From assembly GCA_002255905.1 (NCBI GenBank), contig NKIN01000002.1:1-64000 (forward strand): a stretch of 64,000 bases of DNA. Direction: 5' to 3'. The position numbers and the translations under genes are program-made. The notes beneath the pieces are model-generated. The model had not been told where the DNA came from. It did not search any database and worked only from the letters and a program-made list of their open reading frames with translations. This document shows, in pieces, positions 1 to 64,000 of this stretch (position 1 is its first letter; every line of letters starts with the position of its first letter). This DNA comes from Burkholderiales bacterium PBB1 (GTDB lineage Bacteria; Pseudomonadota; Gammaproteobacteria; Burkholderiales; Burkholderiaceae_C).

Positions 1-113
1 AGCTCCTTGGCTTGCGCAGAGGTCGCGCCCAGCCCCGTTGCCAGTGCCACCGCGCCACCCAGACCGCCTTGCAGTACGCTGCGACGATCAACTCCACTCG
101 TTTCGATTTCCAT
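1..113 (-). CDS. N-terminus of a Tat-exported protein (partial, cut by window edge)
   Basis: Only the first 37 codons are visible. The ATG at 113 is preceded by a good ribosome site (AAAGGAG, about 9 nt upstream). The start reads MEIETSGVDRRSVLQGG, followed by a small-residue hydrophobic stretch and a likely signal-peptidase site ending in SAQA. The twin arginine in DRRSVLQ fits a Tat signal, so the mature protein is probably a folded, perhaps cofactor-binding, periplasmic protein. The family cannot be told from this fragment. Confidence 0.6.
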   Translation of the reverse strand, partial: MEIETSGVDRRSVLQGGLGGAVALATGLGATSAQAKE

Positions 114-367
114 CTTGCTTGCTCCTTTGATCAAAATTGCCGGGTTAGACGAAACAGCATCGCTCGGGGTTGATTGAAAAAGCCCGTGAATTTCGGTTCG
201 CTCCCGATGTCCTAGGGTCGTTCACTGCTGAATCAGTTCCCAAACCTAGTGATTCCACCTACGCGCAGCGGTCTTGAATCTGCGCCCCCCGAATTACGCG
301 CGGCCCCGGATTCTGGATGCAGAAGGGCCGCATCCTTACTCATGGATATCCACAGGAGACACCACGA

Positions 368-997
368 ATGAAACTCTACGACTGGGCCGCGGCCCCGAAT
401 CCCAAGCGTCTGCGTATGTTCCTCGTTGAAAAGGGATTGCAGATCGAAACCATCCAGGTTGCCGGCGACGGGTTCGAGCTGACGCCCGAATACAAGGCCA
501 AGTACCCGCAGGCGATGGTGCCGATGCTCGAACTCGACGACGGCCGCCAGATCGGCGAGTCGTTCTCGATCTGCCGATACCTCGAAGAGCTGTACCCGAA
601 CCCGCCGATGCTGGGCCGTGATCCCTACGAACGCGCCATCGTCGACATGTGGGATCGCCGCGCTTTCGATCAGGGCATGACAGCCGTCGCCGAGATGTTC
701 CGCAACAGCAACCCGTACTTCAAGGACCGCGGCTTGGCGGGCTACGCCGAACCCGTGCCGCAGCTGCCTCAACTGGTCGAGCGGGGCCGTGCGGGCCTGG
801 AGAGATTCTTCCGGAAGTTCGATGCGCAGCTGGGCACCAGCCGATTCATCGCTGCCGACGTGTTCACGCAGGCCGATTGCACGCTGTACTGCAGCATCGA
901 GTTCGCCGGCTGGGTGTCGGTCACGATGCCTGACGATTGCAAGAACTTGCAGCGCTGGTGGAAGGAAGTTGGCGAACGTCCGAGCGCGAAGGCCTGA
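368..997 (+). CDS. glutathione S-transferase family protein
   Basis: A 209-residue protein of normal GST length. The N-terminal thioredoxin-like domain begins MKLYDWAAAPNPKRLRMFL and carries the VPMLELDDG turn with the conserved cis-proline, then a GES motif (residues about 60-62) that normally binds the gamma-glutamyl part of glutathione. The C-terminal half is the all-helical domain. The ATG at 368 is chosen because CAGGAGA lies 7-12 nt upstream; an in-frame ATG at 317 lacks a site and would add a tail not seen in the family. It probably conjugates or reduces small electrophiles in the cytoplasm, but the substrate cannot be inferred. It stands alone between the divergent Tat protein and the czc cluster. 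Confidence 0.85.
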   Translation: MKLYDWAAAPNPKRLRMFLVEKGLQIETIQVAGDGFELTPEYKAKYPQAMVPMLELDDGRQIGESFSICRYLEELYPNPPMLGRDPYERAIVDMWDRRAFDQGMTAVAEMFRNSNPYFKDRGLAGYAEPVPQLPQLVERGRAGLERFFRKFDAQLGTSRFIAADVFTQADCTLYCSIEFAGWVSVTMPDDCKNLQRWWKEVGERPSAKA

Positions 998-1217
998 TCA
1001 AGGCAGGGAATAACGAACGTCGGGAGCCGCTCCAGTTGCGTTGCTGCGCTCGATGTTCGTCCGGTCAGCAGCGCATTCGTTGATGCGCTGGCGTCGTACA
1101 GGGTGCCCGTCTCCAACGGGAGTTCCACAACGACACATGAACATGACTTGGCGCTTGCCTGTCCCGCATCAACCCCGCATGCCGCGACGAGGCGCCATCC
1201 GCTGTTACAGTGAATTT

Positions 1218-1571
1218 GTGCGACGTTTCCTGATCACGCTGTTGCTCGCTGTGCTGCCCCTGCAATCGGTGTGGGCGGCTGCGGCCGCCTACTGCGGACA
1301 CGTGGCCGGCACGCACCAGACGCATTTCGGTCACCACAATGGCCACCACCACGGTGCGTCGGCCGACACGAAGCACACGAGTGACAACGCCGGCAGCGGG
1401 CTGGACAACGATGCCACTCATTGCCATGGCGTTGTCACGGCGATGCTGATGTCGCCGTTGGTCTGGCCGATGTTCGCGGCTGCTGAGCCGCCGGCATGCC
1501 AAGCCGAGGCGGTGCGGCAAGCCCCCGCCCTGTCGCCGCCCGAACGCCCTCAGTGGATCAGCCACGCCTGA
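1218..1571 (+). CDS. czcI: CzcI-like periplasmic metal-resistance accessory protein
   Basis: A 117-residue exported protein if the GTG at 1218 is used. That start gives VRRFLITLLLAVLPLQSVWA followed by AAAAYCGH, which closely matches the layout of CzcI proteins encoded first in czcICBA operons. The mature part is rich in histidine (HQTHFGHHNGHHHG) and has two cysteines, as expected for periplasmic binding of Zn, Co or Cd. Upstream in-frame ATGs would put an unlikely 60-residue hydrophilic stretch before the signal peptide. CzcI modulates expression or activity of the efflux pump in Cupriavidus; its mechanism is not settled. It is followed at once by czcC. Confidence 0.75.
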   Translation: MRRFLITLLLAVLPLQSVWAAAAAYCGHVAGTHQTHFGHHNGHHHGASADTKHTSDNAGSGLDNDATHCHGVVTAMLMSPLVWPMFAAAEPPACQAEAVRQAPALSPPERPQWISHA

Positions 1572-1582
1572 TTCGGCGTGGC
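1561..1582 (+). other. 8-bp stem hairpin around the czcI stop codon
   Basis: GCCACGCC (1561-1568) and GGCGTGGC (1575-1582) are perfect inverted repeats with a 6-nt loop. The loop holds the czcI TGA (1569-1571). No run of T follows, so it does not look like a simple terminator. It could be a processing or attenuation element that sets czcI against czcCBA expression. The structure is directly visible; its role is inferred. Confidence 0.4.
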
Positions 1583-1695
1583 GATCACTTCCAACCTGAA
1601 GCGCTGATCCCGAGCGGCCCGACGCCGCGTCGAATCCTTTTGCGTTGTTCCGTCTCGTGTGCAGCCGCACGCGAACCCACAGCAAGGAGATTTCG

Positions 1696-3003
1696 ATGCA
1701 CCGGCTTGCCTGTTGCCGAGCGTGGCGTGACCTGACCCGTTGGGGTTCATCACTCGCGCTCGGTTTCTGTACTCTCTCCCCCTCATGGGCTCAAAGCCCT
1801 GAGCCCGTCCCTGGCCCCCCGCTGACCTTGCCGCAGGCGCTCGCGCGGGCGATGTCATCGAATGCGGAACTGGCCGTGCTGAGCCGGGAGGTCGAAGCGG
1901 CGGAAGGCCCCGTGCTTCAGGGCGCTGCGCGACCTAACCCGGAACTGTCGTTCCTGCTCGAAGACACCCGGCGCTCGACCCGCACGACGACGGTCCAGGT
2001 CAACCAGGCACTGGAACTGGGCAACCAGCGCGCGGCACGCATCGTCGCTGCCGAGCGGGCCCGGGACATCGCTGCTGCCGAACTGGCGGCCAAGCGCGCC
2101 GATGTCCAGGCGGCAGTGGCAGCCAGCTTCTACGAGGTGCTGCTGGCGCAGGAGCGCCTGGCGCTGAGTCGAGGCGCGGTCGATCTGGCGCGGCGAGCCA
2201 GCGAGGTGGCTGGCAAGCGGGTGCAGGCTGGCAAGATTTCACCGGTCGAGGAAACGAAGGCGCTGACGGCCGAAGCCGGTGCCAGGCTGGACGCGGCGCA
2301 AGCCGACGCCGAACTCACGCTGTCTCGCCTGCGATTGGCGGCAAGTTGGGGCAGCACCACGCCCGACTTCGGGCCTACCGTTCGTCTCACGGCAAGCGCA
2401 GAGCCGCCTGTGGTGCCCACCGCAGACACGCTCGCCCGACGATTGGAGGCCTCGCCCGCACTGGCCCGTGCCCGTCTCGAAGTGCAGCGCCGCCAAGCCA
2501 TCAGCGAACTGGCGCGTGCCCAGCAGACACCCGATCTGACCGTGAGCGTCGGCGTCAAACGGGATGCGGAATTGCGCCTCACGCAAGCCGTGATGGGCTT
2601 GTCGATGCCGCTTCCGGTGTTCGATCGCAACCAGGGCAACCTGTTGGAGGCACTGAGGCGCGAAGACAAGGCCCGTGACGAGTTGCTCGCCGCAGAGATC
2701 GCATTGCGTACCTCGGTGCTGCAAGGCGCCAGCCGGCTGGCCGCGGCGAGCGCCGAGGTGACGATGCTGCGCGACACCGTGTTGCCAGGCGCGCAAAGCG
2801 CCTATGACGCAGCCACGAAGGGGTTCGAGTTGGGCAAGTTCAACTTTCTCGACGTCCTCGACGCGCAGCGCACGCTGTTCCAGGCCCAAGCCAACCATTT
2901 GCGTGCTCGCGGCGATGCGCTGCGCGCCGCCGTCGAGGTCGATCGATTGCTGGGCGATGGCGAAAGCACTGCCGCGCTGTCATCGACCTCGTCCAAGGAG
3001 TGA
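1696..3003 (+). CDS. czcC: CzcC, outer-membrane channel of a Co/Zn/Cd efflux RND system
   Basis: A 435-residue TolC-like outer-membrane factor. It starts at the ATG at 1696, which has AAGGAG 7 nt upstream; the longer frame from 1645 would spoil the signal peptide. The signal sequence ends near SPSWAQS. The protein then shows the two-fold repeated OEP pattern: LTLPQALARAMSSNAEL near the mature N-terminus and an equivalent repeat in the second half, with long amphipathic helices (EVEAAEGPVLQGAARPNP, then the characteristic GLSMPLPVFDRNQGN). It forms the exit duct through the outer membrane for ions pumped by CzcA and joined by CzcB. It ends 3 nt before czcB. Confidence 0.9.
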   Translation: MHRLACCRAWRDLTRWGSSLALGFCTLSPSWAQSPEPVPGPPLTLPQALARAMSSNAELAVLSREVEAAEGPVLQGAARPNPELSFLLEDTRRSTRTTTVQVNQALELGNQRAARIVAAERARDIAAAELAAKRADVQAAVAASFYEVLLAQERLALSRGAVDLARRASEVAGKRVQAGKISPVEETKALTAEAGARLDAAQADAELTLSRLRLAASWGSTTPDFGPTVRLTASAEPPVVPTADTLARRLEASPALARARLEVQRRQAISELARAQQTPDLTVSVGVKRDAELRLTQAVMGLSMPLPVFDRNQGNLLEALRREDKARDELLAAEIALRTSVLQGASRLAAASAEVTMLRDTVLPGAQSAYDAATKGFELGKFNFLDVLDAQRTLFQAQANHLRARGDALRAAVEVDRLLGDGESTAALSSTSSKE

Positions 3004-3006
3004 ACC

Positions 3007-7769
<4,763 letters not shown>

Positions 7770-7818
7770 ACGCCCCGTCGTCCAAGCGCACGTTGGGGTT
7801 GCTCCGGAGGCTTGTGCC

Positions 7819-10029
<2,211 letters not shown>

Positions 10030-10160
10030 CTCCCCTGGGGTTCATGGCCGCTGCTTGGTTCGAGTCAGGTCATCACCGTGGTGGCCTGACTGGCGAGTTG
10101 CCGGGCGTGGGTTGCCCTTGCCTCGGCGGGCTGGCCCAGGGCTTGCCTACAGAATGACGC

Positions 10161-13100
10161 ATGGCAACCGCTGACACCCCCGCTGCACATCCCGTCGCAC
10201 CATTGCCTCCGCTGGGTCCGGCGATCGTGCCGCAGCCGGGCCGTGCCCGCAGCGAAGCGGTGCAGCGCGTCGTCAAGGTGCGCCGCGACTACAACAGCTG
10301 GGTCGCGCGCGAGACGATGGAGGACTACGCGCTGCGCTTCACGCCGCGCAGCTTTCGCAAGTGGTCGGAGCTGCGGGTGGCGAACACCGCCTTCGGCGCC
10401 TCGTCGTTCCTGGTGCTCGAGGCGGTGGGCGCGACGCTGCTGGTCGAGTACGGTTTCGTCAACGCGTTCTGGGCCATCCTGGCCACCGGGCTGATCATTT
10501 TTCTGGCCGGGCTGCCGATCAGCCATTACGCCGCGCGCTATGGCGTCGACATGGACCTGCTGACGCGCGGCGCCGGCTTTGGCTACATCGGCTCCACCGT
10601 CACCTCGCTGATCTACGCGAGCTTCACCTTCATCTTCTTCGCGCTCGAAGCAGCCATCATGGCTTACGCGCTCGAGCTGGCTTTCGACATCCCGCCGGCC
10701 TGGGGCTACCTGGTCTGCGCGCTGGCGGTGATCCCGTTGGTGACACACGGCGTCACCGTCATCAGCCGGCTGCAGGTGTGGACACAGCCGCTGTGGCTGG
10801 TGCTGATGATCGTGCCCTACGTCTATGTGTTCCACCGCAACCCGCATCTGATCGACGACCTGTCGCGCTATGCCGGTGCCGACGGGCAGGGCGGCCATTT
10901 CGACCTGGCGCTGTTCGGCGCCGCGATGACGGTGGGCATCGCGCTGATCACGCAGATGGGCGAGCAGGCCGACTACCTGCGCTTCATGCCGGAACGCACC
11001 GCCGCCAACCGCCGCCGCTGGTGGGCCGGCCTGCTGATCGGCGGGCCGGGCTGGGTGGTGCCCGGCGTGCTGAAGATGCTGGGCGGTGCGCTGCTGGCAT
11101 ACCTGGCCATCAGCCACGCGGTGCCGGTGGAGCGCGCGGTGGACCCGAACCAGATGTACCTGGTGGCGTATGAAAGCGTGTTCGCAAACCAGGTGTTCCA
11201 CCCGCAGACCTGGGCGATCGCCGCCACCGCGCTGCTGGTGGTCGTGTCACAGCTGAAGATCAATGTGACCAACGCTTATGCGGGCTCGCTCGCGTGGTCG
11301 AACTTCTTCGCGCGGCTCACGCACAGCCACCCGGGGCGGGTGGTGTGGATGGTGTTCAACACCGTGATCGCGCTGATGCTGATGGAGCTCAATGTGTTCC
11401 AGGCGCTGGGCCAGGTGCTGGGCCTGTACTCGAACATCGCGATCAGCTGGATCATGGCGGTGGTGGCCGACCTGGTCATCAACAAGCCGATGGGCTGGAG
11501 TCCGAAAGGCATCGAGTTCAAGCGCGCACACCTGTACGACATCAACCCGGTTGGTGTCGGCGCGATGGGCCTCGCCTCGGTGCTGTCGATCGCCGCCTAC
11601 CTCGGGCTGATGGGCCCGATGGCCGAGGCGTTCTCGGCGGCGATTGCACTGGTCACCGCCTTCGTCACGGCCCCGCTGATCGCCTGGTACACCCAAGGCA
11701 AGTACTACCTGGCGAGAGACCTTCACGCCCGCAACCCACGCGTATCGAATCAAGCCACGCCCGTGGATCCGGCTACGCCGGTCCACCAGGCGGCGCCCCC
11801 CGGGGGCAGGAGCGCAGCGACTGGGGGGCTCACCAAATGCACGGTCTGCGAACGCGACTACGAGGGCGAGGACATGGCCTACTGCCCGGCCTACCTCGGC
11901 TCGATCTGCTCGCTGTGCTGCTCGCTCGATGCGCGATGCAACGACATGTGCAAACCGCAGGCGAACTGGTCGGCGCAGTGGCAGGCAGTCGGTCGCCAGC
12001 TGTTGCCCAGCGGCGTGTGGGCGCGGCTCGACACCGAGCTCGGGCGCTATCTGCTGCTGATGTCGGCCATCGCGCCGCTGCTGGCGCTGCTGTTCTGGAT
12101 GATCTATCGCCAGCAGCTGAGCACCTTCGACACACCGGACGCAAAACTGGCCAGTGCGCTGGCGATGGGTTTCGTCAAGGCCTACGCCGGGCTGATCGTG
12201 GTGACGGCCATCGTCGGATGGTGGCTGGTGCTCACGCACCAGAGCCGCCAGGTCGCGCAGGAGGAAAGCAACCGCCAGACGCATGCGCTGAACGAGCAGA
12301 CCGAGGTGCTGCGCGAGGAGATCGCCTCGCACCGCCGCACCGACGAGGCGCTGCAAGAGGCCAAGCGGCTGGCCGACACCGCCAACCAGGCCAAGAGCCG
12401 CTACATCACCACCATCAGCCACGAGCTGCGTACGCCGCTCAACAGCATCATCGGCTACGCGCAGTTGCTGGACGAAGACGACTCAATCCCGGCGCACCGC
12501 AAGCAGGCGGTCAGTGTGATCCGCCGCGGCGGGGATCACCTGCTGTCGCTGATCGAGGGCACGCTGGACATCGCACGCATCGAAAGCGGCCGCTTCGCGC
12601 TTGAGGTCAAGCCGATGCGGCTGCGCGATTGCCTGAGCGAGATGACCAGTCTGTTCGCGCTGCAGGCAGCCGGCAAGGGCATCGAATTTCGGCATGCGGT
12701 GGCCGACAGCGTGCCCGAGCTGGTGCGCACCGACGAGAAGCGCCTGCGCCAGATCCTGATCAACGTGCTGGGCAATGCGGTGAAGTTCACCTCGCAGGGG
12801 CACGTGGTCTTCCGGGTCAGTCATTCGCGCCAGATGGCGCTGTTCGAGATCGAGGACACCGGCCCGGGCATCGCGCCTGATGAACTGGGGCAGATCTTCG
12901 AGCCGTTTGCCCGCGGCTCGGCCATCGGCGGTGGCGCCTCGGGCGCCTCGGTCGGCAGCACCGGGCTCGGTCTGACCATCAGCAAGATGCTGACCGACGT
13001 GATGGGCGGTGAGATGACGGTGGGCAGCGTGGCCGGCCCGGTGCCGCGCACGGGCACGGTGTTCCGCATCCGATTGTTCCTGCCGGAGGTGCGCGCCGAG

Positions 13101-13793
13101 GCGGTCGACGGCATCGACCTGCCGCGCACCCAGCGCATCGGCTACACGGGCGTGCGGCGCCGGCTGCTGGTGGTCGACAACGAAGAGATCGACCGCGAGC
13201 TGCTGCGCAACGTGCTGGAGCCCCTGGGCTTCGAGCTGCGGCAGGCTGCCTCGGGCGCGGAGTGCCTGGAACGCCTGCGCGATTTCAGTCCCGACGCGAT
13301 CCTGATGGACCTGGCGATGCCGGGCATCGATGGCTGGGAAACCATCCGCCGCATTCGCGCCGAACAGCTGAGCGACGCGCCGATCGCGATCGTGTCGGCC
13401 AACGCGTTCGAGAAGGGCACCGACAACATCGTGGGCATCCCTGCCGAGGACTTCATCCTGAAGCCGGTGCGCAAGTCGGAGCTGCTCGACTGGCTGGGTC
13501 GCGTGCTGGCGCTGCAATGGTTGGAGGTACCGCAACGCGCTGTCTCAGGCGGGCTCACGGCGCCTGCTGCCACGGTTGTCGAACCCATGGTGCTGCCTTC
13601 GCCGGAGCGCTTGCGCAGCCTGCAGGAAATGATCGAGCTCGGCTACTTCCGCGGCATCGTCAAGCAACTCGACGAGATCGCGGCCAACGACCCGGGCACT
13701 GCACCGTTTGTCCACCACATGCGGCAGCTCGCGCAGCAGTTCCAGCTTGACGCGATGACCGGCGTGATCCGCAAGGCCCAGGATGCTGCCTGA
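10161..13793 (+). CDS. NCS1-permease / histidine kinase / receiver fusion protein
   Basis: A 1210-residue hybrid sensor. Residues about 1-520 are an NCS1 (purine-cytosine-allantoin type) permease with about 12 membrane helices. Residues about 560-598 hold a Cys-rich block (CTVCERD, YCPAYLG, CSLCCSLDARCNDMC). Two more membrane helices lie at about 628-700, then a coiled coil, a HisKA domain with ISHELRTPL (H754), a HATPase with N box (LINVLGNAVKFT) and GLGLT, and a receiver with phospho-acceptor D1050 (LMDLAMPGIDG). About 90 residues follow the receiver. It plausibly senses an imported nucleobase or hydantoin-like compound and signals to the response regulator whose start lies inside its last codons. 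Kinase-linked transporters are known (CbrA with an SSS domain); the ligand here is unknown. The linker at about 535-557 is encoded by a repeat-like sequence. Confidence 0.85.
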   Translation: MATADTPAAHPVAPLPPLGPAIVPQPGRARSEAVQRVVKVRRDYNSWVARETMEDYALRFTPRSFRKWSELRVANTAFGASSFLVLEAVGATLLVEYGFVNAFWAILATGLIIFLAGLPISHYAARYGVDMDLLTRGAGFGYIGSTVTSLIYASFTFIFFALEAAIMAYALELAFDIPPAWGYLVCALAVIPLVTHGVTVISRLQVWTQPLWLVLMIVPYVYVFHRNPHLIDDLSRYAGADGQGGHFDLALFGAAMTVGIALITQMGEQADYLRFMPERTAANRRRWWAGLLIGGPGWVVPGVLKMLGGALLAYLAISHAVPVERAVDPNQMYLVAYESVFANQVFHPQTWAIAATALLVVVSQLKINVTNAYAGSLAWSNFFARLTHSHPGRVVWMVFNTVIALMLMELNVFQALGQVLGLYSNIAISWIMAVVADLVINKPMGWSPKGIEFKRAHLYDINPVGVGAMGLASVLSIAAYLGLMGPMAEAFSAAIALVTAFVTAPLIAWYTQGKYYLARDLHARNPRVSNQATPVDPATPVHQAAPPGGRSAATGGLTKCTVCERDYEGEDMAYCPAYLGSICSLCCSLDARCNDMCKPQANWSAQWQAVGRQLLPSGVWARLDTELGRYLLLMSAIAPLLALLFWMIYRQQLSTFDTPDAKLASALAMGFVKAYAGLIVVTAIVGWWLVLTHQSRQVAQEESNRQTHALNEQTEVLREEIASHRRTDEALQEAKRLADTANQAKSRYITTISHELRTPLNSIIGYAQLLDEDDSIPAHRKQAVSVIRRGGDHLLSLIEGTLDIARIESGRFALEVKPMRLRDCLSEMTSLFALQAAGKGIEFRHAVADSVPELVRTDEKRLRQILINVLGNAVKFTSQGHVVFRVSHSRQMALFEIEDTGPGIAPDELGQIFEPFARGSAIGGGASGASVGSTGLGLTISKMLTDVMGGEMTVGSVAGPVPRTGTVFRIRLFLPEVRAEAVDGIDLPRTQRIGYTGVRRRLLVVDNEEIDRELLRNVLEPLGFELRQAASGAECLERLRDFSPDAILMDLAMPGIDGWETIRRIRAEQLSDAPIAIVSANAFEKGTDNIVGIPAEDFILKPVRKSELLDWLGRVLALQWLEVPQRAVSGGLTAPAATVVEPMVLPSPERLRSLQEMIELGYFRGIVKQLDEIAANDPGTAPFVHHMRQLAQQFQLDAMTGVIRKAQDAA
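11763..11829. repeat. candidate dispersed repeat with two inverted repeats, inside a coding region
   Basis: GTGGATCCGGC (11763-11773) and GCCGGTCCAC (11777-11786) form an almost perfect hairpin. It is followed by GCCCCCC (11795-11801) and GGGGGGC (11823-11829), which pair across a 21-nt spacer. The stretch is translated in frame as the low-complexity linker between the permease and the Cys-rich block (PVHQAAPPGGRSAATGG). Similar G/C-run elements are, from memory, frequent between genes in Burkholderiales genomes, so this may be a mobile intergenic repeat captured in an open reading frame. There is only one copy in this window. Confidence 0.4.
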
Positions 13794-14733
13794 CGCACTG
13801 AATCCGCTGAACCGCGGCATCGCCGACGTGGTGCTGATCGTCGATGACGTGCCCGACAACCTGTCGGTACTGCACGACGCGCTCGACGAATCGGGCTACA
13901 CGGTGCTGGTGGCCACCAACGGCGAGGCGGCCATCCAGCGCGCGGCGCAGGCGCTGCCCGACATCGTGCTGCTCGACGCGGTGATGCCCGGCCTCGACGG
14001 CTTCGAGGTGGCGCGGCGGCTGAAGGCGCGGCCCGACACCGCGCACATCCCGATCGTCTTCATGACCGGGCTCACCGACACCGAGCACGTGGTGCAGGCC
14101 TTTCAGGCGGGTGGCGTCGATTACGTCACCAAGCCGATCCGCGCCAAGGAAGTGCTGGCGCGCATGGCGGTGCATGTGCAGGGTGCACGGCAGGCCCGGC
14201 AGGCGCGCAACGCGCTCGATGCGTTCGGCCACGCGACGCTGGTGGTGCGGGCGGCCGACGGCAGGATCGTCTGGAAGACACCGCTGGCGCGCGAACTGCT
14301 GATGCAGCATTTCGATGGCGGCGAGCTCGACGCCGCGGTACTGGCCTGGGTGCGCGACGAGCTGGCGCGCCGCGCGGTGGCCGGCGCCATGCCCGGCGAG
14401 CCGCTCACGTTGGCGCGGCAGAACCGCCGCCTGATCCTGGCGTTGCACGAACAGACAGGCGACGACGAATGGCTGATCGTGATGCGCGAAAGCTCGGATC
14501 AGGCCGTGATCGACGCGCTGGGCGCGGCCTTCAAGCTGACCACCCGCGAAGCCGAGGTGCTGTACTGGCTGGCCAAGGGCAAGACCAACCGCGACATCGG
14601 CGACATCCTCGGCTCCAGCCCGGCGACGGTAAAGAAGCATCTGGAGCGCGTCTACGTGAAGCTAGGGGTCGAAACCCGAACCGCCGCGGCGTCGGTGGCC
14701 ATGAGCCGGCTGCGGCCGGTGGGGCAGGGCTGA
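13783..14733 (+). CDS. two-component response regulator, receiver + LuxR-type HTH
   Basis: A 316-residue regulator. The receiver domain spans residues about 15-130 with phospho-acceptor D65 (LLDAVMPGLDG), T in FMTGL and K in TKPIRAKE. A middle region of about 100 residues (130-240) matches nothing I recognise but looks like a small PAS-like or recA-unrelated sensor segment. The C-terminus is a LuxR/GerE HTH (LTTREAEVLYWLAKGKTN to MSRLRPV). The ATG lies 11 nt inside the end of the NCS1-kinase gene, so the two are translationally coupled and very likely partners. Targets are unknown; purine or urea catabolism is a guess from the permease type. Confidence 0.87.
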   Translation: MLPDALNPLNRGIADVVLIVDDVPDNLSVLHDALDESGYTVLVATNGEAAIQRAAQALPDIVLLDAVMPGLDGFEVARRLKARPDTAHIPIVFMTGLTDTEHVVQAFQAGGVDYVTKPIRAKEVLARMAVHVQGARQARQARNALDAFGHATLVVRAADGRIVWKTPLARELLMQHFDGGELDAAVLAWVRDELARRAVAGAMPGEPLTLARQNRRLILALHEQTGDDEWLIVMRESSDQAVIDALGAAFKLTTREAEVLYWLAKGKTNRDIGDILGSSPATVKKHLERVYVKLGVETRTAAASVAMSRLRPVGQG

Positions 14734-14742
14734 GGCGGCGTT

Positions 14743-15723
14743 TCAGCGGCTGCCGCGCGCCCGTTGTGCCAGCCAGGCACGCGCTTCAACTTCGTCTTGC
14801 GCGATGCCCGCCCGCAAGGCCTCCATCGATTCGTAACGTCGCTCATCGTGCAGCTTGTGCAACAGCTCGACGCGGATGCAGCGACCGTAGCCGTCTTCAG
14901 GCCCCAGCGATTCGGGCCAATCGAAGCAGTGGGTTTCCAGCAGCACGCGGCCGGCATCCTCGACCGTGGGCCGCACACCCAGGCTGGCCACGCCGCCGAC
15001 CGGTCGGGGATCGGCCGTGAGCCCGTGCACCTGCACGACGAAGATGCCCATCGCCGCCGGATGCGCGTGCGGAAAGCGCAGGTTCAGCGTGCGAAAGCCG
15101 AGGTCGCGACCGAGCTTGCGGCCATGCACCACGTGGCCGCTGATGCTGTAAGGGCGACCCAGCAGCGCGCGGGCGCGCTCCATGTCGCCAGCGGCCAGCG
15201 CGTCCCGCACTGCCGAGCTCGACACCCTCAGTCCGCGCACCTCGTAGCTGAGCATGCGCGCCACGTCGAAGCCCAGGGCCTGGCCGGCCGCGTCCAGCAT
15301 CGCGTAGTCGCCGGCACGTCGGGCCCCGAAACAGAAGTCGTCACCCACCAGCACATAGCGGGCGCGCAGACCGCGAACCAGCACCTCGTCGATGAAGGCC
15401 TGTGGTGACTGCGCAGCAAAGCCATCGTTGAACGGCACCACGATGGTCTGGTCGACGCCACAGCGCTCCAGTTCGCTGAGCTTGTCACGCAGCGTCGAGA
15501 CGCGGGCCGGGGCACGATCGGGGTGCCCGCTGCGCGCAGCGAAGTGGTCGCGTGGATGGGGTTCGAAGGTCAGCACGCAGCTCGGCAAGCCGCGATGCTG
15601 GGCTTCGTTGCGCAGCAGCGCCAGCATGGCCTGATGCCCGCGGTGCACGCCGTCGAAATTGCCGATCGTCAGCGCGCAGGCTGGTGCGACACCGGGATGG
15701 TGAAACCCGCGAAAAACAAGCAT
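14743..15723 (-). CDS. ribF: bifunctional riboflavin kinase / FAD synthetase
   Basis: A 326-residue RibF. The N-terminal FMN adenylyltransferase domain has TIGNFDGVHRGHQAML (residues about 20-35), the nucleotidyl-transferase GNFDGVHRGH motif. The C-terminal flavokinase domain has YSISGHVVHGRKLGRDLGFRTLN with the PTxN-like region and the late E/H motifs (LLETHCFDWPESLG). It makes FMN and then FAD from riboflavin in the cytoplasm. The ATG at 15723 gives the usual length. It is the last gene of the yajQ operon, 7 nt after rsuA, and ends 9 nt from the convergent response regulator. No FMN riboswitch is seen. Confidence 0.93.
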   Translation of the reverse strand: MLVFRGFHHPGVAPACALTIGNFDGVHRGHQAMLALLRNEAQHRGLPSCVLTFEPHPRDHFAARSGHPDRAPARVSTLRDKLSELERCGVDQTIVVPFNDGFAAQSPQAFIDEVLVRGLRARYVLVGDDFCFGARRAGDYAMLDAAGQALGFDVARMLSYEVRGLRVSSSAVRDALAAGDMERARALLGRPYSISGHVVHGRKLGRDLGFRTLNLRFPHAHPAAMGIFVVQVHGLTADPRPVGGVASLGVRPTVEDAGRVLLETHCFDWPESLGPEDGYGRCIRVELLHKLHDERRYESMEALRAGIAQDEVEARAWLAQRARGSR

Positions 15724-15730
15724 GTGAGGA

Positions 15731-16477
15731 TTATTGCGGCGCGGCGGGCGGTGTGATCACCTGCGGCCCGTCCAGCCAGCGCCATTGCCCCGGCGCCAGA
15801 TCAGCCGGGAGCGTCAGCGCGCCGTAGCGGCTGCGGTGCAGCGCCTCGACGCGGTTGCCCACCGCGGCGACCATGCGCTTGACCTGGTGGTACTTGCCTT
15901 CGGTGAGGGTCATGCGCAGGCCGTGAAGTTCGCCGGCGCCGTCTGGCTGCGGACCCGCAAAGAGACCTGTTGCCTCTGCTGCGGCCGCGCGCACCGGCAC
16001 CGGATCGTCCAGCAAGGTCACGCCGTGCAGCAATTGCTGAACCTGTTCAGCGCTCACCGGGTGTTTGCAGCCGATCTCGTAGACCTTGGGCACATGGTGC
16101 TTGGGCGAGGTCCAACGGTGGATCAGGCCGCCATCGTCGGTCAGCAGCAGCAGGCCGGTGGTGTCTTCGTCGAGCCGGCCCACGGCCTGCACGTCACGGC
16201 GGCGCAACGGGGGCGGCAGCAGGCTGTAGACGCTCGGGTGGTGCTTCGGCTTTTGCGAACACTCGTGGCCCGCGGGCTTGTTCAACACGATCAGCGCCTT
16301 CTCGCGAAACGGCCAGCTCTCGCCGCGCACGCTGAACTGCAGGCCGTGCGGATCGACCTCCTCGAACGGGTCGTCGTGCACCTCGCCTGCGATGCGAACG
16401 AAGCCGGAGACGATCAGGCCCTCGCACTCGCGCCGTGCGCCGAAGCCTTGCGTGTACAGCACCTGCGAGAGCTTCAC
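15731..16477 (-). CDS. rsuA: 16S rRNA pseudouridine(516) synthase
   Basis: A 248-residue RsuA-type enzyme. An N-terminal S4 RNA-binding domain (LSQVLYTQGFGARRECEGLI) is followed by the catalytic domain with the GRLDEDTTGLLLLTDDG motif, whose aspartate (GRLD) is the catalytic residue. It isomerises a uridine of the small-subunit rRNA during ribosome assembly. It begins with GTG at 16477, sharing a GTGA overlap with the stop of the preceding protease gene, so the two are translationally coupled. It could be another RsuA/RluF-type family member, but length and the KPAGHECS segment favour RsuA. Confidence 0.88.
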   Translation of the reverse strand: MKLSQVLYTQGFGARRECEGLIVSGFVRIAGEVHDDPFEEVDPHGLQFSVRGESWPFREKALIVLNKPAGHECSQKPKHHPSVYSLLPPPLRRRDVQAVGRLDEDTTGLLLLTDDGGLIHRWTSPKHHVPKVYEIGCKHPVSAEQVQQLLHGVTLLDDPVPVRAAAAEATGLFAGPQPDGAGELHGLRMTLTEGKYHQVKRMVAAVGNRVEALHRSRYGALTLPADLAPGQWRWLDGPQVITPPAAPQ

Positions 16478-17127
16478 CGCTTGTCCAGGGTCAGTCGATC
16501 GTTCTCGCGCTTCATCTGGAAGCGGGTCAGGAAGCTGTTGCCCAGCAGGATGAAGGGCATCGCCTGTGGCAGCACCGCCGCCTCGACGTTGTAGACCTGC
16601 ACATCACCCACCCGCACCACGTCCAGCGACGCCTTGTAGACTGGCACGGTGCCATTGGCGGTGCCCACCATGTAGCGCGGGTTGCTCTTGTATTTCAGGC
16701 CGATGCGGTCGGCGTCGGCCTCGCCCATCGAGACTGTGGTGGCCCCGGTGTCGACGACGAATTCGACCGCCCGGCCGTTGATGCTGCCGCCCGTCACGAA
16801 GTGGCCCCCCGATCCGGCCGTCAACACGATCTGCGTGCCGCCCCCTGCGCTGTTGGTGCCCCTCAGGCTGACCGGCGACCCGCCGAGTGACAGCGTTTGC
16901 CTGCGGCCCTTGACCTCGACCACGGCCGCATTCGCGTCGACGCTGACCAGCCGGACGCCACCCTGCGTCGCGCCGACGGCCAGCGTGCGCGGCGTGCCGT
17001 CGATCACCAACAAGGCCCGCTCGCCCATGCTGCCGCTGTAGGACACGCTTTGAGCATATGCGGCGGCAGCGAAACTGGCGCTGATCAGCGCCGACAGGCA
17101 GAACCGGGTCGCGAAACGCGCCCTCAC
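16474..17127 (-). CDS. exported retropepsin-like aspartic protease (TIGR02281-type)
   Basis: A 217-residue secreted or periplasmic protein. The signal peptide (FCLSALISASFAAAAYAQS) is cleaved near residue 25. A middle part contains short beta-rich repeats. The retropepsin fold has FVVDTGATTVSMGEADADRIG as the active-site DTG motif (about residues 126-128) and the second hydrophobic motif FILLGNSFL near the C-terminus. One DTG per chain means it would work as a dimer. It starts with GTG at 17127, 2 nt after the yajQ stop, and overlaps rsuA. Substrates of this bacterial clan AA family are not known to me. Confidence 0.82.
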   Translation of the reverse strand: MRARFATRFCLSALISASFAAAAYAQSVSYSGSMGERALLVIDGTPRTLAVGATQGGVRLVSVDANAAVVEVKGRRQTLSLGGSPVSLRGTNSAGGGTQIVLTAGSGGHFVTGGSINGRAVEFVVDTGATTVSMGEADADRIGLKYKSNPRYMVGTANGTVPVYKASLDVVRVGDVQVYNVEAAVLPQAMPFILLGNSFLTRFQMKRENDRLTLDKR

Positions 17128-17129
17128 GC

Positions 17130-17618
17130 TCAGTCGCGGAAGTTGTTGAACGACAGTGGCACCTCGGGCAGGTCCTTGCGGATCAGCGCCATCGCGGCCT
17201 GCAGGTCGTCGCGCTTGGCGCCGGTGACGCGCACCGTGTCGCCCTGGATCGCGGCCTGCACTTTCAGCTTGCTCTGCTTGACGGCGGTCTGCAGCTTCTT
17301 GGCGGTCTCGCTGTCGATGCCGTTCTTGATGACGATCAGCTGCTTGACCTTGTCGCCACCGATCTTCTCGATCTTGGCACTGCGGTCCAGATAACGCACG
17401 TCGACACTGCGCTTGGCCAGCTTGGCCAGCACGATGTCCATCACCTGGCCGATCTGGAAATCGCTGTCGGCCCAGACCGTCAGCTCCTTGTCCTTCAACT
17501 CGACCTTCGAGGACGAGCCCTTGAAGTCGAAGCGGGTGCCGATTTCCTTGCTGGCCTGGTCGACGGCGTTGCGCACTTCGACGAGATTGGGTTCGAGCAC
17601 GGTGTCAAAGCTGGGCAT
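17130..17618 (-). CDS. yajQ: YajQ family nucleotide-binding protein
   Basis: A 162-residue protein of the usual YajQ length, beginning [19 protein letters not shown], with the hallmark [10 protein letters not shown] and the closing [13 protein letters not shown]. The family has two ferredoxin-like domains. In Xanthomonas a member binds cyclic di-GMP and modulates transcription; others are implicated in RNA or nucleotide binding. The reading frame is open much further upstream, across murB, but the ATG at 17618 gives the conserved N-terminus. It is the first gene of the operon yajQ-protease-rsuA-ribF and is divergent from murB with a 63-bp shared promoter region. Confidence 0.93.
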
Positions 17619-17681
17619 GGCAGGCGGTCTTTCGTGGGGGCGTTGCCGCAGTGGCGACGGTCTATCGTTGAAAATTCTGCC

Positions 17682-18710
17682 ATGCACATCGAGTCGGGCG
17701 TCGGCCTTCGCACCTACAACACCTTCGGTCTGCCGGCCGTGGCCCAGACCCTGGTGCGAATCGCGAGCGACGCCGATGTGCGCAGCGTGGTCCATCATCC
17801 CACGCTGGGGCCGGCCCCGAAGTTCGTTCTGGGTGGCGGCAGCAACATCATCCTGACGCGCGACATGCCGCAGGTGGTGCTGAAGGTCGAGGTGCCCGGC
17901 CTGCGGCTGTTGCAGGCGCGCACCGATGCGTGGATCGTCGAGGCGGGTGCGGGCGAGTCCTGGCATGGGCTGGTGATGTGGACGCTGGCGCAGGGCTACC
18001 CCGGGCTCGAAAACCTGGCGTTGATTCCCGGCACCGTGGGCGCGTCTCCGGTGCAGAACATCGGTGCCTACGGCGTCGAGCTGCAGGACCGCTTCGAGTC
18101 GCTGGACGCGGTGGATCTGCGCACTGGCGACACGGTCACGCTGGGCCCGCAGCAGTGCGCCTTCGGCTACCGCGACAGCGTGTTCAAGCAAGCGCTGGCC
18201 GGGCAGGTGGTCATCACCCGCGTGCGATTTCGGCTTCCGCGCCCGTGGCAGCCCGCGCTGGGCTACCTGGAACTGGAGCGTAAGCTGGCCGAATGGCGAT
18301 CCGCCAATCCGCACGCCCAACCGAACGCGCAGCAGGTGGCCGAGTGGGTGATCGCGATCCGCCGCGCCAAGCTGCCCGACCCGGCGCAGCTCGGCAATGC
18401 CGGCAGCTTCTTCAAGAACCCGGTGGTGACGCCCGAGCAGTGCCGCGACATCATCGGCCGCGACGCGGAAATCGTGCACTACCCGATGCCCGATGGCAGC
18501 GTGAAGCTGGCCGCGGGCTGGATGATCGACGCCTGCGGATGGAAGGGCAAGACCGTGGGGCAGGCCGGTGTCTACGAGAAACAGGCGCTGGTGCTGGTCA
18601 ACCGTGGCGACGCGATCGGCTCCGAGGTGATGACACTCTCGCGCGCGATCCAGGAAAGCGTCTACGGCCGCTTCGGCATACGGCTGGAGACCGAGCCAGT
18701 GATCGTCTGA
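17682..18710 (+). CDS. murB: UDP-N-acetylenolpyruvoylglucosamine reductase
   Basis: A 342-residue type I MurB, equal in length to the E. coli enzyme. The start at ATG 17682 gives [19 protein letters not shown], the conserved N-terminus. The FAD-binding part carries [10 protein letters not shown] and [20 protein letters not shown]. The C-terminal catalytic domain has the active-site serine in [11 protein letters not shown]. The catalytic glutamate lies near the end (LETEP). It reduces the enolpyruvyl group to form UDP-MurNAc in peptidoglycan synthesis, using NADPH. It is convergent with selD, with only 5 bp between stops. Confidence 0.95.
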
Positions 18711-18715
18711 CGCTC

Positions 18716-19774
18716 TCAGCGCAGGGTCAGGCCCACCGGGCCTTCGCTCACCTCGCCGATCACCGCCGCCTGCGCAAAGCCGTGGTTGTGGAAGATGTCC
18801 AGCACGTCGTCGACCGCCTCCGGACTGCACGACACCAGCAAGCCGCCACTGGTCTGCGGGTCGTTGAGCAGCGCGATGTCGGTGTCTGAGCAGTTCGCAG
18901 GCAGTGTCACCTGAGCGCGATGCGCAGCCCAGTTGCGGCCCGACGCACCGGTCACCAGGCCCCGTTCTGCCAGCTCGCGCACGCCTGCCAGCAGCGGGAC
19001 GTTTTTCCAATCGATGTGCACTCGCCGCTTCGCGCCGCGCGCCAGTTCGAGCGTGTGCCCGGCCAGCCCGAAGCCAGTGACATCGGTCAGCGCGTGCACA
19101 CCGGCGAGTTGGGCCAGCGCGATGCCTGGCTTGTTCAGCTGGGTGGTGCTGGCGAGCATCTGCGCGTAACCCGCCGGGCTGAGCTCGTTCTTTTTCAGCG
19201 CTGCCGACAGCACGCCGACGCCGATGGGCTTGCCCAGCACCAGCTGGTCGCCAGCGCGCGCGTCGGCATTGCGCTTGACGCGGCTCGGGTGCACCAGCCC
19301 GAGCACCACCAACCCGTAGATCGGCTCGACCGAATCGATGGTGTGGCCGCCCGCGATCGGAATGCCCGCCTCGGCGCAGACACTTTCACCGCCTTGCAGG
19401 ATGGCCGCGATCGTCTCGATCGGCAGCACGTTGACCGGCATGCCCACCAGGGCCAGTGCGAAGATCGGCGTGCCGCCCATCGCATAGACATCGCTGATGG
19501 CGTTGGTGGCGGCGATGCGGCCGAAGTCACGCGGGTCGTCGACGATGGGCATGAAGAAGTCGGTGGTCGCGACCAGCGCCTGCTCGTCGTTCAACTGGTA
19601 GACCGCGGCGTCGTCCGAGGTCTCGATGCCCACCAGCAGTTCCTTGGGCAGCGGGAACCCCGACGACTGCTTCAGGATCTGGGACAGCACGCCCGGTGCG
19701 ATCTTGCAGCCACAGCCGCCACCGTGGGCGAGGGATGTAAGGCGTGGGAGAGCGGCGGGGTCGTGGGTGGTCAT
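18716..19774 (-). CDS. selD: selenide, water dikinase (Cys form)
   Basis: A 352-residue SelD that makes selenophosphate from selenide and ATP. The catalytic position is cysteine, not selenocysteine: [14 protein letters not shown] at residues about 17-30, with no in-frame TGA. It also has the ETSDDAAVY and [32 protein letters not shown] motifs of the AIRS-like fold. The C-terminal part has [15 protein letters not shown] and [10 protein letters not shown]. It is divergent from the SenA-like gene (142 bp between starts), suggesting that its product feeds a selenium-containing small molecule, selenoneine, in addition to or instead of tRNA and protein selenium. It could equally be the general SelD of the genome. 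Confidence 0.93.
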
Positions 19775-19915
19775 GGCAACACGTTGGTGGTCGGATCGTC
19801 GAAGGACAGCCTCGCATCATCGCCTGACTCGAGAAACTCCCGATCCCCGACCGGGTGCCTCCTGTGAGAATCGCGCCGCTGCGTCCAATCCGGCCGGCCG
19901 ATTGCGAGGAGTGAC

Positions 19916-21217
19916 TTGGACAACGACGCACTACATCGGCGAGACCCTCGCGCGCAGGACGCCAGGTCGCCGTTGTTGCGTCGCGCAGGCAAGGAACTCC
20001 TGTCGCTGGCGCTGATGGACGCCAGGAACCAGACCTTGCGCTGGTTGTCGGTGTACGAGGCCGCGCTGGCTGATGGCCACTGGCGGGTGCCGATGCAGCC
20101 CGAGTTGAACCCGCCGCTGTGGGAGGTCGGCCACATCGGCTGGTTCCAGGAGTACTGGATCGGCCGACACGTTCAGCGCCAGCGCGGCACGGCCTGCGAC
20201 CCGACCGGCATCCGACTCGCCTCGGTGGAACCCCATGCCGATGCCTGGTACGACCCGGCGAGGGTGCCCCATGAACGCCGCTGGATGCTCGATCTGCCGG
20301 GCCTGCAACGAACCAAGGACTACCTGGCCGCCACCCTGGAGATCACGCTCGATCTGCTCGACGCGACCGACACCGAGGGCGCCGACCCGGACGTGGTCCT
20401 GTATTTCCATCGCCTGGCGCTGTTCCATGAAGACCGGCTGTGCGAACGTCTGGCCACAATGGCGCAGACGCTGGGGCTGCCCTTGCGCGAAGCGGCCGAT
20501 GGCCGCGCCGGCCCTCATGAGCTGCTGCCAACCTGGTCGCCGCACGGCGGTACCGCACAGCGGCCGCCTCTGACCTTTGCCCCGACACGCTGGACACTGG
20601 GGCTCGCGCGCGGGAATGGGTTTGTGTTCGACAACGAGGTGTCTGCGCACGAGGCCCAGGTGCCGGAGTTCGAGATCGACTCCCAGGCCGTGACGTGGGC
20701 GCAGTACGTGGATTTCGTCGAAGACGGTGGCTACGATGACGCCCGCTGGTGGTCGGCCGAGGGCTGGCAATGGGTGCAGCGCAAATCCCGCCGTGTGCCG
20801 CGCCATGTGGCCCATCTGCGGCAAGGCGTTGTGCAACGCCGCTTCGGCGAGCTGGTGCACCTGCCTCTGCAGCAGCCCGTCACGCACGTCAGCTGGCACG
20901 AGGCCGAAGCCTGGTGCCATTGGGCGGGGCGGCGTCTGCCAGCCGAGATCGAATGGGAAGCGGCGGCCCATCAGGGTGCCAGCCGTGGCTTTCGCTGGGG
21001 CGACGTCTGGGAGTGGACGGCCAGCACGTTCAGACCCTATCCAGGGTTCAGCCCGGACCCTGACCGCAACTATTCAGAGCCCTGTTTCGGCACGCACAAG
21101 GTGTTGCGGGGCGCGTCGTTCGCCACCGCGGGCCGGCTGCGGCACCCGAAATACCGCCATTTCCTTCGGCCCGAGCGGGACGATGTCTTCGGCGGATTTC
21201 GCAGCTGTGCGGTGTGA
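19916..21217 (+). CDS. SenA/EgtB-like nonheme iron C-S/C-Se bond-forming enzyme (atypical metal site)
   Basis: A 433-residue two-domain protein: an N-terminal DinB-like helical domain (about 25-190) and a C-terminal FGE/sulfatase-modifying-like domain (about 215-433) with FDNEVSAHEAQVPEFEID, GDVWEWTASTFRPYPGF and VLRGASFAT. This is the EgtB/OvoA/SenA architecture. Beside selD it most resembles SenA, which joins selenosugar to hercynine in selenoneine synthesis. EgtB-type enzymes bind iron with one His plus H-x3-H-x-E. Here H73 (EVGHIGWF) and H171 are present, but the motif reads HEDRLCE, so the third His is Leu175. No SenB glycosyltransferase lies nearby. The start is a TTG with AGGAG 4 nt upstream; no other start fits. 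Either a diverged enzyme or one with a different metal site. Confidence 0.72.
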   Translation: MDNDALHRRDPRAQDARSPLLRRAGKELLSLALMDARNQTLRWLSVYEAALADGHWRVPMQPELNPPLWEVGHIGWFQEYWIGRHVQRQRGTACDPTGIRLASVEPHADAWYDPARVPHERRWMLDLPGLQRTKDYLAATLEITLDLLDATDTEGADPDVVLYFHRLALFHEDRLCERLATMAQTLGLPLREAADGRAGPHELLPTWSPHGGTAQRPPLTFAPTRWTLGLARGNGFVFDNEVSAHEAQVPEFEIDSQAVTWAQYVDFVEDGGYDDARWWSAEGWQWVQRKSRRVPRHVAHLRQGVVQRRFGELVHLPLQQPVTHVSWHEAEAWCHWAGRRLPAEIEWEAAAHQGASRGFRWGDVWEWTASTFRPYPGFSPDPDRNYSEPCFGTHKVLRGASFATAGRLRHPKYRHFLRPERDDVFGGFRSCAV

Positions 21218-21413
21218 CTTTCAAGAGCCGCCAGGCCTGAATCAATGGCATGTGTTCTACCGCTTGGCGCTTGAGTCTGTCTCTGCGCGCCAGCGCGATC
21301 TGGCCGCCATTCCAAGTTCGGGCGCTACAGGCGCTGCTCGCGAGTGCTTCCAAAAAAGAACTGGCCGCAGATGAGCAGCGACCAGCTGTTTTCGTAACTA
21401 CCTGACTTCGAGG

Positions 21414-21920
21414 TCAGTCGGCTTTGCGACGCAGCGCGACAAATCCGACGATACCCAGGCCGGCAAGCATCAGTGCGTAGGTTTCGGGCTCGGGTACCGG
21501 AGTCACTGTGTAGTTCGCACCGATCAAGGCGAGACCTGGATACTGACCGAGACCGTCAAGCGTGCCGCTGGCCTTCACGAGGTAGTTGCCTGCAGCGACA
21601 TTGGTGAAGTGGAACCCGGCTGCCGTGGCGTCCAAGTCACCGATCAGAGCGCCTACCGTGCCGCTGGTGAAAGTGACTTGATCCAACGTCAGAGTGAACT
21701 GGAACGGGTCTGGAAAAGTCACGTTGGTGGCTGCAAACAAACTGCCCGTCAGATCGGACAGCGAACTCACCGAAATGGTGCCGATCGTCACGTTGCTGAA
21801 CGAAGAGCCAGTGATCGGGGACGCCAAGATCGTCAGGGCGGACGCATTCAGTGAAGTCGCTGCCAAGATTGCAGCGACAGAGGCGCTCCTGCGGGCGAAT
21901 TTGACAAATGATGATTGCAT
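21414..21920 (-). CDS. PEP-CTERM-anchored secreted protein
   Basis: A 168-residue exported protein. The signal peptide ends near SLNASA. The mature part is beta-rich with FPDPFQFTLTLDQVTF and FHFTNVAAGNYLVKASGTL, resembling the FxDxF-type PEP-CTERM proteins. The C-terminus is a full sorting signal: VPEPETYALMLAGLGIVGF followed by basic RRK. The exosortase XrtA would cut at the PEP motif and pass the protein to the cell surface. The ATG at 21920 has CGGAG 6 nt upstream. It stands alone with gene-free DNA upstream, and its role is unknown. Confidence 0.85.
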   Translation of the reverse strand: MQSSFVKFARRSASVAAILAATSLNASALTILASPITGSSFSNVTIGTISVSSLSDLTGSLFAATNVTFPDPFQFTLTLDQVTFTSGTVGALIGDLDATAAGFHFTNVAAGNYLVKASGTLDGLGQYPGLALIGANYTVTPVPEPETYALMLAGLGIVGFVALRRKAD

Positions 21921-22249
21921 TTTTTACTCCGAAAGTGGGCTGTTTGGCGAAGGACTGTCGAAGCCTAAGCAAGTACTGTGCTTACTATGCTATGGGAAGC
22001 CGGTGACGACATCCCCGCACTTGAGGGGTGTGGTTGCATCTTCGGCAAGCTTTTGTAACCGGTGCAGGGTGTCGACGAGCGGTTTGATGCGCAGAGTCTG
22101 AAGGTCGGAAATGTCCCATGCCCTCGTGACCATTGCATGACACGCAGCGGCTCAGCACAGAGCTGTTCGTCCAAATGCCCGTGGTGTTCGCAAATCACAG
22201 GCCGGCACCAATCATGTGCCCTTCATAAACGGCGAATGCTCCGGACAAC
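21921..22249. other. gene-free stretch between PEP-CTERM gene and znuA
   Basis: About 330 bases with no ORF that shows a recognisable motif or codon pattern. The part next to 21920 must carry the promoter of the PEP-CTERM gene (minus strand). The base composition is somewhat less GC-rich than the neighbours. I see no terminator, tRNA or repeat here. Confidence 0.5.
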
Positions 22250-23176
22250 TCAGCGTCCCAACGACATCGCCTCCACCAGCGTCCGCACGTTGTGCTCGAA
22301 CATGTGCAGGTAGGTGTCGGCGTCGGTGCCCGGGAGCGACAGCGCATCGGAGTACAGCTTGCCGCCGACCTTCAGCCCGGCTTCACGGGCGATGCGTTCG
22401 ATCAGTCGGGGGTCGCTGATGTTCTCGACCAGCAAGGCGCTGGCCTTGGCTTCGCGGGCCTGGCGGACGATGCGTGCCACGGCGTCGGCCGAGGGTTCGC
22501 TGCCGGTGGTCCAGCCGCGCGGCGCGATGAAGGTGATGCCGTAGGCCGCGGCGAAGTAACCGAAGGCGTCGTGTGACGTGATGACGCGGCGGCGCTCGGC
22601 GGGCACGGCGGCAATGCGGGCGCGAATGTCGCGATCGAGCGCAGCCAGACGCTGCAGGTAAGCCGCGGCGCGGGTGTCGACCTCGGCGGCGCGTTCGGGT
22701 GACTTGGCTGCCAGCGCAGCCACCAGGGCTGCTCGGACGTTCTCGGCGTAACGCTGGCCGTTGGCGAGGTCCTGCCAGGCGTGCGGATCGGCGCCGCCTG
22801 ACAGCTGACGGAGTGCGACGCCGCGGCTGGCGACGACGACCGGGCCGCGGTAGCCTGACGCCTTGATCAGGCGGTCGATCCAGCCCTCGAAGCGCAGCCC
22901 GTTGGTCACGACGAGATCGGCGCCTGCGACGCGGCGCACGTCGGACGGTGTGGGCTCGAACACATGCGCGTCGGCGTTCGGGCCGACCAGTGCGCTCACC
23001 TCGACCGCGGTGCCGCCGACCTCGCGGGCGATGTCTGCCAGCACCGAGAAGGTGGCCACGACCTTGAGCGGCGGCGTGGACGCTTCGGCGGCTCGCACCA
23101 TCGGCCATGCCGCTGCGCTGCCGAGCCCGCACCAGAGCTGGCGCTGGAAGGCGCGCCGCGTCGAACTGAAATCCAT
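22250..23176 (-). CDS. znuA: zinc ABC transporter, periplasmic binding protein (ZnuA-like, no His loop)
   Basis: A 308-residue cluster-A-I metal-binding lipoprotein or periplasmic protein. The metal site can be followed by motif: His in PNADAHVFEPTPSDV, His in GGADPHAWQD, His in TSHDAFGYFAAAYG and the acidic ligand in VENISDPRLIERIARE. The His-rich flexible loop that typical ZnuA proteins carry between the first two motifs is absent. It captures Zn(II) in the periplasm for ZnuBC. The start at 23176 gives a signal sequence with RRAFQRQLWCGLGSAAAWPMVRAAEA, which has a possible Tat RR. It is the last gene of the zur operon, 2 nt after znuB. An Mn-type specificity cannot be excluded by sequence alone, but Zur control argues for zinc. 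Confidence 0.85.
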   Translation of the reverse strand: MDFSSTRRAFQRQLWCGLGSAAAWPMVRAAEASTPPLKVVATFSVLADIAREVGGTAVEVSALVGPNADAHVFEPTPSDVRRVAGADLVVTNGLRFEGWIDRLIKASGYRGPVVVASRGVALRQLSGGADPHAWQDLANGQRYAENVRAALVAALAAKSPERAAEVDTRAAAYLQRLAALDRDIRARIAAVPAERRRVITSHDAFGYFAAAYGITFIAPRGWTTGSEPSADAVARIVRQAREAKASALLVENISDPRLIERIAREAGLKVGGKLYSDALSLPGTDADTYLHMFEHNVRTLVEAMSLGR

Positions 23177-23178
23177 CT

Positions 23179-24066
23179 TCAAGCCTTTCGATGTGCGCGC
23201 TGTGACAACTGCCGCGCGAGCAGGCTGTCGCGCCGGCCGATCAGCAGCGACAGCATGTAGAAGCCGCCGGCCAGCAGCACGATGGCCGGGCCGGACGGCA
23301 GGTTGGCGTGGTACGACAGCAGCAGTCCGCCCCAGCCGCTGAGCACCGCGAACAGCGCTGCCACCGCGGCCAGGCTCCAGACCTCGGCGGCCCAGAAGCG
23401 TGCGGCAGTGGCCGGCAACATCATCAGACCGACCGCCATCAGTGTCCCCAATGCCTGGAAGCCGCCCACCAGGTTCAGCACCAGCAGCATCAGGAACAGG
23501 CCGTGCACCCAGGCACCGGCGTGGCCCAGATGGCGCAGGAAGCCGGGGTCGAAGCACTCGACCACCAGCGGCCGGTAGACCACCGCCAGTGCGAGCAGGC
23601 TGGCCGTGGTGATGCCGGCGATCAGCAGCAGCGAGGCGTCATCGACCGCGAGCACGGTGCCGAACAGCACGCGCATCAGATCGACGCTGTTGCCACGCAT
23701 CGAGATGATCATCACGCCAGCGGCGAGTGCGATCAGATAGAAGGCGGCGAAGCTCGCGTCCTCGCGTTGGGGCGTCAGCCGCGCAACCAGCCCCGCCAGA
23801 CCGGCCACCGCGACGGCGGCCACGAAGCCGCCGATGCTCATGGCCCACAACGAGAAGCCGAACATCACGAAGGCGAGTGCTGCACCCGGCAGCAAAGCGT
23901 GGGCGATTGCATCGCCAACGAGGCTCATACGGCGCAGCACCAGCAGTGTGCCGATCGGCCCGCAGCTCAGACCCAGCGCCAGGCAGGCGACCAGCGCGCG
24001 GCGCATGAATCCGAATTCGACGAACGGCTGGATCAGCAGCGCATTCAGCGTGGCCAGCAGCGTCAT
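23179..24066 (-). CDS. znuB: zinc ABC transporter permease
   Basis: A 295-residue ABC-3 family membrane protein with about eight hydrophobic helices. It includes the family's coupling region around RRMSLVGDAIAHALLPGAALAF (residues about 43-64), where the D-A-hydrophobic-H-alpha pattern contacts the ATPase. It forms the inner-membrane pore for zinc import with ZnuC. The ATG at 24066 overlaps the znuC stop (ATGA), so translation is coupled. Longer in-frame starts lie inside znuC and are unlikely. Confidence 0.9.
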   Translation of the reverse strand: MTLLATLNALLIQPFVEFGFMRRALVACLALGLSCGPIGTLLVLRRMSLVGDAIAHALLPGAALAFVMFGFSLWAMSIGGFVAAVAVAGLAGLVARLTPQREDASFAAFYLIALAAGVMIISMRGNSVDLMRVLFGTVLAVDDASLLLIAGITTASLLALAVVYRPLVVECFDPGFLRHLGHAGAWVHGLFLMLLVLNLVGGFQALGTLMAVGLMMLPATAARFWAAEVWSLAAVAALFAVLSGWGGLLLSYHANLPSGPAIVLLAGGFYMLSLLIGRRDSLLARQLSQRAHRKA

Positions 24067-24887
24067 GCTGGTCGCCCCGATTCGGTGGTGGCCTGCGGCA
24101 CGGCGCACCAGTCGGCGTGCTCGTCCCATTGCTCGGCCATCTGCTGTGCCCGCATCAGGTGCTTCGGGATCAGCACCTCGTCGGTCGGACCGTGCGCCAC
24201 GCATTCGCGCGCCAGCAGCAGCGCGGTTGGAAAGTGTTCGCGCACCTGGGCGAGGTCGTGCAACACCGCGATCACCGTGCGGCCTTCGGCATGCCAGTGC
24301 CGCACCAACCGCATCAGGTCGGTCGTGGTGCGGGTGTCGATTGCGTTGAACGGCTCGTCGAGCAGGATCACCGGCGCGTCCTGCATCAGCACCCGTGCGA
24401 ACAGCACGCGCTGGAACTGGCCGACCGACAGCTCCGAGATCAGCCGATGCTCGAAGCCGATCAGCCCCACCAGTGTCAGTGCGCGCAAGGCCGCCTGCCG
24501 TTGCGCTGCCGTGGCGCCACGGAACCAGCCGATGCGGGGCCAGGCACCCAGCATCACCACATCGAGCACGCCCAGCGGAAAGCTGCGATCGATGCCCGAC
24601 TGTTGTGGCAGGTAGGCCAGCCCTCCGTGCCGCAGGCCCCCCGTTCGCACGCGGCCTGTGCTGGGCTGCACGCGGCCGGTCAGCGCGTCCAGCAGCGAGC
24701 TTTTGCCGGCACCGTTCGGGCCGATCACCGCGGTGAGCGAGCCGGGCTCGAAGCGGCAGCTGACGTGGTGCACCGCGGGGTGCTGGCGGTAGCTGACCGT
24801 CAGGTCCTCGACCTCGATCGCCGGCGGCCTGACCGCAGCCGCCTCGGTGTGGGCGTGTGCGTGGATGATCGACTCGACCCCGTTCAT
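24063..24887 (-). CDS. znuC: zinc ABC transporter ATP-binding protein
   Basis: A 274-residue ABC ATPase. Walker A GPNGAGKSS lies at about residues 54-62, the signature is LSVGQFQR, Walker B is PVILLDEPF and the switch histidine is VIAVLHD. The N-terminus has an extra HAHAHTE stretch before the domain, which could bind metal. The ATG at 24887 overlaps the stop of the preceding His-rich gene. It energises zinc import through ZnuB. Confidence 0.9.
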   Translation of the reverse strand: MNGVESIIHAHAHTEAAAVRPPAIEVEDLTVSYRQHPAVHHVSCRFEPGSLTAVIGPNGAGKSSLLDALTGRVQPSTGRVRTGGLRHGGLAYLPQQSGIDRSFPLGVLDVVMLGAWPRIGWFRGATAAQRQAALRALTLVGLIGFEHRLISELSVGQFQRVLFARVLMQDAPVILLDEPFNAIDTRTTTDLMRLVRHWHAEGRTVIAVLHDLAQVREHFPTALLLARECVAHGPTDEVLIPKHLMRAQQMAEQWDEHADWCAVPQATTESGRPA

Positions 24888-25153
24888 GGCGTCCCCGACA
24901 GCGCCCAGGCGACGGCTGCCCACAGCACCGCGATCAGTGCGACCGCGCCGGCCAGGCGCCATGGTGCCGAGCTCATCAGCAGGCTGGGCCGCGGTTCGCC
25001 GGCCTGCGCAGGCGCGGCTGCATGCGTGTGGGTGCCGTGGTGGTGGCCCGGCTCGTGGCTGTGCGCATGTGGTGTGTGCGCCTGTGGGCCGTGGGCGTGT
25101 GAGCTGTGCGCATGCGAACCGCTGGCGCCCGGTTGCGTGGGACCTGCCTTCAT
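24884..25153 (-). CDS. His-rich small membrane protein in the zinc-uptake operon
   Basis: An 89-residue protein between zur and znuC. Residues about 14-55 are dense in histidine (SHAHSSHAHGPQAHTPHAHS, HEPGHHHGTHTHA). The rest is a single C-terminal membrane helix (WRLAGAVALIAVLWAAVAWAL). It looks like a membrane-tethered zinc-binding arm. Its ATG overlaps the zur stop and its own stop overlaps the znuC ATG, so it is a genuine translated cistron. I know no described function. A plausible role is to pass or buffer zinc for the transporter, whose binding protein lacks its own His loop. N-in/C-out topology would put the His arm in the cytoplasm; the other orientation would put it in the periplasm. 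Confidence 0.75.
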   Translation of the reverse strand: MKAGPTQPGASGSHAHSSHAHGPQAHTPHAHSHEPGHHHGTHTHAAAPAQAGEPRPSLLMSSAPWRLAGAVALIAVLWAAVAWALSGTP

Positions 25154-25647
25154 GCGGACGCTCCACTCACGCAGCTGGCGCACCGCCCGCGCAGCGTCAG
25201 GTCGTGGTGTTGCACCTCGAAGCCCGGTGGTGCCAGGTCGCTCATCGAGCCCGGGCAGGCGTGGATCGGAAAGACGCGGTCGCAGGCGGTGCAATGGAAA
25301 TGGTGGTGGTGCGGTTGGTCATGCGGCTGGTGATCCGATGACGCCGCCGCGTCGGCATCCGCAGCGTGGGTGTGATGCCGTGTCGCCTGCGGGGCATCGC
25401 CGGGGGCTGTGGTGGCCGGTGCCTGCGCACGGGCTGCCATCTCGAAGCGTGGCGGTTGCCCGGGCAACTCGACGCGCACGATCTGTCCGGCATCCTGCAG
25501 GCCCTTGATCTGGCGATAGACCGTCGACAGATTCAGGCTCGGCACCGCTGTCTTGGCACGCTCCAGCAACTCATGCGGGCTCAGCGCCTGCCCGCTGCCA
25601 GCCAGGGCATCGACGACTGCTTGGCGTTGGCGGGTGTGGCGTTCCAT
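25150..25647 (-). CDS. zur: Zur, zinc-responsive Fur-family repressor
   Basis: A 165-residue Fur-family regulator. The winged helix (LSPHELLERAKTAVPSLNLSTVYRQIKGLQDAGQIVRVEL) spans about residues 22-62. After an unusually long Ala/His-rich insert (HHTHAADADAAASSDHQPHD) comes the metal-binding dimerisation part with HHHHFHCTACDRVFPIHACP and a second C-x2-C (RCASC) near the C-terminus, giving a structural Cys4 zinc site. Context with znuCBA makes it Zur rather than Fur or PerR. It represses its own operon when zinc is plentiful. The ATG lies only 8 bp from a palindromic operator, so the mRNA may be leaderless or have a very short leader. Confidence 0.88.
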   Translation of the reverse strand: MERHTRQRQAVVDALAGSGQALSPHELLERAKTAVPSLNLSTVYRQIKGLQDAGQIVRVELPGQPPRFEMAARAQAPATTAPGDAPQATRHHTHAADADAAASSDHQPHDQPHHHHFHCTACDRVFPIHACPGSMSDLAPPGFEVQHHDLTLRGRCASCVSGASA

Positions 25648-25655
25648 TTCGCAAT

Positions 25656-25675
25656 GCTAATGCAAATGCATTAGC
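25656..25675 (-). promoter_or_regulatory. candidate Zur operator
   Basis: GCTAATGCAAATGCATTAGC: 9-bp perfect inverted repeats around a 2-bp centre. It lies 9-28 bp upstream of the zur start and is the only such element in the 84-bp gap after kefB. A/T-rich palindromes of this size are typical for Zur boxes. Binding would block the promoter of the whole zur-znu operon. Confidence 0.75.
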
Positions 25676-25731
25676 AATAGTGTCAGGACAGACCCTGCCA
25701 CCGGCATTGGCGCCCACCCAGGCGGCCGTAC

Positions 25732-27624
25732 TCAGTCGTCGAAAGGGGCCAGCGTTGGCGCTGCGTCTGGCGCTTTGCCTTGCGCGTCCCAGCCGCGCTG
25801 CTGGCGCAGGGCCCTGGCCTCCTCGCGCTCCTGTGCGAACAGTTCTTCCAGTTGCTGCCGGCCTGTCTTGGCATTCGCGACCCGCCAGGCCTCGTCGCGC
25901 CAGTGCGGGGCTGCCGCGGCCAGCTGGGCGAGGTTGTGGCGGCGAAAGCGCAGCGCCAGCGTGCGCGCCTGATGCGGCTGCCAGCCCATCGTCTCGAGCA
26001 CGCTGCGCGCGCTCATCAGGGCCGAATCCAGCGTTTCGCGCTCGATCAGCGCCACGCCCAGGTCGCGCAGCGCGTAGTAATGCTGCACGTTGCGAGCGCG
26101 GGCGATCACGGTGAGCTGCGGGAAATGCTCGCGGGCCATCTCGGCCACTTTCAAGCTCTGCGCCACGTCATCGATCGCCAGCACCAGCACGCGCGCGCTG
26201 CCGGCGCCAGCGGTGCGCAGCAGATCGAGCCGCGTTGCGTCGCCGTAGAACACCCGCCAGCCGAATTTGCGCAGCGCCTCGACCGCTTCGGCGTCGTGGT
26301 CGAGCACCGTGGCCTTCAGGCCGTTGGCATACAACAGACGGCCGACGATCTGCCCGTAGCGCCCGAAGCCGGCGATGATGATCGGCGCTTCCTGAGGCTC
26401 GTTGATTTCGGGCATGGGCGTGCTCTGCGACAACACCTTGCGCTGCAGCCGTGGCGTGATCACGCGGTCCGCGATCACCAGCAGCAAGGGGCTCAGCAGC
26501 ATCGACAGCGCCACTGTGGCGACCAGCAGCGACGACGCGCCGTTGCTGATCACGCCCGCCTGTGCTGCCGCCTGGAACACCACGAAGCCGAATTCGCCAC
26601 CCTGCGCCAGCAGGATGATGAACACCGGCCGCTCCAGCACCGGCAAGCGCATCGCCCTGGCCATGCCCCACAGCACCAGGGCCTTCACGATCAAAAAGCC
26701 GACCAGGAGCGCGGCGACCAGTCCGGGCTGTTGCCACACCACGGCGAAGTCGATCGTCATGCCGACCGCCATGAAGAACAGGCCGAGCAGCAACCCTTTG
26801 AACGGCTCCAGGTCGGTTTCGAGCTCGCGGCGGTATTCGCTCTCGGCCAGCAGCACGCCGGCCAGAAAGGCGCCGAGCGCCATCGACAGCCCGACCCACT
26901 GCATCAGTGCCGCGGTGGCGACCACCAGCAGCAGCGCCGCAGCGGTGAAGATCTCGGGTGTCGCGCTGCCGGCGATCCAGCGCAGGGCAGGGCGCAGCAG
27001 CAACCGGCCACCGAAGACGATCGCCGCAACCACCGCGATGGCTTTACCTGCCGAAAGCCAGTGCGGGGCCGTGTCGGCCACGTGTGGGCCGGCGCTGCCG
27101 ACGGCCTGAACCGCCAGCAGCGGCAGCAGCGCCAGGATCGGGATCGCCGCCACGTCCTGCAGCAGCGCGACGCTGAGCACGCTCTGGCCCGAGGTGGTGG
27201 GTGTCAGGTTGCGCTCGGCCAGCACTGCGAGGCCGATTGCGGTCGACGACAGCGCCAGGCCCAGTGCCGCCACCAGCGCCAGCCGGCCGTCGCTGCCGAA
27301 CGCCACGCCCACGCCGACCATCAAGGCCGCCGAGCCGAGCAACTGCACGCTGCCCCAGCCAAAGATCGGCTTGCGCAATGTCCACAGCCGCTGCGGCTCG
27401 AGTTCCAGGCCGACCAGGAAGAGCATCAGCACCACGCCGAATTCGGCGAAGTGCAGGATGTCCTGCGGGTCGGTGACCAGCTTCAGGCCCCAGGGCCCGA
27501 TCACGATGCCCGCACCCAGGTAGCCAATGATGGCGCCCAGCCCCAGCAGCCGCGCCAGTGGCACGGCCAGCACCGCGGCAGCCAGGTAGACGAGGGCGCT
27601 GCCGAGCCAGGTCGTGTGCTCCAT
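25732..27624 (-). CDS. kefB: KefB/KefC-type glutathione-gated K+/H+ antiporter
   Basis: A 630-residue monovalent cation:proton antiporter-2 protein. Residues about 1-385 are the Na+/H+-exchanger-like membrane domain with about 12 helices. Residues about 400-520 are an RCK/TrkA-N domain with PIIIAGFGRYGQIVGRLL (GxGxxG nucleotide site). A charged C-terminal tail follows. It lets K+ out and protons in when cytosolic glutathione adducts accumulate, protecting from electrophiles. The start at ATG 27624 overlaps the stop of the quinone-reductase partner (TGATG). Whether it is KefB or KefC cannot be decided here. Confidence 0.85.
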   Translation of the reverse strand: MEHTTWLGSALVYLAAAVLAVPLARLLGLGAIIGYLGAGIVIGPWGLKLVTDPQDILHFAEFGVVLMLFLVGLELEPQRLWTLRKPIFGWGSVQLLGSAALMVGVGVAFGSDGRLALVAALGLALSSTAIGLAVLAERNLTPTTSGQSVLSVALLQDVAAIPILALLPLLAVQAVGSAGPHVADTAPHWLSAGKAIAVVAAIVFGGRLLLRPALRWIAGSATPEIFTAAALLLVVATAALMQWVGLSMALGAFLAGVLLAESEYRRELETDLEPFKGLLLGLFFMAVGMTIDFAVVWQQPGLVAALLVGFLIVKALVLWGMARAMRLPVLERPVFIILLAQGGEFGFVVFQAAAQAGVISNGASSLLVATVALSMLLSPLLLVIADRVITPRLQRKVLSQSTPMPEINEPQEAPIIIAGFGRYGQIVGRLLYANGLKATVLDHDAEAVEALRKFGWRVFYGDATRLDLLRTAGAGSARVLVLAIDDVAQSLKVAEMAREHFPQLTVIARARNVQHYYALRDLGVALIERETLDSALMSARSVLETMGWQPHQARTLALRFRRHNLAQLAAAAPHWRDEAWRVANAKTGRQQLEELFAQEREEARALRQQRGWDAQGKAPDAAPTLAPFDD

Positions 27625-28352
27625 CAGGCGGCCCTGCCCACGGGTGCCTGGGCCAGCGCGGGCGGGGTGTCGTTGGTGATGTCGCTCGGTCGAGCCAGCG
27701 GCGGCACGACGCAGGCGGGGCATTCAGCGAGGTCGGCCAATTCGGGCCAATCAGGGTGGCTCGCCAGCCGCCGGGCATACAGCGCTGCATGAGCGTTCAG
27801 TTCGGCCTCGTCGACGCGGTGTGCGCCGTGCAGCAACAGCGGGGGCAGGAAGCGCATGCCGCACAGCGTGGCCGTCTGTTCGTAAGGCGGCAGGAAGGCG
27901 TCGAAGAAATAGCGGTTGTGACCGCTCGGGTGGTACGCCTCCTCGGGGCTGCCGGTCGAGGCGACCAGCCAGAGATGCTTGCCGGCGAGCGCGTGGCCGC
28001 CGGGCCCATAAGCCCAGCCAAAGCCCAGCACCTCGTCGAGCCACAGCTTCATCAGTGGCGGCATGCCATACCAGTGGATCGGGTGCTGCCACACCACCAG
28101 TTGCGCCGTGGCCAGCAGCGATCGCTCGGCCTGCACATCGATCAGGTAGTCGGGGTAAAGCGCATACAGGTCGCGCACCCCGATGCGCGCGGTCGAGGCC
28201 GGTGCGCTGCCGAGGTCGGCAATGGCTCGAAGCAAGCGCTGATTGACGCGCGACTGTTCCAGGGCCGGGTGGGCGAGCAGCACCAGAACCTCGGGCGCGC
28301 GGTCTGGGCTGGGTTCAGCGATGGGCGGGGTGTGATTCGCGGTGGACGCCAT
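27624..28352 (-). CDS. KefF/KefG-like NAD(P)H oxidoreductase, antiporter partner
   Basis: A 242-residue flavodoxin-like quinone reductase with VLVLLAHPALEQSRVNQRLLRA and WQHPIHWYGMPPLMKLWLDEVL, STGSPEEAYHPSGHNR and FGWAYGPGG. Such proteins bind the RCK domain of KefB/KefC and are needed for full activity. They also reduce quinones. An N-terminal extension of about 20 residues (TANHTPPIAEPSPDRAPE) and a Pro-rich C-terminal tail are longer than usual. It is translationally coupled to the antiporter gene, which supports the pairing. Confidence 0.85.
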   Translation of the reverse strand: MASTANHTPPIAEPSPDRAPEVLVLLAHPALEQSRVNQRLLRAIADLGSAPASTARIGVRDLYALYPDYLIDVQAERSLLATAQLVVWQHPIHWYGMPPLMKLWLDEVLGFGWAYGPGGHALAGKHLWLVASTGSPEEAYHPSGHNRYFFDAFLPPYEQTATLCGMRFLPPLLLHGAHRVDEAELNAHAALYARRLASHPDWPELADLAECPACVVPPLARPSDITNDTPPALAQAPVGRAA

Positions 28353-28464
28353 GAGAGGCCCTGAGGGAGCAAGGTCACAAGGATGCCCGAACTGTTCGCA
28401 AGCCGCAGGCCAGCCACAGGCTGGCCGCTAACATTGGGCGCTTCTGAGAAGGCGGGAGTCGAAC

Positions 28465-29082
28465 ATGCCGGTCATCGTGGTCGCCAATCCGAAGGGGGGC
28501 GTGGGCAAGAGCACGCTGTCCACCAATGTCGCGGGCTATTTCGCATCGCGGGGCAAGGCCGTCATGCTTGGTGACATCGATCGCCAGCAATCGGCGCGAA
28601 CCTGGCTGGGTTTGCGCCCGCCGACGGCGGCCGCCATCAGCGCCTGGGACACGGTGGACGAGTCGCGGGTGCGCACGCCCAAGGGCACCACCCATGTGGT
28701 GCTGGACACGCCGGCCGGCCTGCACGGCAAGCGGCTCGACGAGGTCCTGAAGACAGCCACACATGTGCTGGTGCCGCTGCAGCCCAGCATCTTCGATATC
28801 CACGCGACGCACGATTTTCTGCAGCGCCTGGCCGAGCACAAGCGATCCGAGAAGCTGCAGGTGGGCATCGTCGGCATGCGCTCGCGAGACGGCACGATCT
28901 CGGCCGATCAGCTCAAGACCTTCCTGGGCACGCAAGCCTTTCCGGTGATCACGCACCTGCGCGACACCCAGAACTACGTTCACCTGGCAGCCCAGGGCCT
29001 GACCTTGTGGGACGTGGCCCCCAGCCGCGTTGAACGCGATCTCGAGCAGTGGCAACCCCTGTCCAAGTGGCTTGAAGGCTGA
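28465..29082 (+). CDS. ParA-family ATPase without a ParB partner
   Basis: A 205-residue MinD/ParA-type protein with a deviant Walker A (NPKGGVGKST, residues about 8-17), a second motif HVVLDTPAGL and KTATHVLVPLQPSIFDIHATH. It is short, lacking the N-terminal HTH of plasmid ParA, like chromosomally encoded positioning ATPases (PpfA/ParC-like). No parB or parS lies beside it, and the neighbours are a Kef system and a two-component pair. Such ATPases place a cargo (plasmid, chemotaxis cluster, protein body) over the nucleoid. The cargo is not evident here. GCGGG sits about 10 nt before the ATG. Confidence 0.82.
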   Translation: MPVIVVANPKGGVGKSTLSTNVAGYFASRGKAVMLGDIDRQQSARTWLGLRPPTAAAISAWDTVDESRVRTPKGTTHVVLDTPAGLHGKRLDEVLKTATHVLVPLQPSIFDIHATHDFLQRLAEHKRSEKLQVGIVGMRSRDGTISADQLKTFLGTQAFPVITHLRDTQNYVHLAAQGLTLWDVAPSRVERDLEQWQPLSKWLEG

Positions 29083-29094
29083 TCGCGGCGTCGA

Positions 29095-29112
29095 AGCCCC
29101 CGTTTGGGGGCT
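29095..29112 (+). terminator. hairpin after parA
   Basis: AGCCCCC (29095-29101) and GGGGGCT (29106-29112) form a perfect 7-bp GC stem with a GTTT loop, 13 nt after the ParA stop. No clear T-run follows, so it is a weak or Rho-assisted terminator, or a transcript-end stabiliser. Confidence 0.45.
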
Positions 29113-29190
29113 GCCCGTCTTGCTGTGGGCCCCCTACCCTGAGGCGGAATGACTCGGTATTCGCCGGGTGCCCATCCACAAGGAACCACC

Positions 29191-29913
29191 ATGAAGGTCT
29201 TGCTCATCGATGACCATCCGCTGATCCTGTCGGCGCTGCAGACCATCATCCAGGGGCTCAGCGACAACGTCAGCGTCGTCGCGGCCAGCACGGCCCGCGC
29301 CGCCCGCGAAACCCTGGCGCAAGACAGCGCCTTCGACCTCGTGCTGCTCGATCTGCGCCTGGGCGATGCCGATGGTTTCGATGTGCTCACCGAGTTTCGC
29401 GCCGCCTATCCGTCCTTGCCCGTGGTGGTGGTGTCGGCCAGCGATCGCACCAGCGACGTGATCCGGGCCATCGATCTCGGCGCCATGGGCTTCGTGCCGA
29501 AGCGCTCCTCCAACGACACGCTGTTTGAGGCACTGAGCATGGTGATGTCGGGCGGCATCTACGTGCCGCCGATGAGCATGGGTGACGACAGTGCAGCCGC
29601 AGATCCCTACGCCGACAACACGCTGGGTTCAGTCCGCCAGCGTGCTGCCGATGAAGGCTTCCAGACCCATGCGCCACTCGAGTCGCTCGGCCTGACGCCA
29701 CGGCAGACCGAGGTGCTGGGCCTGCTGCTGCAAGGCAAGCCGAACAAGCTGATCGCACGCGATCTGAACCTGTCGGTCGAGACGGTCAAGGACCACGTCG
29801 CGGCCGTGTTGCGCACCCTCAACGTCAGCTCGCGCACGCAGGCGGTGCTGGCCGTGGGGCAGATGTCTCGCCAGCAAGGCGGCCTGCACAGCTGGAGAAA
29901 GAACAGCCCATGA
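29191..29913 (+). CDS. response regulator, receiver + LuxR-type HTH
   Basis: A 240-residue regulator of the NarL/FixJ type. The receiver has phospho-acceptor D in LVLLDLRLGDADG (residue about 55), S/T in VVSAS and K in PKRSSNDT. The C-terminal HTH is LTPRQTEVLGLLLQGKPNKLIARDL and so on. The ATG at 29191 has AAGGA about 7 nt upstream; the in-frame ATG at 29149 gives an odd N-terminus. Its end overlaps the next histidine kinase (ATGA), so they form a pair. Target genes are unknown; ureD lies just after the kinase. Confidence 0.88.
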   Translation: MKVLLIDDHPLILSALQTIIQGLSDNVSVVAASTARAARETLAQDSAFDLVLLDLRLGDADGFDVLTEFRAAYPSLPVVVVSASDRTSDVIRAIDLGAMGFVPKRSSNDTLFEALSMVMSGGIYVPPMSMGDDSAAADPYADNTLGSVRQRAADEGFQTHAPLESLGLTPRQTEVLGLLLQGKPNKLIARDLNLSVETVKDHVAAVLRTLNVSSRTQAVLAVGQMSRQQGGLHSWRKNSP

Positions 29914-31718
29914 CCGACGCGCCAGCCTCCTCGGCCATCGAGCCGTCGGCGTCGTCGTTGCCCGAGGAGGTGCGCAGCTCGTTCGATTACATGCCAGCGC
30001 AGCTGGCAGGCAATGTGGCGGGCATCGGCGTCATCCTGATGATCTTCTGGGCCAGCACGCCGGCCGCGGTGATGCTGCCCTGGCTGTCGGCCTTTGCGGT
30101 GATGTGGCTGGCACGGCTGTGGCTGTTGCAGCGCTTCAAGCAGGCGACGCCCGTCACGTTGCCGGACTGGCAGCGCTGGCGGGGGCTGTGGAACATCGGC
30201 ACGCTGACATCGGGGGCGCTGTGGGGTGCCACTGCGTGGCTCTTCTATCTGCGCGGGGGGCACGTGCAGCAGATCGCGCTGATCATCACGGTCTACACCT
30301 TCTGCATCGCTGTGGTGCCGGTGCTCGCCACACAGCCGCGCGTGTTCCTGTTGTTCTCGGCGCTGTGCTTTGTGCCGATGGCCGCACGGGTGGCCACGGA
30401 CGGCACCCCCGACAGCTACCGGCTGGCAGGCATCTTGTTGTTGATCTTTTCGCTGAGCACGCTGCTCGCACGCACCTACCGCCAGGCGCTGCAGCGGGTG
30501 CTGGAATTGAAGCTGCAGGCAGACCATCTGCTGTCGCAACTGCGGGTCGAGAAGCTCGCTGCGGATGCGGCGCGGCAGGAGGCCGAAGTCGCCAACCGCG
30601 CCAAAACGCAGTTCTTCACTGCTGCGAGCCACGATCTGCGGCAGCCGCTGCACGCGATGGGGCTGTTCGCCGAGGCACTGCGTCAGAAGAACCATGACGT
30701 CGAGGTCGCCCACCTGGTCAACAGCATCAACGAATCGGTCGATGCGCTGGAAGGCCTGTTCTCCGAGCTGCTCGACATCACCCGCATCGACAGCGGTGGC
30801 ATCGAAGCACAGCCGCAGCATTTCCCGCTGGCCGATCTGTACCGCAAGCTGCGCTTGCATTTCGAACCGGCGGCATTCGAGAAAGGCCTGGCATTGCGCT
30901 TCCGAGGTGCCCGGCATGTGGTGTACGCCGACCCGCTGCTGGTGGAGCGCATCCTGCGCAATCTGGTCTCGAATGCCATCCGCTACACCACCGACGGCAC
31001 GGTGCTGGTCGGCTGTCGACGCCGCGGCGACCGGCTGCGGCTGCAGGTCTGGGATACCGGCCCCGGTATTGCCGAAGAACAGCAGGCGCACGTTTTCGAA
31101 GAGTTCTATCAGGTGCCGAACGGGCCGCACACCGAACCTCACCAGCGCAAGGGCCTGGGCCTGGGGTTGGCCATCGTGCAGCGCCTGGCCGATCTGATGG
31201 GCGCACCGGTCTCGCTGCGTTCTGAACTGGGCCGAGGCACCGTCTTCACCCTCGAATTGCCTCTGGGCAAATGGATGCCGCAAGCGCAGCCGGTGCTCTC
31301 AGGCAAGGGGTTGCAGGGTCTGACTCTGGAGGGGCGCAGCATCGTCGTCGTCGAAGACGAGCCCGCCGTGCTCAGTGGGCTCGAAGCGCTGCTGCACGGC
31401 TGGGGTGCGAACATCCTGGCGTTCGACAGTCTGGCGGCGTGCAAGGCCTGGGTACAGGCCGCCCACGGCTCGATGCCGCGCCCCGATCTGCTGATCGTCG
31501 ACTACCGGCTCGAGCAAGGGCTGACCGGCACCGACGCGCTGGCGCTGCTGCGAGAGCGCTTTGGCGAGGAATTGCCTGCCATCGTGGTGACCGGCAGCAC
31601 GATGTCTGCGCTGGACCTCGAGGCGCAGCAGAAGAACTTCCACTTGCTCATCAAGCCGGTGGTGCCCAACAAGCTGCGCGCGATGATCGCCTTCAAGCTC
31701 GGCGTGAAAACTGCCTGA
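29910..31718 (+). CDS. hybrid membrane histidine kinase with C-terminal receiver
   Basis: A 602-residue kinase. About six N-terminal membrane helices (residues about 30-180) form a sensor without a large periplasmic domain, resembling 7TM-type kinases. A HisKA domain carries ASHDLRQPLHAMGLF (H241), followed by a HATPase with LVSNAIRYT and DTGPGIAEEQ and GLGLGLAIVQRLADLMG, then a receiver (about 475-595) with D531 (LLIVDYRLEQGLTG). The DLRQPLHAMG box is typical for hybrid kinases of this class. It partners with the regulator encoded just before it. Its signal is unknown. The following ureD starts 13 nt after its stop, so it probably shares a transcript. Confidence 0.87.
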   Translation: MTDAPASSAIEPSASSLPEEVRSSFDYMPAQLAGNVAGIGVILMIFWASTPAAVMLPWLSAFAVMWLARLWLLQRFKQATPVTLPDWQRWRGLWNIGTLTSGALWGATAWLFYLRGGHVQQIALIITVYTFCIAVVPVLATQPRVFLLFSALCFVPMAARVATDGTPDSYRLAGILLLIFSLSTLLARTYRQALQRVLELKLQADHLLSQLRVEKLAADAARQEAEVANRAKTQFFTAASHDLRQPLHAMGLFAEALRQKNHDVEVAHLVNSINESVDALEGLFSELLDITRIDSGGIEAQPQHFPLADLYRKLRLHFEPAAFEKGLALRFRGARHVVYADPLLVERILRNLVSNAIRYTTDGTVLVGCRRRGDRLRLQVWDTGPGIAEEQQAHVFEEFYQVPNGPHTEPHQRKGLGLGLAIVQRLADLMGAPVSLRSELGRGTVFTLELPLGKWMPQAQPVLSGKGLQGLTLEGRSIVVVEDEPAVLSGLEALLHGWGANILAFDSLAACKAWVQAAHGSMPRPDLLIVDYRLEQGLTGTDALALLRERFGEELPAIVVTGSTMSALDLEAQQKNFHLLIKPVVPNKLRAMIAFKLGVKTA

Positions 31719-31731
31719 GGACACTGCACCG

Positions 31732-32562
31732 ATGGGATGGCCAGGTCGGCTCGAACTGAACTACCGCCGCGATGGCGATCGCACGCTGGCACACGACCGC
31801 CACAGCGGCCCGCTGCGCGTGTTGCAAAGCCTGTATCCGGAAGGGAATGGCATCTGCCACCACGTGCTGGTGCACCCACCCGGTGGCATCGTGGGCGGAG
31901 ACACCTTGCACATCGAAGCGACAGTGCGCGCCGGCGCGCATGCGCTGATCACCACGCCGAGTGCGACCCGCTTCTACCGCAGCGCAGGCGAGGCGGCGCT
32001 GCAGTCGGTGGCGGCCCGGATCGACGACGGCGCGCGCCTCGAATGGCTGCCGCTGGAAACGATCTGCCACAGCGCCGCGCTGGCTGAGAACCAGTTGCGC
32101 TTCGAGATCGCACCCGGAGGCGAGATGATGGGCTGGGATGTCGTGGCGCTCGGCCTGCCGGCCAGCGGTGAGGCCTTCGAGGCCGGCCACTACGCCCAGC
32201 GCATTGAGCTGCCTGGCGTGTGGCTGGAGCGCGCGACGATCCGCGGCGACGACCATCGGCTGCTCGATTCACCGCTGGGGTTTGCCGGCCATCGGGTGCT
32301 GGCCACCCTATGGTTCGCGGCCGGCGCACCGATGGCGCCCGAGCGCCGCGAGCGCTTGCTCGACGCCGCGCGCGAGCAGGCATCGGGCCATGCGCTGGCT
32401 CGTACCGCCGGTTGCAGCGCTCCGCATCCCGAGGTCGTCGTGCTGCGGCTGCTCGCCCCTCAGGTTGAACCGGCGATGAAGTTGCTCAGCGCGGTGTGGG
32501 CCCGCTGGCGCGAGGTGGGTTGGGGGTTGAGCGCTGTCGCTCCCCGCGTTTGGCGAACCTAG
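31732..32562 (+). CDS. ureD: urease accessory protein UreD
   Basis: A 276-residue UreD of normal length with all the usual landmarks: GRLELNYRRDGDRTLAHDRHSGPLRVLQ near the N-terminus, PPGGIVGGDTLHI, ATRFYRS and C-terminal VAPRVWRT. UreD binds apo-urease and, with UreF and UreG, delivers nickel to the active site. Without UreABC it has no known function. Here no ureA, ureB or ureC follows. The next gene is a RaiA-like gene in the opposite direction. It follows the histidine kinase by 13 nt. The gene looks intact, not decaying. Confidence 0.93.
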   Translation: MGWPGRLELNYRRDGDRTLAHDRHSGPLRVLQSLYPEGNGICHHVLVHPPGGIVGGDTLHIEATVRAGAHALITTPSATRFYRSAGEAALQSVAARIDDGARLEWLPLETICHSAALAENQLRFEIAPGGEMMGWDVVALGLPASGEAFEAGHYAQRIELPGVWLERATIRGDDHRLLDSPLGFAGHRVLATLWFAAGAPMAPERRERLLDAAREQASGHALARTAGCSAPHPEVVVLRLLAPQVEPAMKLLSAVWARWREVGWGLSAVAPRVWRT

Positions 32563-32865
32563 CGCGGCGATGAGTACGGCCCCGGTTTCTTCTCATGGGC
32601 ACGTACGCCGACTCCTGACAGGTCCAAAACTCACGCGAGACGAGACAGGTCGGTTCCTTGACCATTCGAGCTCGCTGCTGCTGTCTGCCAGCGGACGCTT
32701 GTTTGCCGGGCACGCGTCGGCCCAATGCGACTGGCTCCTCGAAACACCTCTTTGCAGTAGGTGTTCGCATGTTGTGAATGTGCCTAGGCGCCTGCGCGCA
32801 GTCAGGCTGCCGAGGAGGCCGACTTCAAAGGATTCATGGTTTCAGTTCGCCAGTGCCGTTCGAAT
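32563..32865. other. stretch without recognised gene after ureD
   Basis: About 300 bases between ureD and the RaiA-like gene. A possible 102-codon plus-strand frame starting at 32570 has no recognisable family and no convincing ribosome site. No ureA-like sequence is visible in any frame. This is where the urease structural genes would be expected in a complete cluster. Confidence 0.5.
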
Positions 32866-33207
32866 TCAACAGTCGTGATTGATGAGACGCTGGCGCATGC
32901 GGCGGGAGTCATTCCCTCGGCGCCAAAGGCGCATGAGGACACGCGCAGCGCGCGCCAGCGCGTTATCCAGAGCACTGCGCCAGTCGCTGGCAACAGAGGC
33001 GACGACCACCGACCCGGCGCCATCGGTTCGGAGTTCCACTTGGCAGCGTTTGTCGAGGCCGCCGCGCGGTCCGTTCACGTCCGACATCTGGACCTCGGCG
33101 CGTGGAACTAGCCAACCTAGGCGTCGGAGCGCGAAGCGCACCCGGCGCTCGGTCAGGTCGCGCAAGTCAGCGGCTTGCGGATGGCGGGGTTTGAAGTGCA
33201 CTTGCAT
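32866..33207 (-). CDS. small RaiA/HPF-like ribosome-associated protein
   Basis: A 113-residue protein beginning MQVHFKPRHPQAADLRDLTERRV, with ALRRLGWLVPRAEVQMSDVNGPRGGLDKRCQVELR and a C-terminal helix of arginine and alanine. The alpha/beta layout and the DVNGPRGG turn resemble the short hibernation-factor family (sigma-54 modulation protein/RaiA). It would bind the 30S subunit in stationary phase. The ATG at 33207 has GGAG 6 nt upstream; longer starts run into the opposite promoter region. Its basic tail is high in Arg. It begins the block of stress genes and is divergent from the DUF3616 gene. Confidence 0.65.
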   Translation of the reverse strand: MQVHFKPRHPQAADLRDLTERRVRFALRRLGWLVPRAEVQMSDVNGPRGGLDKRCQVELRTDGAGSVVVASVASDWRSALDNALARAARVLMRLWRRGNDSRRMRQRLINHDC

Positions 33208-33408
33208 TGTTGATCTCCAGCGGTTGCGGTGGCGATGGAGCGTGCGGCGCTTTGTGATTCTGGAAAAGCAGTCTTTCAAGAACTAAGACATCGAATAAAC
33301 CTGAACAAAAACAGAGGCTTCGGACGCAGACTTTCGGCTGGTGTTGCCACTGGCAACGAGTTTCAACATGCGAGCCGTCTGGCACGTTACCTGTTGGATA
33401 AGCACCCA

Positions 33409-34497
33409 ATGCCTAATGCTCGAATGCCCAATGCTGTCCGGCTGGAGTTCTGTCCTGACTCTCTGGTTCAATCCAATTTGTCGGGGGCGGCCTTCACTGG
33501 CGACTGGCTCTGGGTGGCGGGCGACGAAGCCTGCGGCCTGGACCGACTTCGCCGGCTCGACCCATTTGGGCGCGAAACCCTTCGGTTCGGAGAAGCGCGT
33601 GACTTTCCGCTCGCCGATTTGCTGGATCTGCCCGGCGCGGTCGGAGAAGAGGCCGATCTGGAAGGTATGGCCGTGGCCGACGGCTTCCTCTGGGTGGTGG
33701 GGTCGCACGGCTTGAAGCGCAAGAACGCGAAGCCAGACCGCGGTCACGCTGACAACGCCAAGCGGCTGGCGAAAGTGACGCTGGACGGAAATCGACGTCT
33801 ACTGGCCTGTCTGCCTATCGAGCTTGACGCCAAGGGTGAACCCTGCTTGGTGCGTAAGTCGGGGGACGGCCGACGGGCGATGCGCCTGAAGGGCGATGCG
33901 CAAACGAACCTGCTCACCCGCGCGCTCGCCGATGACCCCCACTTCGGCCCGTACATGGCCATCCCGGGCAAGGACAACGGCTTCGACATCGAAGGACTGG
34001 CTGTGGATGGCCGCAGGCTACTGCTCGGTCTGCGCGGCCCGGTGCTGCGTGGTTGGTCAGCGCTGCTTGAGATCTCTGTGGAGGCTCATGGTGACCAGTT
34101 GCGCATGGCTCCTCTGGACGACCGCGGCACGCTGATCCGCAAGCACTTTCTCCAGCTCGATGGCTTGGGCGTGCGCGACCTGCACTTCTCAGGCGACGAC
34201 CTCTACATCCTGGCCGGTCCGACGATGGTGCTCAACGGCGACATCCGCGTCTTCAAGTGGCCTGCTGCCCGGCAATTGTTCGCCGACAACCGCGAGCCGG
34301 TGCGTTTCGAGTCTGCGTTGATGGAGTCGGTGCCACTGCCGCACGGGCGCGGCACCAACCGTGCCGAGGCCATCTGTGCCTTGCCGCTGGCCCTGTCAGG
34401 CGGCAAGGCGCGCTGGCTCGTGCTGTACGACGCGCCTGGGGCCGATCGCAAAGAGGGTGAGCACACTGTCTTTGGTGATTTGCTGCGTCAGGAATGA
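33409..34497 (+). CDS. DUF3616 protein
   Basis: A protein of about 362 residues from the ATG at 33409 (or 33424). It has recurring W/D/G patterns (LSGAAFTGDWLWVAGDE, LEGMAVADGFLWVVGSHG, IEGLAVDGRRLLLGLRGPV, VRDLHFSGDDLYILAGP) that look like a beta-propeller with about six blades. The DUF3616 family is of unknown function. The upstream in-frame start at 33229 adds a poorly conserved tail and lacks a ribosome site. No signal peptide is seen. The neighbours are stress proteins. Confidence 0.7.
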   Translation: MPNARMPNAVRLEFCPDSLVQSNLSGAAFTGDWLWVAGDEACGLDRLRRLDPFGRETLRFGEARDFPLADLLDLPGAVGEEADLEGMAVADGFLWVVGSHGLKRKNAKPDRGHADNAKRLAKVTLDGNRRLLACLPIELDAKGEPCLVRKSGDGRRAMRLKGDAQTNLLTRALADDPHFGPYMAIPGKDNGFDIEGLAVDGRRLLLGLRGPVLRGWSALLEISVEAHGDQLRMAPLDDRGTLIRKHFLQLDGLGVRDLHFSGDDLYILAGPTMVLNGDIRVFKWPAARQLFADNREPVRFESALMESVPLPHGRGTNRAEAICALPLALSGGKARWLVLYDAPGADRKEGEHTVFGDLLRQE

Positions 34498-34613
34498 GAA
34501 CGACCACGCCAGGCTGCCTCAATAGCCTGAACAGATTGGTTCGCGTGGCCGAGAAAGCTGCGGCCAGTTCGCTGGTCGGTGCAACTGCCAGCTCTGTTTC
34601 GAGGTAACCAAGT

Positions 34614-35132
34614 ATGGAGAAAGTACTCTCAGGGGTCGGGTCGCTGCTCTACGGCATGAGATTCACCATGCTGTTCTTCTATGTGGGTCTGGTAACGATC
34701 ATCTTCGGCATCCTGGGCAAGTTCCTGCTGGAGTCCTACAAGCTGATGAGCGCCTTGCTGTTTGGCCAGCTTGAAAAGATCGAACTGATCATCAAGGTGC
34801 TTGAGTTGGTGGACATGACGATGGTGGCGCAGTTGGTTTGGGTGGTGGCGCTCGCTGGTGTTTCGCTGTTCGTGACCACGGGACACTTCGAAAAGAGGGA
34901 TATGAAAAAGCCCGACTGGCTGGATCACGTCAACACCTACAACCTCAAATTGAAGCTTGCATTCGCCATCATCTCGATATCTGGCGTGCACGCGTTGAAG
35001 ACATACCTGAGTGGCGACTTGAGCTTGGAGAATATCCAGGTCGTGACGTTGGTGGCCGTCATCCACTTCACCTTTGTGCTCTCAGCCATCGGCATTTCTT
35101 TTGCAGAGCGGTTGACCCGGGAAAAGACCTGA
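34614..35132 (+). CDS. YqhA/UPF0114-like inner-membrane protein
   Basis: A 172-residue protein with about four membrane helices. It begins MEKVLSGVGSLLYGMRF and contains FFYVGLVTIIFGILGKF and a third and fourth helix ending near FTFVLSAIGISFAERL. The charged loop FEKRDMKKPDWLDHVN lies between the second and third helix. This matches the UPF0114/YqhA family, whose function is unknown. The next gene starts 14 nt after its stop and is probably co-transcribed. Confidence 0.75.
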   Translation: MEKVLSGVGSLLYGMRFTMLFFYVGLVTIIFGILGKFLLESYKLMSALLFGQLEKIELIIKVLELVDMTMVAQLVWVVALAGVSLFVTTGHFEKRDMKKPDWLDHVNTYNLKLKLAFAIISISGVHALKTYLSGDLSLENIQVVTLVAVIHFTFVLSAIGISFAERLTREKT

Positions 35133-35146
35133 GTGCGCTCTGGGCC

Positions 35147-36091
35147 ATGGACACTCTCCCGGAAATCGACTCCGCATCCCCGTTGCAGTTCATCGTGAAT
35201 GCGTCGGCAGGCAGCAGCGGCGCGGAAGCGACGCGCGAAGTCGTCGAAGCCGCACTACAGGCTGGTGGACGGCAAGGTGAGTTGCTGTTCTGCCATCCTG
35301 CCGAGTTGAGCCGCATCTCGAACCAAGCTGCGACAAGGGCAGTCGCCACTCGCACGGCTGTGGTCGCCGTTGGTGGCGATGGCACTCTCAACACCGTGGC
35401 GCAGGCCGCGCACGCCGCAGGCTGCGCCATGGGGGTGGTGCCACGGGGCACGTTCAACTACTTCGCCCGCACGCATGGCATACCTGCAGACCCGGCCGAT
35501 GCCATCCGTCAGCTGCTGCGCTCGACACCGGCACCGGTTCAAGTGGCCGGCATCAATGACCGGGTGTTCCTGGTCAATGCCAGCGTCGGGCTCTATCCCG
35601 ACCTGCTAGAAGATCGGGAGGCCTACAAGGCCCGATTCGGGCGCAGCCGCTGGGTGGCTTTCGTGGCAGCCTGTGCGACTTTGCTGCGTGCTCAGCGCCG
35701 CTTGCACTTGCACATCGAGATCGGTGGCAAGGTGCGAGATACGCAGACCTTGACGCTCTTCGTGGGCAACAACCGCTTGCAGCTGCAGCAGTTTGGCGCG
35801 GAGCCCGAGGACACACTGTCTGGCACGCCAGGCGATGGCACCATGGCCGCGCTCGTGCTGCGGCCTATCGGGACGCTGTCGATGATTGGATTGATACTGC
35901 ATGGCGCCATGGGCAGATTGGGTGAAGCTGCTGGCGTGGAGCGCTTCGAGTTCGAGCACCTGGTGGTGCGGCCGACGGTGCGGCAGGGCCGCGGCAGCAT
36001 GAAGGTGGCCTTCGATGGCGAAGTGACGATGTTGTCCGCGCCGCTCGACTTCCGCGTACTCGCCAAACCGCTTTATCTGCTGAAACCATAG
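35147..36091 (+). CDS. diacylglycerol-kinase-family lipid kinase
   Basis: A 314-residue protein of the DAGK catalytic family (YegS/BmrU-like). It has FIVNASAGSSGAE at the N-terminus, VAVGGDGTLNTVAQAA as the nucleotide motif (GGDGT) and GVVPRGTFNYFARTHG. A second lobe carries DGEVTML near the C-terminus. It phosphorylates a lipid such as diacylglycerol, with ATP and Mg2+. The open frame extends upstream into yqhA, but the ATG at 35147 fits the family start. It lies downstream of the YqhA-like gene. Confidence 0.8.
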   Translation: MDTLPEIDSASPLQFIVNASAGSSGAEATREVVEAALQAGGRQGELLFCHPAELSRISNQAATRAVATRTAVVAVGGDGTLNTVAQAAHAAGCAMGVVPRGTFNYFARTHGIPADPADAIRQLLRSTPAPVQVAGINDRVFLVNASVGLYPDLLEDREAYKARFGRSRWVAFVAACATLLRAQRRLHLHIEIGGKVRDTQTLTLFVGNNRLQLQQFGAEPEDTLSGTPGDGTMAALVLRPIGTLSMIGLILHGAMGRLGEAAGVERFEFEHLVVRPTVRQGRGSMKVAFDGEVTMLSAPLDFRVLAKPLYLLKP

Positions 36092-36573
36092 TGAGACGCT
36101 GCCCTGATGAACGCTCGCTTCAGCGCCGAGTGGCAGCGAAGGGCCGGCGCCCGATCTTTCAAGCTTGCACAGCTCAATGACCCCGGATCAGATCCGACCT
36201 GAATGCAGCATTGGGAAAAGTGGGTTTTCTTCCGGCAAGTTCGGTTTTTTCTGATATTCAACCTTGGAAGTACAGCTTCTTCCGAAGCGCGACCGTAGGC
36301 ATATTCTGGCCTGTCATCACTTCCGAGTACCGGCACCATGAAGCCGTCTTTGCGCCATGTGTCCTTCGCGATGTTCCAGATCAAGCAGTGTCTGCAGGTC
36401 CTGAAGGAGCATTTCAGAGGATGGGTTCCGCAGCAATCCCCGATGCTCGTGCCCGTCCCAATCTCGGCCAAGCGTCGTACGCGTCAGTCTGGTCGTCGGC
36501 ATTCAATCCATGGCGACTGAGTGCAAAGACCAGCTTGTCACCCTGTATCAACTTGCCTTAATGGAGCACCACC
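36092..36573. other. gene-free stretch of lower GC
   Basis: About 480 bases with no recognisable protein in any frame. A minus-strand frame (36073-36471, 132 codons) has many cysteines but no family and runs across the end of the lipid kinase gene. The centre (36220-36320) is noticeably less GC-rich, with T runs, unlike the host DNA around it. It may be an inactive remnant or a junction. Confidence 0.45.
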
Positions 36574-37008
36574 TTGCGCAGCTACCCCCACAACAGCCCA
36601 GAAGCCGCCGCGCGCATCGTCGCGTTGGTACTCATCTCCGACGGTCACGTTTGCCGTTCCGAGTTCGAGGTCCTCAAGCAGTTGGACGCGGAGCGAGAAC
36701 TCGGGCTGGAGCCACAGATCCTGCCGCACATCGTTCACACCTTGTGCGAAGAACTACTGGCGGGTGGGTACGCGACGGGTTCATTGATTGGTAACGTCGA
36801 TGACAGCGCCTTGGCTTCATTGATGGCAGAGATCTCAGATCCAACGTTGCAGAGCAAGGTGCTGCGGCTGTCCATGGCCGCAGCACGGGCCGATGGCCAC
36901 TTGGCTGATGGAGAAGCCGTGGTTTTGGAGGCCGCTCGGCGCCATTGGAAGCTGGTCGATGGCGAAGAGCCGAGCGCCAAGAAGGTAGCTCACCACCAAG
37001 CGACCTGA
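36574..37008 (+). CDS. TerB-like tellurite-resistance family protein
   Basis: A 144-residue all-helical protein with the TerB-type pattern of two similar halves: IVALVLISDGHVCRSEFEVLKQL and LRLSMAAARADGHLADGEAVVLEAARRHW. The acidic SDGH/ADGH turns are typical for metal-binding TerB folds. It begins with TTG at 36574 with GGAG 7 nt upstream; no better start is present. TerB proteins accompany TerC-type transporters in stress operons. Here a TerC/Alx gene lies 1.6 kb downstream beyond the divergent nhaR pair, so a link is only suggested. Confidence 0.7.
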   Translation: MRSYPHNSPEAAARIVALVLISDGHVCRSEFEVLKQLDAERELGLEPQILPHIVHTLCEELLAGGYATGSLIGNVDDSALASLMAEISDPTLQSKVLRLSMAAARADGHLADGEAVVLEAARRHWKLVDGEEPSAKKVAHHQAT

Positions 37009-37029
37009 TCGATGTCCATCGAGATGCGG

Positions 37030-37911
37030 TCAAGACTGCGCCGCAGCCACCAACTTCGTCACCAGGGGATGGTGCTGGCCGCGTCGCGATCGGATGGCGT
37101 GAATCTCTTCCTTGACATCATCGCTGCTGCCGAGCAATCGTAGTCCGCGTATCAGGCCGATGTCGTCTGCGCCGAGCCGACTGACCGGGAACACGCCAAG
37201 CCCGCGGGCTGCAAACACCGCCAGGAGCGCACTGTCCTCGAACTCGCCGATGATGCGTGGCCGCAGCCCTTGCGTCTCGAACCAGTGGTCCAGCGCCGGT
37301 CGTAGCGCGGAATGTCCCGTAGGCAGAAGCACCGGCAGGTCGTTGAGGCATTGTGGAAAGTGGTCACGCTCGTTCTTGCGGACCAGCCGGGCGGGCCCGT
37401 ACCAGTCGACCGGCGAATCTACGAGCTTCTCGCTGGTAAGGCGCAGGTTCGGGTTGCGCGGCGCGGCCTGGCCAGCGAGCACCAGGTCCAGGTGATGCAG
37501 CGCCAGTTCACTCAGTAGCTGCTCAAACTCTCCTTCGTGGCAGACCAGCCGAAGGTTGGGTGTACTCAACACGGGCTCCAGTAACGCATGGGCGGCGAGC
37601 TTGGATAGACCATCGGAAAGACCGACCGCAAGGCGGGCCACCTTGCCGCTGGCCGCTTCGCGCACCTCGTCAGGGATTCCTTGACCCAGCTGAAAGATTT
37701 CCTCGGCGCGTGCAAAGGCGGCCTGACCCGCTTCGGTGAGGGCCACGCCACGGCCCGACGGCTTGAGGAGCTGGTGGCCTAGCGCCTTCTCTAGCTCGCG
37801 CACCTGCGCGCTGATGGTCTGCACCGCCATGTCTAGCCGCTCAGCGGCGCGGGCGAAGCCGCCTTCCTTGGTGACGACCCAGAAGTAGTGCAGATGACGG
37901 TAGTTCAGCAT
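37030..37911 (-). CDS. nhaR: NhaR, LysR-family regulator
   Basis: A 293-residue LysR-type regulator with an N-terminal HTH (MLNYRHLHYFWVVTKEGGFARAAERLDMAVQTISAQVRELE) nearly identical in pattern to NhaR. The co-inducer domain follows. The E. coli protein senses Na+ and activates nhaA. No nhaA lies in the window, so the target here is more likely the divergent membrane gene at 38022 or the TerC/Alx gene. The ATG at 37911 is chosen because upstream codons are not conserved. It is divergent from the membrane protein gene with 110 bp between, holding inverted repeats. Confidence 0.82.
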   Translation of the reverse strand: MLNYRHLHYFWVVTKEGGFARAAERLDMAVQTISAQVRELEKALGHQLLKPSGRGVALTEAGQAAFARAEEIFQLGQGIPDEVREAASGKVARLAVGLSDGLSKLAAHALLEPVLSTPNLRLVCHEGEFEQLLSELALHHLDLVLAGQAAPRNPNLRLTSEKLVDSPVDWYGPARLVRKNERDHFPQCLNDLPVLLPTGHSALRPALDHWFETQGLRPRIIGEFEDSALLAVFAARGLGVFPVSRLGADDIGLIRGLRLLGSSDDVKEEIHAIRSRRGQHHPLVTKLVAAAQS

Positions 37912-37933
37912 TCGTGTTCCTGTTCGCAAAAAC

Positions 37934-38003
37934 CGAAGTGTGATTACGTTCAGATCTGATTTGTTCGACTCGAATTCATCACCACACTTCGAGCCGTTCG
38001 AAC
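37934..38003. promoter_or_regulatory. inverted repeats between nhaR and the divergent gene
   Basis: CGAAGTGTG (37934-37942) recurs inverted as CACACTTCG (37983-37991). A second, imperfect palindrome has GTTCGACTCGAA (37963-37974) and TTCGAGCCGTTCGAAC (37988-38003). LysR regulators bind such paired sites in divergent promoters. The sites lie between the two starts and could serve NhaR autoregulation and activation of the neighbour. Confidence 0.45.
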
Positions 38004-38021
38004 ACCAGAGAAAGCTCAATC

Positions 38022-38441
38022 ATGTTCTACGCTCTCAGCTGGTTCTTTGTCGTCACTCTGCTTGCGCTGTGGTCGCTGGTCGCCTGGGCTCTGCATGCAA
38101 TCGCTGTATGGACGGTGTCGAATGCGGCCACGCTCACAGGGGTGGCATCTGGCGCTGACGTCATCGCTGTGCCTGGTTGGCTGGCCCTCTGGGTTCCGCC
38201 TGAAGTCGCGCAGTGGGCAAACCGGCTCATGGCAGACGTCGTACCGTTCGTCGACGACTTGCTGATGGCCGCGCCATCGTTGGCGGATGGCCTGAACGTG
38301 GCGACATGGGTGATCTGGGGCATCGGCAGTCTGCTGATTGTCATGCTGGGCGCGGGGCTTCACCTGGTGATCGCGCTGTGGCGCCGCCGCGGCAGCAGCG
38401 GAACCGGTCCCGGTGGCGGCTCTTCGCTGGCGCCAGGCTGA
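38022..38441 (+). CDS. small membrane protein divergent from nhaR
   Basis: A 139-residue protein with two strong membrane helices (about residues 3-33 and 95-120) around a hydrophobic central segment, and a Gly/Ser-rich tail (RRRGSSGTGPGGGSS). I do not recognise a family. It starts with MFYALSWFFVVTLLALWSL. Its position directly across from nhaR suggests regulation by NhaR and a role in ion or pH stress. Confidence 0.6.
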   Translation: MFYALSWFFVVTLLALWSLVAWALHAIAVWTVSNAATLTGVASGADVIAVPGWLALWVPPEVAQWANRLMADVVPFVDDLLMAAPSLADGLNVATWVIWGIGSLLIVMLGAGLHLVIALWRRRGSSGTGPGGGSSLAPG

Positions 38442-38579
38442 CTAATCCGGCTTCATCGTTATCCCCGCGACTGCCACCTGAGAAACAAAAAGCCAGATGT
38501 CGATTTGCTCGGTGTGTCCAGCGGCCTGATGAGCATGGGCACGGCAGTTGTGGCGATCCTCTGAATCTGAAAACAAGAC

Positions 38580-39572
38580 ATGGACGTGTTATTTCCCTTC
38601 CTTACTGCCGACGTTATGGGCAAGCCCGCGTGGGTCTGGCTCACTTTCGTCGGCATCGTCATCACACTGCTGGCCTTTGATCTCGGCGTCCTGCACAAGG
38701 ACGACAAGGAAATCGGCGTTCGCGAGAGCCTGCTTCTCTCGGCCGGCTACATCAGCGTGGCAATGCTCTTCGGCGCCTGGGTCTGGTGGTACCTCGGCCC
38801 ACAAAGCGGCATGGACTACTACACCGGCTTCATGATCGAGAAGTCGCTGTCGATGGACAACGTCTTCGTCATCGCTCTGATCTTCAGCTTCTTCGCTATC
38901 CCTCGGCATTACCAGCATCGCGTGCTCTTCTGGGGCATCCTGGGCGTGATCGTGCTGCGCGCCATCATGATCGGCCTGGGAGCCACATTGGTGAGCCAGT
39001 TCAGTTGGGTGCTGTACCTGTTCGGCGCCTTCCTTATCTTCACCGGCATCAAGATGTGGATCGTTGCTGACCACATGCCTGATATCGCCAATAACCCGCT
39101 GCTGAAATTCCTGAAGCGGCACATGCGCGTGACCGACGGGCTGCGGGGCAACGCCTTCTGGGTGCGTGAGAACGATCCCAAGACGGGCCAGTTGGAGCGC
39201 TTCGCAACGCCCTTGTTCCTGGCCCTGTTGCTGGTGGAGTTCGTTGACCTGATCTTCGCGGTCGACTCGGTGCCGGCGATCTTCGCGATCACCACCGACC
39301 CATACATCGTCTATACCAGCAACATCTTTGCGATCCTGGGCCTGCGTGCGCTTTACTTCGCGCTGGCAGCGATGATCCACCGCTTCAAGTACTTGAAATA
39401 CGCGCTGGCCTTGGTGCTGGTATTCATCGGCAGCAAGATCTTCCTGGTGGGCATCATCGGCAAGATCCCGGCAGTGATCTCGCTGATCGTGACCTTCGGA
39501 CTGATCGCCGCAGGTGTATTGGTGTCACTGTGGAAGACCCGGGGGCAGTCTGCTGCAGCGGAGTCCACATGA
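38580..39572 (+). CDS. TerC/Alx-family membrane protein
   Basis: A 330-residue protein with about nine membrane helices. The TerC hallmarks are IEKSLSMDNVFVIALIFSFFAIP and LLVEFVDLIFAVDSVPAIFA, each with the intramembrane acidic residues of the family (SMDN, DSVP). Alx in E. coli is induced at high pH and affects manganese export. The length agrees with Alx (about 320). I looked for a yybP-ykoY Mn riboswitch in the 138 bp before the ATG and could not find its conserved core. It probably handles Mn or other divalent ions in pH stress. Confidence 0.82.
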   Translation: MDVLFPFLTADVMGKPAWVWLTFVGIVITLLAFDLGVLHKDDKEIGVRESLLLSAGYISVAMLFGAWVWWYLGPQSGMDYYTGFMIEKSLSMDNVFVIALIFSFFAIPRHYQHRVLFWGILGVIVLRAIMIGLGATLVSQFSWVLYLFGAFLIFTGIKMWIVADHMPDIANNPLLKFLKRHMRVTDGLRGNAFWVRENDPKTGQLERFATPLFLALLLVEFVDLIFAVDSVPAIFAITTDPYIVYTSNIFAILGLRALYFALAAMIHRFKYLKYALALVLVFIGSKIFLVGIIGKIPAVISLIVTFGLIAAGVLVSLWKTRGQSAAAEST

Positions 39573-39668
39573 CGTTTTTGCTGCTGGTCGCTTCCAGTCT
39601 CCTGTTCATGACAATGACCGGGACAGTGAGTCGAACCTCGGCCGGCTTAGACCTTGTAAGGGACTGAT

Positions 39669-40145
39669 GTGATCTATGCCACCCTGAAAACTGTTCATGT
39701 GCTGTCGATCATGGTTTGGATCGGTGGCATGGTGTTCGCTCACTTCTTCCTGCGCCCCTCGGTCGCTCAGCTTGAGGCGCCGGTGCGGCTGCGCCTCATG
39801 CATGACGTGCTTGCGCGTTTCTTCCAAGCTGTGTTGGTGGCGTCTCTTCTGACTCTGACCACCGGCGTGTGGATGCTGGGGCGTGTGGCCAAACAAGTGG
39901 TGCAGTCTGGTGGCAACTTCGATATGCCTCTGGCCTGGACCGTCATGGCAGCGTTGGGTGTCGCCATGGTGGCGATCTTCATGCACATCCGCTTCGCGCT
40001 CTTCAAGAAGCTGGACCGAGCCGTGGCAGCGTCTGACTGGGGTGCCGGTGGGGCGGTCCTCACACAGATTCGCACCTGGGTGTCGGTCAATCTCGGCCTG
40101 GGCGTCTTGGTGATGCTCGTCACGCTGATGCGCTGGACGAATTGA
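39669..40145 (+). CDS. CopD-like small membrane protein
   Basis: A 158-residue protein with four membrane helices. Histidine lies in the first helix (TLKTVHVLSIMVWIGGMVFAHFFLRP), in LRLMHDVLARFF and in the third helix (MHIRFALFKKL), a layout like the CopD/YndN membrane domains that bind heme or copper. The start is GTG at 39669 with AAGGG about 6 nt upstream; no ATG is available. It closes the stress block and is convergent with urtE. Confidence 0.65.
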   Translation: MIYATLKTVHVLSIMVWIGGMVFAHFFLRPSVAQLEAPVRLRLMHDVLARFFQAVLVASLLTLTTGVWMLGRVAKQVVQSGGNFDMPLAWTVMAALGVAMVAIFMHIRFALFKKLDRAVAASDWGAGGAVLTQIRTWVSVNLGLGVLVMLVTLMRWTN

Positions 40146-40261
40146 GTCGGAACCCTGCTGACTGCTTCAATGAGCCGTTGACGGCGCCGATCAGTTCAGC
40201 CGCTTCACGTCAACGAGGGTGCATGCGTCGGTATCGCCTCTAAACGGGCTGGTGTCTGGAG

Positions 40262-40969
40262 CTAGATCGACATCTTCGCCCGCACGCCCTCGGCTTCCAT
40301 GTCCTGGCCTCGTCCGCGCTGGATGATCTCGCCACGCTCCATCACCAGGTACTGGTCGGCCAGCTCGGCGGCGAAGTCGTAGTACTGCTCTACCAGAACG
40401 ATCGCCATCTTCTGGCCAGAAGCCATGCCGCGATCGGCCAGCATGCGGATCACGCGGCCGATGTCCTTGATGACGCTGGGCTGGATGCCTTCGGTCGGCT
40501 CGTCGAGGATCAGCAGTTTCGGCCCTGCAGCCAGCGCGCGCGCAATGGCCAACTGCTGCTGCTGGCCGCCCGACAAGTCGCCGCCGCGGCGGTTGATCAT
40601 CTGCTTCAACACCGGAAACAGCTCGAAGATCTGCGGCGGGATCGGCGTGCTGCCGCTCTTGTAGGCCAGGCCCATGCGCAGGTTTTCTTCCACCGTCAGC
40701 CGCCCGAAGATCTCGCGGCCCTGCGGCACATAGCCCACCCCCTTGCGCACCCGCTCGTAAGGCGTGTCGCGCGTGATCGCTGCACCGTCGAGCGTGATGC
40801 TGCCGGTCTTCACGGGCACCACGCCCATCAGGCTTTTCAGCAGCGTGGTCTTGCCCACGCCGTTGCGGCCCAGGATCACCGTGACCTCGCCGGCCCGGGC
40901 CTCGAACCCGACATTGCGCAGGATGTGCGAGCCGCCGTAGTACTGGTTGACACCTTCGACCTTGAGCAT
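40262..40969 (-). CDS. urtE: urea ABC transporter ATPase UrtE
   Basis: A 235-residue branched-chain-type (LivF-like) ATPase: Walker A GRNGVGKTT, signature LSGGQQQQLA, Walker B LLILDEPTEG and switch histidine region VLVEQYYDFA. UrtE ends typically in a short GRGQDMEAEGVR-type tail. It starts at 40969 (MLKVEGVNQYYGGSH), 1 nt after the urtD stop. It hydrolyses ATP for urea import and is the last gene of the urtABCDE operon. In most relatives ureD would follow here; in this window a CopD-like gene faces it. Confidence 0.92.
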   Translation of the reverse strand: MLKVEGVNQYYGGSHILRNVGFEARAGEVTVILGRNGVGKTTLLKSLMGVVPVKTGSITLDGAAITRDTPYERVRKGVGYVPQGREIFGRLTVEENLRMGLAYKSGSTPIPPQIFELFPVLKQMINRRGGDLSGGQQQQLAIARALAAGPKLLILDEPTEGIQPSVIKDIGRVIRMLADRGMASGQKMAIVLVEQYYDFAAELADQYLVMERGEIIQRGRGQDMEAEGVRAKMSI

Positions 40970-40970
40970 C

Positions 40971-41861
40971 TCAACGGCCAAGATAAACCTCCACCACCTT
41001 CTCATTGGCCTGCACTTCGCTCAGCAACCCCTCGGCCAGTACGCTGCCCTCGTGCAGCACGGTCACCTTCTTGCCGTTCCTGCCGTTTTGCGTCAGCTCG
41101 CCGATGAACTTCATGTCGTGCTCGACCACCACCAGCGAATGGCTGCCCTCCAGCGACAGGAACAGCTCGGCGGTGCGTTCGGTCTCTTCGTCGGTCATGC
41201 CTGCCACCGGCTCGTCGAGCAGCAGCAGCTTCGGGTCCTGCATCAGCAGCATGCCGATCTCCAGCCACTGCTTCTGGCCGTGGCTCAGCAGCCCGGCGTT
41301 GCGCTGCGCGCTGTCCTTCAGGTGGATCAGCGTCAGCATCGCGCCGATGCGGTCGAGCTGCTCGCCGTTCAGGCGAAAGAACATCGACGAGCGCACGCCA
41401 CGGTCGGCGCGCAGGGCCAGCTCGAGGTTCTCGAACACGCTCAGCTGCTCGAACACCGTGGGCTTCTGGAACTTGCGACCGATGCCGATCGAGGCGATCT
41501 CGTTCTCGCGCAGGCGCAGCAGGTCGATCGTCGACCCGAAGTAGGCGTGCCCCAGGTCGGGCCGTGTCTTGCCGGTGATCACGTCCATCATCGTGGTCTT
41601 GCCGGCGCCGTTCGGGCCGATGATGCAGCGCAGTTCGCCGGCGCTGATGCTCAACGACAGCGCGTTCAGCGCCTTGAAGCCGTCGAAGCTGACCGTGATG
41701 TCGTCGAGGTACAGGATGGCGCCGTGCGACACGTCCAGCGTGCCCGGTTCGTGCAGCCGTCGGTAGCTGGCCTGGCGCCCTCCGGAGCTGCCCTCGATCG
41801 CGGATTTCTCTTCCCGGGCGCGGCGGATCCGGGCGCCCGCCTTCATCAGGTCGGGGGTCAT
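40971..41861 (-). CDS. urtD: urea ABC transporter ATPase UrtD
   Basis: A 296-residue LivG-like ATPase with Walker A GPNGAGKTT, ABC signature LSHGQKQWLE and Walker B KLLLLDEPVAGM. A 45-residue N-terminal extension (about 1-45) rich in Arg and Glu precedes the domain. The start at ATG 41861 overlaps the urtC stop (ATGA). The frame is open further upstream but only across urtC. It works with UrtE on the UrtBC channel. Confidence 0.9.
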   Translation of the reverse strand: MTPDLMKAGARIRRAREEKSAIEGSSGGRQASYRRLHEPGTLDVSHGAILYLDDITVSFDGFKALNALSLSISAGELRCIIGPNGAGKTTMMDVITGKTRPDLGHAYFGSTIDLLRLRENEIASIGIGRKFQKPTVFEQLSVFENLELALRADRGVRSSMFFRLNGEQLDRIGAMLTLIHLKDSAQRNAGLLSHGQKQWLEIGMLLMQDPKLLLLDEPVAGMTDEETERTAELFLSLEGSHSLVVVEHDMKFIGELTQNGRNGKKVTVLHEGSVLAEGLLSEVQANEKVVEVYLGR

Positions 41862-42976
41862 GAGGGGTCGTCCTTCTTGCGGCGCAGCAGGCCCACGATG
41901 CCGTTCGGCAGGAACAGCGTCACCGCGATGAACAAGGCCCCGAGGAAGTACAGCCAGAACTCGGGGAACACCTGTGTGAACCAGCTCTTGGCGCCGTTGA
42001 CGAAAAACGCGCCGATGATGGGCCCGATCAGCGTGCCTCGCCCACCGACGGCCGTCCAGATGGCGATCTCGATGCCGGCTGCGGGCGACATCTCGCTCGG
42101 GTTGATGATGCCCACCTGTGGCACGTACAAGGCGCCGGCGATGCCGCACATCACCGCCGAGATCACCCAGATCGACAGCTTGTACTTCAGCGGGTCGTAG
42201 CCGGTGAACATCACGCGCGTCTCGGCGTCGCGGATGGCCTGCAGCACGCGGCCGAACTTGCTCGTGACCAGCCAGCGGGCGAACAGGAAGAAGCCGATCA
42301 GCGTCAGCCCGGTCATCACGAACAGCGTCATCCGCATGCCGGGTGTGGCGATCGGATGCCCCAGGATGCGCTTGAAATCGGTGAAGCCGTTGTTGCCGCC
42401 GAAACCGGTCTCGTTGCGAAAGAACAGCAGCATCGCGGCGAACGTGACCGCCTGCGTGATGATCGAGAAGTACACCCCCTTGATGCGGGAGCGGAACGCG
42501 AAAAAGCCGAACACGAACGCCAGCAGGCCCGGCACCAGCACCACCAGCAGCATCTGCGCGACGAACGAATCGCTGAGCGCCCAGTGCCAGGGCAGCGTCT
42601 TCCAGTCGAGGAACACCATGAAGTCGGGCAGGTCCGACTGGTAGTTGCCGTCGCGGCCGATCTGGCGCATCAGGTACATGCCCATCGCGTAGCCACCGAG
42701 TGCGAAGAACATGCCGTGCCCCAGCGACAGGATGCCGGTGTAGCCCCAGATCAGGTCCATGGCCAGCGCGCAGATGGCGTAGCACATGATCTTGGCGATC
42801 AGCTGTACCGCGTAGTCGCTCAGATGGAACGGGCTGGTCTCAGGGATCAGCAGGTTCATCGCCGGCACCAGCACCGAGACCAGCAGCACGAAGGTGAACA
42901 GCACGCTCCACATCGGGCCGGTGAGCAAGCCGCCGCGCGGTGGCGCGATCGACAGCGGCGGCATCACGGCGCTCAT
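41858..42976 (-). CDS. urtC: urea ABC transporter permease UrtC
   Basis: A 372-residue LivM-like permease with about ten membrane helices and the cytoplasmic coupling loop (RDAETRVMFTGYDPLKYK). It contains GGYAMGMYLMRQIGRDG and GFRFFRNETGFGGNNG-like segments characteristic of UrtC. It pairs with UrtB to form the urea pore. The start overlaps the urtB stop. Confidence 0.92.
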   Translation of the reverse strand: MSAVMPPLSIAPPRGGLLTGPMWSVLFTFVLLVSVLVPAMNLLIPETSPFHLSDYAVQLIAKIMCYAICALAMDLIWGYTGILSLGHGMFFALGGYAMGMYLMRQIGRDGNYQSDLPDFMVFLDWKTLPWHWALSDSFVAQMLLVVLVPGLLAFVFGFFAFRSRIKGVYFSIITQAVTFAAMLLFFRNETGFGGNNGFTDFKRILGHPIATPGMRMTLFVMTGLTLIGFFLFARWLVTSKFGRVLQAIRDAETRVMFTGYDPLKYKLSIWVISAVMCGIAGALYVPQVGIINPSEMSPAAGIEIAIWTAVGGRGTLIGPIIGAFFVNGAKSWFTQVFPEFWLYFLGALFIAVTLFLPNGIVGLLRRKKDDPS

Positions 42977-44595
42977 GCTTCCGCACTCCGGCCCTTCATC
43001 GCGAAGATGCCCTGCGGCCGCTTCTGGATGAAGATGACGATGAACACCAGCACCATGATCTTGGCGAGCACCGCACCCTGCCAGCCTTCGAGCAGCTTGT
43101 TCAGGATGCCCAGGCCCATCGCGGCATAGACGGTACCGGCCAGCTGGCCCACCCCGCCCAGCACCACCACCATGAACGAGTCGACGATGTAGCCCTGGCC
43201 GAGGTCGGGGCCCACATTGCCCACCTGCGACAGCGCACAGCCGGCCAGCCCCGCAATGCCTGAACCCAGTGCGAACGCATAGGTGTCGACGCGGGCGGTG
43301 TTGACGCCCACGCAGGCGGCCATCTTGCGGTTTTGCGTCACGCCGCGCACGAACAAGCCGAGCCGTGTGCGAGCGATCAGCAAGGACACCCCCGCCAGCA
43401 CCAGCACCGCGAAGCCGATGATGGCCAGCCGGTTGTAGGGCAGCGTCAGGTTGCTCAGCACATCGACGCCACCCGACAGCCAGGCCGGGTTTTCCACTTG
43501 CACGTTCTGCGCGCCGAACAGGCTGCGCACGCCTTGCATCAGCACCAGGCTGATGCCCCAGGTGGCCAGCAGTGTCTCAAGTGGCCGGCCATACAGCCAG
43601 CGGATCACGCTGCGCTCGAGCACCGCACCGACGAGCGCGGCCACCAGAAACGAGGCCGGCACCGCAGCCACCATGTACCAGCCGAACCAATCGGGCAGGT
43701 GCGCCTTGAACACGTTTTGCACCAGGTAGGTGGCGTAGGCGCCGATCATCATCAGCTCGCCATGGGCCATGTTGATCACGCCCATCAGCCCATAGGTGAT
43801 GGCGAGGCCCAGGGCCACCAGCAGCAGGATCGACCCCAGGCTGACACCGGTGAAGACCACGCCCAGCCGCTCGCCCCAGGCCAGCTGCGCTTCGACCCCG
43901 GCGAGTGCCGCCGTGAGCTGCGCGCGCACCTCGGGCTCGGGTTCCACGCCTGGCTTCAGCCGCTCGATCAGCAGCGCCTTGGTGGCTGGGGTGCGGCTTT
44001 CGGCCAGCACCTTCGCCGCTTCGAGCCGATGGCCCTTGTCGCTGGAGGACACCAGCACCGCCGCGCGCAGCAGGCCCAGATCAGCTTTCAGCGACGCATC
44101 GGTCTCGGCGGCCAGGGCCTTCTCGATGACTGGCAGCTTCGATTCGTCGGCACCATCACGCAGTTCGCGCACCGCCTGTCGGCGCTCGGCCGGGTCGCTC
44201 GACAGCAGCTTCAGCGAGGCCATCGCCGATTCCAGCTCACGGCGCAGCCGGTTGCTGTTGATCACGTCTTCGGCGTCTTCAGGCAGCTTGGTGTCGGCAC
44301 CCGTGGCGGCCTCGCGCACTTTCTCGTCACGAACGATGAACACCTTCTCGCCCGACACCTTCACCGCATCATCGAGCAAGGCCTGGAAGAAGGCCTGCGC
44401 CGCAGGATCGCCGCTGGCAGCGGCTTGCGAAATGGCCTGCGAGCGTGCATCGCTGTCGCCGGCCGACATCGCCAGCACCTGCTCGTGTGTCAGCGCGTGG
44501 GCGGCCGACACACCGAACAAGGCGGCCGACGCCGCGATGAACACCACTCGCTTCAACTTCTCCAGCAACAGTGGCACCTCCCCAGGCGTGTTCAT
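42973..44595 (-). CDS. urtB: urea ABC transporter permease UrtB
   Basis: A 540-residue LivH-like permease. The N-terminal 230 residues form the exported helical extension typical of UrtB, after a signal segment (VVFIAASAALFGVSAAHA). The membrane domain follows with GLAITYGLMGVINMAHGELM. The ATG at 44595 has no strong ribosome site; an in-frame TTG at 44568 has GGGGAGG 8 nt upstream and may be the true start, giving 531 residues. It follows urtA by about 30 nt. Confidence 0.9.
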   Translation of the reverse strand: MNTPGEVPLLLEKLKRVVFIAASAALFGVSAAHALTHEQVLAMSAGDSDARSQAISQAAASGDPAAQAFFQALLDDAVKVSGEKVFIVRDEKVREAATGADTKLPEDAEDVINSNRLRRELESAMASLKLLSSDPAERRQAVRELRDGADESKLPVIEKALAAETDASLKADLGLLRAAVLVSSSDKGHRLEAAKVLAESRTPATKALLIERLKPGVEPEPEVRAQLTAALAGVEAQLAWGERLGVVFTGVSLGSILLLVALGLAITYGLMGVINMAHGELMMIGAYATYLVQNVFKAHLPDWFGWYMVAAVPASFLVAALVGAVLERSVIRWLYGRPLETLLATWGISLVLMQGVRSLFGAQNVQVENPAWLSGGVDVLSNLTLPYNRLAIIGFAVLVLAGVSLLIARTRLGLFVRGVTQNRKMAACVGVNTARVDTYAFALGSGIAGLAGCALSQVGNVGPDLGQGYIVDSFMVVVLGGVGQLAGTVYAAMGLGILNKLLEGWQGAVLAKIMVLVFIVIFIQKRPQGIFAMKGRSAEA

Positions 44596-44627
44596 CGAGC
44601 GTCGGCCTATCGTCGCAAGCACGGCGA

Positions 44628-45899
44628 TCACTTCTTCTCAGGCTCGTCCTTCTTCTTGTCGTTGCCTTCGATGTACGGGCTCCAGGGCATGGCCTTGACC
44701 GGGCCCGGCGTCTTCCACACCACATTGAACTGGCCGTCGGCCTTGATCTCGCCGATGAACACCGACTTGTGCAGGTGGTGGTTCTTCGGGTCCATCATCG
44801 AGGTGATGCCGCTCGGTGCCTTGAAGGTCTGGCCGGCCATCGCCGCGATCACCTTGTCGGTGTCGGTGCTCTTGGCCTTCTCGACCGCCTGCTTCCACAT
44901 GTGGATGCCGATGTAGGTGGCTTCCATCGGGTCGTTGGTCAGAGGCTTGTCGGCGCCGGGCAGCTTCTTGGCCTTGGAGTACTCGGCCCATTGCTTCTTG
45001 AACGCGTCGTTGGTCGGGTTCTTGATCGACATGAAGTAGTTCCACGCCGCCAGGTGACCCACCAGCGGCTTGGTGTCGACACCGCGCAGTTCCTCTTCAC
45101 CCACCGAGAACGCCACCACCGGCACGTCGGTTGCCTTCAGGCCCTGGTTGCCCAGCTCCTTGTAGAACGGCACGTTGGAGTCGCCATTGATGGTGGAGAT
45201 CACCGCCGTCTTGCCACCGGCTGCGAACTTCTTGATGTCGGCGACGATGGTCTGGTAGTCGCTGTGGCCGAACGGGGTGTACTTCTCGTCGATGTCCTCG
45301 TCCTTCACGCCCTTGCTCTTCAGGAAGGCGCGCAGGATCTTGTTGGTGGTGCGCGGGTACACGTAGTCGGTGCCCAGCAGCACGAAGCGCTTGGCCGAGC
45401 CGCCGTCCTTGCTCATCAGGTACTCGACCGCCGGAATGGCTTGCTGGTTCGGCGCGGCACCGGTGTAGAACACGTTCTTGCTGAGCTCTTCACCCTCGTA
45501 CTGCACCGGGTAGAACAGCAGGCTGTTGAGTTCCTCGAACACCGGCAGCACCGACTTGCGCGACACGCTGGTCCAGCAGCCGAAGGTCACCACCACCTTG
45601 TCTTGCGTGATCAGCTGCTTGGCCTTCTCGGCGAACAGCGGCCAGTTCGACGCCGGATCGACCACCACCGGCTCGAGCTTCTTGCCCAGCACGCCGCCCT
45701 TGGCATTGATCTCGTCGATCGCCATCAGCACGGTGTCCTTCAACACGGTTTCCGAAATCGCCATCGTGCCCGACAGCGAATGCAGCACGCCCACCTTGAT
45801 GGTGTCGGCGGCGCTGGCCAGCGAACTGAAGCCGAGGGCGGCCACGGCCATGGCCACGGCCGTGAGTGACTTGCCGATCTGGCGGCGGGATGTGTTCAT
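44628..45899 (-). CDS. urtA: urea ABC transporter substrate-binding protein UrtA
   Basis: A 423-residue periplasmic protein of the amide-binding type. The start at 45899 gives a signal peptide (MNTSRRQIGKSLTAVAMA to SLASA) with a possible Tat RR. The mature part begins DTIKVGVLHSLSGTMAISE and includes VTFGCWTSVSRKSVLPVFE, FYPVQYEGEE and GTDYVYPRTTN, all seen in UrtA rather than in amino-acid-binding relatives. It captures urea for UrtBCDE. GGAG precedes the ATG. A candidate sigma-54 promoter lies about 100 bp upstream. Confidence 0.94.
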   Translation of the reverse strand: MNTSRRQIGKSLTAVAMAVAALGFSSLASAADTIKVGVLHSLSGTMAISETVLKDTVLMAIDEINAKGGVLGKKLEPVVVDPASNWPLFAEKAKQLITQDKVVVTFGCWTSVSRKSVLPVFEELNSLLFYPVQYEGEELSKNVFYTGAAPNQQAIPAVEYLMSKDGGSAKRFVLLGTDYVYPRTTNKILRAFLKSKGVKDEDIDEKYTPFGHSDYQTIVADIKKFAAGGKTAVISTINGDSNVPFYKELGNQGLKATDVPVVAFSVGEEELRGVDTKPLVGHLAAWNYFMSIKNPTNDAFKKQWAEYSKAKKLPGADKPLTNDPMEATYIGIHMWKQAVEKAKSTDTDKVIAAMAGQTFKAPSGITSMMDPKNHHLHKSVFIGEIKADGQFNVVWKTPGPVKAMPWSPYIEGNDKKKDEPEKK

Positions 45900-46010
45900 A
45901 GAGGGTGCGCTCCTGTGGGTTGTTCGGTCGTCAGACAAGCGGCCCGAACAGGCCGACTTGCGTGCGACGCAGGTTACGCAGATGGCCGCGCCAGCGAAAT
46001 ACGCCCGATG

Positions 46011-46026
46011 GCGTATGCCGTGCCAA
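46011..46026 (-). promoter_or_regulatory. candidate sigma-54 promoter of urtABCDE
   Basis: On the minus strand the sequence reads TTGGCACGGCATACGC. It has the full -24 element (TTGGCACG), the fixed 10-base spacing between GG and GC and the -12 GC; the two T of TTGC are AC. The predicted transcription start is about 100 bp before urtA. Urea uptake is commonly under NtrC/sigma-54 control when nitrogen is low. I could not find a clear NtrC palindrome upstream. Confidence 0.5.
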
Positions 46027-46060
46027 TGGCGCCAGGTTCGAACTCCCCAGCGGTTGCGTG

Positions 46061-46090
46061 TTGGAGATCGGCATCATTAAACTGTATAAA
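46061..46090 (+). promoter_or_regulatory. candidate dnaE2 promoter overlapping the LexA box
   Basis: TTGGAG (46061-46066) and TATAAA (46085-46090) have an 18-bp spacer. The -10 element lies within the LexA box, so LexA would directly block RNA polymerase. Confidence 0.5.
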
Positions 46091-46097
46091 AATACAG
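46082..46097 (+). promoter_or_regulatory. LexA (SOS) box
   Basis: CTGTATAAAAATACAG fits the consensus CTGT-N8-ACAG exactly. It lies 74 bp before the dnaE2 start, so dnaE2 is induced by DNA damage. It shares the intergenic region with the divergent urtA operon promoter. Confidence 0.88.
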
Positions 46098-46170
46098 TAT
46101 TTGTGCGCTGTCACTGAACACCACCCTGTTGTCGCTGTGTCGATCACGGATGGCGCACGGAGGTGTTCAT

Positions 46171-49100
46171 GTGCTCGCCTACGCCGAGCTCCACTGCCGC
46201 AGCAACTTCAGTTTCCTGAGCGGGGCGTCGCATCCGCACGAACTGGTCGCGCGGGCGGCGCAGTTGGGCTACCGCGCGCTGGCGATCACCGACGAGTGCT
46301 CGCTGTCGGGCGTGGTGCAGGCGCACGAGGCGGCACAGCGCTGCGGGCTGCAGCTGATCGTCGGGGCGCAGATGGGGGTGTCGTCGTCGCCCGATGAAGC
46401 CGGCGACGATGTTGATGCGTCTCCAATGCCCCCGCTGCGGCTGGTGCTGCTGGCGCAGACGCGGGTGGGCTACGGCCACTTGTCGCAATGGATCACGCAG
46501 GCGCGGCAGCGCGCGGGCAAGGGCCGTTACCGCGCCTGCCGGTCGGATGTCGAAAGCGGCCCGCTGGCGGGCCTGCCGGGCTGCCTGGCGCTGTTGTCAC
46601 CCAACGTCACGCAGCCGTTCGATCAGGTGCTGGCCGATGCGCAGTGGCTGAAGGCGGTGTTCGGTGACCGTGCGTCGATCGCGCTCTCGCTGCTGCTGCA
46701 TGGGCGCGACGATGAGCTGATCGATCGGGTGCGGCGGGTGTCTGACATCACCGGGCTGCCGATCGCGGCGGCGGGCGATGTGCTGATGCATGTGCGCTCG
46801 CGCAAGCCGCTGCAGGACACGCTCACCGCCACGCGGCTGGGCCTGCCGCTGGCGCAGTGCGGCTGGCAGCTCGAGCCCAACGCCGAAGCTCATCTGCGCC
46901 CGATCGGCCGGCTGCAGGCGCTGTACGAGCCAGCATGGCTGGCACACACGGTGGCGCTGGCCGAGCGCTGCAGGTTCTCGCTGGCCGAGTTGCGCTACGA
47001 GTATCCCGATGAGATCGTGCCGCCCGGCGCCACACCCAGCAGCCACCTGCGGGCGCTCACCGAAACCGGCGCGCTGAAGCGGTATCCGCCCGAGAAGTTT
47101 CCACACGGCGTGCCACCGACCGTGCGCGCGCAGATCGAACACGAACTGGCGCTGATCGCCAAACTGGGGTACGAGCCCTACTTTCTGACGGTGGCCGACA
47201 TCGTGGCCTGGGCGCGCGCTGAAAACATCCTGTGCCAGGGGCGTGGCAGCGCGGCCAATTCCACCGTGTGCTACTGCCTGCAGGTGACCGAGGTCGATCC
47301 GTCGCGCCAGCACACGCTGTTCGAGCGCTTCATCAGCGCCGAGCGCAACGAGCCGCCGGACATCGACATCGACTTCGAGCACCAGCGCCGTGAAGAGGTC
47401 ATCCAGTACGTCTACCGCAAATACGGCCGCGACCGCGCCGCGCTCACGGCCGTGATCACCCGCTACCGGCCGCGCAGCGCCTTGCGCGACGTGGGCCGCG
47501 CGCTGGGCCTGGATGCGCAGCACATCGACCGGGTCGCGAAAAGCCAGCAATGGTTCGATGGCCAGCACATCGACGCCGAGCGCCTGCGCGAGCAGGGCTT
47601 CGACGTGACGGCGCTCACCACGCGCCTGTGGATCGAGCTGACCGAGCAGCTGATCGGCTTCCCACGGCATTTGAGTCAGCACCCGGGCGGCTTCGTGATC
47701 TCGCGCGGGCCGCTGGCGCAGCTGGTACCGATCGAGAACGCGGCCATGGAAGACCGCAGTGTCATCCAGTGGGACAAGGACGACCTCGACGCGCTGGGCT
47801 TGCTGAAGGTCGACATCCTGGCGCTCGGCATGCTGACCGCGCTGCGCCGCTCGCTCGATGCCATCGGGCACAAGCTCGGTCGCCGTTTCGAGCTGCAGGA
47901 TGTGCCTGCCGAAGACACCACCACCTACGACATGATCTGTCGCGCCGACACGGTGGGTGTGTTCCAGATCGAAAGCCGCGCGCAGATGAGCATGCTGCCG
48001 CGCCTGAAGCCACGCGAGTTCTACGACCTGGTGATCGAGGTCGCGATCGTGCGGCCTGGCCCGATCCAGGGCGGCATGGTGCATCCGTACTTGAGGCGGC
48101 GCGACGGGCTCGAGCCTGTGAGCTACCCGAAGCCGGAAATCGAAGTCGCGCTGTCGCGCACGAAGGGCGTGCCGATCTTCCAGGAGCAGGTGATGCAGCT
48201 CGCGGTGCTGGCGGCCGATTTCACGCCCGGCGAAGCCGACAGCCTGCGCCGTGGCATGGCTGCCTGGAAGCGCAAAGGTGGGCTGGGTCCGTTCCATGAA
48301 CGGCTGGTGGGCCGCATGGTCGAGAAGGGCTACGAGCGCGACTTTGCCGAGAGCATCTTCAAGCAGATCCAGGGCTTCGGTGAATACGGCTTCCCCGAGA
48401 GCCACGCAGCCGGCTTTGCGCTGCTGGTCTATGCGAGCAGCTGGGTCAAATGCCATCACCCCGATGCGTTCCTGGTGGCGCTGCTGAACAGCCAACCGAT
48501 GGGCTTCTATGCGCCTGCGCAACTGGTGCGCGATGCGCGCGCGCATGGTGTCGAGGTGCGCCCGGTCGATGTGCGCTTCAGCGGGTGGGACAGCTGTCTG
48601 GAAGGGCAGGGTGTGGGCGTTCGCCCTGTGCGCCTCGGGCTGAACCGCATCAGTGGCTTGTCGCCCGAGGTGGCCGAGCGCATCGTCCAATCGCGAGAGC
48701 AGGGCGGGGCATTCAGCAACCTGGAAGACCTGGCGCGTCGCGCCGCGCTCGGTGCGCATGACCTGAAGTTGCTGACCGGTGCCGATGCGCTGTGCGGGCT
48801 GGTGGCGGCGTCGCAGGCGCAAGGCGATGCAGCCACACCGGCCGGCCACCGGCATCAGGTGGCCTGGGCGGTGGCGGCGATCGATGCCCGGCCGACTGCA
48901 CTGCTGCGCGACATGCATCGTTGTGAGCCCGCGCTCGAGGCCTTCCCGCCCGCGCTGGCCGCACCCAGTGCCGCCGAGGACATGCGCGCCGATTACCGCA
49001 GCACCGGCCTGACGCTGAAGCAGCATCCGCTGGCGCTGCTGCGTCCGCAGCTTGATGCGTTCCGGATCCAGACGGCCGCCGTGTTGCGTGGCTACCCGAG

Positions 49101-49404
49101 TGGGCGCATCGCGCGCGCCAGTGGCCTCGTCACCCATCGCCAGCGGCCGGGCACTGCCAAGGGCACGGTGTTCGTCACCCTGGAAGACGACACCGGCAGC
49201 ATCAACGTGATCGTGTGGCCGGCGGTGGCACAGGCGCAGCGCCAGCCCTTGTTGGCCGCGACGTTGCTGACGGTGTACGGCCAATGGCAGCGACACCGCG
49301 CGAGCGATGGCGAGCATGCGGTGATGCACCTGCTGGCAACGAAACTGATCGACCACAGCGCCTTGCTCGAGGGCTTGACGACGCGCAGCCGCGATTTCCG
49401 CTGA
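46171..49404 (+). CDS. dnaE2: error-prone DNA polymerase DnaE2 (ImuC)
   Basis: A 1077-residue DNA polymerase III alpha-type enzyme. The PHP domain starts AELHCRSNFSFLSGASHP. The polymerase active site has PDIDIDFE with its catalytic aspartates, and GRGSAANSTVCY. The C-terminus has the OB domain (GLVTHRQRPGTAKGTVFVTLEDDTG) and ends SRDFR, as usual for DnaE2 but not DnaE1. It does lesion bypass in the SOS response, normally with ImuA and ImuB. Neither gene is beside it. The GTG at 46171 is chosen because ACGGAGG lies 7 nt upstream and the family starts there; ATG 46150 and TTG 46129 are alternatives. Confidence 0.93.
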   Translation: MLAYAELHCRSNFSFLSGASHPHELVARAAQLGYRALAITDECSLSGVVQAHEAAQRCGLQLIVGAQMGVSSSPDEAGDDVDASPMPPLRLVLLAQTRVGYGHLSQWITQARQRAGKGRYRACRSDVESGPLAGLPGCLALLSPNVTQPFDQVLADAQWLKAVFGDRASIALSLLLHGRDDELIDRVRRVSDITGLPIAAAGDVLMHVRSRKPLQDTLTATRLGLPLAQCGWQLEPNAEAHLRPIGRLQALYEPAWLAHTVALAERCRFSLAELRYEYPDEIVPPGATPSSHLRALTETGALKRYPPEKFPHGVPPTVRAQIEHELALIAKLGYEPYFLTVADIVAWARAENILCQGRGSAANSTVCYCLQVTEVDPSRQHTLFERFISAERNEPPDIDIDFEHQRREEVIQYVYRKYGRDRAALTAVITRYRPRSALRDVGRALGLDAQHIDRVAKSQQWFDGQHIDAERLREQGFDVTALTTRLWIELTEQLIGFPRHLSQHPGGFVISRGPLAQLVPIENAAMEDRSVIQWDKDDLDALGLLKVDILALGMLTALRRSLDAIGHKLGRRFELQDVPAEDTTTYDMICRADTVGVFQIESRAQMSMLPRLKPREFYDLVIEVAIVRPGPIQGGMVHPYLRRRDGLEPVSYPKPEIEVALSRTKGVPIFQEQVMQLAVLAADFTPGEADSLRRGMAAWKRKGGLGPFHERLVGRMVEKGYERDFAESIFKQIQGFGEYGFPESHAAGFALLVYASSWVKCHHPDAFLVALLNSQPMGFYAPAQLVRDARAHGVEVRPVDVRFSGWDSCLEGQGVGVRPVRLGLNRISGLSPEVAERIVQSREQGGAFSNLEDLARRAALGAHDLKLLTGADALCGLVAASQAQGDAATPAGHRHQVAWAVAAIDARPTALLRDMHRCEPALEAFPPALAAPSAAEDMRADYRSTGLTLKQHPLALLRPQLDAFRIQTAAVLRGYPSGRIARASGLVTHRQRPGTAKGTVFVTLEDDTGSINVIVWPAVAQAQRQPLLAATLLTVYGQWQRHRASDGEHAVMHLLATKLIDHSALLEGLTTRSRDFR

Positions 49405-49560
49405 GCCGGTTTCGGCGCCGCCGGGCACGGTCGCCGCTCATCGTGTGAGTAAATGTGTGTGCTGTAGGAGGATGCGCACAACAAAGCGTCACAGCTTCCG
49501 AATGACAGCCCGCGAGCACCTCCCTAAAGTGCCAATAAGTTCGCACTATTGCGATTTTCA

Positions 49561-49583
49561 GCCGCCGGCCAAGCACCGGCGGC
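49561..49583 (+). other. 8-bp hairpin in the leader of the small lipoprotein gene
   Basis: GCCGCCGG (49561-49568) and CCGGCGGC (49576-49583) are perfect inverted repeats with a 7-nt loop. The hairpin ends about 10 nt before the GGGAGG ribosome site. It could stabilise the mRNA or end an upstream transcript; no T-run follows. Confidence 0.45.
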
Positions 49584-49605
49584 GCTCAATCAGGGAGGTT
49601 TCACC

Positions 49606-49797
49606 ATGTTCAACCCCAGAAATGGTTTGTATGTCTTCATTGCCGTGGTCGCCTTGGCCATCGTGGCCTGCCAGCCCAAAGAGGGTCCGGTCGAGAAAGC
49701 GGGCAAGGCCGTAGACAACGCCGCGCAGAAGGCCGGTGACCAGATCGAGAAGGCTGGTGACAAGATCAAGGACGCGGTCGACGACGCCAAAAAGTAA
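49606..49797 (+). CDS. small lipoprotein with amphipathic Lys/Ala/Asp repeats
   Basis: A 63-residue protein. The signal peptide MFNPRNGLYVFIAVVALAIVA is followed by the lipobox cysteine (VAC, residue 22). The mature part is a single amphipathic helix with near repeats of about 11 residues (EKAGKAVDNAAQKAGDQIEKAGD then KIKDAVDD), like LEA or YtxH-type proteins. GGGAGG precedes the ATG. It would be anchored in a membrane in the cell envelope, perhaps protective in osmotic or desiccation stress. Function unknown. Confidence 0.75.
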   Translation: MFNPRNGLYVFIAVVALAIVACQPKEGPVEKAGKAVDNAAQKAGDQIEKAGDKIKDAVDDAKK

Positions 49798-49899
49798 GGC
49801 GCCTCGCCTGAGCGTGCCTGGCTTGGCGCGGGCGCCGCGGTGTGCGGTGCATCTTTCGATAGAGTGCGGTGTCTTTCCCGCCTCTTTCGTGCCAGAGCC

Positions 49900-50682
49900 A
49901 TGCTGTTCCTGCTGTCCCCTGCCAAGACCCTCGATTACGAACGACCCGCCCGGGTGGCGCACGCGACAACACCCCAGTTCGTGTCGCAATCGGCCGAGCT
50001 GATCAACCTGCTCAAGACCAAGAGCGTCGCCGACATCGCGGCGCTGATGGATTTGTCCGAGCCCCTGGCGGCCTTGAATGTTGGCCGCTACGGCGTGTGG
50101 AGCCCGCGCTTCACCGTGAAGAACAGCAAGCCGGCGGTGCTGGCCTTCAATGGCGATGTCTACGAAGGTCTGGACGCATCCTCGCTCGGCGAAGAAGACC
50201 TGCAATGGGCGCAGCAGCATCTGCTGATCCTCTCCGGCCTGTACGGCCTTCTGCGTCCGCTCGACAAGATGCAGCCCTACCGGCTCGAAATGGGGACCGC
50301 GCTGACCAACGCGCGCGGCAAGACCCTGTACGCCTATTGGGGCGACACCTTGGCGCGTCACATCAACCATCGATTGCGGTCCGACCCTTCGCCCGTGATC
50401 GTCAATCTGGCGTCGCAGGAGTACTTCAAGGCGGTGCAGCCGACGCCGAACAACCATTGGTTGAAGGCCCGTGTGATCGAGTGCGTGTTCGAGGACTGGA
50501 AAGCGGGGCAGTACAAGGTCATCAGCTTTTTTGCCAAGCGCGCGCGCGGCCTGATGGCGCGCTACGCCATCACGCACCGCGTGCAGACGCCGCAAGGGCT
50601 GCAGTCCTTCGACAGCGATGGCTATGCGTTTGAGCCAGCGGCGTCCGAACCGCACCGGCTGGTCTTCCGCCGCAAGCTCTGA
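49900..50682 (+). CDS. yaaA: peroxide stress protein YaaA
   Basis: A 260-residue UPF0246 protein beginning MLFLLSPAKTLDYERP, with LKTKSVADIAALMDLSE, FNGDVYEGLDA and the family's LSGLYGLLRPLDKMQPYRLEMGT. The last part carries ISFFAKRARGLMARY. YaaA limits free iron and so DNA damage in peroxide stress; it binds DNA in E. coli. The ATG at 49900 gives the conserved start, and its end lies 9 nt before the oxygenase gene. Confidence 0.92.
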   Translation: MLFLLSPAKTLDYERPARVAHATTPQFVSQSAELINLLKTKSVADIAALMDLSEPLAALNVGRYGVWSPRFTVKNSKPAVLAFNGDVYEGLDASSLGEEDLQWAQQHLLILSGLYGLLRPLDKMQPYRLEMGTALTNARGKTLYAYWGDTLARHINHRLRSDPSPVIVNLASQEYFKAVQPTPNNHWLKARVIECVFEDWKAGQYKVISFFAKRARGLMARYAITHRVQTPQGLQSFDSDGYAFEPAASEPHRLVFRRKL

Positions 50683-50691
50683 CTGTTCGAC

Positions 50692-51573
50692 ATGCCCGCA
50701 GCCCAGCACATCACGCCTGAGCTGCAACGCTGGATCGCGGAGCAGGCCGATGCGGGCCAGCCTCCGCAAGTGGTGCTGCAGGCGATGCGCGAGAGCGGCT
50801 GGTCCAGCAAAGTGGCTGCGCAGGCACTCGAAGAGACCTTGCGCAGCGGCGGGATCGATCGCACGCAGGCCTTGGGCCTGCCGTTACCCACGCGCGTGCC
50901 CGAACCGATGGCGGCCGATGGCAGCCTGGTGCACCTGCTCGACATGCTGGAGACACCGGCTTGCGATCGTGCGGGCAGCGTTCATGTGCTGGCGAGCTTG
51001 CTGAATCCGCGCATCGTCGTCCTCGGCCAGTTCCTGTCAGAGACGGAATGCGATGGCTTGATCGCACTGGCTGCCGCGCGGCTGGCGCGTTCCGAGACCG
51101 TCGAGGCGAGCACCGGCGGCAGCGAGGTCAACGACGCGCGCACCAGCGAAGGCATGTTTTTCGAGCGTGCCGAGAACGCGCTGTGTGCGCGCATCGAACA
51201 GCGCATTGCCGCATTGCTGGCGTGGCCTCTGGAGAACGGCGAGGGGCTTCAGGTGCTGCGCTATCGAGCGAACACCGAGTACAAGCCGCACTACGACTAT
51301 TTCGACCCGCTGCAGCCGGGCACTGCCGCCGTGCTGGAGCGCGGCGGTCAGCGAGTGGCCAGCCTGGTGATGTACCTCAACACACCGGCGCGAGGCGGGG
51401 CCACGGTGTTTCCCGATGTGCACTTCAACGTGCTGCCGATCAAGGGCAACGCGGTGTTCTTCAGCTACGACCGCCCGCACCCCGTGACGCGCACGCTGCA
51501 CGGCGGCGCACCGGTGCTGGAAGGTGAGAAGTGGGTCGCCACCAAATGGCTGCGGGAGCGGCGCTTCGATTGA
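50692..51573 (+). CDS. prolyl-4-hydroxylase-like Fe(II)/2-oxoglutarate dioxygenase
   Basis: A 293-residue protein. A helical N-terminal region (about 1-85) resembles a UBA-like or recognition segment. The P4Hc domain follows with the HxD at H200/D202 (YKPHYDYFDP), the distal His at H270 (TRTLHGGAP) and the 2-oxoglutarate lysine in EGEKWVATKW. All catalytic ligands are present. It hydroxylates proline or another residue of an unknown partner in the cytoplasm. It follows yaaA by 9 nt. The small Ala/Pro-rich secreted protein downstream is an interesting but speculative target. Confidence 0.85.
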   Translation: MPAAQHITPELQRWIAEQADAGQPPQVVLQAMRESGWSSKVAAQALEETLRSGGIDRTQALGLPLPTRVPEPMAADGSLVHLLDMLETPACDRAGSVHVLASLLNPRIVVLGQFLSETECDGLIALAAARLARSETVEASTGGSEVNDARTSEGMFFERAENALCARIEQRIAALLAWPLENGEGLQVLRYRANTEYKPHYDYFDPLQPGTAAVLERGGQRVASLVMYLNTPARGGATVFPDVHFNVLPIKGNAVFFSYDRPHPVTRTLHGGAPVLEGEKWVATKWLRERRFD

Positions 51574-51710
51574 GCGATGCCACTGGCGCTCGGCGCCGTG
51601 CTTCGAACTTCGCGCAAGTGTTTGTCAACCGAGCTCAAAAGCATGCCGTTGAATGCACAGAGTCGATCGAAGCCGATCACTCTTCAACTTCCCCAAGGAA
51701 TCACCTCATC

Positions 51711-51974
51711 ATGAAGAAGATCATTGCTGCTGCTGTTGTCGCCGCTTTCTCGTTCGGCGCTTACGCCCAAGCGCCTGCTGCCACGCCAGCAACCCCAGCA
51801 ACCCCAGCGACGCCTGCCACGCCAGCCGTGACTGCCGCGACGCCCGCAACGCCTGCTGTTCCCGCATCGGCTGCCAAGCCTGCCGTCAAGCACGAGCACA
51901 AACACGAGCACAAGCAAAAGCACGAGCACGCGCCCGCCAAGGCCCCGGCTGCTGCGAAGCCTGCTTCGTCCTGA
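51711..51974 (+). CDS. small secreted Ala/Thr/Pro- and His/Lys-rich protein
   Basis: An 87-residue exported protein. The signal peptide MKKIIAAAVVAAFSFGAYA is followed by ATP repeats (ATPATPATPATPATP, about residues 23-37) and a His/Lys block (HEHKHEHKQKHEH, about 62-74), closing with AKAPAAAKPASS. It may bind metal ions or act as a spacer or surface protein in the envelope. No known family. AAGGAA lies 11 nt before the ATG. A bidirectional terminator follows. Confidence 0.75.
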   Translation: MKKIIAAAVVAAFSFGAYAQAPAATPATPATPATPATPAVTAATPATPAVPASAAKPAVKHEHKHEHKQKHEHAPAKAPAAAKPASS

Positions 51975-51984
51975 TCGGGTTCTG

Positions 51985-52022
51985 CCCACAAAAAACCCGG
52001 CCGAAGCCGGGTTTTTTGTGGG
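51985..52022. terminator. bidirectional Rho-independent terminator
   Basis: CCCACAAAAAACCCGGC (51985-52001) and its perfect 17-nt inverse (52006-52022) surround a CGAA tetraloop, giving U-tracts on both strands. It ends the Ala/Pro-rich gene (+) and rhlE (-), which stops at 52041. Confidence 0.92.
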
Positions 52023-52040
52023 CGGGGATCCGCTTGCCGC

Positions 52041-53552
52041 TCAGCGCTTCGGCCCCGTCGAGCGCGGGTTGAACGGTGCACCACCGTCGCGCCGTGGCTC
52101 CGGCCGGGGGCCGGACGGACGGGCTGCTGGTGCGGTTGCACGGGCGCCTTGTGCTGCATTGCCATCGCGAGCCGGAGCGCGTGAGCCTTGACCTCCGCCA
52201 CCCGAGCCTGATCGTGCTGGCGCACCACCGCTGTAACCGCCGCCACCGCCAGAGCGCGACGGTGCCGAGCGGCTGTCGTTGCGACCCCGCCCGCCGCCGC
52301 CACCGCCACCGCCACTGCGACCACCACCGCTGGTGCGGAATCCACCTCGGCCGGCGCCCTCACCGATGACCATGCGGCCCAGCACGATCGGCTCGGCCTT
52401 CTCGCCAGCCGGAGGCGCAAAGCCTTCGATGATCTCTTTCGGGATCTCGCGCTTGATCAGCCGCTCGATGTCGCGCAGGAAGCCGTTCTCGTCGGGGCAG
52501 ACCAGCGAGATCGCCTCGCCCTGCGCGCCGGCACGACCGGTGCGGCCGATGCGGTGCACGTAATCCTCGGGCACGTTCGGCAGCTCGTAATTGACCACGT
52601 GCGGCAGCATGTCGATGTCGATGCCTCGTGCGGCAATGTCGGTGGCCACCAGCACGGTCAGGTCGCCGGTCTTGAACTCGGCCAGTGCCTTGGTGCGGGC
52701 GCCCTGGCTCTTGTTGCCGTGGATCGCCATCGCACTGATGCCCTGCTTCTCCAGGAACTCGACCAGCTTGTTGGCACCGCTCTTCATGCGCGTGAAGACC
52801 AGCACCTGCTCCCAGTCGTTCGACTTGATCAGGTGCGCGAGCAGATCCTTCTTCATGTCGCGACCAACCGGGTGCACCTTCTGGGCGATGGCGTCGTTGG
52901 TCTGGTTGCGGCGCGCCACTTCGATCAGCGCGGGCTTGTTCAACAGCTTGTCGGCCAGCGCCTTGATCTCGTCGCTGAAGGTGGCGCTGAACAGCAGGCT
53001 CTGCTTTTGCGCCGGCACGATGGCCAGCACCTTCTTGATGTCGTGGATGAAGCCCATGTCCAGCATGCGGTCGGCTTCGTCGAGCACGAAGATCTCGATG
53101 TGGCTCAGATCAAGCGTGCGCTGCTGGTGATGGTCGAGCAAGCGGCCCGGCGTGGCGACCAAGATGTCGACGCCGCGGCGCAGCTTGTCGATCTGCGGCT
53201 GCATGCCGACACCGCCAAACATCACCATCGAAGTCAGCTTGCTGTACTTGCCATAGGTGCGCACGCTTTCCTCGACCTGGGCAGCGAGTTCGCGTGTGGG
53301 TGTGAGGATCAGCGCGCGGATCGGCAGCTTGCCTTTGGCATCGCGCACGGCGGGCTTTGCCATCAGGCGGTGCAGCATCGGCAGCGTGAAGCCGGCGGTC
53401 TTGCCGGTGCCGGTCTGGGCGCCGCCGAGCAGGTCGCTGCCCGACAGCACGACAGGGATCGCCTGCATCTGGATGGGCGTGGGGGTGGTGTAGCCGTATT
53501 CAGCGACGGCACGCAACAAGGGCTCGGCGAGGCCGAGAGATTCAAAAGACAT
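52041..53552 (-). CDS. rhlE: DEAD-box RNA helicase RhlE
   Basis: A 503-residue helicase with motifs in order: Q motif ([15 protein letters not shown]), I ([10 protein letters not shown]), Ia (PTRELAAQ), II (DEAD), III (SAT), V (RGIDID) and VI ([10 protein letters not shown]). Residues about 395-503 are a Gly/Arg/Ser-rich tail ([18 protein letters not shown]), longer than in E. coli RhlE, typical for Burkholderiales. It unwinds RNA in ribosome biogenesis and RNA decay, particularly in the cold. The tail probably binds RNA and may drive condensate formation. Confidence 0.93.
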
Positions 53553-53869
53553 GAGGAGATTCCAAACAGCGGATCGGCCTGTCGCCCTTACATCGAGCGC
53601 CAGTCGCAGGCAGAGGGGTGTGATGGGCGCCAGAACAACGCGGGCCCGGTCAGGATGACATCAGCGCGGCGACTGGATTCCGGCTGGATCAGGGGAGTCT
53701 AACGGGTATTCCCTGATTTCGACGCCGATCAGGCAGGCGAATCGGTGGCAAACCTCGAGCAACGACAATACGTCGTTTGCGTCGACGGAGCCCGCACGGC
53801 CCGACCGTCGCCATCGGCCCTTTTCGTGCCGAACACCGTTTGTCATTCACTGAATTCTTCAAGGCAACC
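53553..53869. other. divergent promoter region between rhlE and ettA
   Basis: 317 bases without a gene. The centre has a small palindrome (AACGAC-AATAC-GTCGTT near 53760-53777). It must hold the promoters of both genes. No small ORF of substance and no terminator are seen. The ettA frame is open further upstream from 53777 but without conserved sequence. Confidence 0.5.
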
Positions 53870-55534
53870 ATGGCCCAGTACGTCTTCACCATGAACCGCG
53901 TCGGCAAGATCGTTCCGCCGAAGCGCCAGATTCTCAAGAACATCTCGCTCAGTTTTTTCCCCGGTGCCAAGATCGGCATGCTGGGCCTGAACGGCTCAGG
54001 CAAATCCACGCTGCTGAAGATCATGGCCGGCGTCGACAAGGACATCGAAGGCGAAGCCACGCCGATGCCCGGACTGAAGATCGGCTACCTGCCGCAGGAG
54101 CCGGTCATGAACGCCGAACAGACGGTGCGCGAGTCGGTCGAGGAAGGCATCGGCGGCGTGCTGGCTGCGAAGAAGCGACTCGACGAGGTCTATGCCGCCT
54201 ATGCCGAGGAAAACGCCGACTTCGACGCGCTGGCGGCCGAGCAGGCCGAACTGGAAGCGATCATCTCGTCGGCCGGCTCCGAGAACACCGACCTGCAGCT
54301 CGAGCTGGCCGCCGACGCACTGCGCCTGCCCCCGTGGGATGCCGTGATCGGCAAGTTGTCGGGCGGTGAAAAGCGCCGCGTGGCGCTGTGCCGGCTGCTG
54401 CTCTCCAAGCCCGACATGCTCTTGCTTGACGAACCCACCAACCACCTGGACGCCGAGTCGGTCGATTGGCTCGAACAATTCCTGCATCGCTACGCCGGCA
54501 CCGTGGTGGCGATCACCCACGACCGTTACTTCCTCGACAACGCAGCCGAATGGATCCTCGAACTCGACCGCGGATCGGGCATCCCTTGGAAGGGCAACTA
54601 CAGCACCTGGCTCGAGCAGAAGGAAAATCGCCTCGAGCAGGAACAGAAGTCCGAAGACGCCCGCACCAAGGCGATGAAGAAGGAACTGGAGTGGGTGCGC
54701 CAGAACCCGAAGGGCCGCCAAGCCAAGAGCAAGGCGCGGATGGCGCGCTTCGAGGAACTCTCCGACGTCGAATACCAGAAGCGCAACGAGACCAACGAGA
54801 TCTTCATCCCGGTGGCCGACCGCCTGGGACATGAGGTCATCGAGTTCGAGAACGTCACCAAGAGCTTCGGCGATCGCGTGCTGATCGACGACCTCAGTTT
54901 CAAGGTGCCAGCGGGTGCGATCGTCGGCATCATCGGCCCGAACGGCGCCGGCAAGTCGACGCTGTTCCGCATGATTGCCGGCAAGGAGAAGCCCGACAGC
55001 GGCACGGTGAAGATCGGCTCCACCGTGAAGATGGCGTTTGTCGACCAGAGCCGCGAAAGCCTGGAAGCCGACAAGACGGTGTGGCAGGACGTGTCGGGTG
55101 GGCTCGACAACCTGATGATCGGCAAGTTCGTCGTGCCCTCGCGCGCCTACCTGGGCCGCTTCAACTTCAAGGGCAACGACCAGCAGAAGCTGGTGGGCAA
55201 CCTGTCGGGTGGTGAGCGCGGCCGTTTGCATCTGGCCAAGACGCTGATCGCTGGTGGCAACGTGTTGATGCTCGACGAACCGTCGAACGACCTGGACGTG
55301 GAAACGCTGCGCGCGCTGGAAGATGCGTTGCTCGAGTTCGCCGGCTCGATCATGGTGATCAGCCACGACCGCTGGTTCCTGGACCGCATCGCCACGCACA
55401 TCCTGGCCGCGGAAGGCGACTCGAAATGGGTCTTCTTCGACGGCAACTACCAGGAGTACGAAGCCGACAAGAAGAAGCGCCTCGGCGAGGAAGGCGCACG
55501 GCCGAAGCGGGTGCGCTTCAAGGCCCTCAAATGA
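53870..55534 (+). CDS. ettA: EttA, ABC-F translational throttle ATPase
   Basis: A 554-residue soluble ABC-F protein with two ATPase domains. Walker A boxes are GLNGSGKST and GPNGAGKST, and signatures are LSGGEKRR and LSGGERGR. Between the domains lies the linker (EWVRQNPKGRQAKSKARMARFEEL) that enters the ribosome. EttA gates the first peptide bond on 70S ribosomes in response to ATP/ADP. The ATG at 53870 gives the conserved MAQYVFTMNRVGKIVPP. The stop overlaps the start of the next gene (ATGA). Confidence 0.94.
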   Translation: MAQYVFTMNRVGKIVPPKRQILKNISLSFFPGAKIGMLGLNGSGKSTLLKIMAGVDKDIEGEATPMPGLKIGYLPQEPVMNAEQTVRESVEEGIGGVLAAKKRLDEVYAAYAEENADFDALAAEQAELEAIISSAGSENTDLQLELAADALRLPPWDAVIGKLSGGEKRRVALCRLLLSKPDMLLLDEPTNHLDAESVDWLEQFLHRYAGTVVAITHDRYFLDNAAEWILELDRGSGIPWKGNYSTWLEQKENRLEQEQKSEDARTKAMKKELEWVRQNPKGRQAKSKARMARFEELSDVEYQKRNETNEIFIPVADRLGHEVIEFENVTKSFGDRVLIDDLSFKVPAGAIVGIIGPNGAGKSTLFRMIAGKEKPDSGTVKIGSTVKMAFVDQSRESLEADKTVWQDVSGGLDNLMIGKFVVPSRAYLGRFNFKGNDQQKLVGNLSGGERGRLHLAKTLIAGGNVLMLDEPSNDLDVETLRALEDALLEFAGSIMVISHDRWFLDRIATHILAAEGDSKWVFFDGNYQEYEADKKKRLGEEGARPKRVRFKALK

Positions 55535-58338
55535 TGGCGGGGGCGCTGCCCGGCAGCAGGCTGCTGCTGAACCTGTCGGTGTCGGCCGCGGCCTGGCTGC
55601 TGGCGGCGTGTGCGGCGGTCCCGCAGACGCCATCGTCTCAGCGCGCGCCCGCTGCAGCGTCTGCGTTCGGCGCCAATGCGCCTGCCAACGCGGGTGCACC
55701 GGCTACCGTCACCGCCAACGCAGCGGCCCGTCCGCCGTCAGCGCCCGGTGCGGCGCCTTCCCCCGGTGCCGCTCCCGGCGCCCCGCGTCCATTTGCCGAG
55801 GTCATCAAGGACGCCCGGCAGATCAACGGCCTGTTCACGTTGTGGCAAAAGGACGAGAAGGTCTGGATCGAACTGAAGCCCTCCGACTTCAACCAGCCGC
55901 TGTTCCTGTCGCCCAAGCTGAAGACCGGCCTCGGCGAACCCCGCTTCTTCGGCGGCCTGATGGGCGACGAGCTGGTGATCGAGTTCCGCCGCATCTACAA
56001 CGTGGTGCAGATGGTCGCGCGCAACACCGAATACGTGGCCGCAGCCAAGACACCCACCGGCCGTGCGGTCGACGCGGCCTTCTCGCCCAGCCTGCTGTCG
56101 GCAACGCCCGTGGCCAGCCTGCCGCATCCCGATCGGAAGTCGGTGCTGGTCGATGCCAACGCGCTGTTCGTCAACGACATGATGGGCATCGTGCAGGGCT
56201 TGCAGCGCCAGTACCGACAAGGCTATGCGCTCGACGGTCGCAACTCCGTGATCACCGATGTGCGCGCCACCGACGACCTGCTGGTGCTGGAGGTGCTGAG
56301 CCACTACGCCACCGGCACCATCGCTCTGCCCAACCCGGGCGCCGCGCCGCCGGGGGCGCCGCAACCGTCCCAACCGCAGACCGTGCCTGACCCGCGCAGC
56401 CTGTTCATGACGCTGCATTACTCGCTGGCCCGTCTGCCCGAGCAGGTCATGGCAACGCGCCCCGCCGATGGCCGCATCGGCCACTTCACCAGCAACCGCT
56501 CCGACTTCAGCGACGACCTGTCGCGCTCGCCACGCCAGCGCTTCGTGAACCGCTGGCGGCTGGAAAAATCAGACCCCACAGCCGAGCTGTCGCCACCGGT
56601 CAAGCCGATCACGTACTGGCTCGACCGCACCATTCCCGAGAAGTACCGCGCCTCGATCACTGCCGGCATCCTCGAATGGAACAAAGCCTTCGAGAAGATC
56701 GGCTTCAAGGATGCGATCCGTGTCGAGGTGCAGCCCGACGACGCGCCGTGGGACACGCTGGATTTCGGACGTGCCTCGGTGCGCTGGATGACCAACTCGA
56801 ACCCGGCTTTCGGCGCCATCGGCCCGAGCCATGTCGATCCGCGCTCGGGCGAGATCCTCGATGCCGACATCGGCATCGAGAGCCTGTCCTCGCGCAGCTT
56901 GCGCGCACTGCGGTCCCAGGTGCTGGCGTCGTCGCCGCTGAGCGCGTCGTCTGAACTGCCGCCCGAACTGGCGGCACGCGGCATGCGCCCACAATCGTGG
57001 TGCGCCTACGCCGATCAGGCGGCCGAGCAGCTCGGCTACGCACTCGATGTGCTGGAGGCGCGCGGCGACATCGCGCCCGACAGCCCTGAGGCCGAAGCCT
57101 TCGTGCAGGGCTACATGAAGGATGTGACCATGCACGAGGTCGGTCACACGCTGGGCCTGCGTCACAACTTCCGCTCATCGCGGGCCTACACCGAAGCGCA
57201 GCTGGCCGACCCGGCCTTCACCGCCACCCACGGCATCAGCGGCTCGGTGATGGAGTACGCCGCGCTGAACCTGGCCGCCCCGGGCGTGCCCTTGCCCAAG
57301 CAGGGCACGGTGTTCAACGCCACCATCGGGCCCTACGACTACTGGGCCATCGAGTACGCCTACCGACCGCTGCCACCCGATCAGGAAGCCAGCGCGCTGG
57401 CCAAGATCGCTGCGCGCAGTGCCGAGCCGCTGCTGGCCTTCGGCACCGATGAGGACAACTTCTTCGGTGTCGACCCCGAAACGCTGCAGTTCGATCTCGG
57501 CACCGATGTCGTCGCCTTTGCCCGCAAGCGCATCACGATCGCCCGCGATCTGCTCTCGCGCCAGGAAACGCGAACCTTGCCGGCCGATCAGGACTACGCG
57601 GTGCTGCGTCGCTCGGTCACCTATGCGCTGCGCGACATGGGCCGTGCGGCGAATGTGCTGACGCGTCAGATCGGTGGCGTGCGCACACTGCGCGACCACG
57701 CTGGCAGCGGCCGCGACCCGTTGTCGCCCGAGCCGGCGGCCGACCAGCGCGCCGCGCTCGACCTGCTGGCGCGCGGTTTCCTGTCGGCCGACAGCTTCCG
57801 CATCTCACCGTCGCTGCAGCGCAAGCTGGCGGTTGATTTTCTCGAGCGCAGCGATGCGGCGTTGCGCGGAGACGGCACACCGCCCACGGCACTGGTCACC
57901 GATTTCTCGCTGGCGGCACTGGTGATCGAGCTGCAGCGCAACGTGCTGGGCAACCTGCTGAGCGACGGCGTCTCGGTGCGCCTGCTCGACAGCGAAGACA
58001 AGCTGCCGAAAGACGCACTGCGGCTGTCGGAGCTTTACCGCCGGCTGAACGACGCGGTGTGGAGCGAGCTGGGCTCATCAGGCGACATCCCTTCGCTGCG
58101 CCGCGAACTGCAGCGCGACTACGTGACCCGCATCGCCAACCTGCTGCTGCGTCCGGGGGCACTGAGTCGTGCCGATGCACGCAGCCTGGTGCGTGCGCAG
58201 GCGCAAACGCTGCTGATCCGCTTGAACACCGCCGCCAAGCGCCCCGGCCTCAGTGCCGAAGCACAGGCGCACCTGCAAGACAGTGCCGACACGCTGCAAC
58301 AGGCACTGACCGCCAAGCTCACGCGCACGGGGGTGTGA
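55531..58338 (+). CDS. zinc-dependent metzincin-like lipoprotein (DUF5117/DUF4953-type)
   Basis: A 935-residue exported lipoprotein. The signal peptide with lipobox cysteine (WLLAAC) is followed by an Ala/Pro-rich linker (about 25-95), an N-terminal domain and the catalytic domain with HEVGHTLGLRH (H535, H539, H545), which is the metzincin zinc site, then MEYAAL that may hold the Met-turn. The family contains large zinc proteases in bacterial envelopes whose substrates are unknown. ATG overlaps the ettA stop, an unusual partner for a translation factor. Complete in the window. Confidence 0.85.
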   Translation: MMAGALPGSRLLLNLSVSAAAWLLAACAAVPQTPSSQRAPAAASAFGANAPANAGAPATVTANAAARPPSAPGAAPSPGAAPGAPRPFAEVIKDARQINGLFTLWQKDEKVWIELKPSDFNQPLFLSPKLKTGLGEPRFFGGLMGDELVIEFRRIYNVVQMVARNTEYVAAAKTPTGRAVDAAFSPSLLSATPVASLPHPDRKSVLVDANALFVNDMMGIVQGLQRQYRQGYALDGRNSVITDVRATDDLLVLEVLSHYATGTIALPNPGAAPPGAPQPSQPQTVPDPRSLFMTLHYSLARLPEQVMATRPADGRIGHFTSNRSDFSDDLSRSPRQRFVNRWRLEKSDPTAELSPPVKPITYWLDRTIPEKYRASITAGILEWNKAFEKIGFKDAIRVEVQPDDAPWDTLDFGRASVRWMTNSNPAFGAIGPSHVDPRSGEILDADIGIESLSSRSLRALRSQVLASSPLSASSELPPELAARGMRPQSWCAYADQAAEQLGYALDVLEARGDIAPDSPEAEAFVQGYMKDVTMHEVGHTLGLRHNFRSSRAYTEAQLADPAFTATHGISGSVMEYAALNLAAPGVPLPKQGTVFNATIGPYDYWAIEYAYRPLPPDQEASALAKIAARSAEPLLAFGTDEDNFFGVDPETLQFDLGTDVVAFARKRITIARDLLSRQETRTLPADQDYAVLRRSVTYALRDMGRAANVLTRQIGGVRTLRDHAGSGRDPLSPEPAADQRAALDLLARGFLSADSFRISPSLQRKLAVDFLERSDAALRGDGTPPTALVTDFSLAALVIELQRNVLGNLLSDGVSVRLLDSEDKLPKDALRLSELYRRLNDAVWSELGSSGDIPSLRRELQRDYVTRIANLLLRPGALSRADARSLVRAQAQTLLIRLNTAAKRPGLSAEAQAHLQDSADTLQQALTAKLTRTGV

Positions 58339-58367
58339 GCGAATCCAGCAACCACCGAGGAGACACG

Positions 58368-58796
58368 ATGAAGCCGAAGACCCAAGAGGAATATGTGCAG
58401 ATCGACGCGCTGGCCTGGCAGCCGTTCCCGGATGCGTTCTCGACCGGTGGCATCCGCTGGAAGCTGCTGCACGTGTCGCCTGAGCAGGGCGCGTGGACGG
58501 CGATCTTCGATTGCCCCGCGGGCTCGTCGTTCGCGCCGCACGTTCATGCCGGCCCCGGCGAGTACTTCTTGACCCGAGGCCGCATGGATGTGCGTGGTGG
58601 CAAGGCCGCTGGCGGCGATACCGCCGTCGCTCCTGGCTACGGATTCGAAGCCTCGGGGGCCCGCCACGACAAGACCCAGTTCCCTGTCGACAGCGAGTTC
58701 TACATGACCTTCCTCGGCCCGCTGACGTTCATTCAACCCGACGGCTCACCGATCGCAGTGGTCGGCTGGGCTGAGGCGCAAGCGGCCTGGGGTTGA
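58368..58796 (+). CDS. cupin-domain protein (ChrR/acetylacetone-dioxygenase-like)
   Basis: A 142-residue single cupin. The metal motif FAPHVHAGPGEYFLTRGRMD (residues about 56-75) has the two His and Glu of cupin motif 1. Motif 2 is weaker near ASGARHDKTQFP. It may oxidise a small substrate or bind metal. The ATG at 58368 has GAGGAG 7 nt upstream; a longer frame from 58059 lies inside the protease gene. Its 3' end overlaps the convergent TupA-like gene by 51 nt. Confidence 0.75.
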   Translation: MKPKTQEEYVQIDALAWQPFPDAFSTGGIRWKLLHVSPEQGAWTAIFDCPAGSSFAPHVHAGPGEYFLTRGRMDVRGGKAAGGDTAVAPGYGFEASGARHDKTQFPVDSEFYMTFLGPLTFIQPDGSPIAVVGWAEAQAAWG

Positions 58797-59717
58797 CGTG
58801 TCGGTGCCTCGCTCGGCACCGCGCTGCGACCGCCACCGGCCCGGTACCCAACCCAGTTCCTGCCAGGCATCGCGCCAGCAGTCGGCCAGCCATTGGTTGA
58901 ACACCGGGCAGGCGGTCGGGGTGTCCGGGCCACCGGCTTCCGGGTAAAGCGTCATCTCGCCGAGCACGATGCCATCGGTGGTGTCGTACAGGTCGACCCT
59001 GACGAAGTCGAGGCCCGCACCCAGGATTTCGGCGGTCTGCTTGAGGGTTTCCCAGGTCGAGGGGATGGGCCGATCGACCAGCAATTGCAGACCCTGGGTC
59101 AGAACCCACGGTCGCCCATCGGCGTACCAGGCGGCCACCTGGCACCGCTGGCGGAGGCTGGGCGAGCCAACATTGGCCGCCATGACCTTGCCGGCAAACA
59201 CATAGAACCGGTAGTCCTGGAGTTCGTCGGCGGTGCGGTCGACCAGCGGTTCTTCGACGAAGACCCGCCGCGGGATGGGTTTGTAGGCCCACTCGCGCAG
59301 AGAGAAGTGTCGCCGCAGCCAGCGGTCCACCAGAGCCTGCGCGCTCGCGCGCGTCAACACCCGCCGTTGTGGCTCGGGGACCTTGCCATCCTGGAACAAG
59401 GTGATTTGCCCGTCGTGGTACCGCAGGTTCCAACCGGAGCCGTGGTTGGTCTTCACGAAGCACGAGGGCGGAAGGTCATCCCAGGGAATGGGCTGATCTC
59501 GCTGTCCTTCCCAGACCACTGGCGCTGTCGACACCCCGCGGATTCGCGCCCAGTCCTTCACCCGTCGCTTGTCGGCGAGCAGGGGCAGCAGAGGGTGCCG
59601 GTCTCGGTCCATCCTCAGCCGGACGAGGTCGGCGAAGGGAGCCGTCAAGGGGTTGATGGTTCGGTCGGACCAACGCGCCCTGAGCCAGGCGCGCCAGCGC
59701 CGCAGTCCCGCGCTCAC
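58746..59717 (-). CDS. TupA-like ATP-grasp protein
   Basis: A 323-residue protein with an ATP-grasp/TupA-like layout: KTNHGSGWNLRYHDGQ as the nucleotide-binding loop, EEPLVDRTADELQDYRFYVFAGK and LDFVRVDLYDTTDGIVLGEMTLYPEAG with the metal ligands (VDLY and E-M-T). Such proteins ligate glutamate or similar groups onto surface polysaccharides; TupA is the teichuronopeptide enzyme. No glycan cluster lies beside it. It starts with GTG at 59717. Confidence 0.7.
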   Translation of the reverse strand: MSAGLRRWRAWLRARWSDRTINPLTAPFADLVRLRMDRDRHPLLPLLADKRRVKDWARIRGVSTAPVVWEGQRDQPIPWDDLPPSCFVKTNHGSGWNLRYHDGQITLFQDGKVPEPQRRVLTRASAQALVDRWLRRHFSLREWAYKPIPRRVFVEEPLVDRTADELQDYRFYVFAGKVMAANVGSPSLRQRCQVAAWYADGRPWVLTQGLQLLVDRPIPSTWETLKQTAEILGAGLDFVRVDLYDTTDGIVLGEMTLYPEAGGPDTPTACPVFNQWLADCWRDAWQELGWVPGRWRSQRGAERGTDTSTPGRLRLSPADHCDR

Positions 59718-59766
59718 CTCAGCGTGATCCGAGGGCGCGGCTCCGGACGGATGCCATCACGGAACT

Positions 59767-60288
59767 TCAGAACGACGGTGACGGTGTGCCCGCAGTGCAC
59801 ACGCCCTGTCGGGTGCGCACGTTGGTGATCATCGGCGGCTCGGTGGCACCTTCGGGCAATGGATCGGTGCTGAAGTACTTGCGCGTCGAGATGGAGAAGT
59901 ACTTGCCGTTGGTGCGGTTGATCACCACCCCGGTGGCATTGGCGCCGGTGCCGTTGGTCCGCGGGCCGGGCGCGTCCTTGTTGTCCGGGTTGAAATCGGT
60001 CGCGGCGCCGAAGCTGATTTCCTTGTCGTCGATGCTGATCAGCGTGAGCTTGCCGGTGCGGGCATTGGCAATGCCCTTCTTGTCGAGATCGATCGTGTAC
60101 TCGACGCGGAAGTCGCCCTTGCGTGGCGGATCGAGTTCGGTGCCGTAGATGATCTCGACGGTTTCGACGCCGCTGCAGACCAGGTGGAGCTTGGGCAAGG
60201 GAGCCGCTGCCTGCGCCGTGGCACTCAGCGACAGCGCCAGCAACGCGCCATGCGCCAGGCGCGGAATCGGTGTCTCGAATGCCTTCAT
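59767..60288 (-). CDS. secreted protein of unknown function
   Basis: A 173-residue exported protein. The signal peptide ends near ATAQA. The mature part starts APLPKLHLVCSGVETVEII and has two cysteines (CSG and GVC), possibly a disulfide. Beta-strand patterns (FRVEYTIDLDKKG and so on) suggest a small beta-barrel or sandwich. I do not recognise the family. GGAGA lies before the ATG. Confidence 0.7.
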   Translation of the reverse strand: MKAFETPIPRLAHGALLALSLSATAQAAAPLPKLHLVCSGVETVEIIYGTELDPPRKGDFRVEYTIDLDKKGIANARTGKLTLISIDDKEISFGAATDFNPDNKDAPGPRTNGTGANATGVVINRTNGKYFSISTRKYFSTDPLPEGATEPPMITNVRTRQGVCTAGTPSPSF

Positions 60289-60314
60289 GCCCGGTTCTCC
60301 TTGGTAGGGGCGGA

Positions 60315-60626
60315 TCAGCCGAAGTGGCAGATGTAGTGCAACGCGTCGGTCACTTCGATGTCGAACGACGACTGGCCGGGCACGCTGAACGACTGGCCGC
60401 CGGCGTAGTCGGCCCAGGTGGTGCTGCCTGCCAGTTTCACGCGGCAGGCGCCGGCGACCAGTTCCATCACCTCGGGGGCGCCGGTGTTGAAGGTCAGCGT
60501 CGACGGCAGGATCACACCGACACTTTTCTTGGTGCCATCAGGCAGCGTGATGCTGTGCGAGACGCACTTGCCGTCGAAGTACACGTTGGCGCGGGTGGCG
60601 ATGGAGGCGGTGATCTGGTCGGTCAT
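60315..60626 (-). CDS. ppnP: pyrimidine/purine nucleoside phosphorylase PpnP
   Basis: A 103-residue cupin-like protein, exactly the usual PpnP size. It has [27 protein letters not shown] and [14 protein letters not shown] with the final YICHFG. It phosphorolyses many nucleosides to base and ribose-1-phosphate in nucleotide salvage. It lies between argG and the secreted protein, on the same strand as argG. Confidence 0.92.
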
Positions 60627-60678
60627 GGCAATGGGGTGAACAACGGTGTGGAGGTGAGGGCGCAGCGGCGGTGATGGA

Positions 60679-62650
<1,972 letters not shown>

Positions 62651-62684
62651 GGGGTGAGGCCAAGCACGGAACGTGACAGGGGGC

Positions 62685-64000
62685 TCAGTCTGCCGCACCG
62701 AGCTGGCGCCACAGGTAGGCGAATTCCAGTGCCTGCAGGTGCGCGCGCTGGGCGTTGTCAGCCGCGCCGCCGTGACCGCCTTCGATGTTTTCGTAGTAGA
62801 GCAGCGCATGCCCCTGCTCGCGCATGCGCGCGGCCATCTTGCGGGCATGGGCCGGGTGCACCCGGTCGTCGCGGGTCGAGGTGGTGAACAGCACCTCGGG
62901 ATAGACCTTGTCGGCAGCGACGTTCTGGTACGGGCTGTAGCGCGCGATGTGCGCCCAGTCTTGCGGCAGCTCCGGGTTGCCGAACTCGGCCATCCACGAG
63001 GCGCCGGCCAGCAGCGTGTGGTAGCGCCGCATGTCGAGCAGCGGGACCTGGCAGACCACGGCGTTGAACAGCTCGGGCCGCTGGGTGAAGACTGCACCCA
63101 CCAGCAGCCCGCCATTGCTGCCGCCCATGATGCCCAGGTGTGGGGGGCTGGTGATCCCTGCAGCGATCAGGTCTTCGGCCACCGCGATGAAGTCGTCGTA
63201 GCTGCGCTGCTTGTGCTCGCGGATGGCAGCCTGGTGCCATGCCGGCCCGAACTCGCCGCCGCCGCGGATGTTGGCGACCACCAGCATGCCGCCGCGCTCG
63301 AACCAGGCGCGACCGTGGCCCGCCGGATACCACGGGTTCAGCGCGATCTCGAAGCCGCCGTAGCCGTACAGCAGCGTCGGGTTGCGGCCATCGGCCTTCG
63401 CGCCGCGCGGCCAGACGATGAAGTAAGGCACGCGGGTGCCATCGGGTGACGTCGCGAAGCGCTGCTCGGTGCGCAGACCGGTGGTGTCGAACAGGGCCGG
63501 GCGTGCCTTCAGCCGTTCGAGCGGGGGTGCGGTGGGCGACCCATCTGCTGGGGTCTGGCCGAGGAACAGCGAATCCGGCGTCAGGAAATCGGTGTAGCCC
63601 AACAGATAGCTCTCGGCCAGCGGGTCGTCCGTGCGCATCGGGTCGTGCAGGCTGCGCACGCTCAAGGTGCCGGGGTGGGGCGCATCGATCACGCGCGGCT
63701 CGAAGCCACTGGGCGTGCGCCGCCACAGCGCCAGGCGGCTGGCGACGTTGTCCAGCACGTTGATGATCAGGTGCTCGCGCGTCGGCGTGTAGCCGGCGAG
63801 CGAGCAGGTCGCCGTCGGCGTGAAAAGTACCGTGAAGCGACGCTCCCCTGCCAGGTACGCCTGTGCGTCGGCGGCCAGCAGTGCGCCGCTCGCGCAGGTG
63901 GCGCCTGCCACCGTCCAGTCGCTGCGCAGCTCGATCAGCAGCGTGTCGGCGGCGCTGCCGGCGTGGTTCCAGAAACTGAACGACGCGTCGCTCGGCAGGT
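62685..64000 (-). CDS. prolyl-oligopeptidase-family serine peptidase (C-terminal part, partial)
   Basis: 438 or more C-terminal residues are visible and the frame is open to the window edge. The visible part is the end of the beta-propeller and the alpha/beta-hydrolase domain: LLYGYGGFEIALNPWYPAG, the nucleophile in IMGGSNGGLLVG, the aspartate in TSTRDDRVHPAH and the histidine in EGGHGG. These are the full S9A triad. It cleaves short peptides after proline. It would be the first gene of a run ending in the exonuclease gene. The N-terminus lies outside. Confidence 0.9.
   Translation of the reverse strand, partial: LPSDASFSFWNHAGSAADTLLIELRSDWTVAGATCASGALLAADAQAYLAGERRFTVLFTPTATCSLAGYTPTREHLIINVLDNVASRLALWRRTPSGFEPRVIDAPHPGTLSVRSLHDPMRTDDPLAESYLLGYTDFLTPDSLFLGQTPADGSPTAPPLERLKARPALFDTTGLRTEQRFATSPDGTRVPYFIVWPRGAKADGRNPTLLYGYGGFEIALNPWYPAGHGRAWFERGGMLVVANIRGGGEFGPAWHQAAIREHKQRSYDDFIAVAEDLIAAGITSPPHLGIMGGSNGGLLVGAVFTQRPELFNAVVCQVPLLDMRRYHTLLAGASWMAEFGNPELPQDWAHIARYSPYQNVAADKVYPEVLFTTSTRDDRVHPAHARKMAARMREQGHALLYYENIEGGHGGAADNAQRAHLQALEFAYLWRQLGAAD

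Follow-up and report, generated by a model that had tools for sequence, protein, structure and literature searches.

A candidate urea-responsive transceptor kinase with an NCS1-type input domain in a Burkholderiales bacterium

Two overlapping genes of Burkholderiales bacterium PBB1, which lie in the 64,000-nucleotide stretch of DNA analysed here (the window), encode a hybrid histidine kinase with a transporter-like input domain and its response regulator. Since most of the close relatives that we examined adjoin genes of urea use, the pair probably constitutes a urea-responsive transceptor kinase system for the use of urea and amides. Such neighbourhoods, read from sequence, point to a pathway and not to a ligand; what is sensed might instead be ammonium, nickel or a precursor of urea.

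Architecture of the kinase and its regulator

The kinase gene (10161..13793, forward strand) was recognized by its 1210-residue open reading frame, its domains and its orthologues. By the coordinates of the reading frames, the ATG of the cognate response regulator (13783..14733, forward strand; 316 residues) lies 11 nt inside it, as the initial annotation had described. Pfam finds, all on the forward strand, a HisKA dimerisation and phospho-acceptor domain (12390..12590, residues 744-810; PF00512, E 4.5e-17), a HATPase_c catalytic domain (12729..13082, residues 857-974; PF02518, E 1.9e-23) and a receiver (13167..13490, residues 1003-1110; PF00072, E 6.8e-22). The catalytic residues H754 and D1050 had been correctly placed from the outset, and with them these three domains make the protein a hybrid histidine kinase; an NCBIfam search of it returned kinase models only. 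Beyond the receiver there is a partly conserved C-terminal tail (residues 1111-1210, window 13491-13790) with a GYxxG motif, and because this tail has no conserved histidine it is apparently not an Hpt domain. The regulator is of the NarL/FixJ type, with a receiver (PF00072, E 8.4e-28) and a LuxR-type GerE helix-turn-helix (PF00196, E 1.5e-16); the roughly 110 residues that separate the two (residues ~140-250, window 14200-14530) have no Pfam match above cut-off, and Pfam detects no AAA+ domain in the protein.

The transporter part of the kinase (residues ~53-511; 10317..11693, forward strand) has the NCS1 fold with twelve helical segments, as judged from an AlphaFold2 model of residues 1-745 (pLDDT 81, pTM 0.81) and its structure matches. 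The model aligns with CodB over 395 residues at 3.4 A (Z 34.1) and with Mhp1 at Z 25-28; the best LeuT-fold structure outside NCS1 reaches Z 24, and the SSS structures, at Z ~21-22, fall far below CodB. Sequence identity to CodB and Mhp1 is 12-16%, residues 1-680 have no Pfam match at E<1, PF02133 included, kinase-free relatives likewise fail to match PF02133, and searches of PDB sequences with the N-terminal part returned nothing. A bridge is nonetheless provided by a Pantoea permease (L180), which is 26% identical to the transporter domain (E 8e-34; hhalign E 5.6e-34) and itself matches PF02133 at 5e-10. Because the fold matches to CodB and Mhp1 and this sequence link agree, the NCS1 assignment made in the initial annotation is right, although invisible to Pfam: by model and sequence together, the transporter part is a divergent NCS1 branch. 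Nearly 80 of its residues are invariant across kinase-fused and kinase-free members. The Pantoea permease itself (L180:2950-7437, on a plasmid of Pantoea sp. SOD02) is a distant NCS1 protein without a Cys tail, and its neighbours, a nitrilase-type hydrolase, a substrate-binding protein and an ANTAR protein, recall amidase operons.

The transporter is followed by a Cys block (residues 560-597; 11838..11951, forward strand) with the pattern C-x2-C-x11-C-x7-C-x2-CC-x5-C-x3-C. Its cysteines, first counted as nine, number eight (560, 563, 575, 583, 586, 587, 593 and 597). All are invariant in 74 aligned orthologues, and the pattern is present in every one of the best 80 named loci, with exact gaps in 79 and a longer first gap in one, as well as in all 30 of the phylum-wide loci checked; the pairing of Cys block and NCS1 domain, which it had been suggested to check, is thus conserved. 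Being preceded by an even number of helices and linked to a kinase, the block presumably lies on the cytoplasmic side. In two models it takes the form of a strand, a CxxC knuckle, a beta-hairpin and a short helix that begins at CSLCC, a predicted secondary structure that would fit a treble clef. Searched alone it has no significant match in Pfam, among PDB sequences or among folds: its top Foldseek hits come mainly from zinc domains of the RING, PHD, FYVE and ZZ types, none below E 0.4, and structure comparison gives Z of at most 4.3, with no single match significant.

Kinase-free permeases allow this block to be dissected further. One of them (L048:9766-11442) has all eight cysteines and ends shortly after them, the urease-linked Acinetobacter and G279 proteins keep C560, C563, C583 and C586 and are missing the other four, and the Tsukamurella protein has lost most of the eight. 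Because kinase-free permeases retain cysteines, the block belongs to the transporter tail and not to the kinase. A first zinc site would then be formed by residues 560/563/583/586 and a second by 575/587/593/597. Such zinc would probably be structural, of the zinc-finger kind, which is the simpler reading given the predicted zinc-finger-like hairpin and helix and the urease-linked, kinase-free relatives with four cysteines of the eight. Between block and kinase the two extra membrane helices of the initial annotation are also predicted by the secondary structure of the AlphaFold2 model, as a hairpin (residues 626-655 and the first part of 661-744; 12036..12230, forward strand), whose second helix, 661-744, runs as one long helix into HisKA.

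Distribution and gene context of the family

The genome searches were run with the N-terminal region or with a relative that lacks a kinase as query, and the open frames that they recovered are mostly of kinase-fusion length. Relatives turned up in 18 of 369 class-level, 36 of 61 family-level and 52 of 398 sampled Pseudomonadota genomes, on 536 plasmids and, across the genome collection, in at least 594 stretches; the Klebsiella plasmid records that hold a relative of the sensor number 342. The response regulator adjoins the kinase in 63 of the best 80 named loci, cases at contig ends included. It had been foreseen that homologues might be split into separate permease and kinase genes, with an assembly error joining them here, or that the cysteines might not be conserved; since dozens of genomes carry the fusion, with its cysteines conserved, misassembly can be dismissed and the gene is not an isolated case. 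Other outputs exist. In one genome (G137) the NCS1-Cys module is joined to PAS-PAS-HisKA-HATPase-REC at one locus (L057:9022-12837) and to PAS-GGDEF-EAL at another (L056:6851-10519), so that the same input stands on both kinase and c-di-GMP outputs; no urea genes were detected near either locus. Because it is attached to such differing signal outputs, the module most plausibly serves as an input domain.

The gene context was counted within a radius of ~10 kb around the best 80 named loci, 55 of which have good flanks. Urease or urea-ABC (urt) genes are near 45 of these 55 (urease 37, urt 26), and the remaining 10 have no urea genes nearby; in the full set of 80, some ure or urt gene is present at 65, and ureA is divergent and adjacent at 43. 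Urea genes likewise lie near most of another 15 loci that belong to the same family. The flanks, including those of relatives without urea genes, show no further recurrent gene family; in particular, neither nucleobase, hydantoin or allantoin genes nor metal genes are recurrent neighbours. The arrangement varies with the host: urease is divergent and urt farther along in a Mitsuaria relative, and urt is divergent in Rhizobium and Sinorhizobium. On a Klebsiella pneumoniae plasmid (NZ_CP103700.1, IncFIB/IncFII; L038:5897-15369) a 45%-identical relative, annotated only as an ATP-binding protein, has formamidase and urtABCDE divergent from it. Among the kinase-free members, formamidase lies beside the Tsukamurella copy and urease beside those of Acinetobacter and G279. 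A gene table for Dechloromonas aromatica places, without comment in the table itself, a histidine kinase of 1131 residues and a receiver protein of 308 residues alongside urt and ure genes (PMC2907700).

In the phylogenetic tree the window copy groups within the clade linked to urease (support 99), with an Aquabacterium copy adjoining urease as its sister, and its closest relative in the family (G415, 78%) also adjoins urease. The sole ureC found in its own genome is on another contig (C17); the window pair has been moved away from the urease operon. A complete urtABCDE operon for a urea ABC transporter (40262..45938, reverse strand; NCBIfam TIGR03407, 03409, 03408, 03411 and 03410, all above cut-off) lies 26 kb downstream of the regulator, and its urtA is 86% identical to the urtA adjoining the orthologue at locus L071; this operon is likely a target or functional partner of the kinase pair. 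On contig C17 there is a paralogue of the kinase (301020-304427), divergent from urtABCDE-fmdA-fmdB, the last two encoding formamidase; the paralogous pair and its urt-fmd region (L044:2722-13893, C17 ~300.1-311.2 kb) are several kb from the urease operon. For this paralogue, the gene context makes formamide or another short-chain amide the best reading of the ligand. Directly upstream of the window kinase and on the same strand (window 1645-10029) are czcC-like, czcB and czcA (1064 aa) genes and one for a ZntA/CadA-type P-type ATPase (TIGR01525 and TIGR01512 above cut-off in NCBIfam); ribF is a further neighbour. This czcCBA-zntA association is peculiar to this genome among the relatives examined.

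Gibbs sampling of 45 ureA-kinase intergenic regions yielded GTGGCAYGAAAGCTGCACC, on the kinase strand in most of them, which we take to be the -24/-12 form of a sigma-54 promoter; similar sites stand on the opposite strand near the ureA start in several of the 45. In the window, the 131-nt gap between zntA and the kinase, in which no terminator was found, contains a candidate sigma-54 promoter, TGGCCCAGGGCTTGC (10132..10146, forward strand), an exact TGGC-N7-TTGC that matches the motif upstream of the orthologues. Since the window holds four such exact matches against ~4.7 expected, it is notable by its position only. A weaker sigma-54-like site, TTGGCACGGCATACGCCA (46009..46026, reverse strand), is present upstream of urtA by pattern only, and the genome's own ureA is likewise preceded by a weaker look-alike. 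Because no AAA+ domain is present in the regulator, such promoters would require an NtrC-type activator. Masked Gibbs sampling for the regulator's own binding site gave only motifs that lie at the ureA start codon or barely exceed shuffled controls.

A proposed mechanism and competing readings

If the pair indeed responds to urea, its NCS1-fold domain would bind urea in the central LeuT-type site; in the paralogue the ligand would be formamide or some other short-chain amide. The change between outward and inward conformations would be felt by the C-terminal tail, with its eight-cysteine, presumably zinc-bearing, finger-like unit in the cytoplasm, and passed to the membrane hairpin, whose second helix is predicted to continue unbroken into the HisKA dimer. 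Autophosphorylation of H754 would thereby be switched, with subsequent phosphotransfer to the LuxR-type regulator, and the internal receiver (D1050) may act as a modulator. The regulator would then turn on urea use, that is urease and, in this genome, probably also urtABCDE 26 kb away. Through sigma-54 promoters of the kind seen as a motif in the orthologues, nitrogen status is likely to gate both the system and its targets at the level of transcription.

Several other readings partly overlap with this one, and the likelihoods given to them need not sum to one. The protein could mainly carry urea actively, its kinase registering flux and not occupancy; the transporter residues invariant between kinase-fused and kinase-free members would fit this, and CbrA both transports and signals (PMC7096432, PMC13022988). 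Urea uptake is, however, already supplied by urtABCDE, and we think this reading rather unlikely. The Cys block might add a second input by reporting redox state or one of the metals that matter to urease (zinc or nickel), and so gating the urea signal. Consistent with this are the invariance of the eight cysteines in all kinase fusions checked, the absence of the second quartet (575, 587, 593, 597) from urease-linked kinase-free members and the position of the window copy after czcCBA-zntA. But the predicted unit is compact and its weak matches are mostly to structural zinc domains, the kinase-free L048 permease keeps all eight cysteines and metal genes do not recur nearby, and we consider such a dual input doubtful. 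More speculative still, and improbable in our estimation, is a general picture in which a family of NCS1 transceptors binds, and perhaps carries, urea and small amides, has interchangeable outputs (histidine kinase, PAS-kinase and GGDEF-EAL) and uses a two-zinc cytoplasmic finger that additionally responds to metal or redox state, tying the sensing of urea to the availability of the metal that urease requires.

The translocated window copy raises a separate question, namely whether it was rewired after its move to serve the metal-efflux locus or some other regulon, the paralogue near urease having taken over urea control. The kinase gene does begin 131 nt after zntA with no terminator found between them, and urease and paralogue do share contig C17. 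Against this, the transporter part of the window copy remains 78-83% identical to those of urease-linked relatives with all its cysteines and signalling residues kept, the zntA-kinase gap has its own sigma-54-like site and urtABCDE is on the same contig as the window pair, all of which leaves rewiring a very unlikely outcome. The initial annotation had favoured a nucleobase-type ligand, and the nearest solved folds are indeed those of a cytosine carrier (CodB) and a hydantoin carrier (Mhp1); urea genes might then be regulated since nucleobase- or hydantoin-type compounds break down to urea. This idea fared poorly: the recurrent context is urease, the urea ABC transporter and formamidase, with no recurrent genes for nucleobases, hydantoins or allantoin, urease or formamidase genes directly adjoin the kinase-free members, a urea precursor would be superfluous in the branch linked to formamidase and identity to the two carriers is only 12-16%. 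It is, in our judgement, highly improbable, and we retain urea or a related amide as the preferred signal.

Relation to known transporter-kinases and significance

CbrA has been described as a histidine-binding and histidine-transporting SLC5 domain followed by a STAC linker and a kinase (PMC13022988). The initial annotation had likened the present protein to CbrA, and its NCS1 fold and recurrent kinase fusion support the analogy. Like CbrA, CrbS and RpuS, it unites a LeuT-fold transporter and a histidine kinase in one polypeptide, has a response regulator as partner and appears to serve nutrient sensing. It differs from these SLC5 proteins in that its transporter is of the NCS1 type (CodB Z 34 against ~21-22 for SSS structures), which rejects membership of the SLC5/STAC family, in having an eight-cysteine block and a membrane hairpin and no predicted PAS domain or STAC-like four-helix bundle, and in the urea/amide context of its family. 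For STAC this was judged from Pfam, which gives no match above cut-off in residues 511-743, and from the Cys unit and membrane hairpin predicted in its place. By analogy, CbrA serves as the working model for the NCS1-kinase sensor, which would operate in the same way with NCS1 in place of SLC5/STAC. Another candidate precedent, the kinase of EupR, was set aside, its transporter part being SSF and not NCS1 (PMC2964678).

With CodB and Mhp1 (TC 2.A.39) the transporter domain has its fold and twelve-helix length in common; it is set apart from them by low identity, the lack of a PF02133 match, the C-terminal Cys tail and kinase, and the urea/amide context. A linear, non-heterocyclic nitrogen compound has a precedent as an NCS1 substrate in MetT, which carries metformin (PMC13390362); MetT is a plain transporter without a kinase, and is likened to the proposed sensor by type of substrate, not by relation to its branch. 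The urea/formamidase cluster of Klebsiella pKPN307 plasmids resembles that of NZ_CP103700.1 in its urt and formamidase genes, which are given, with no mention of a sensor, in the part of the report that describes the cluster (PMC5506382); NZ_CP103700.1 has the sensor relative as well.

In the open literature our searches brought up no account of an NCS1-kinase fusion or of this urea system, and the transporter-kinase fusions that they did find are of the SLC5/STAC type. Here a second transporter family appears to have been made into a receptor, with a Cys linker of its own, and this sensor extends to 52 of 398 Pseudomonadota genomes and to Klebsiella plasmids that also bear urea and formamidase genes. 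If urea is what is sensed, the family would provide a direct receptor for the control of urease and urt by urea in beta- and alphaproteobacteria, and its modular input, found on a kinase, a PAS-kinase and a c-di-GMP enzyme, would offer a means of studying how transporters evolve into sensors.
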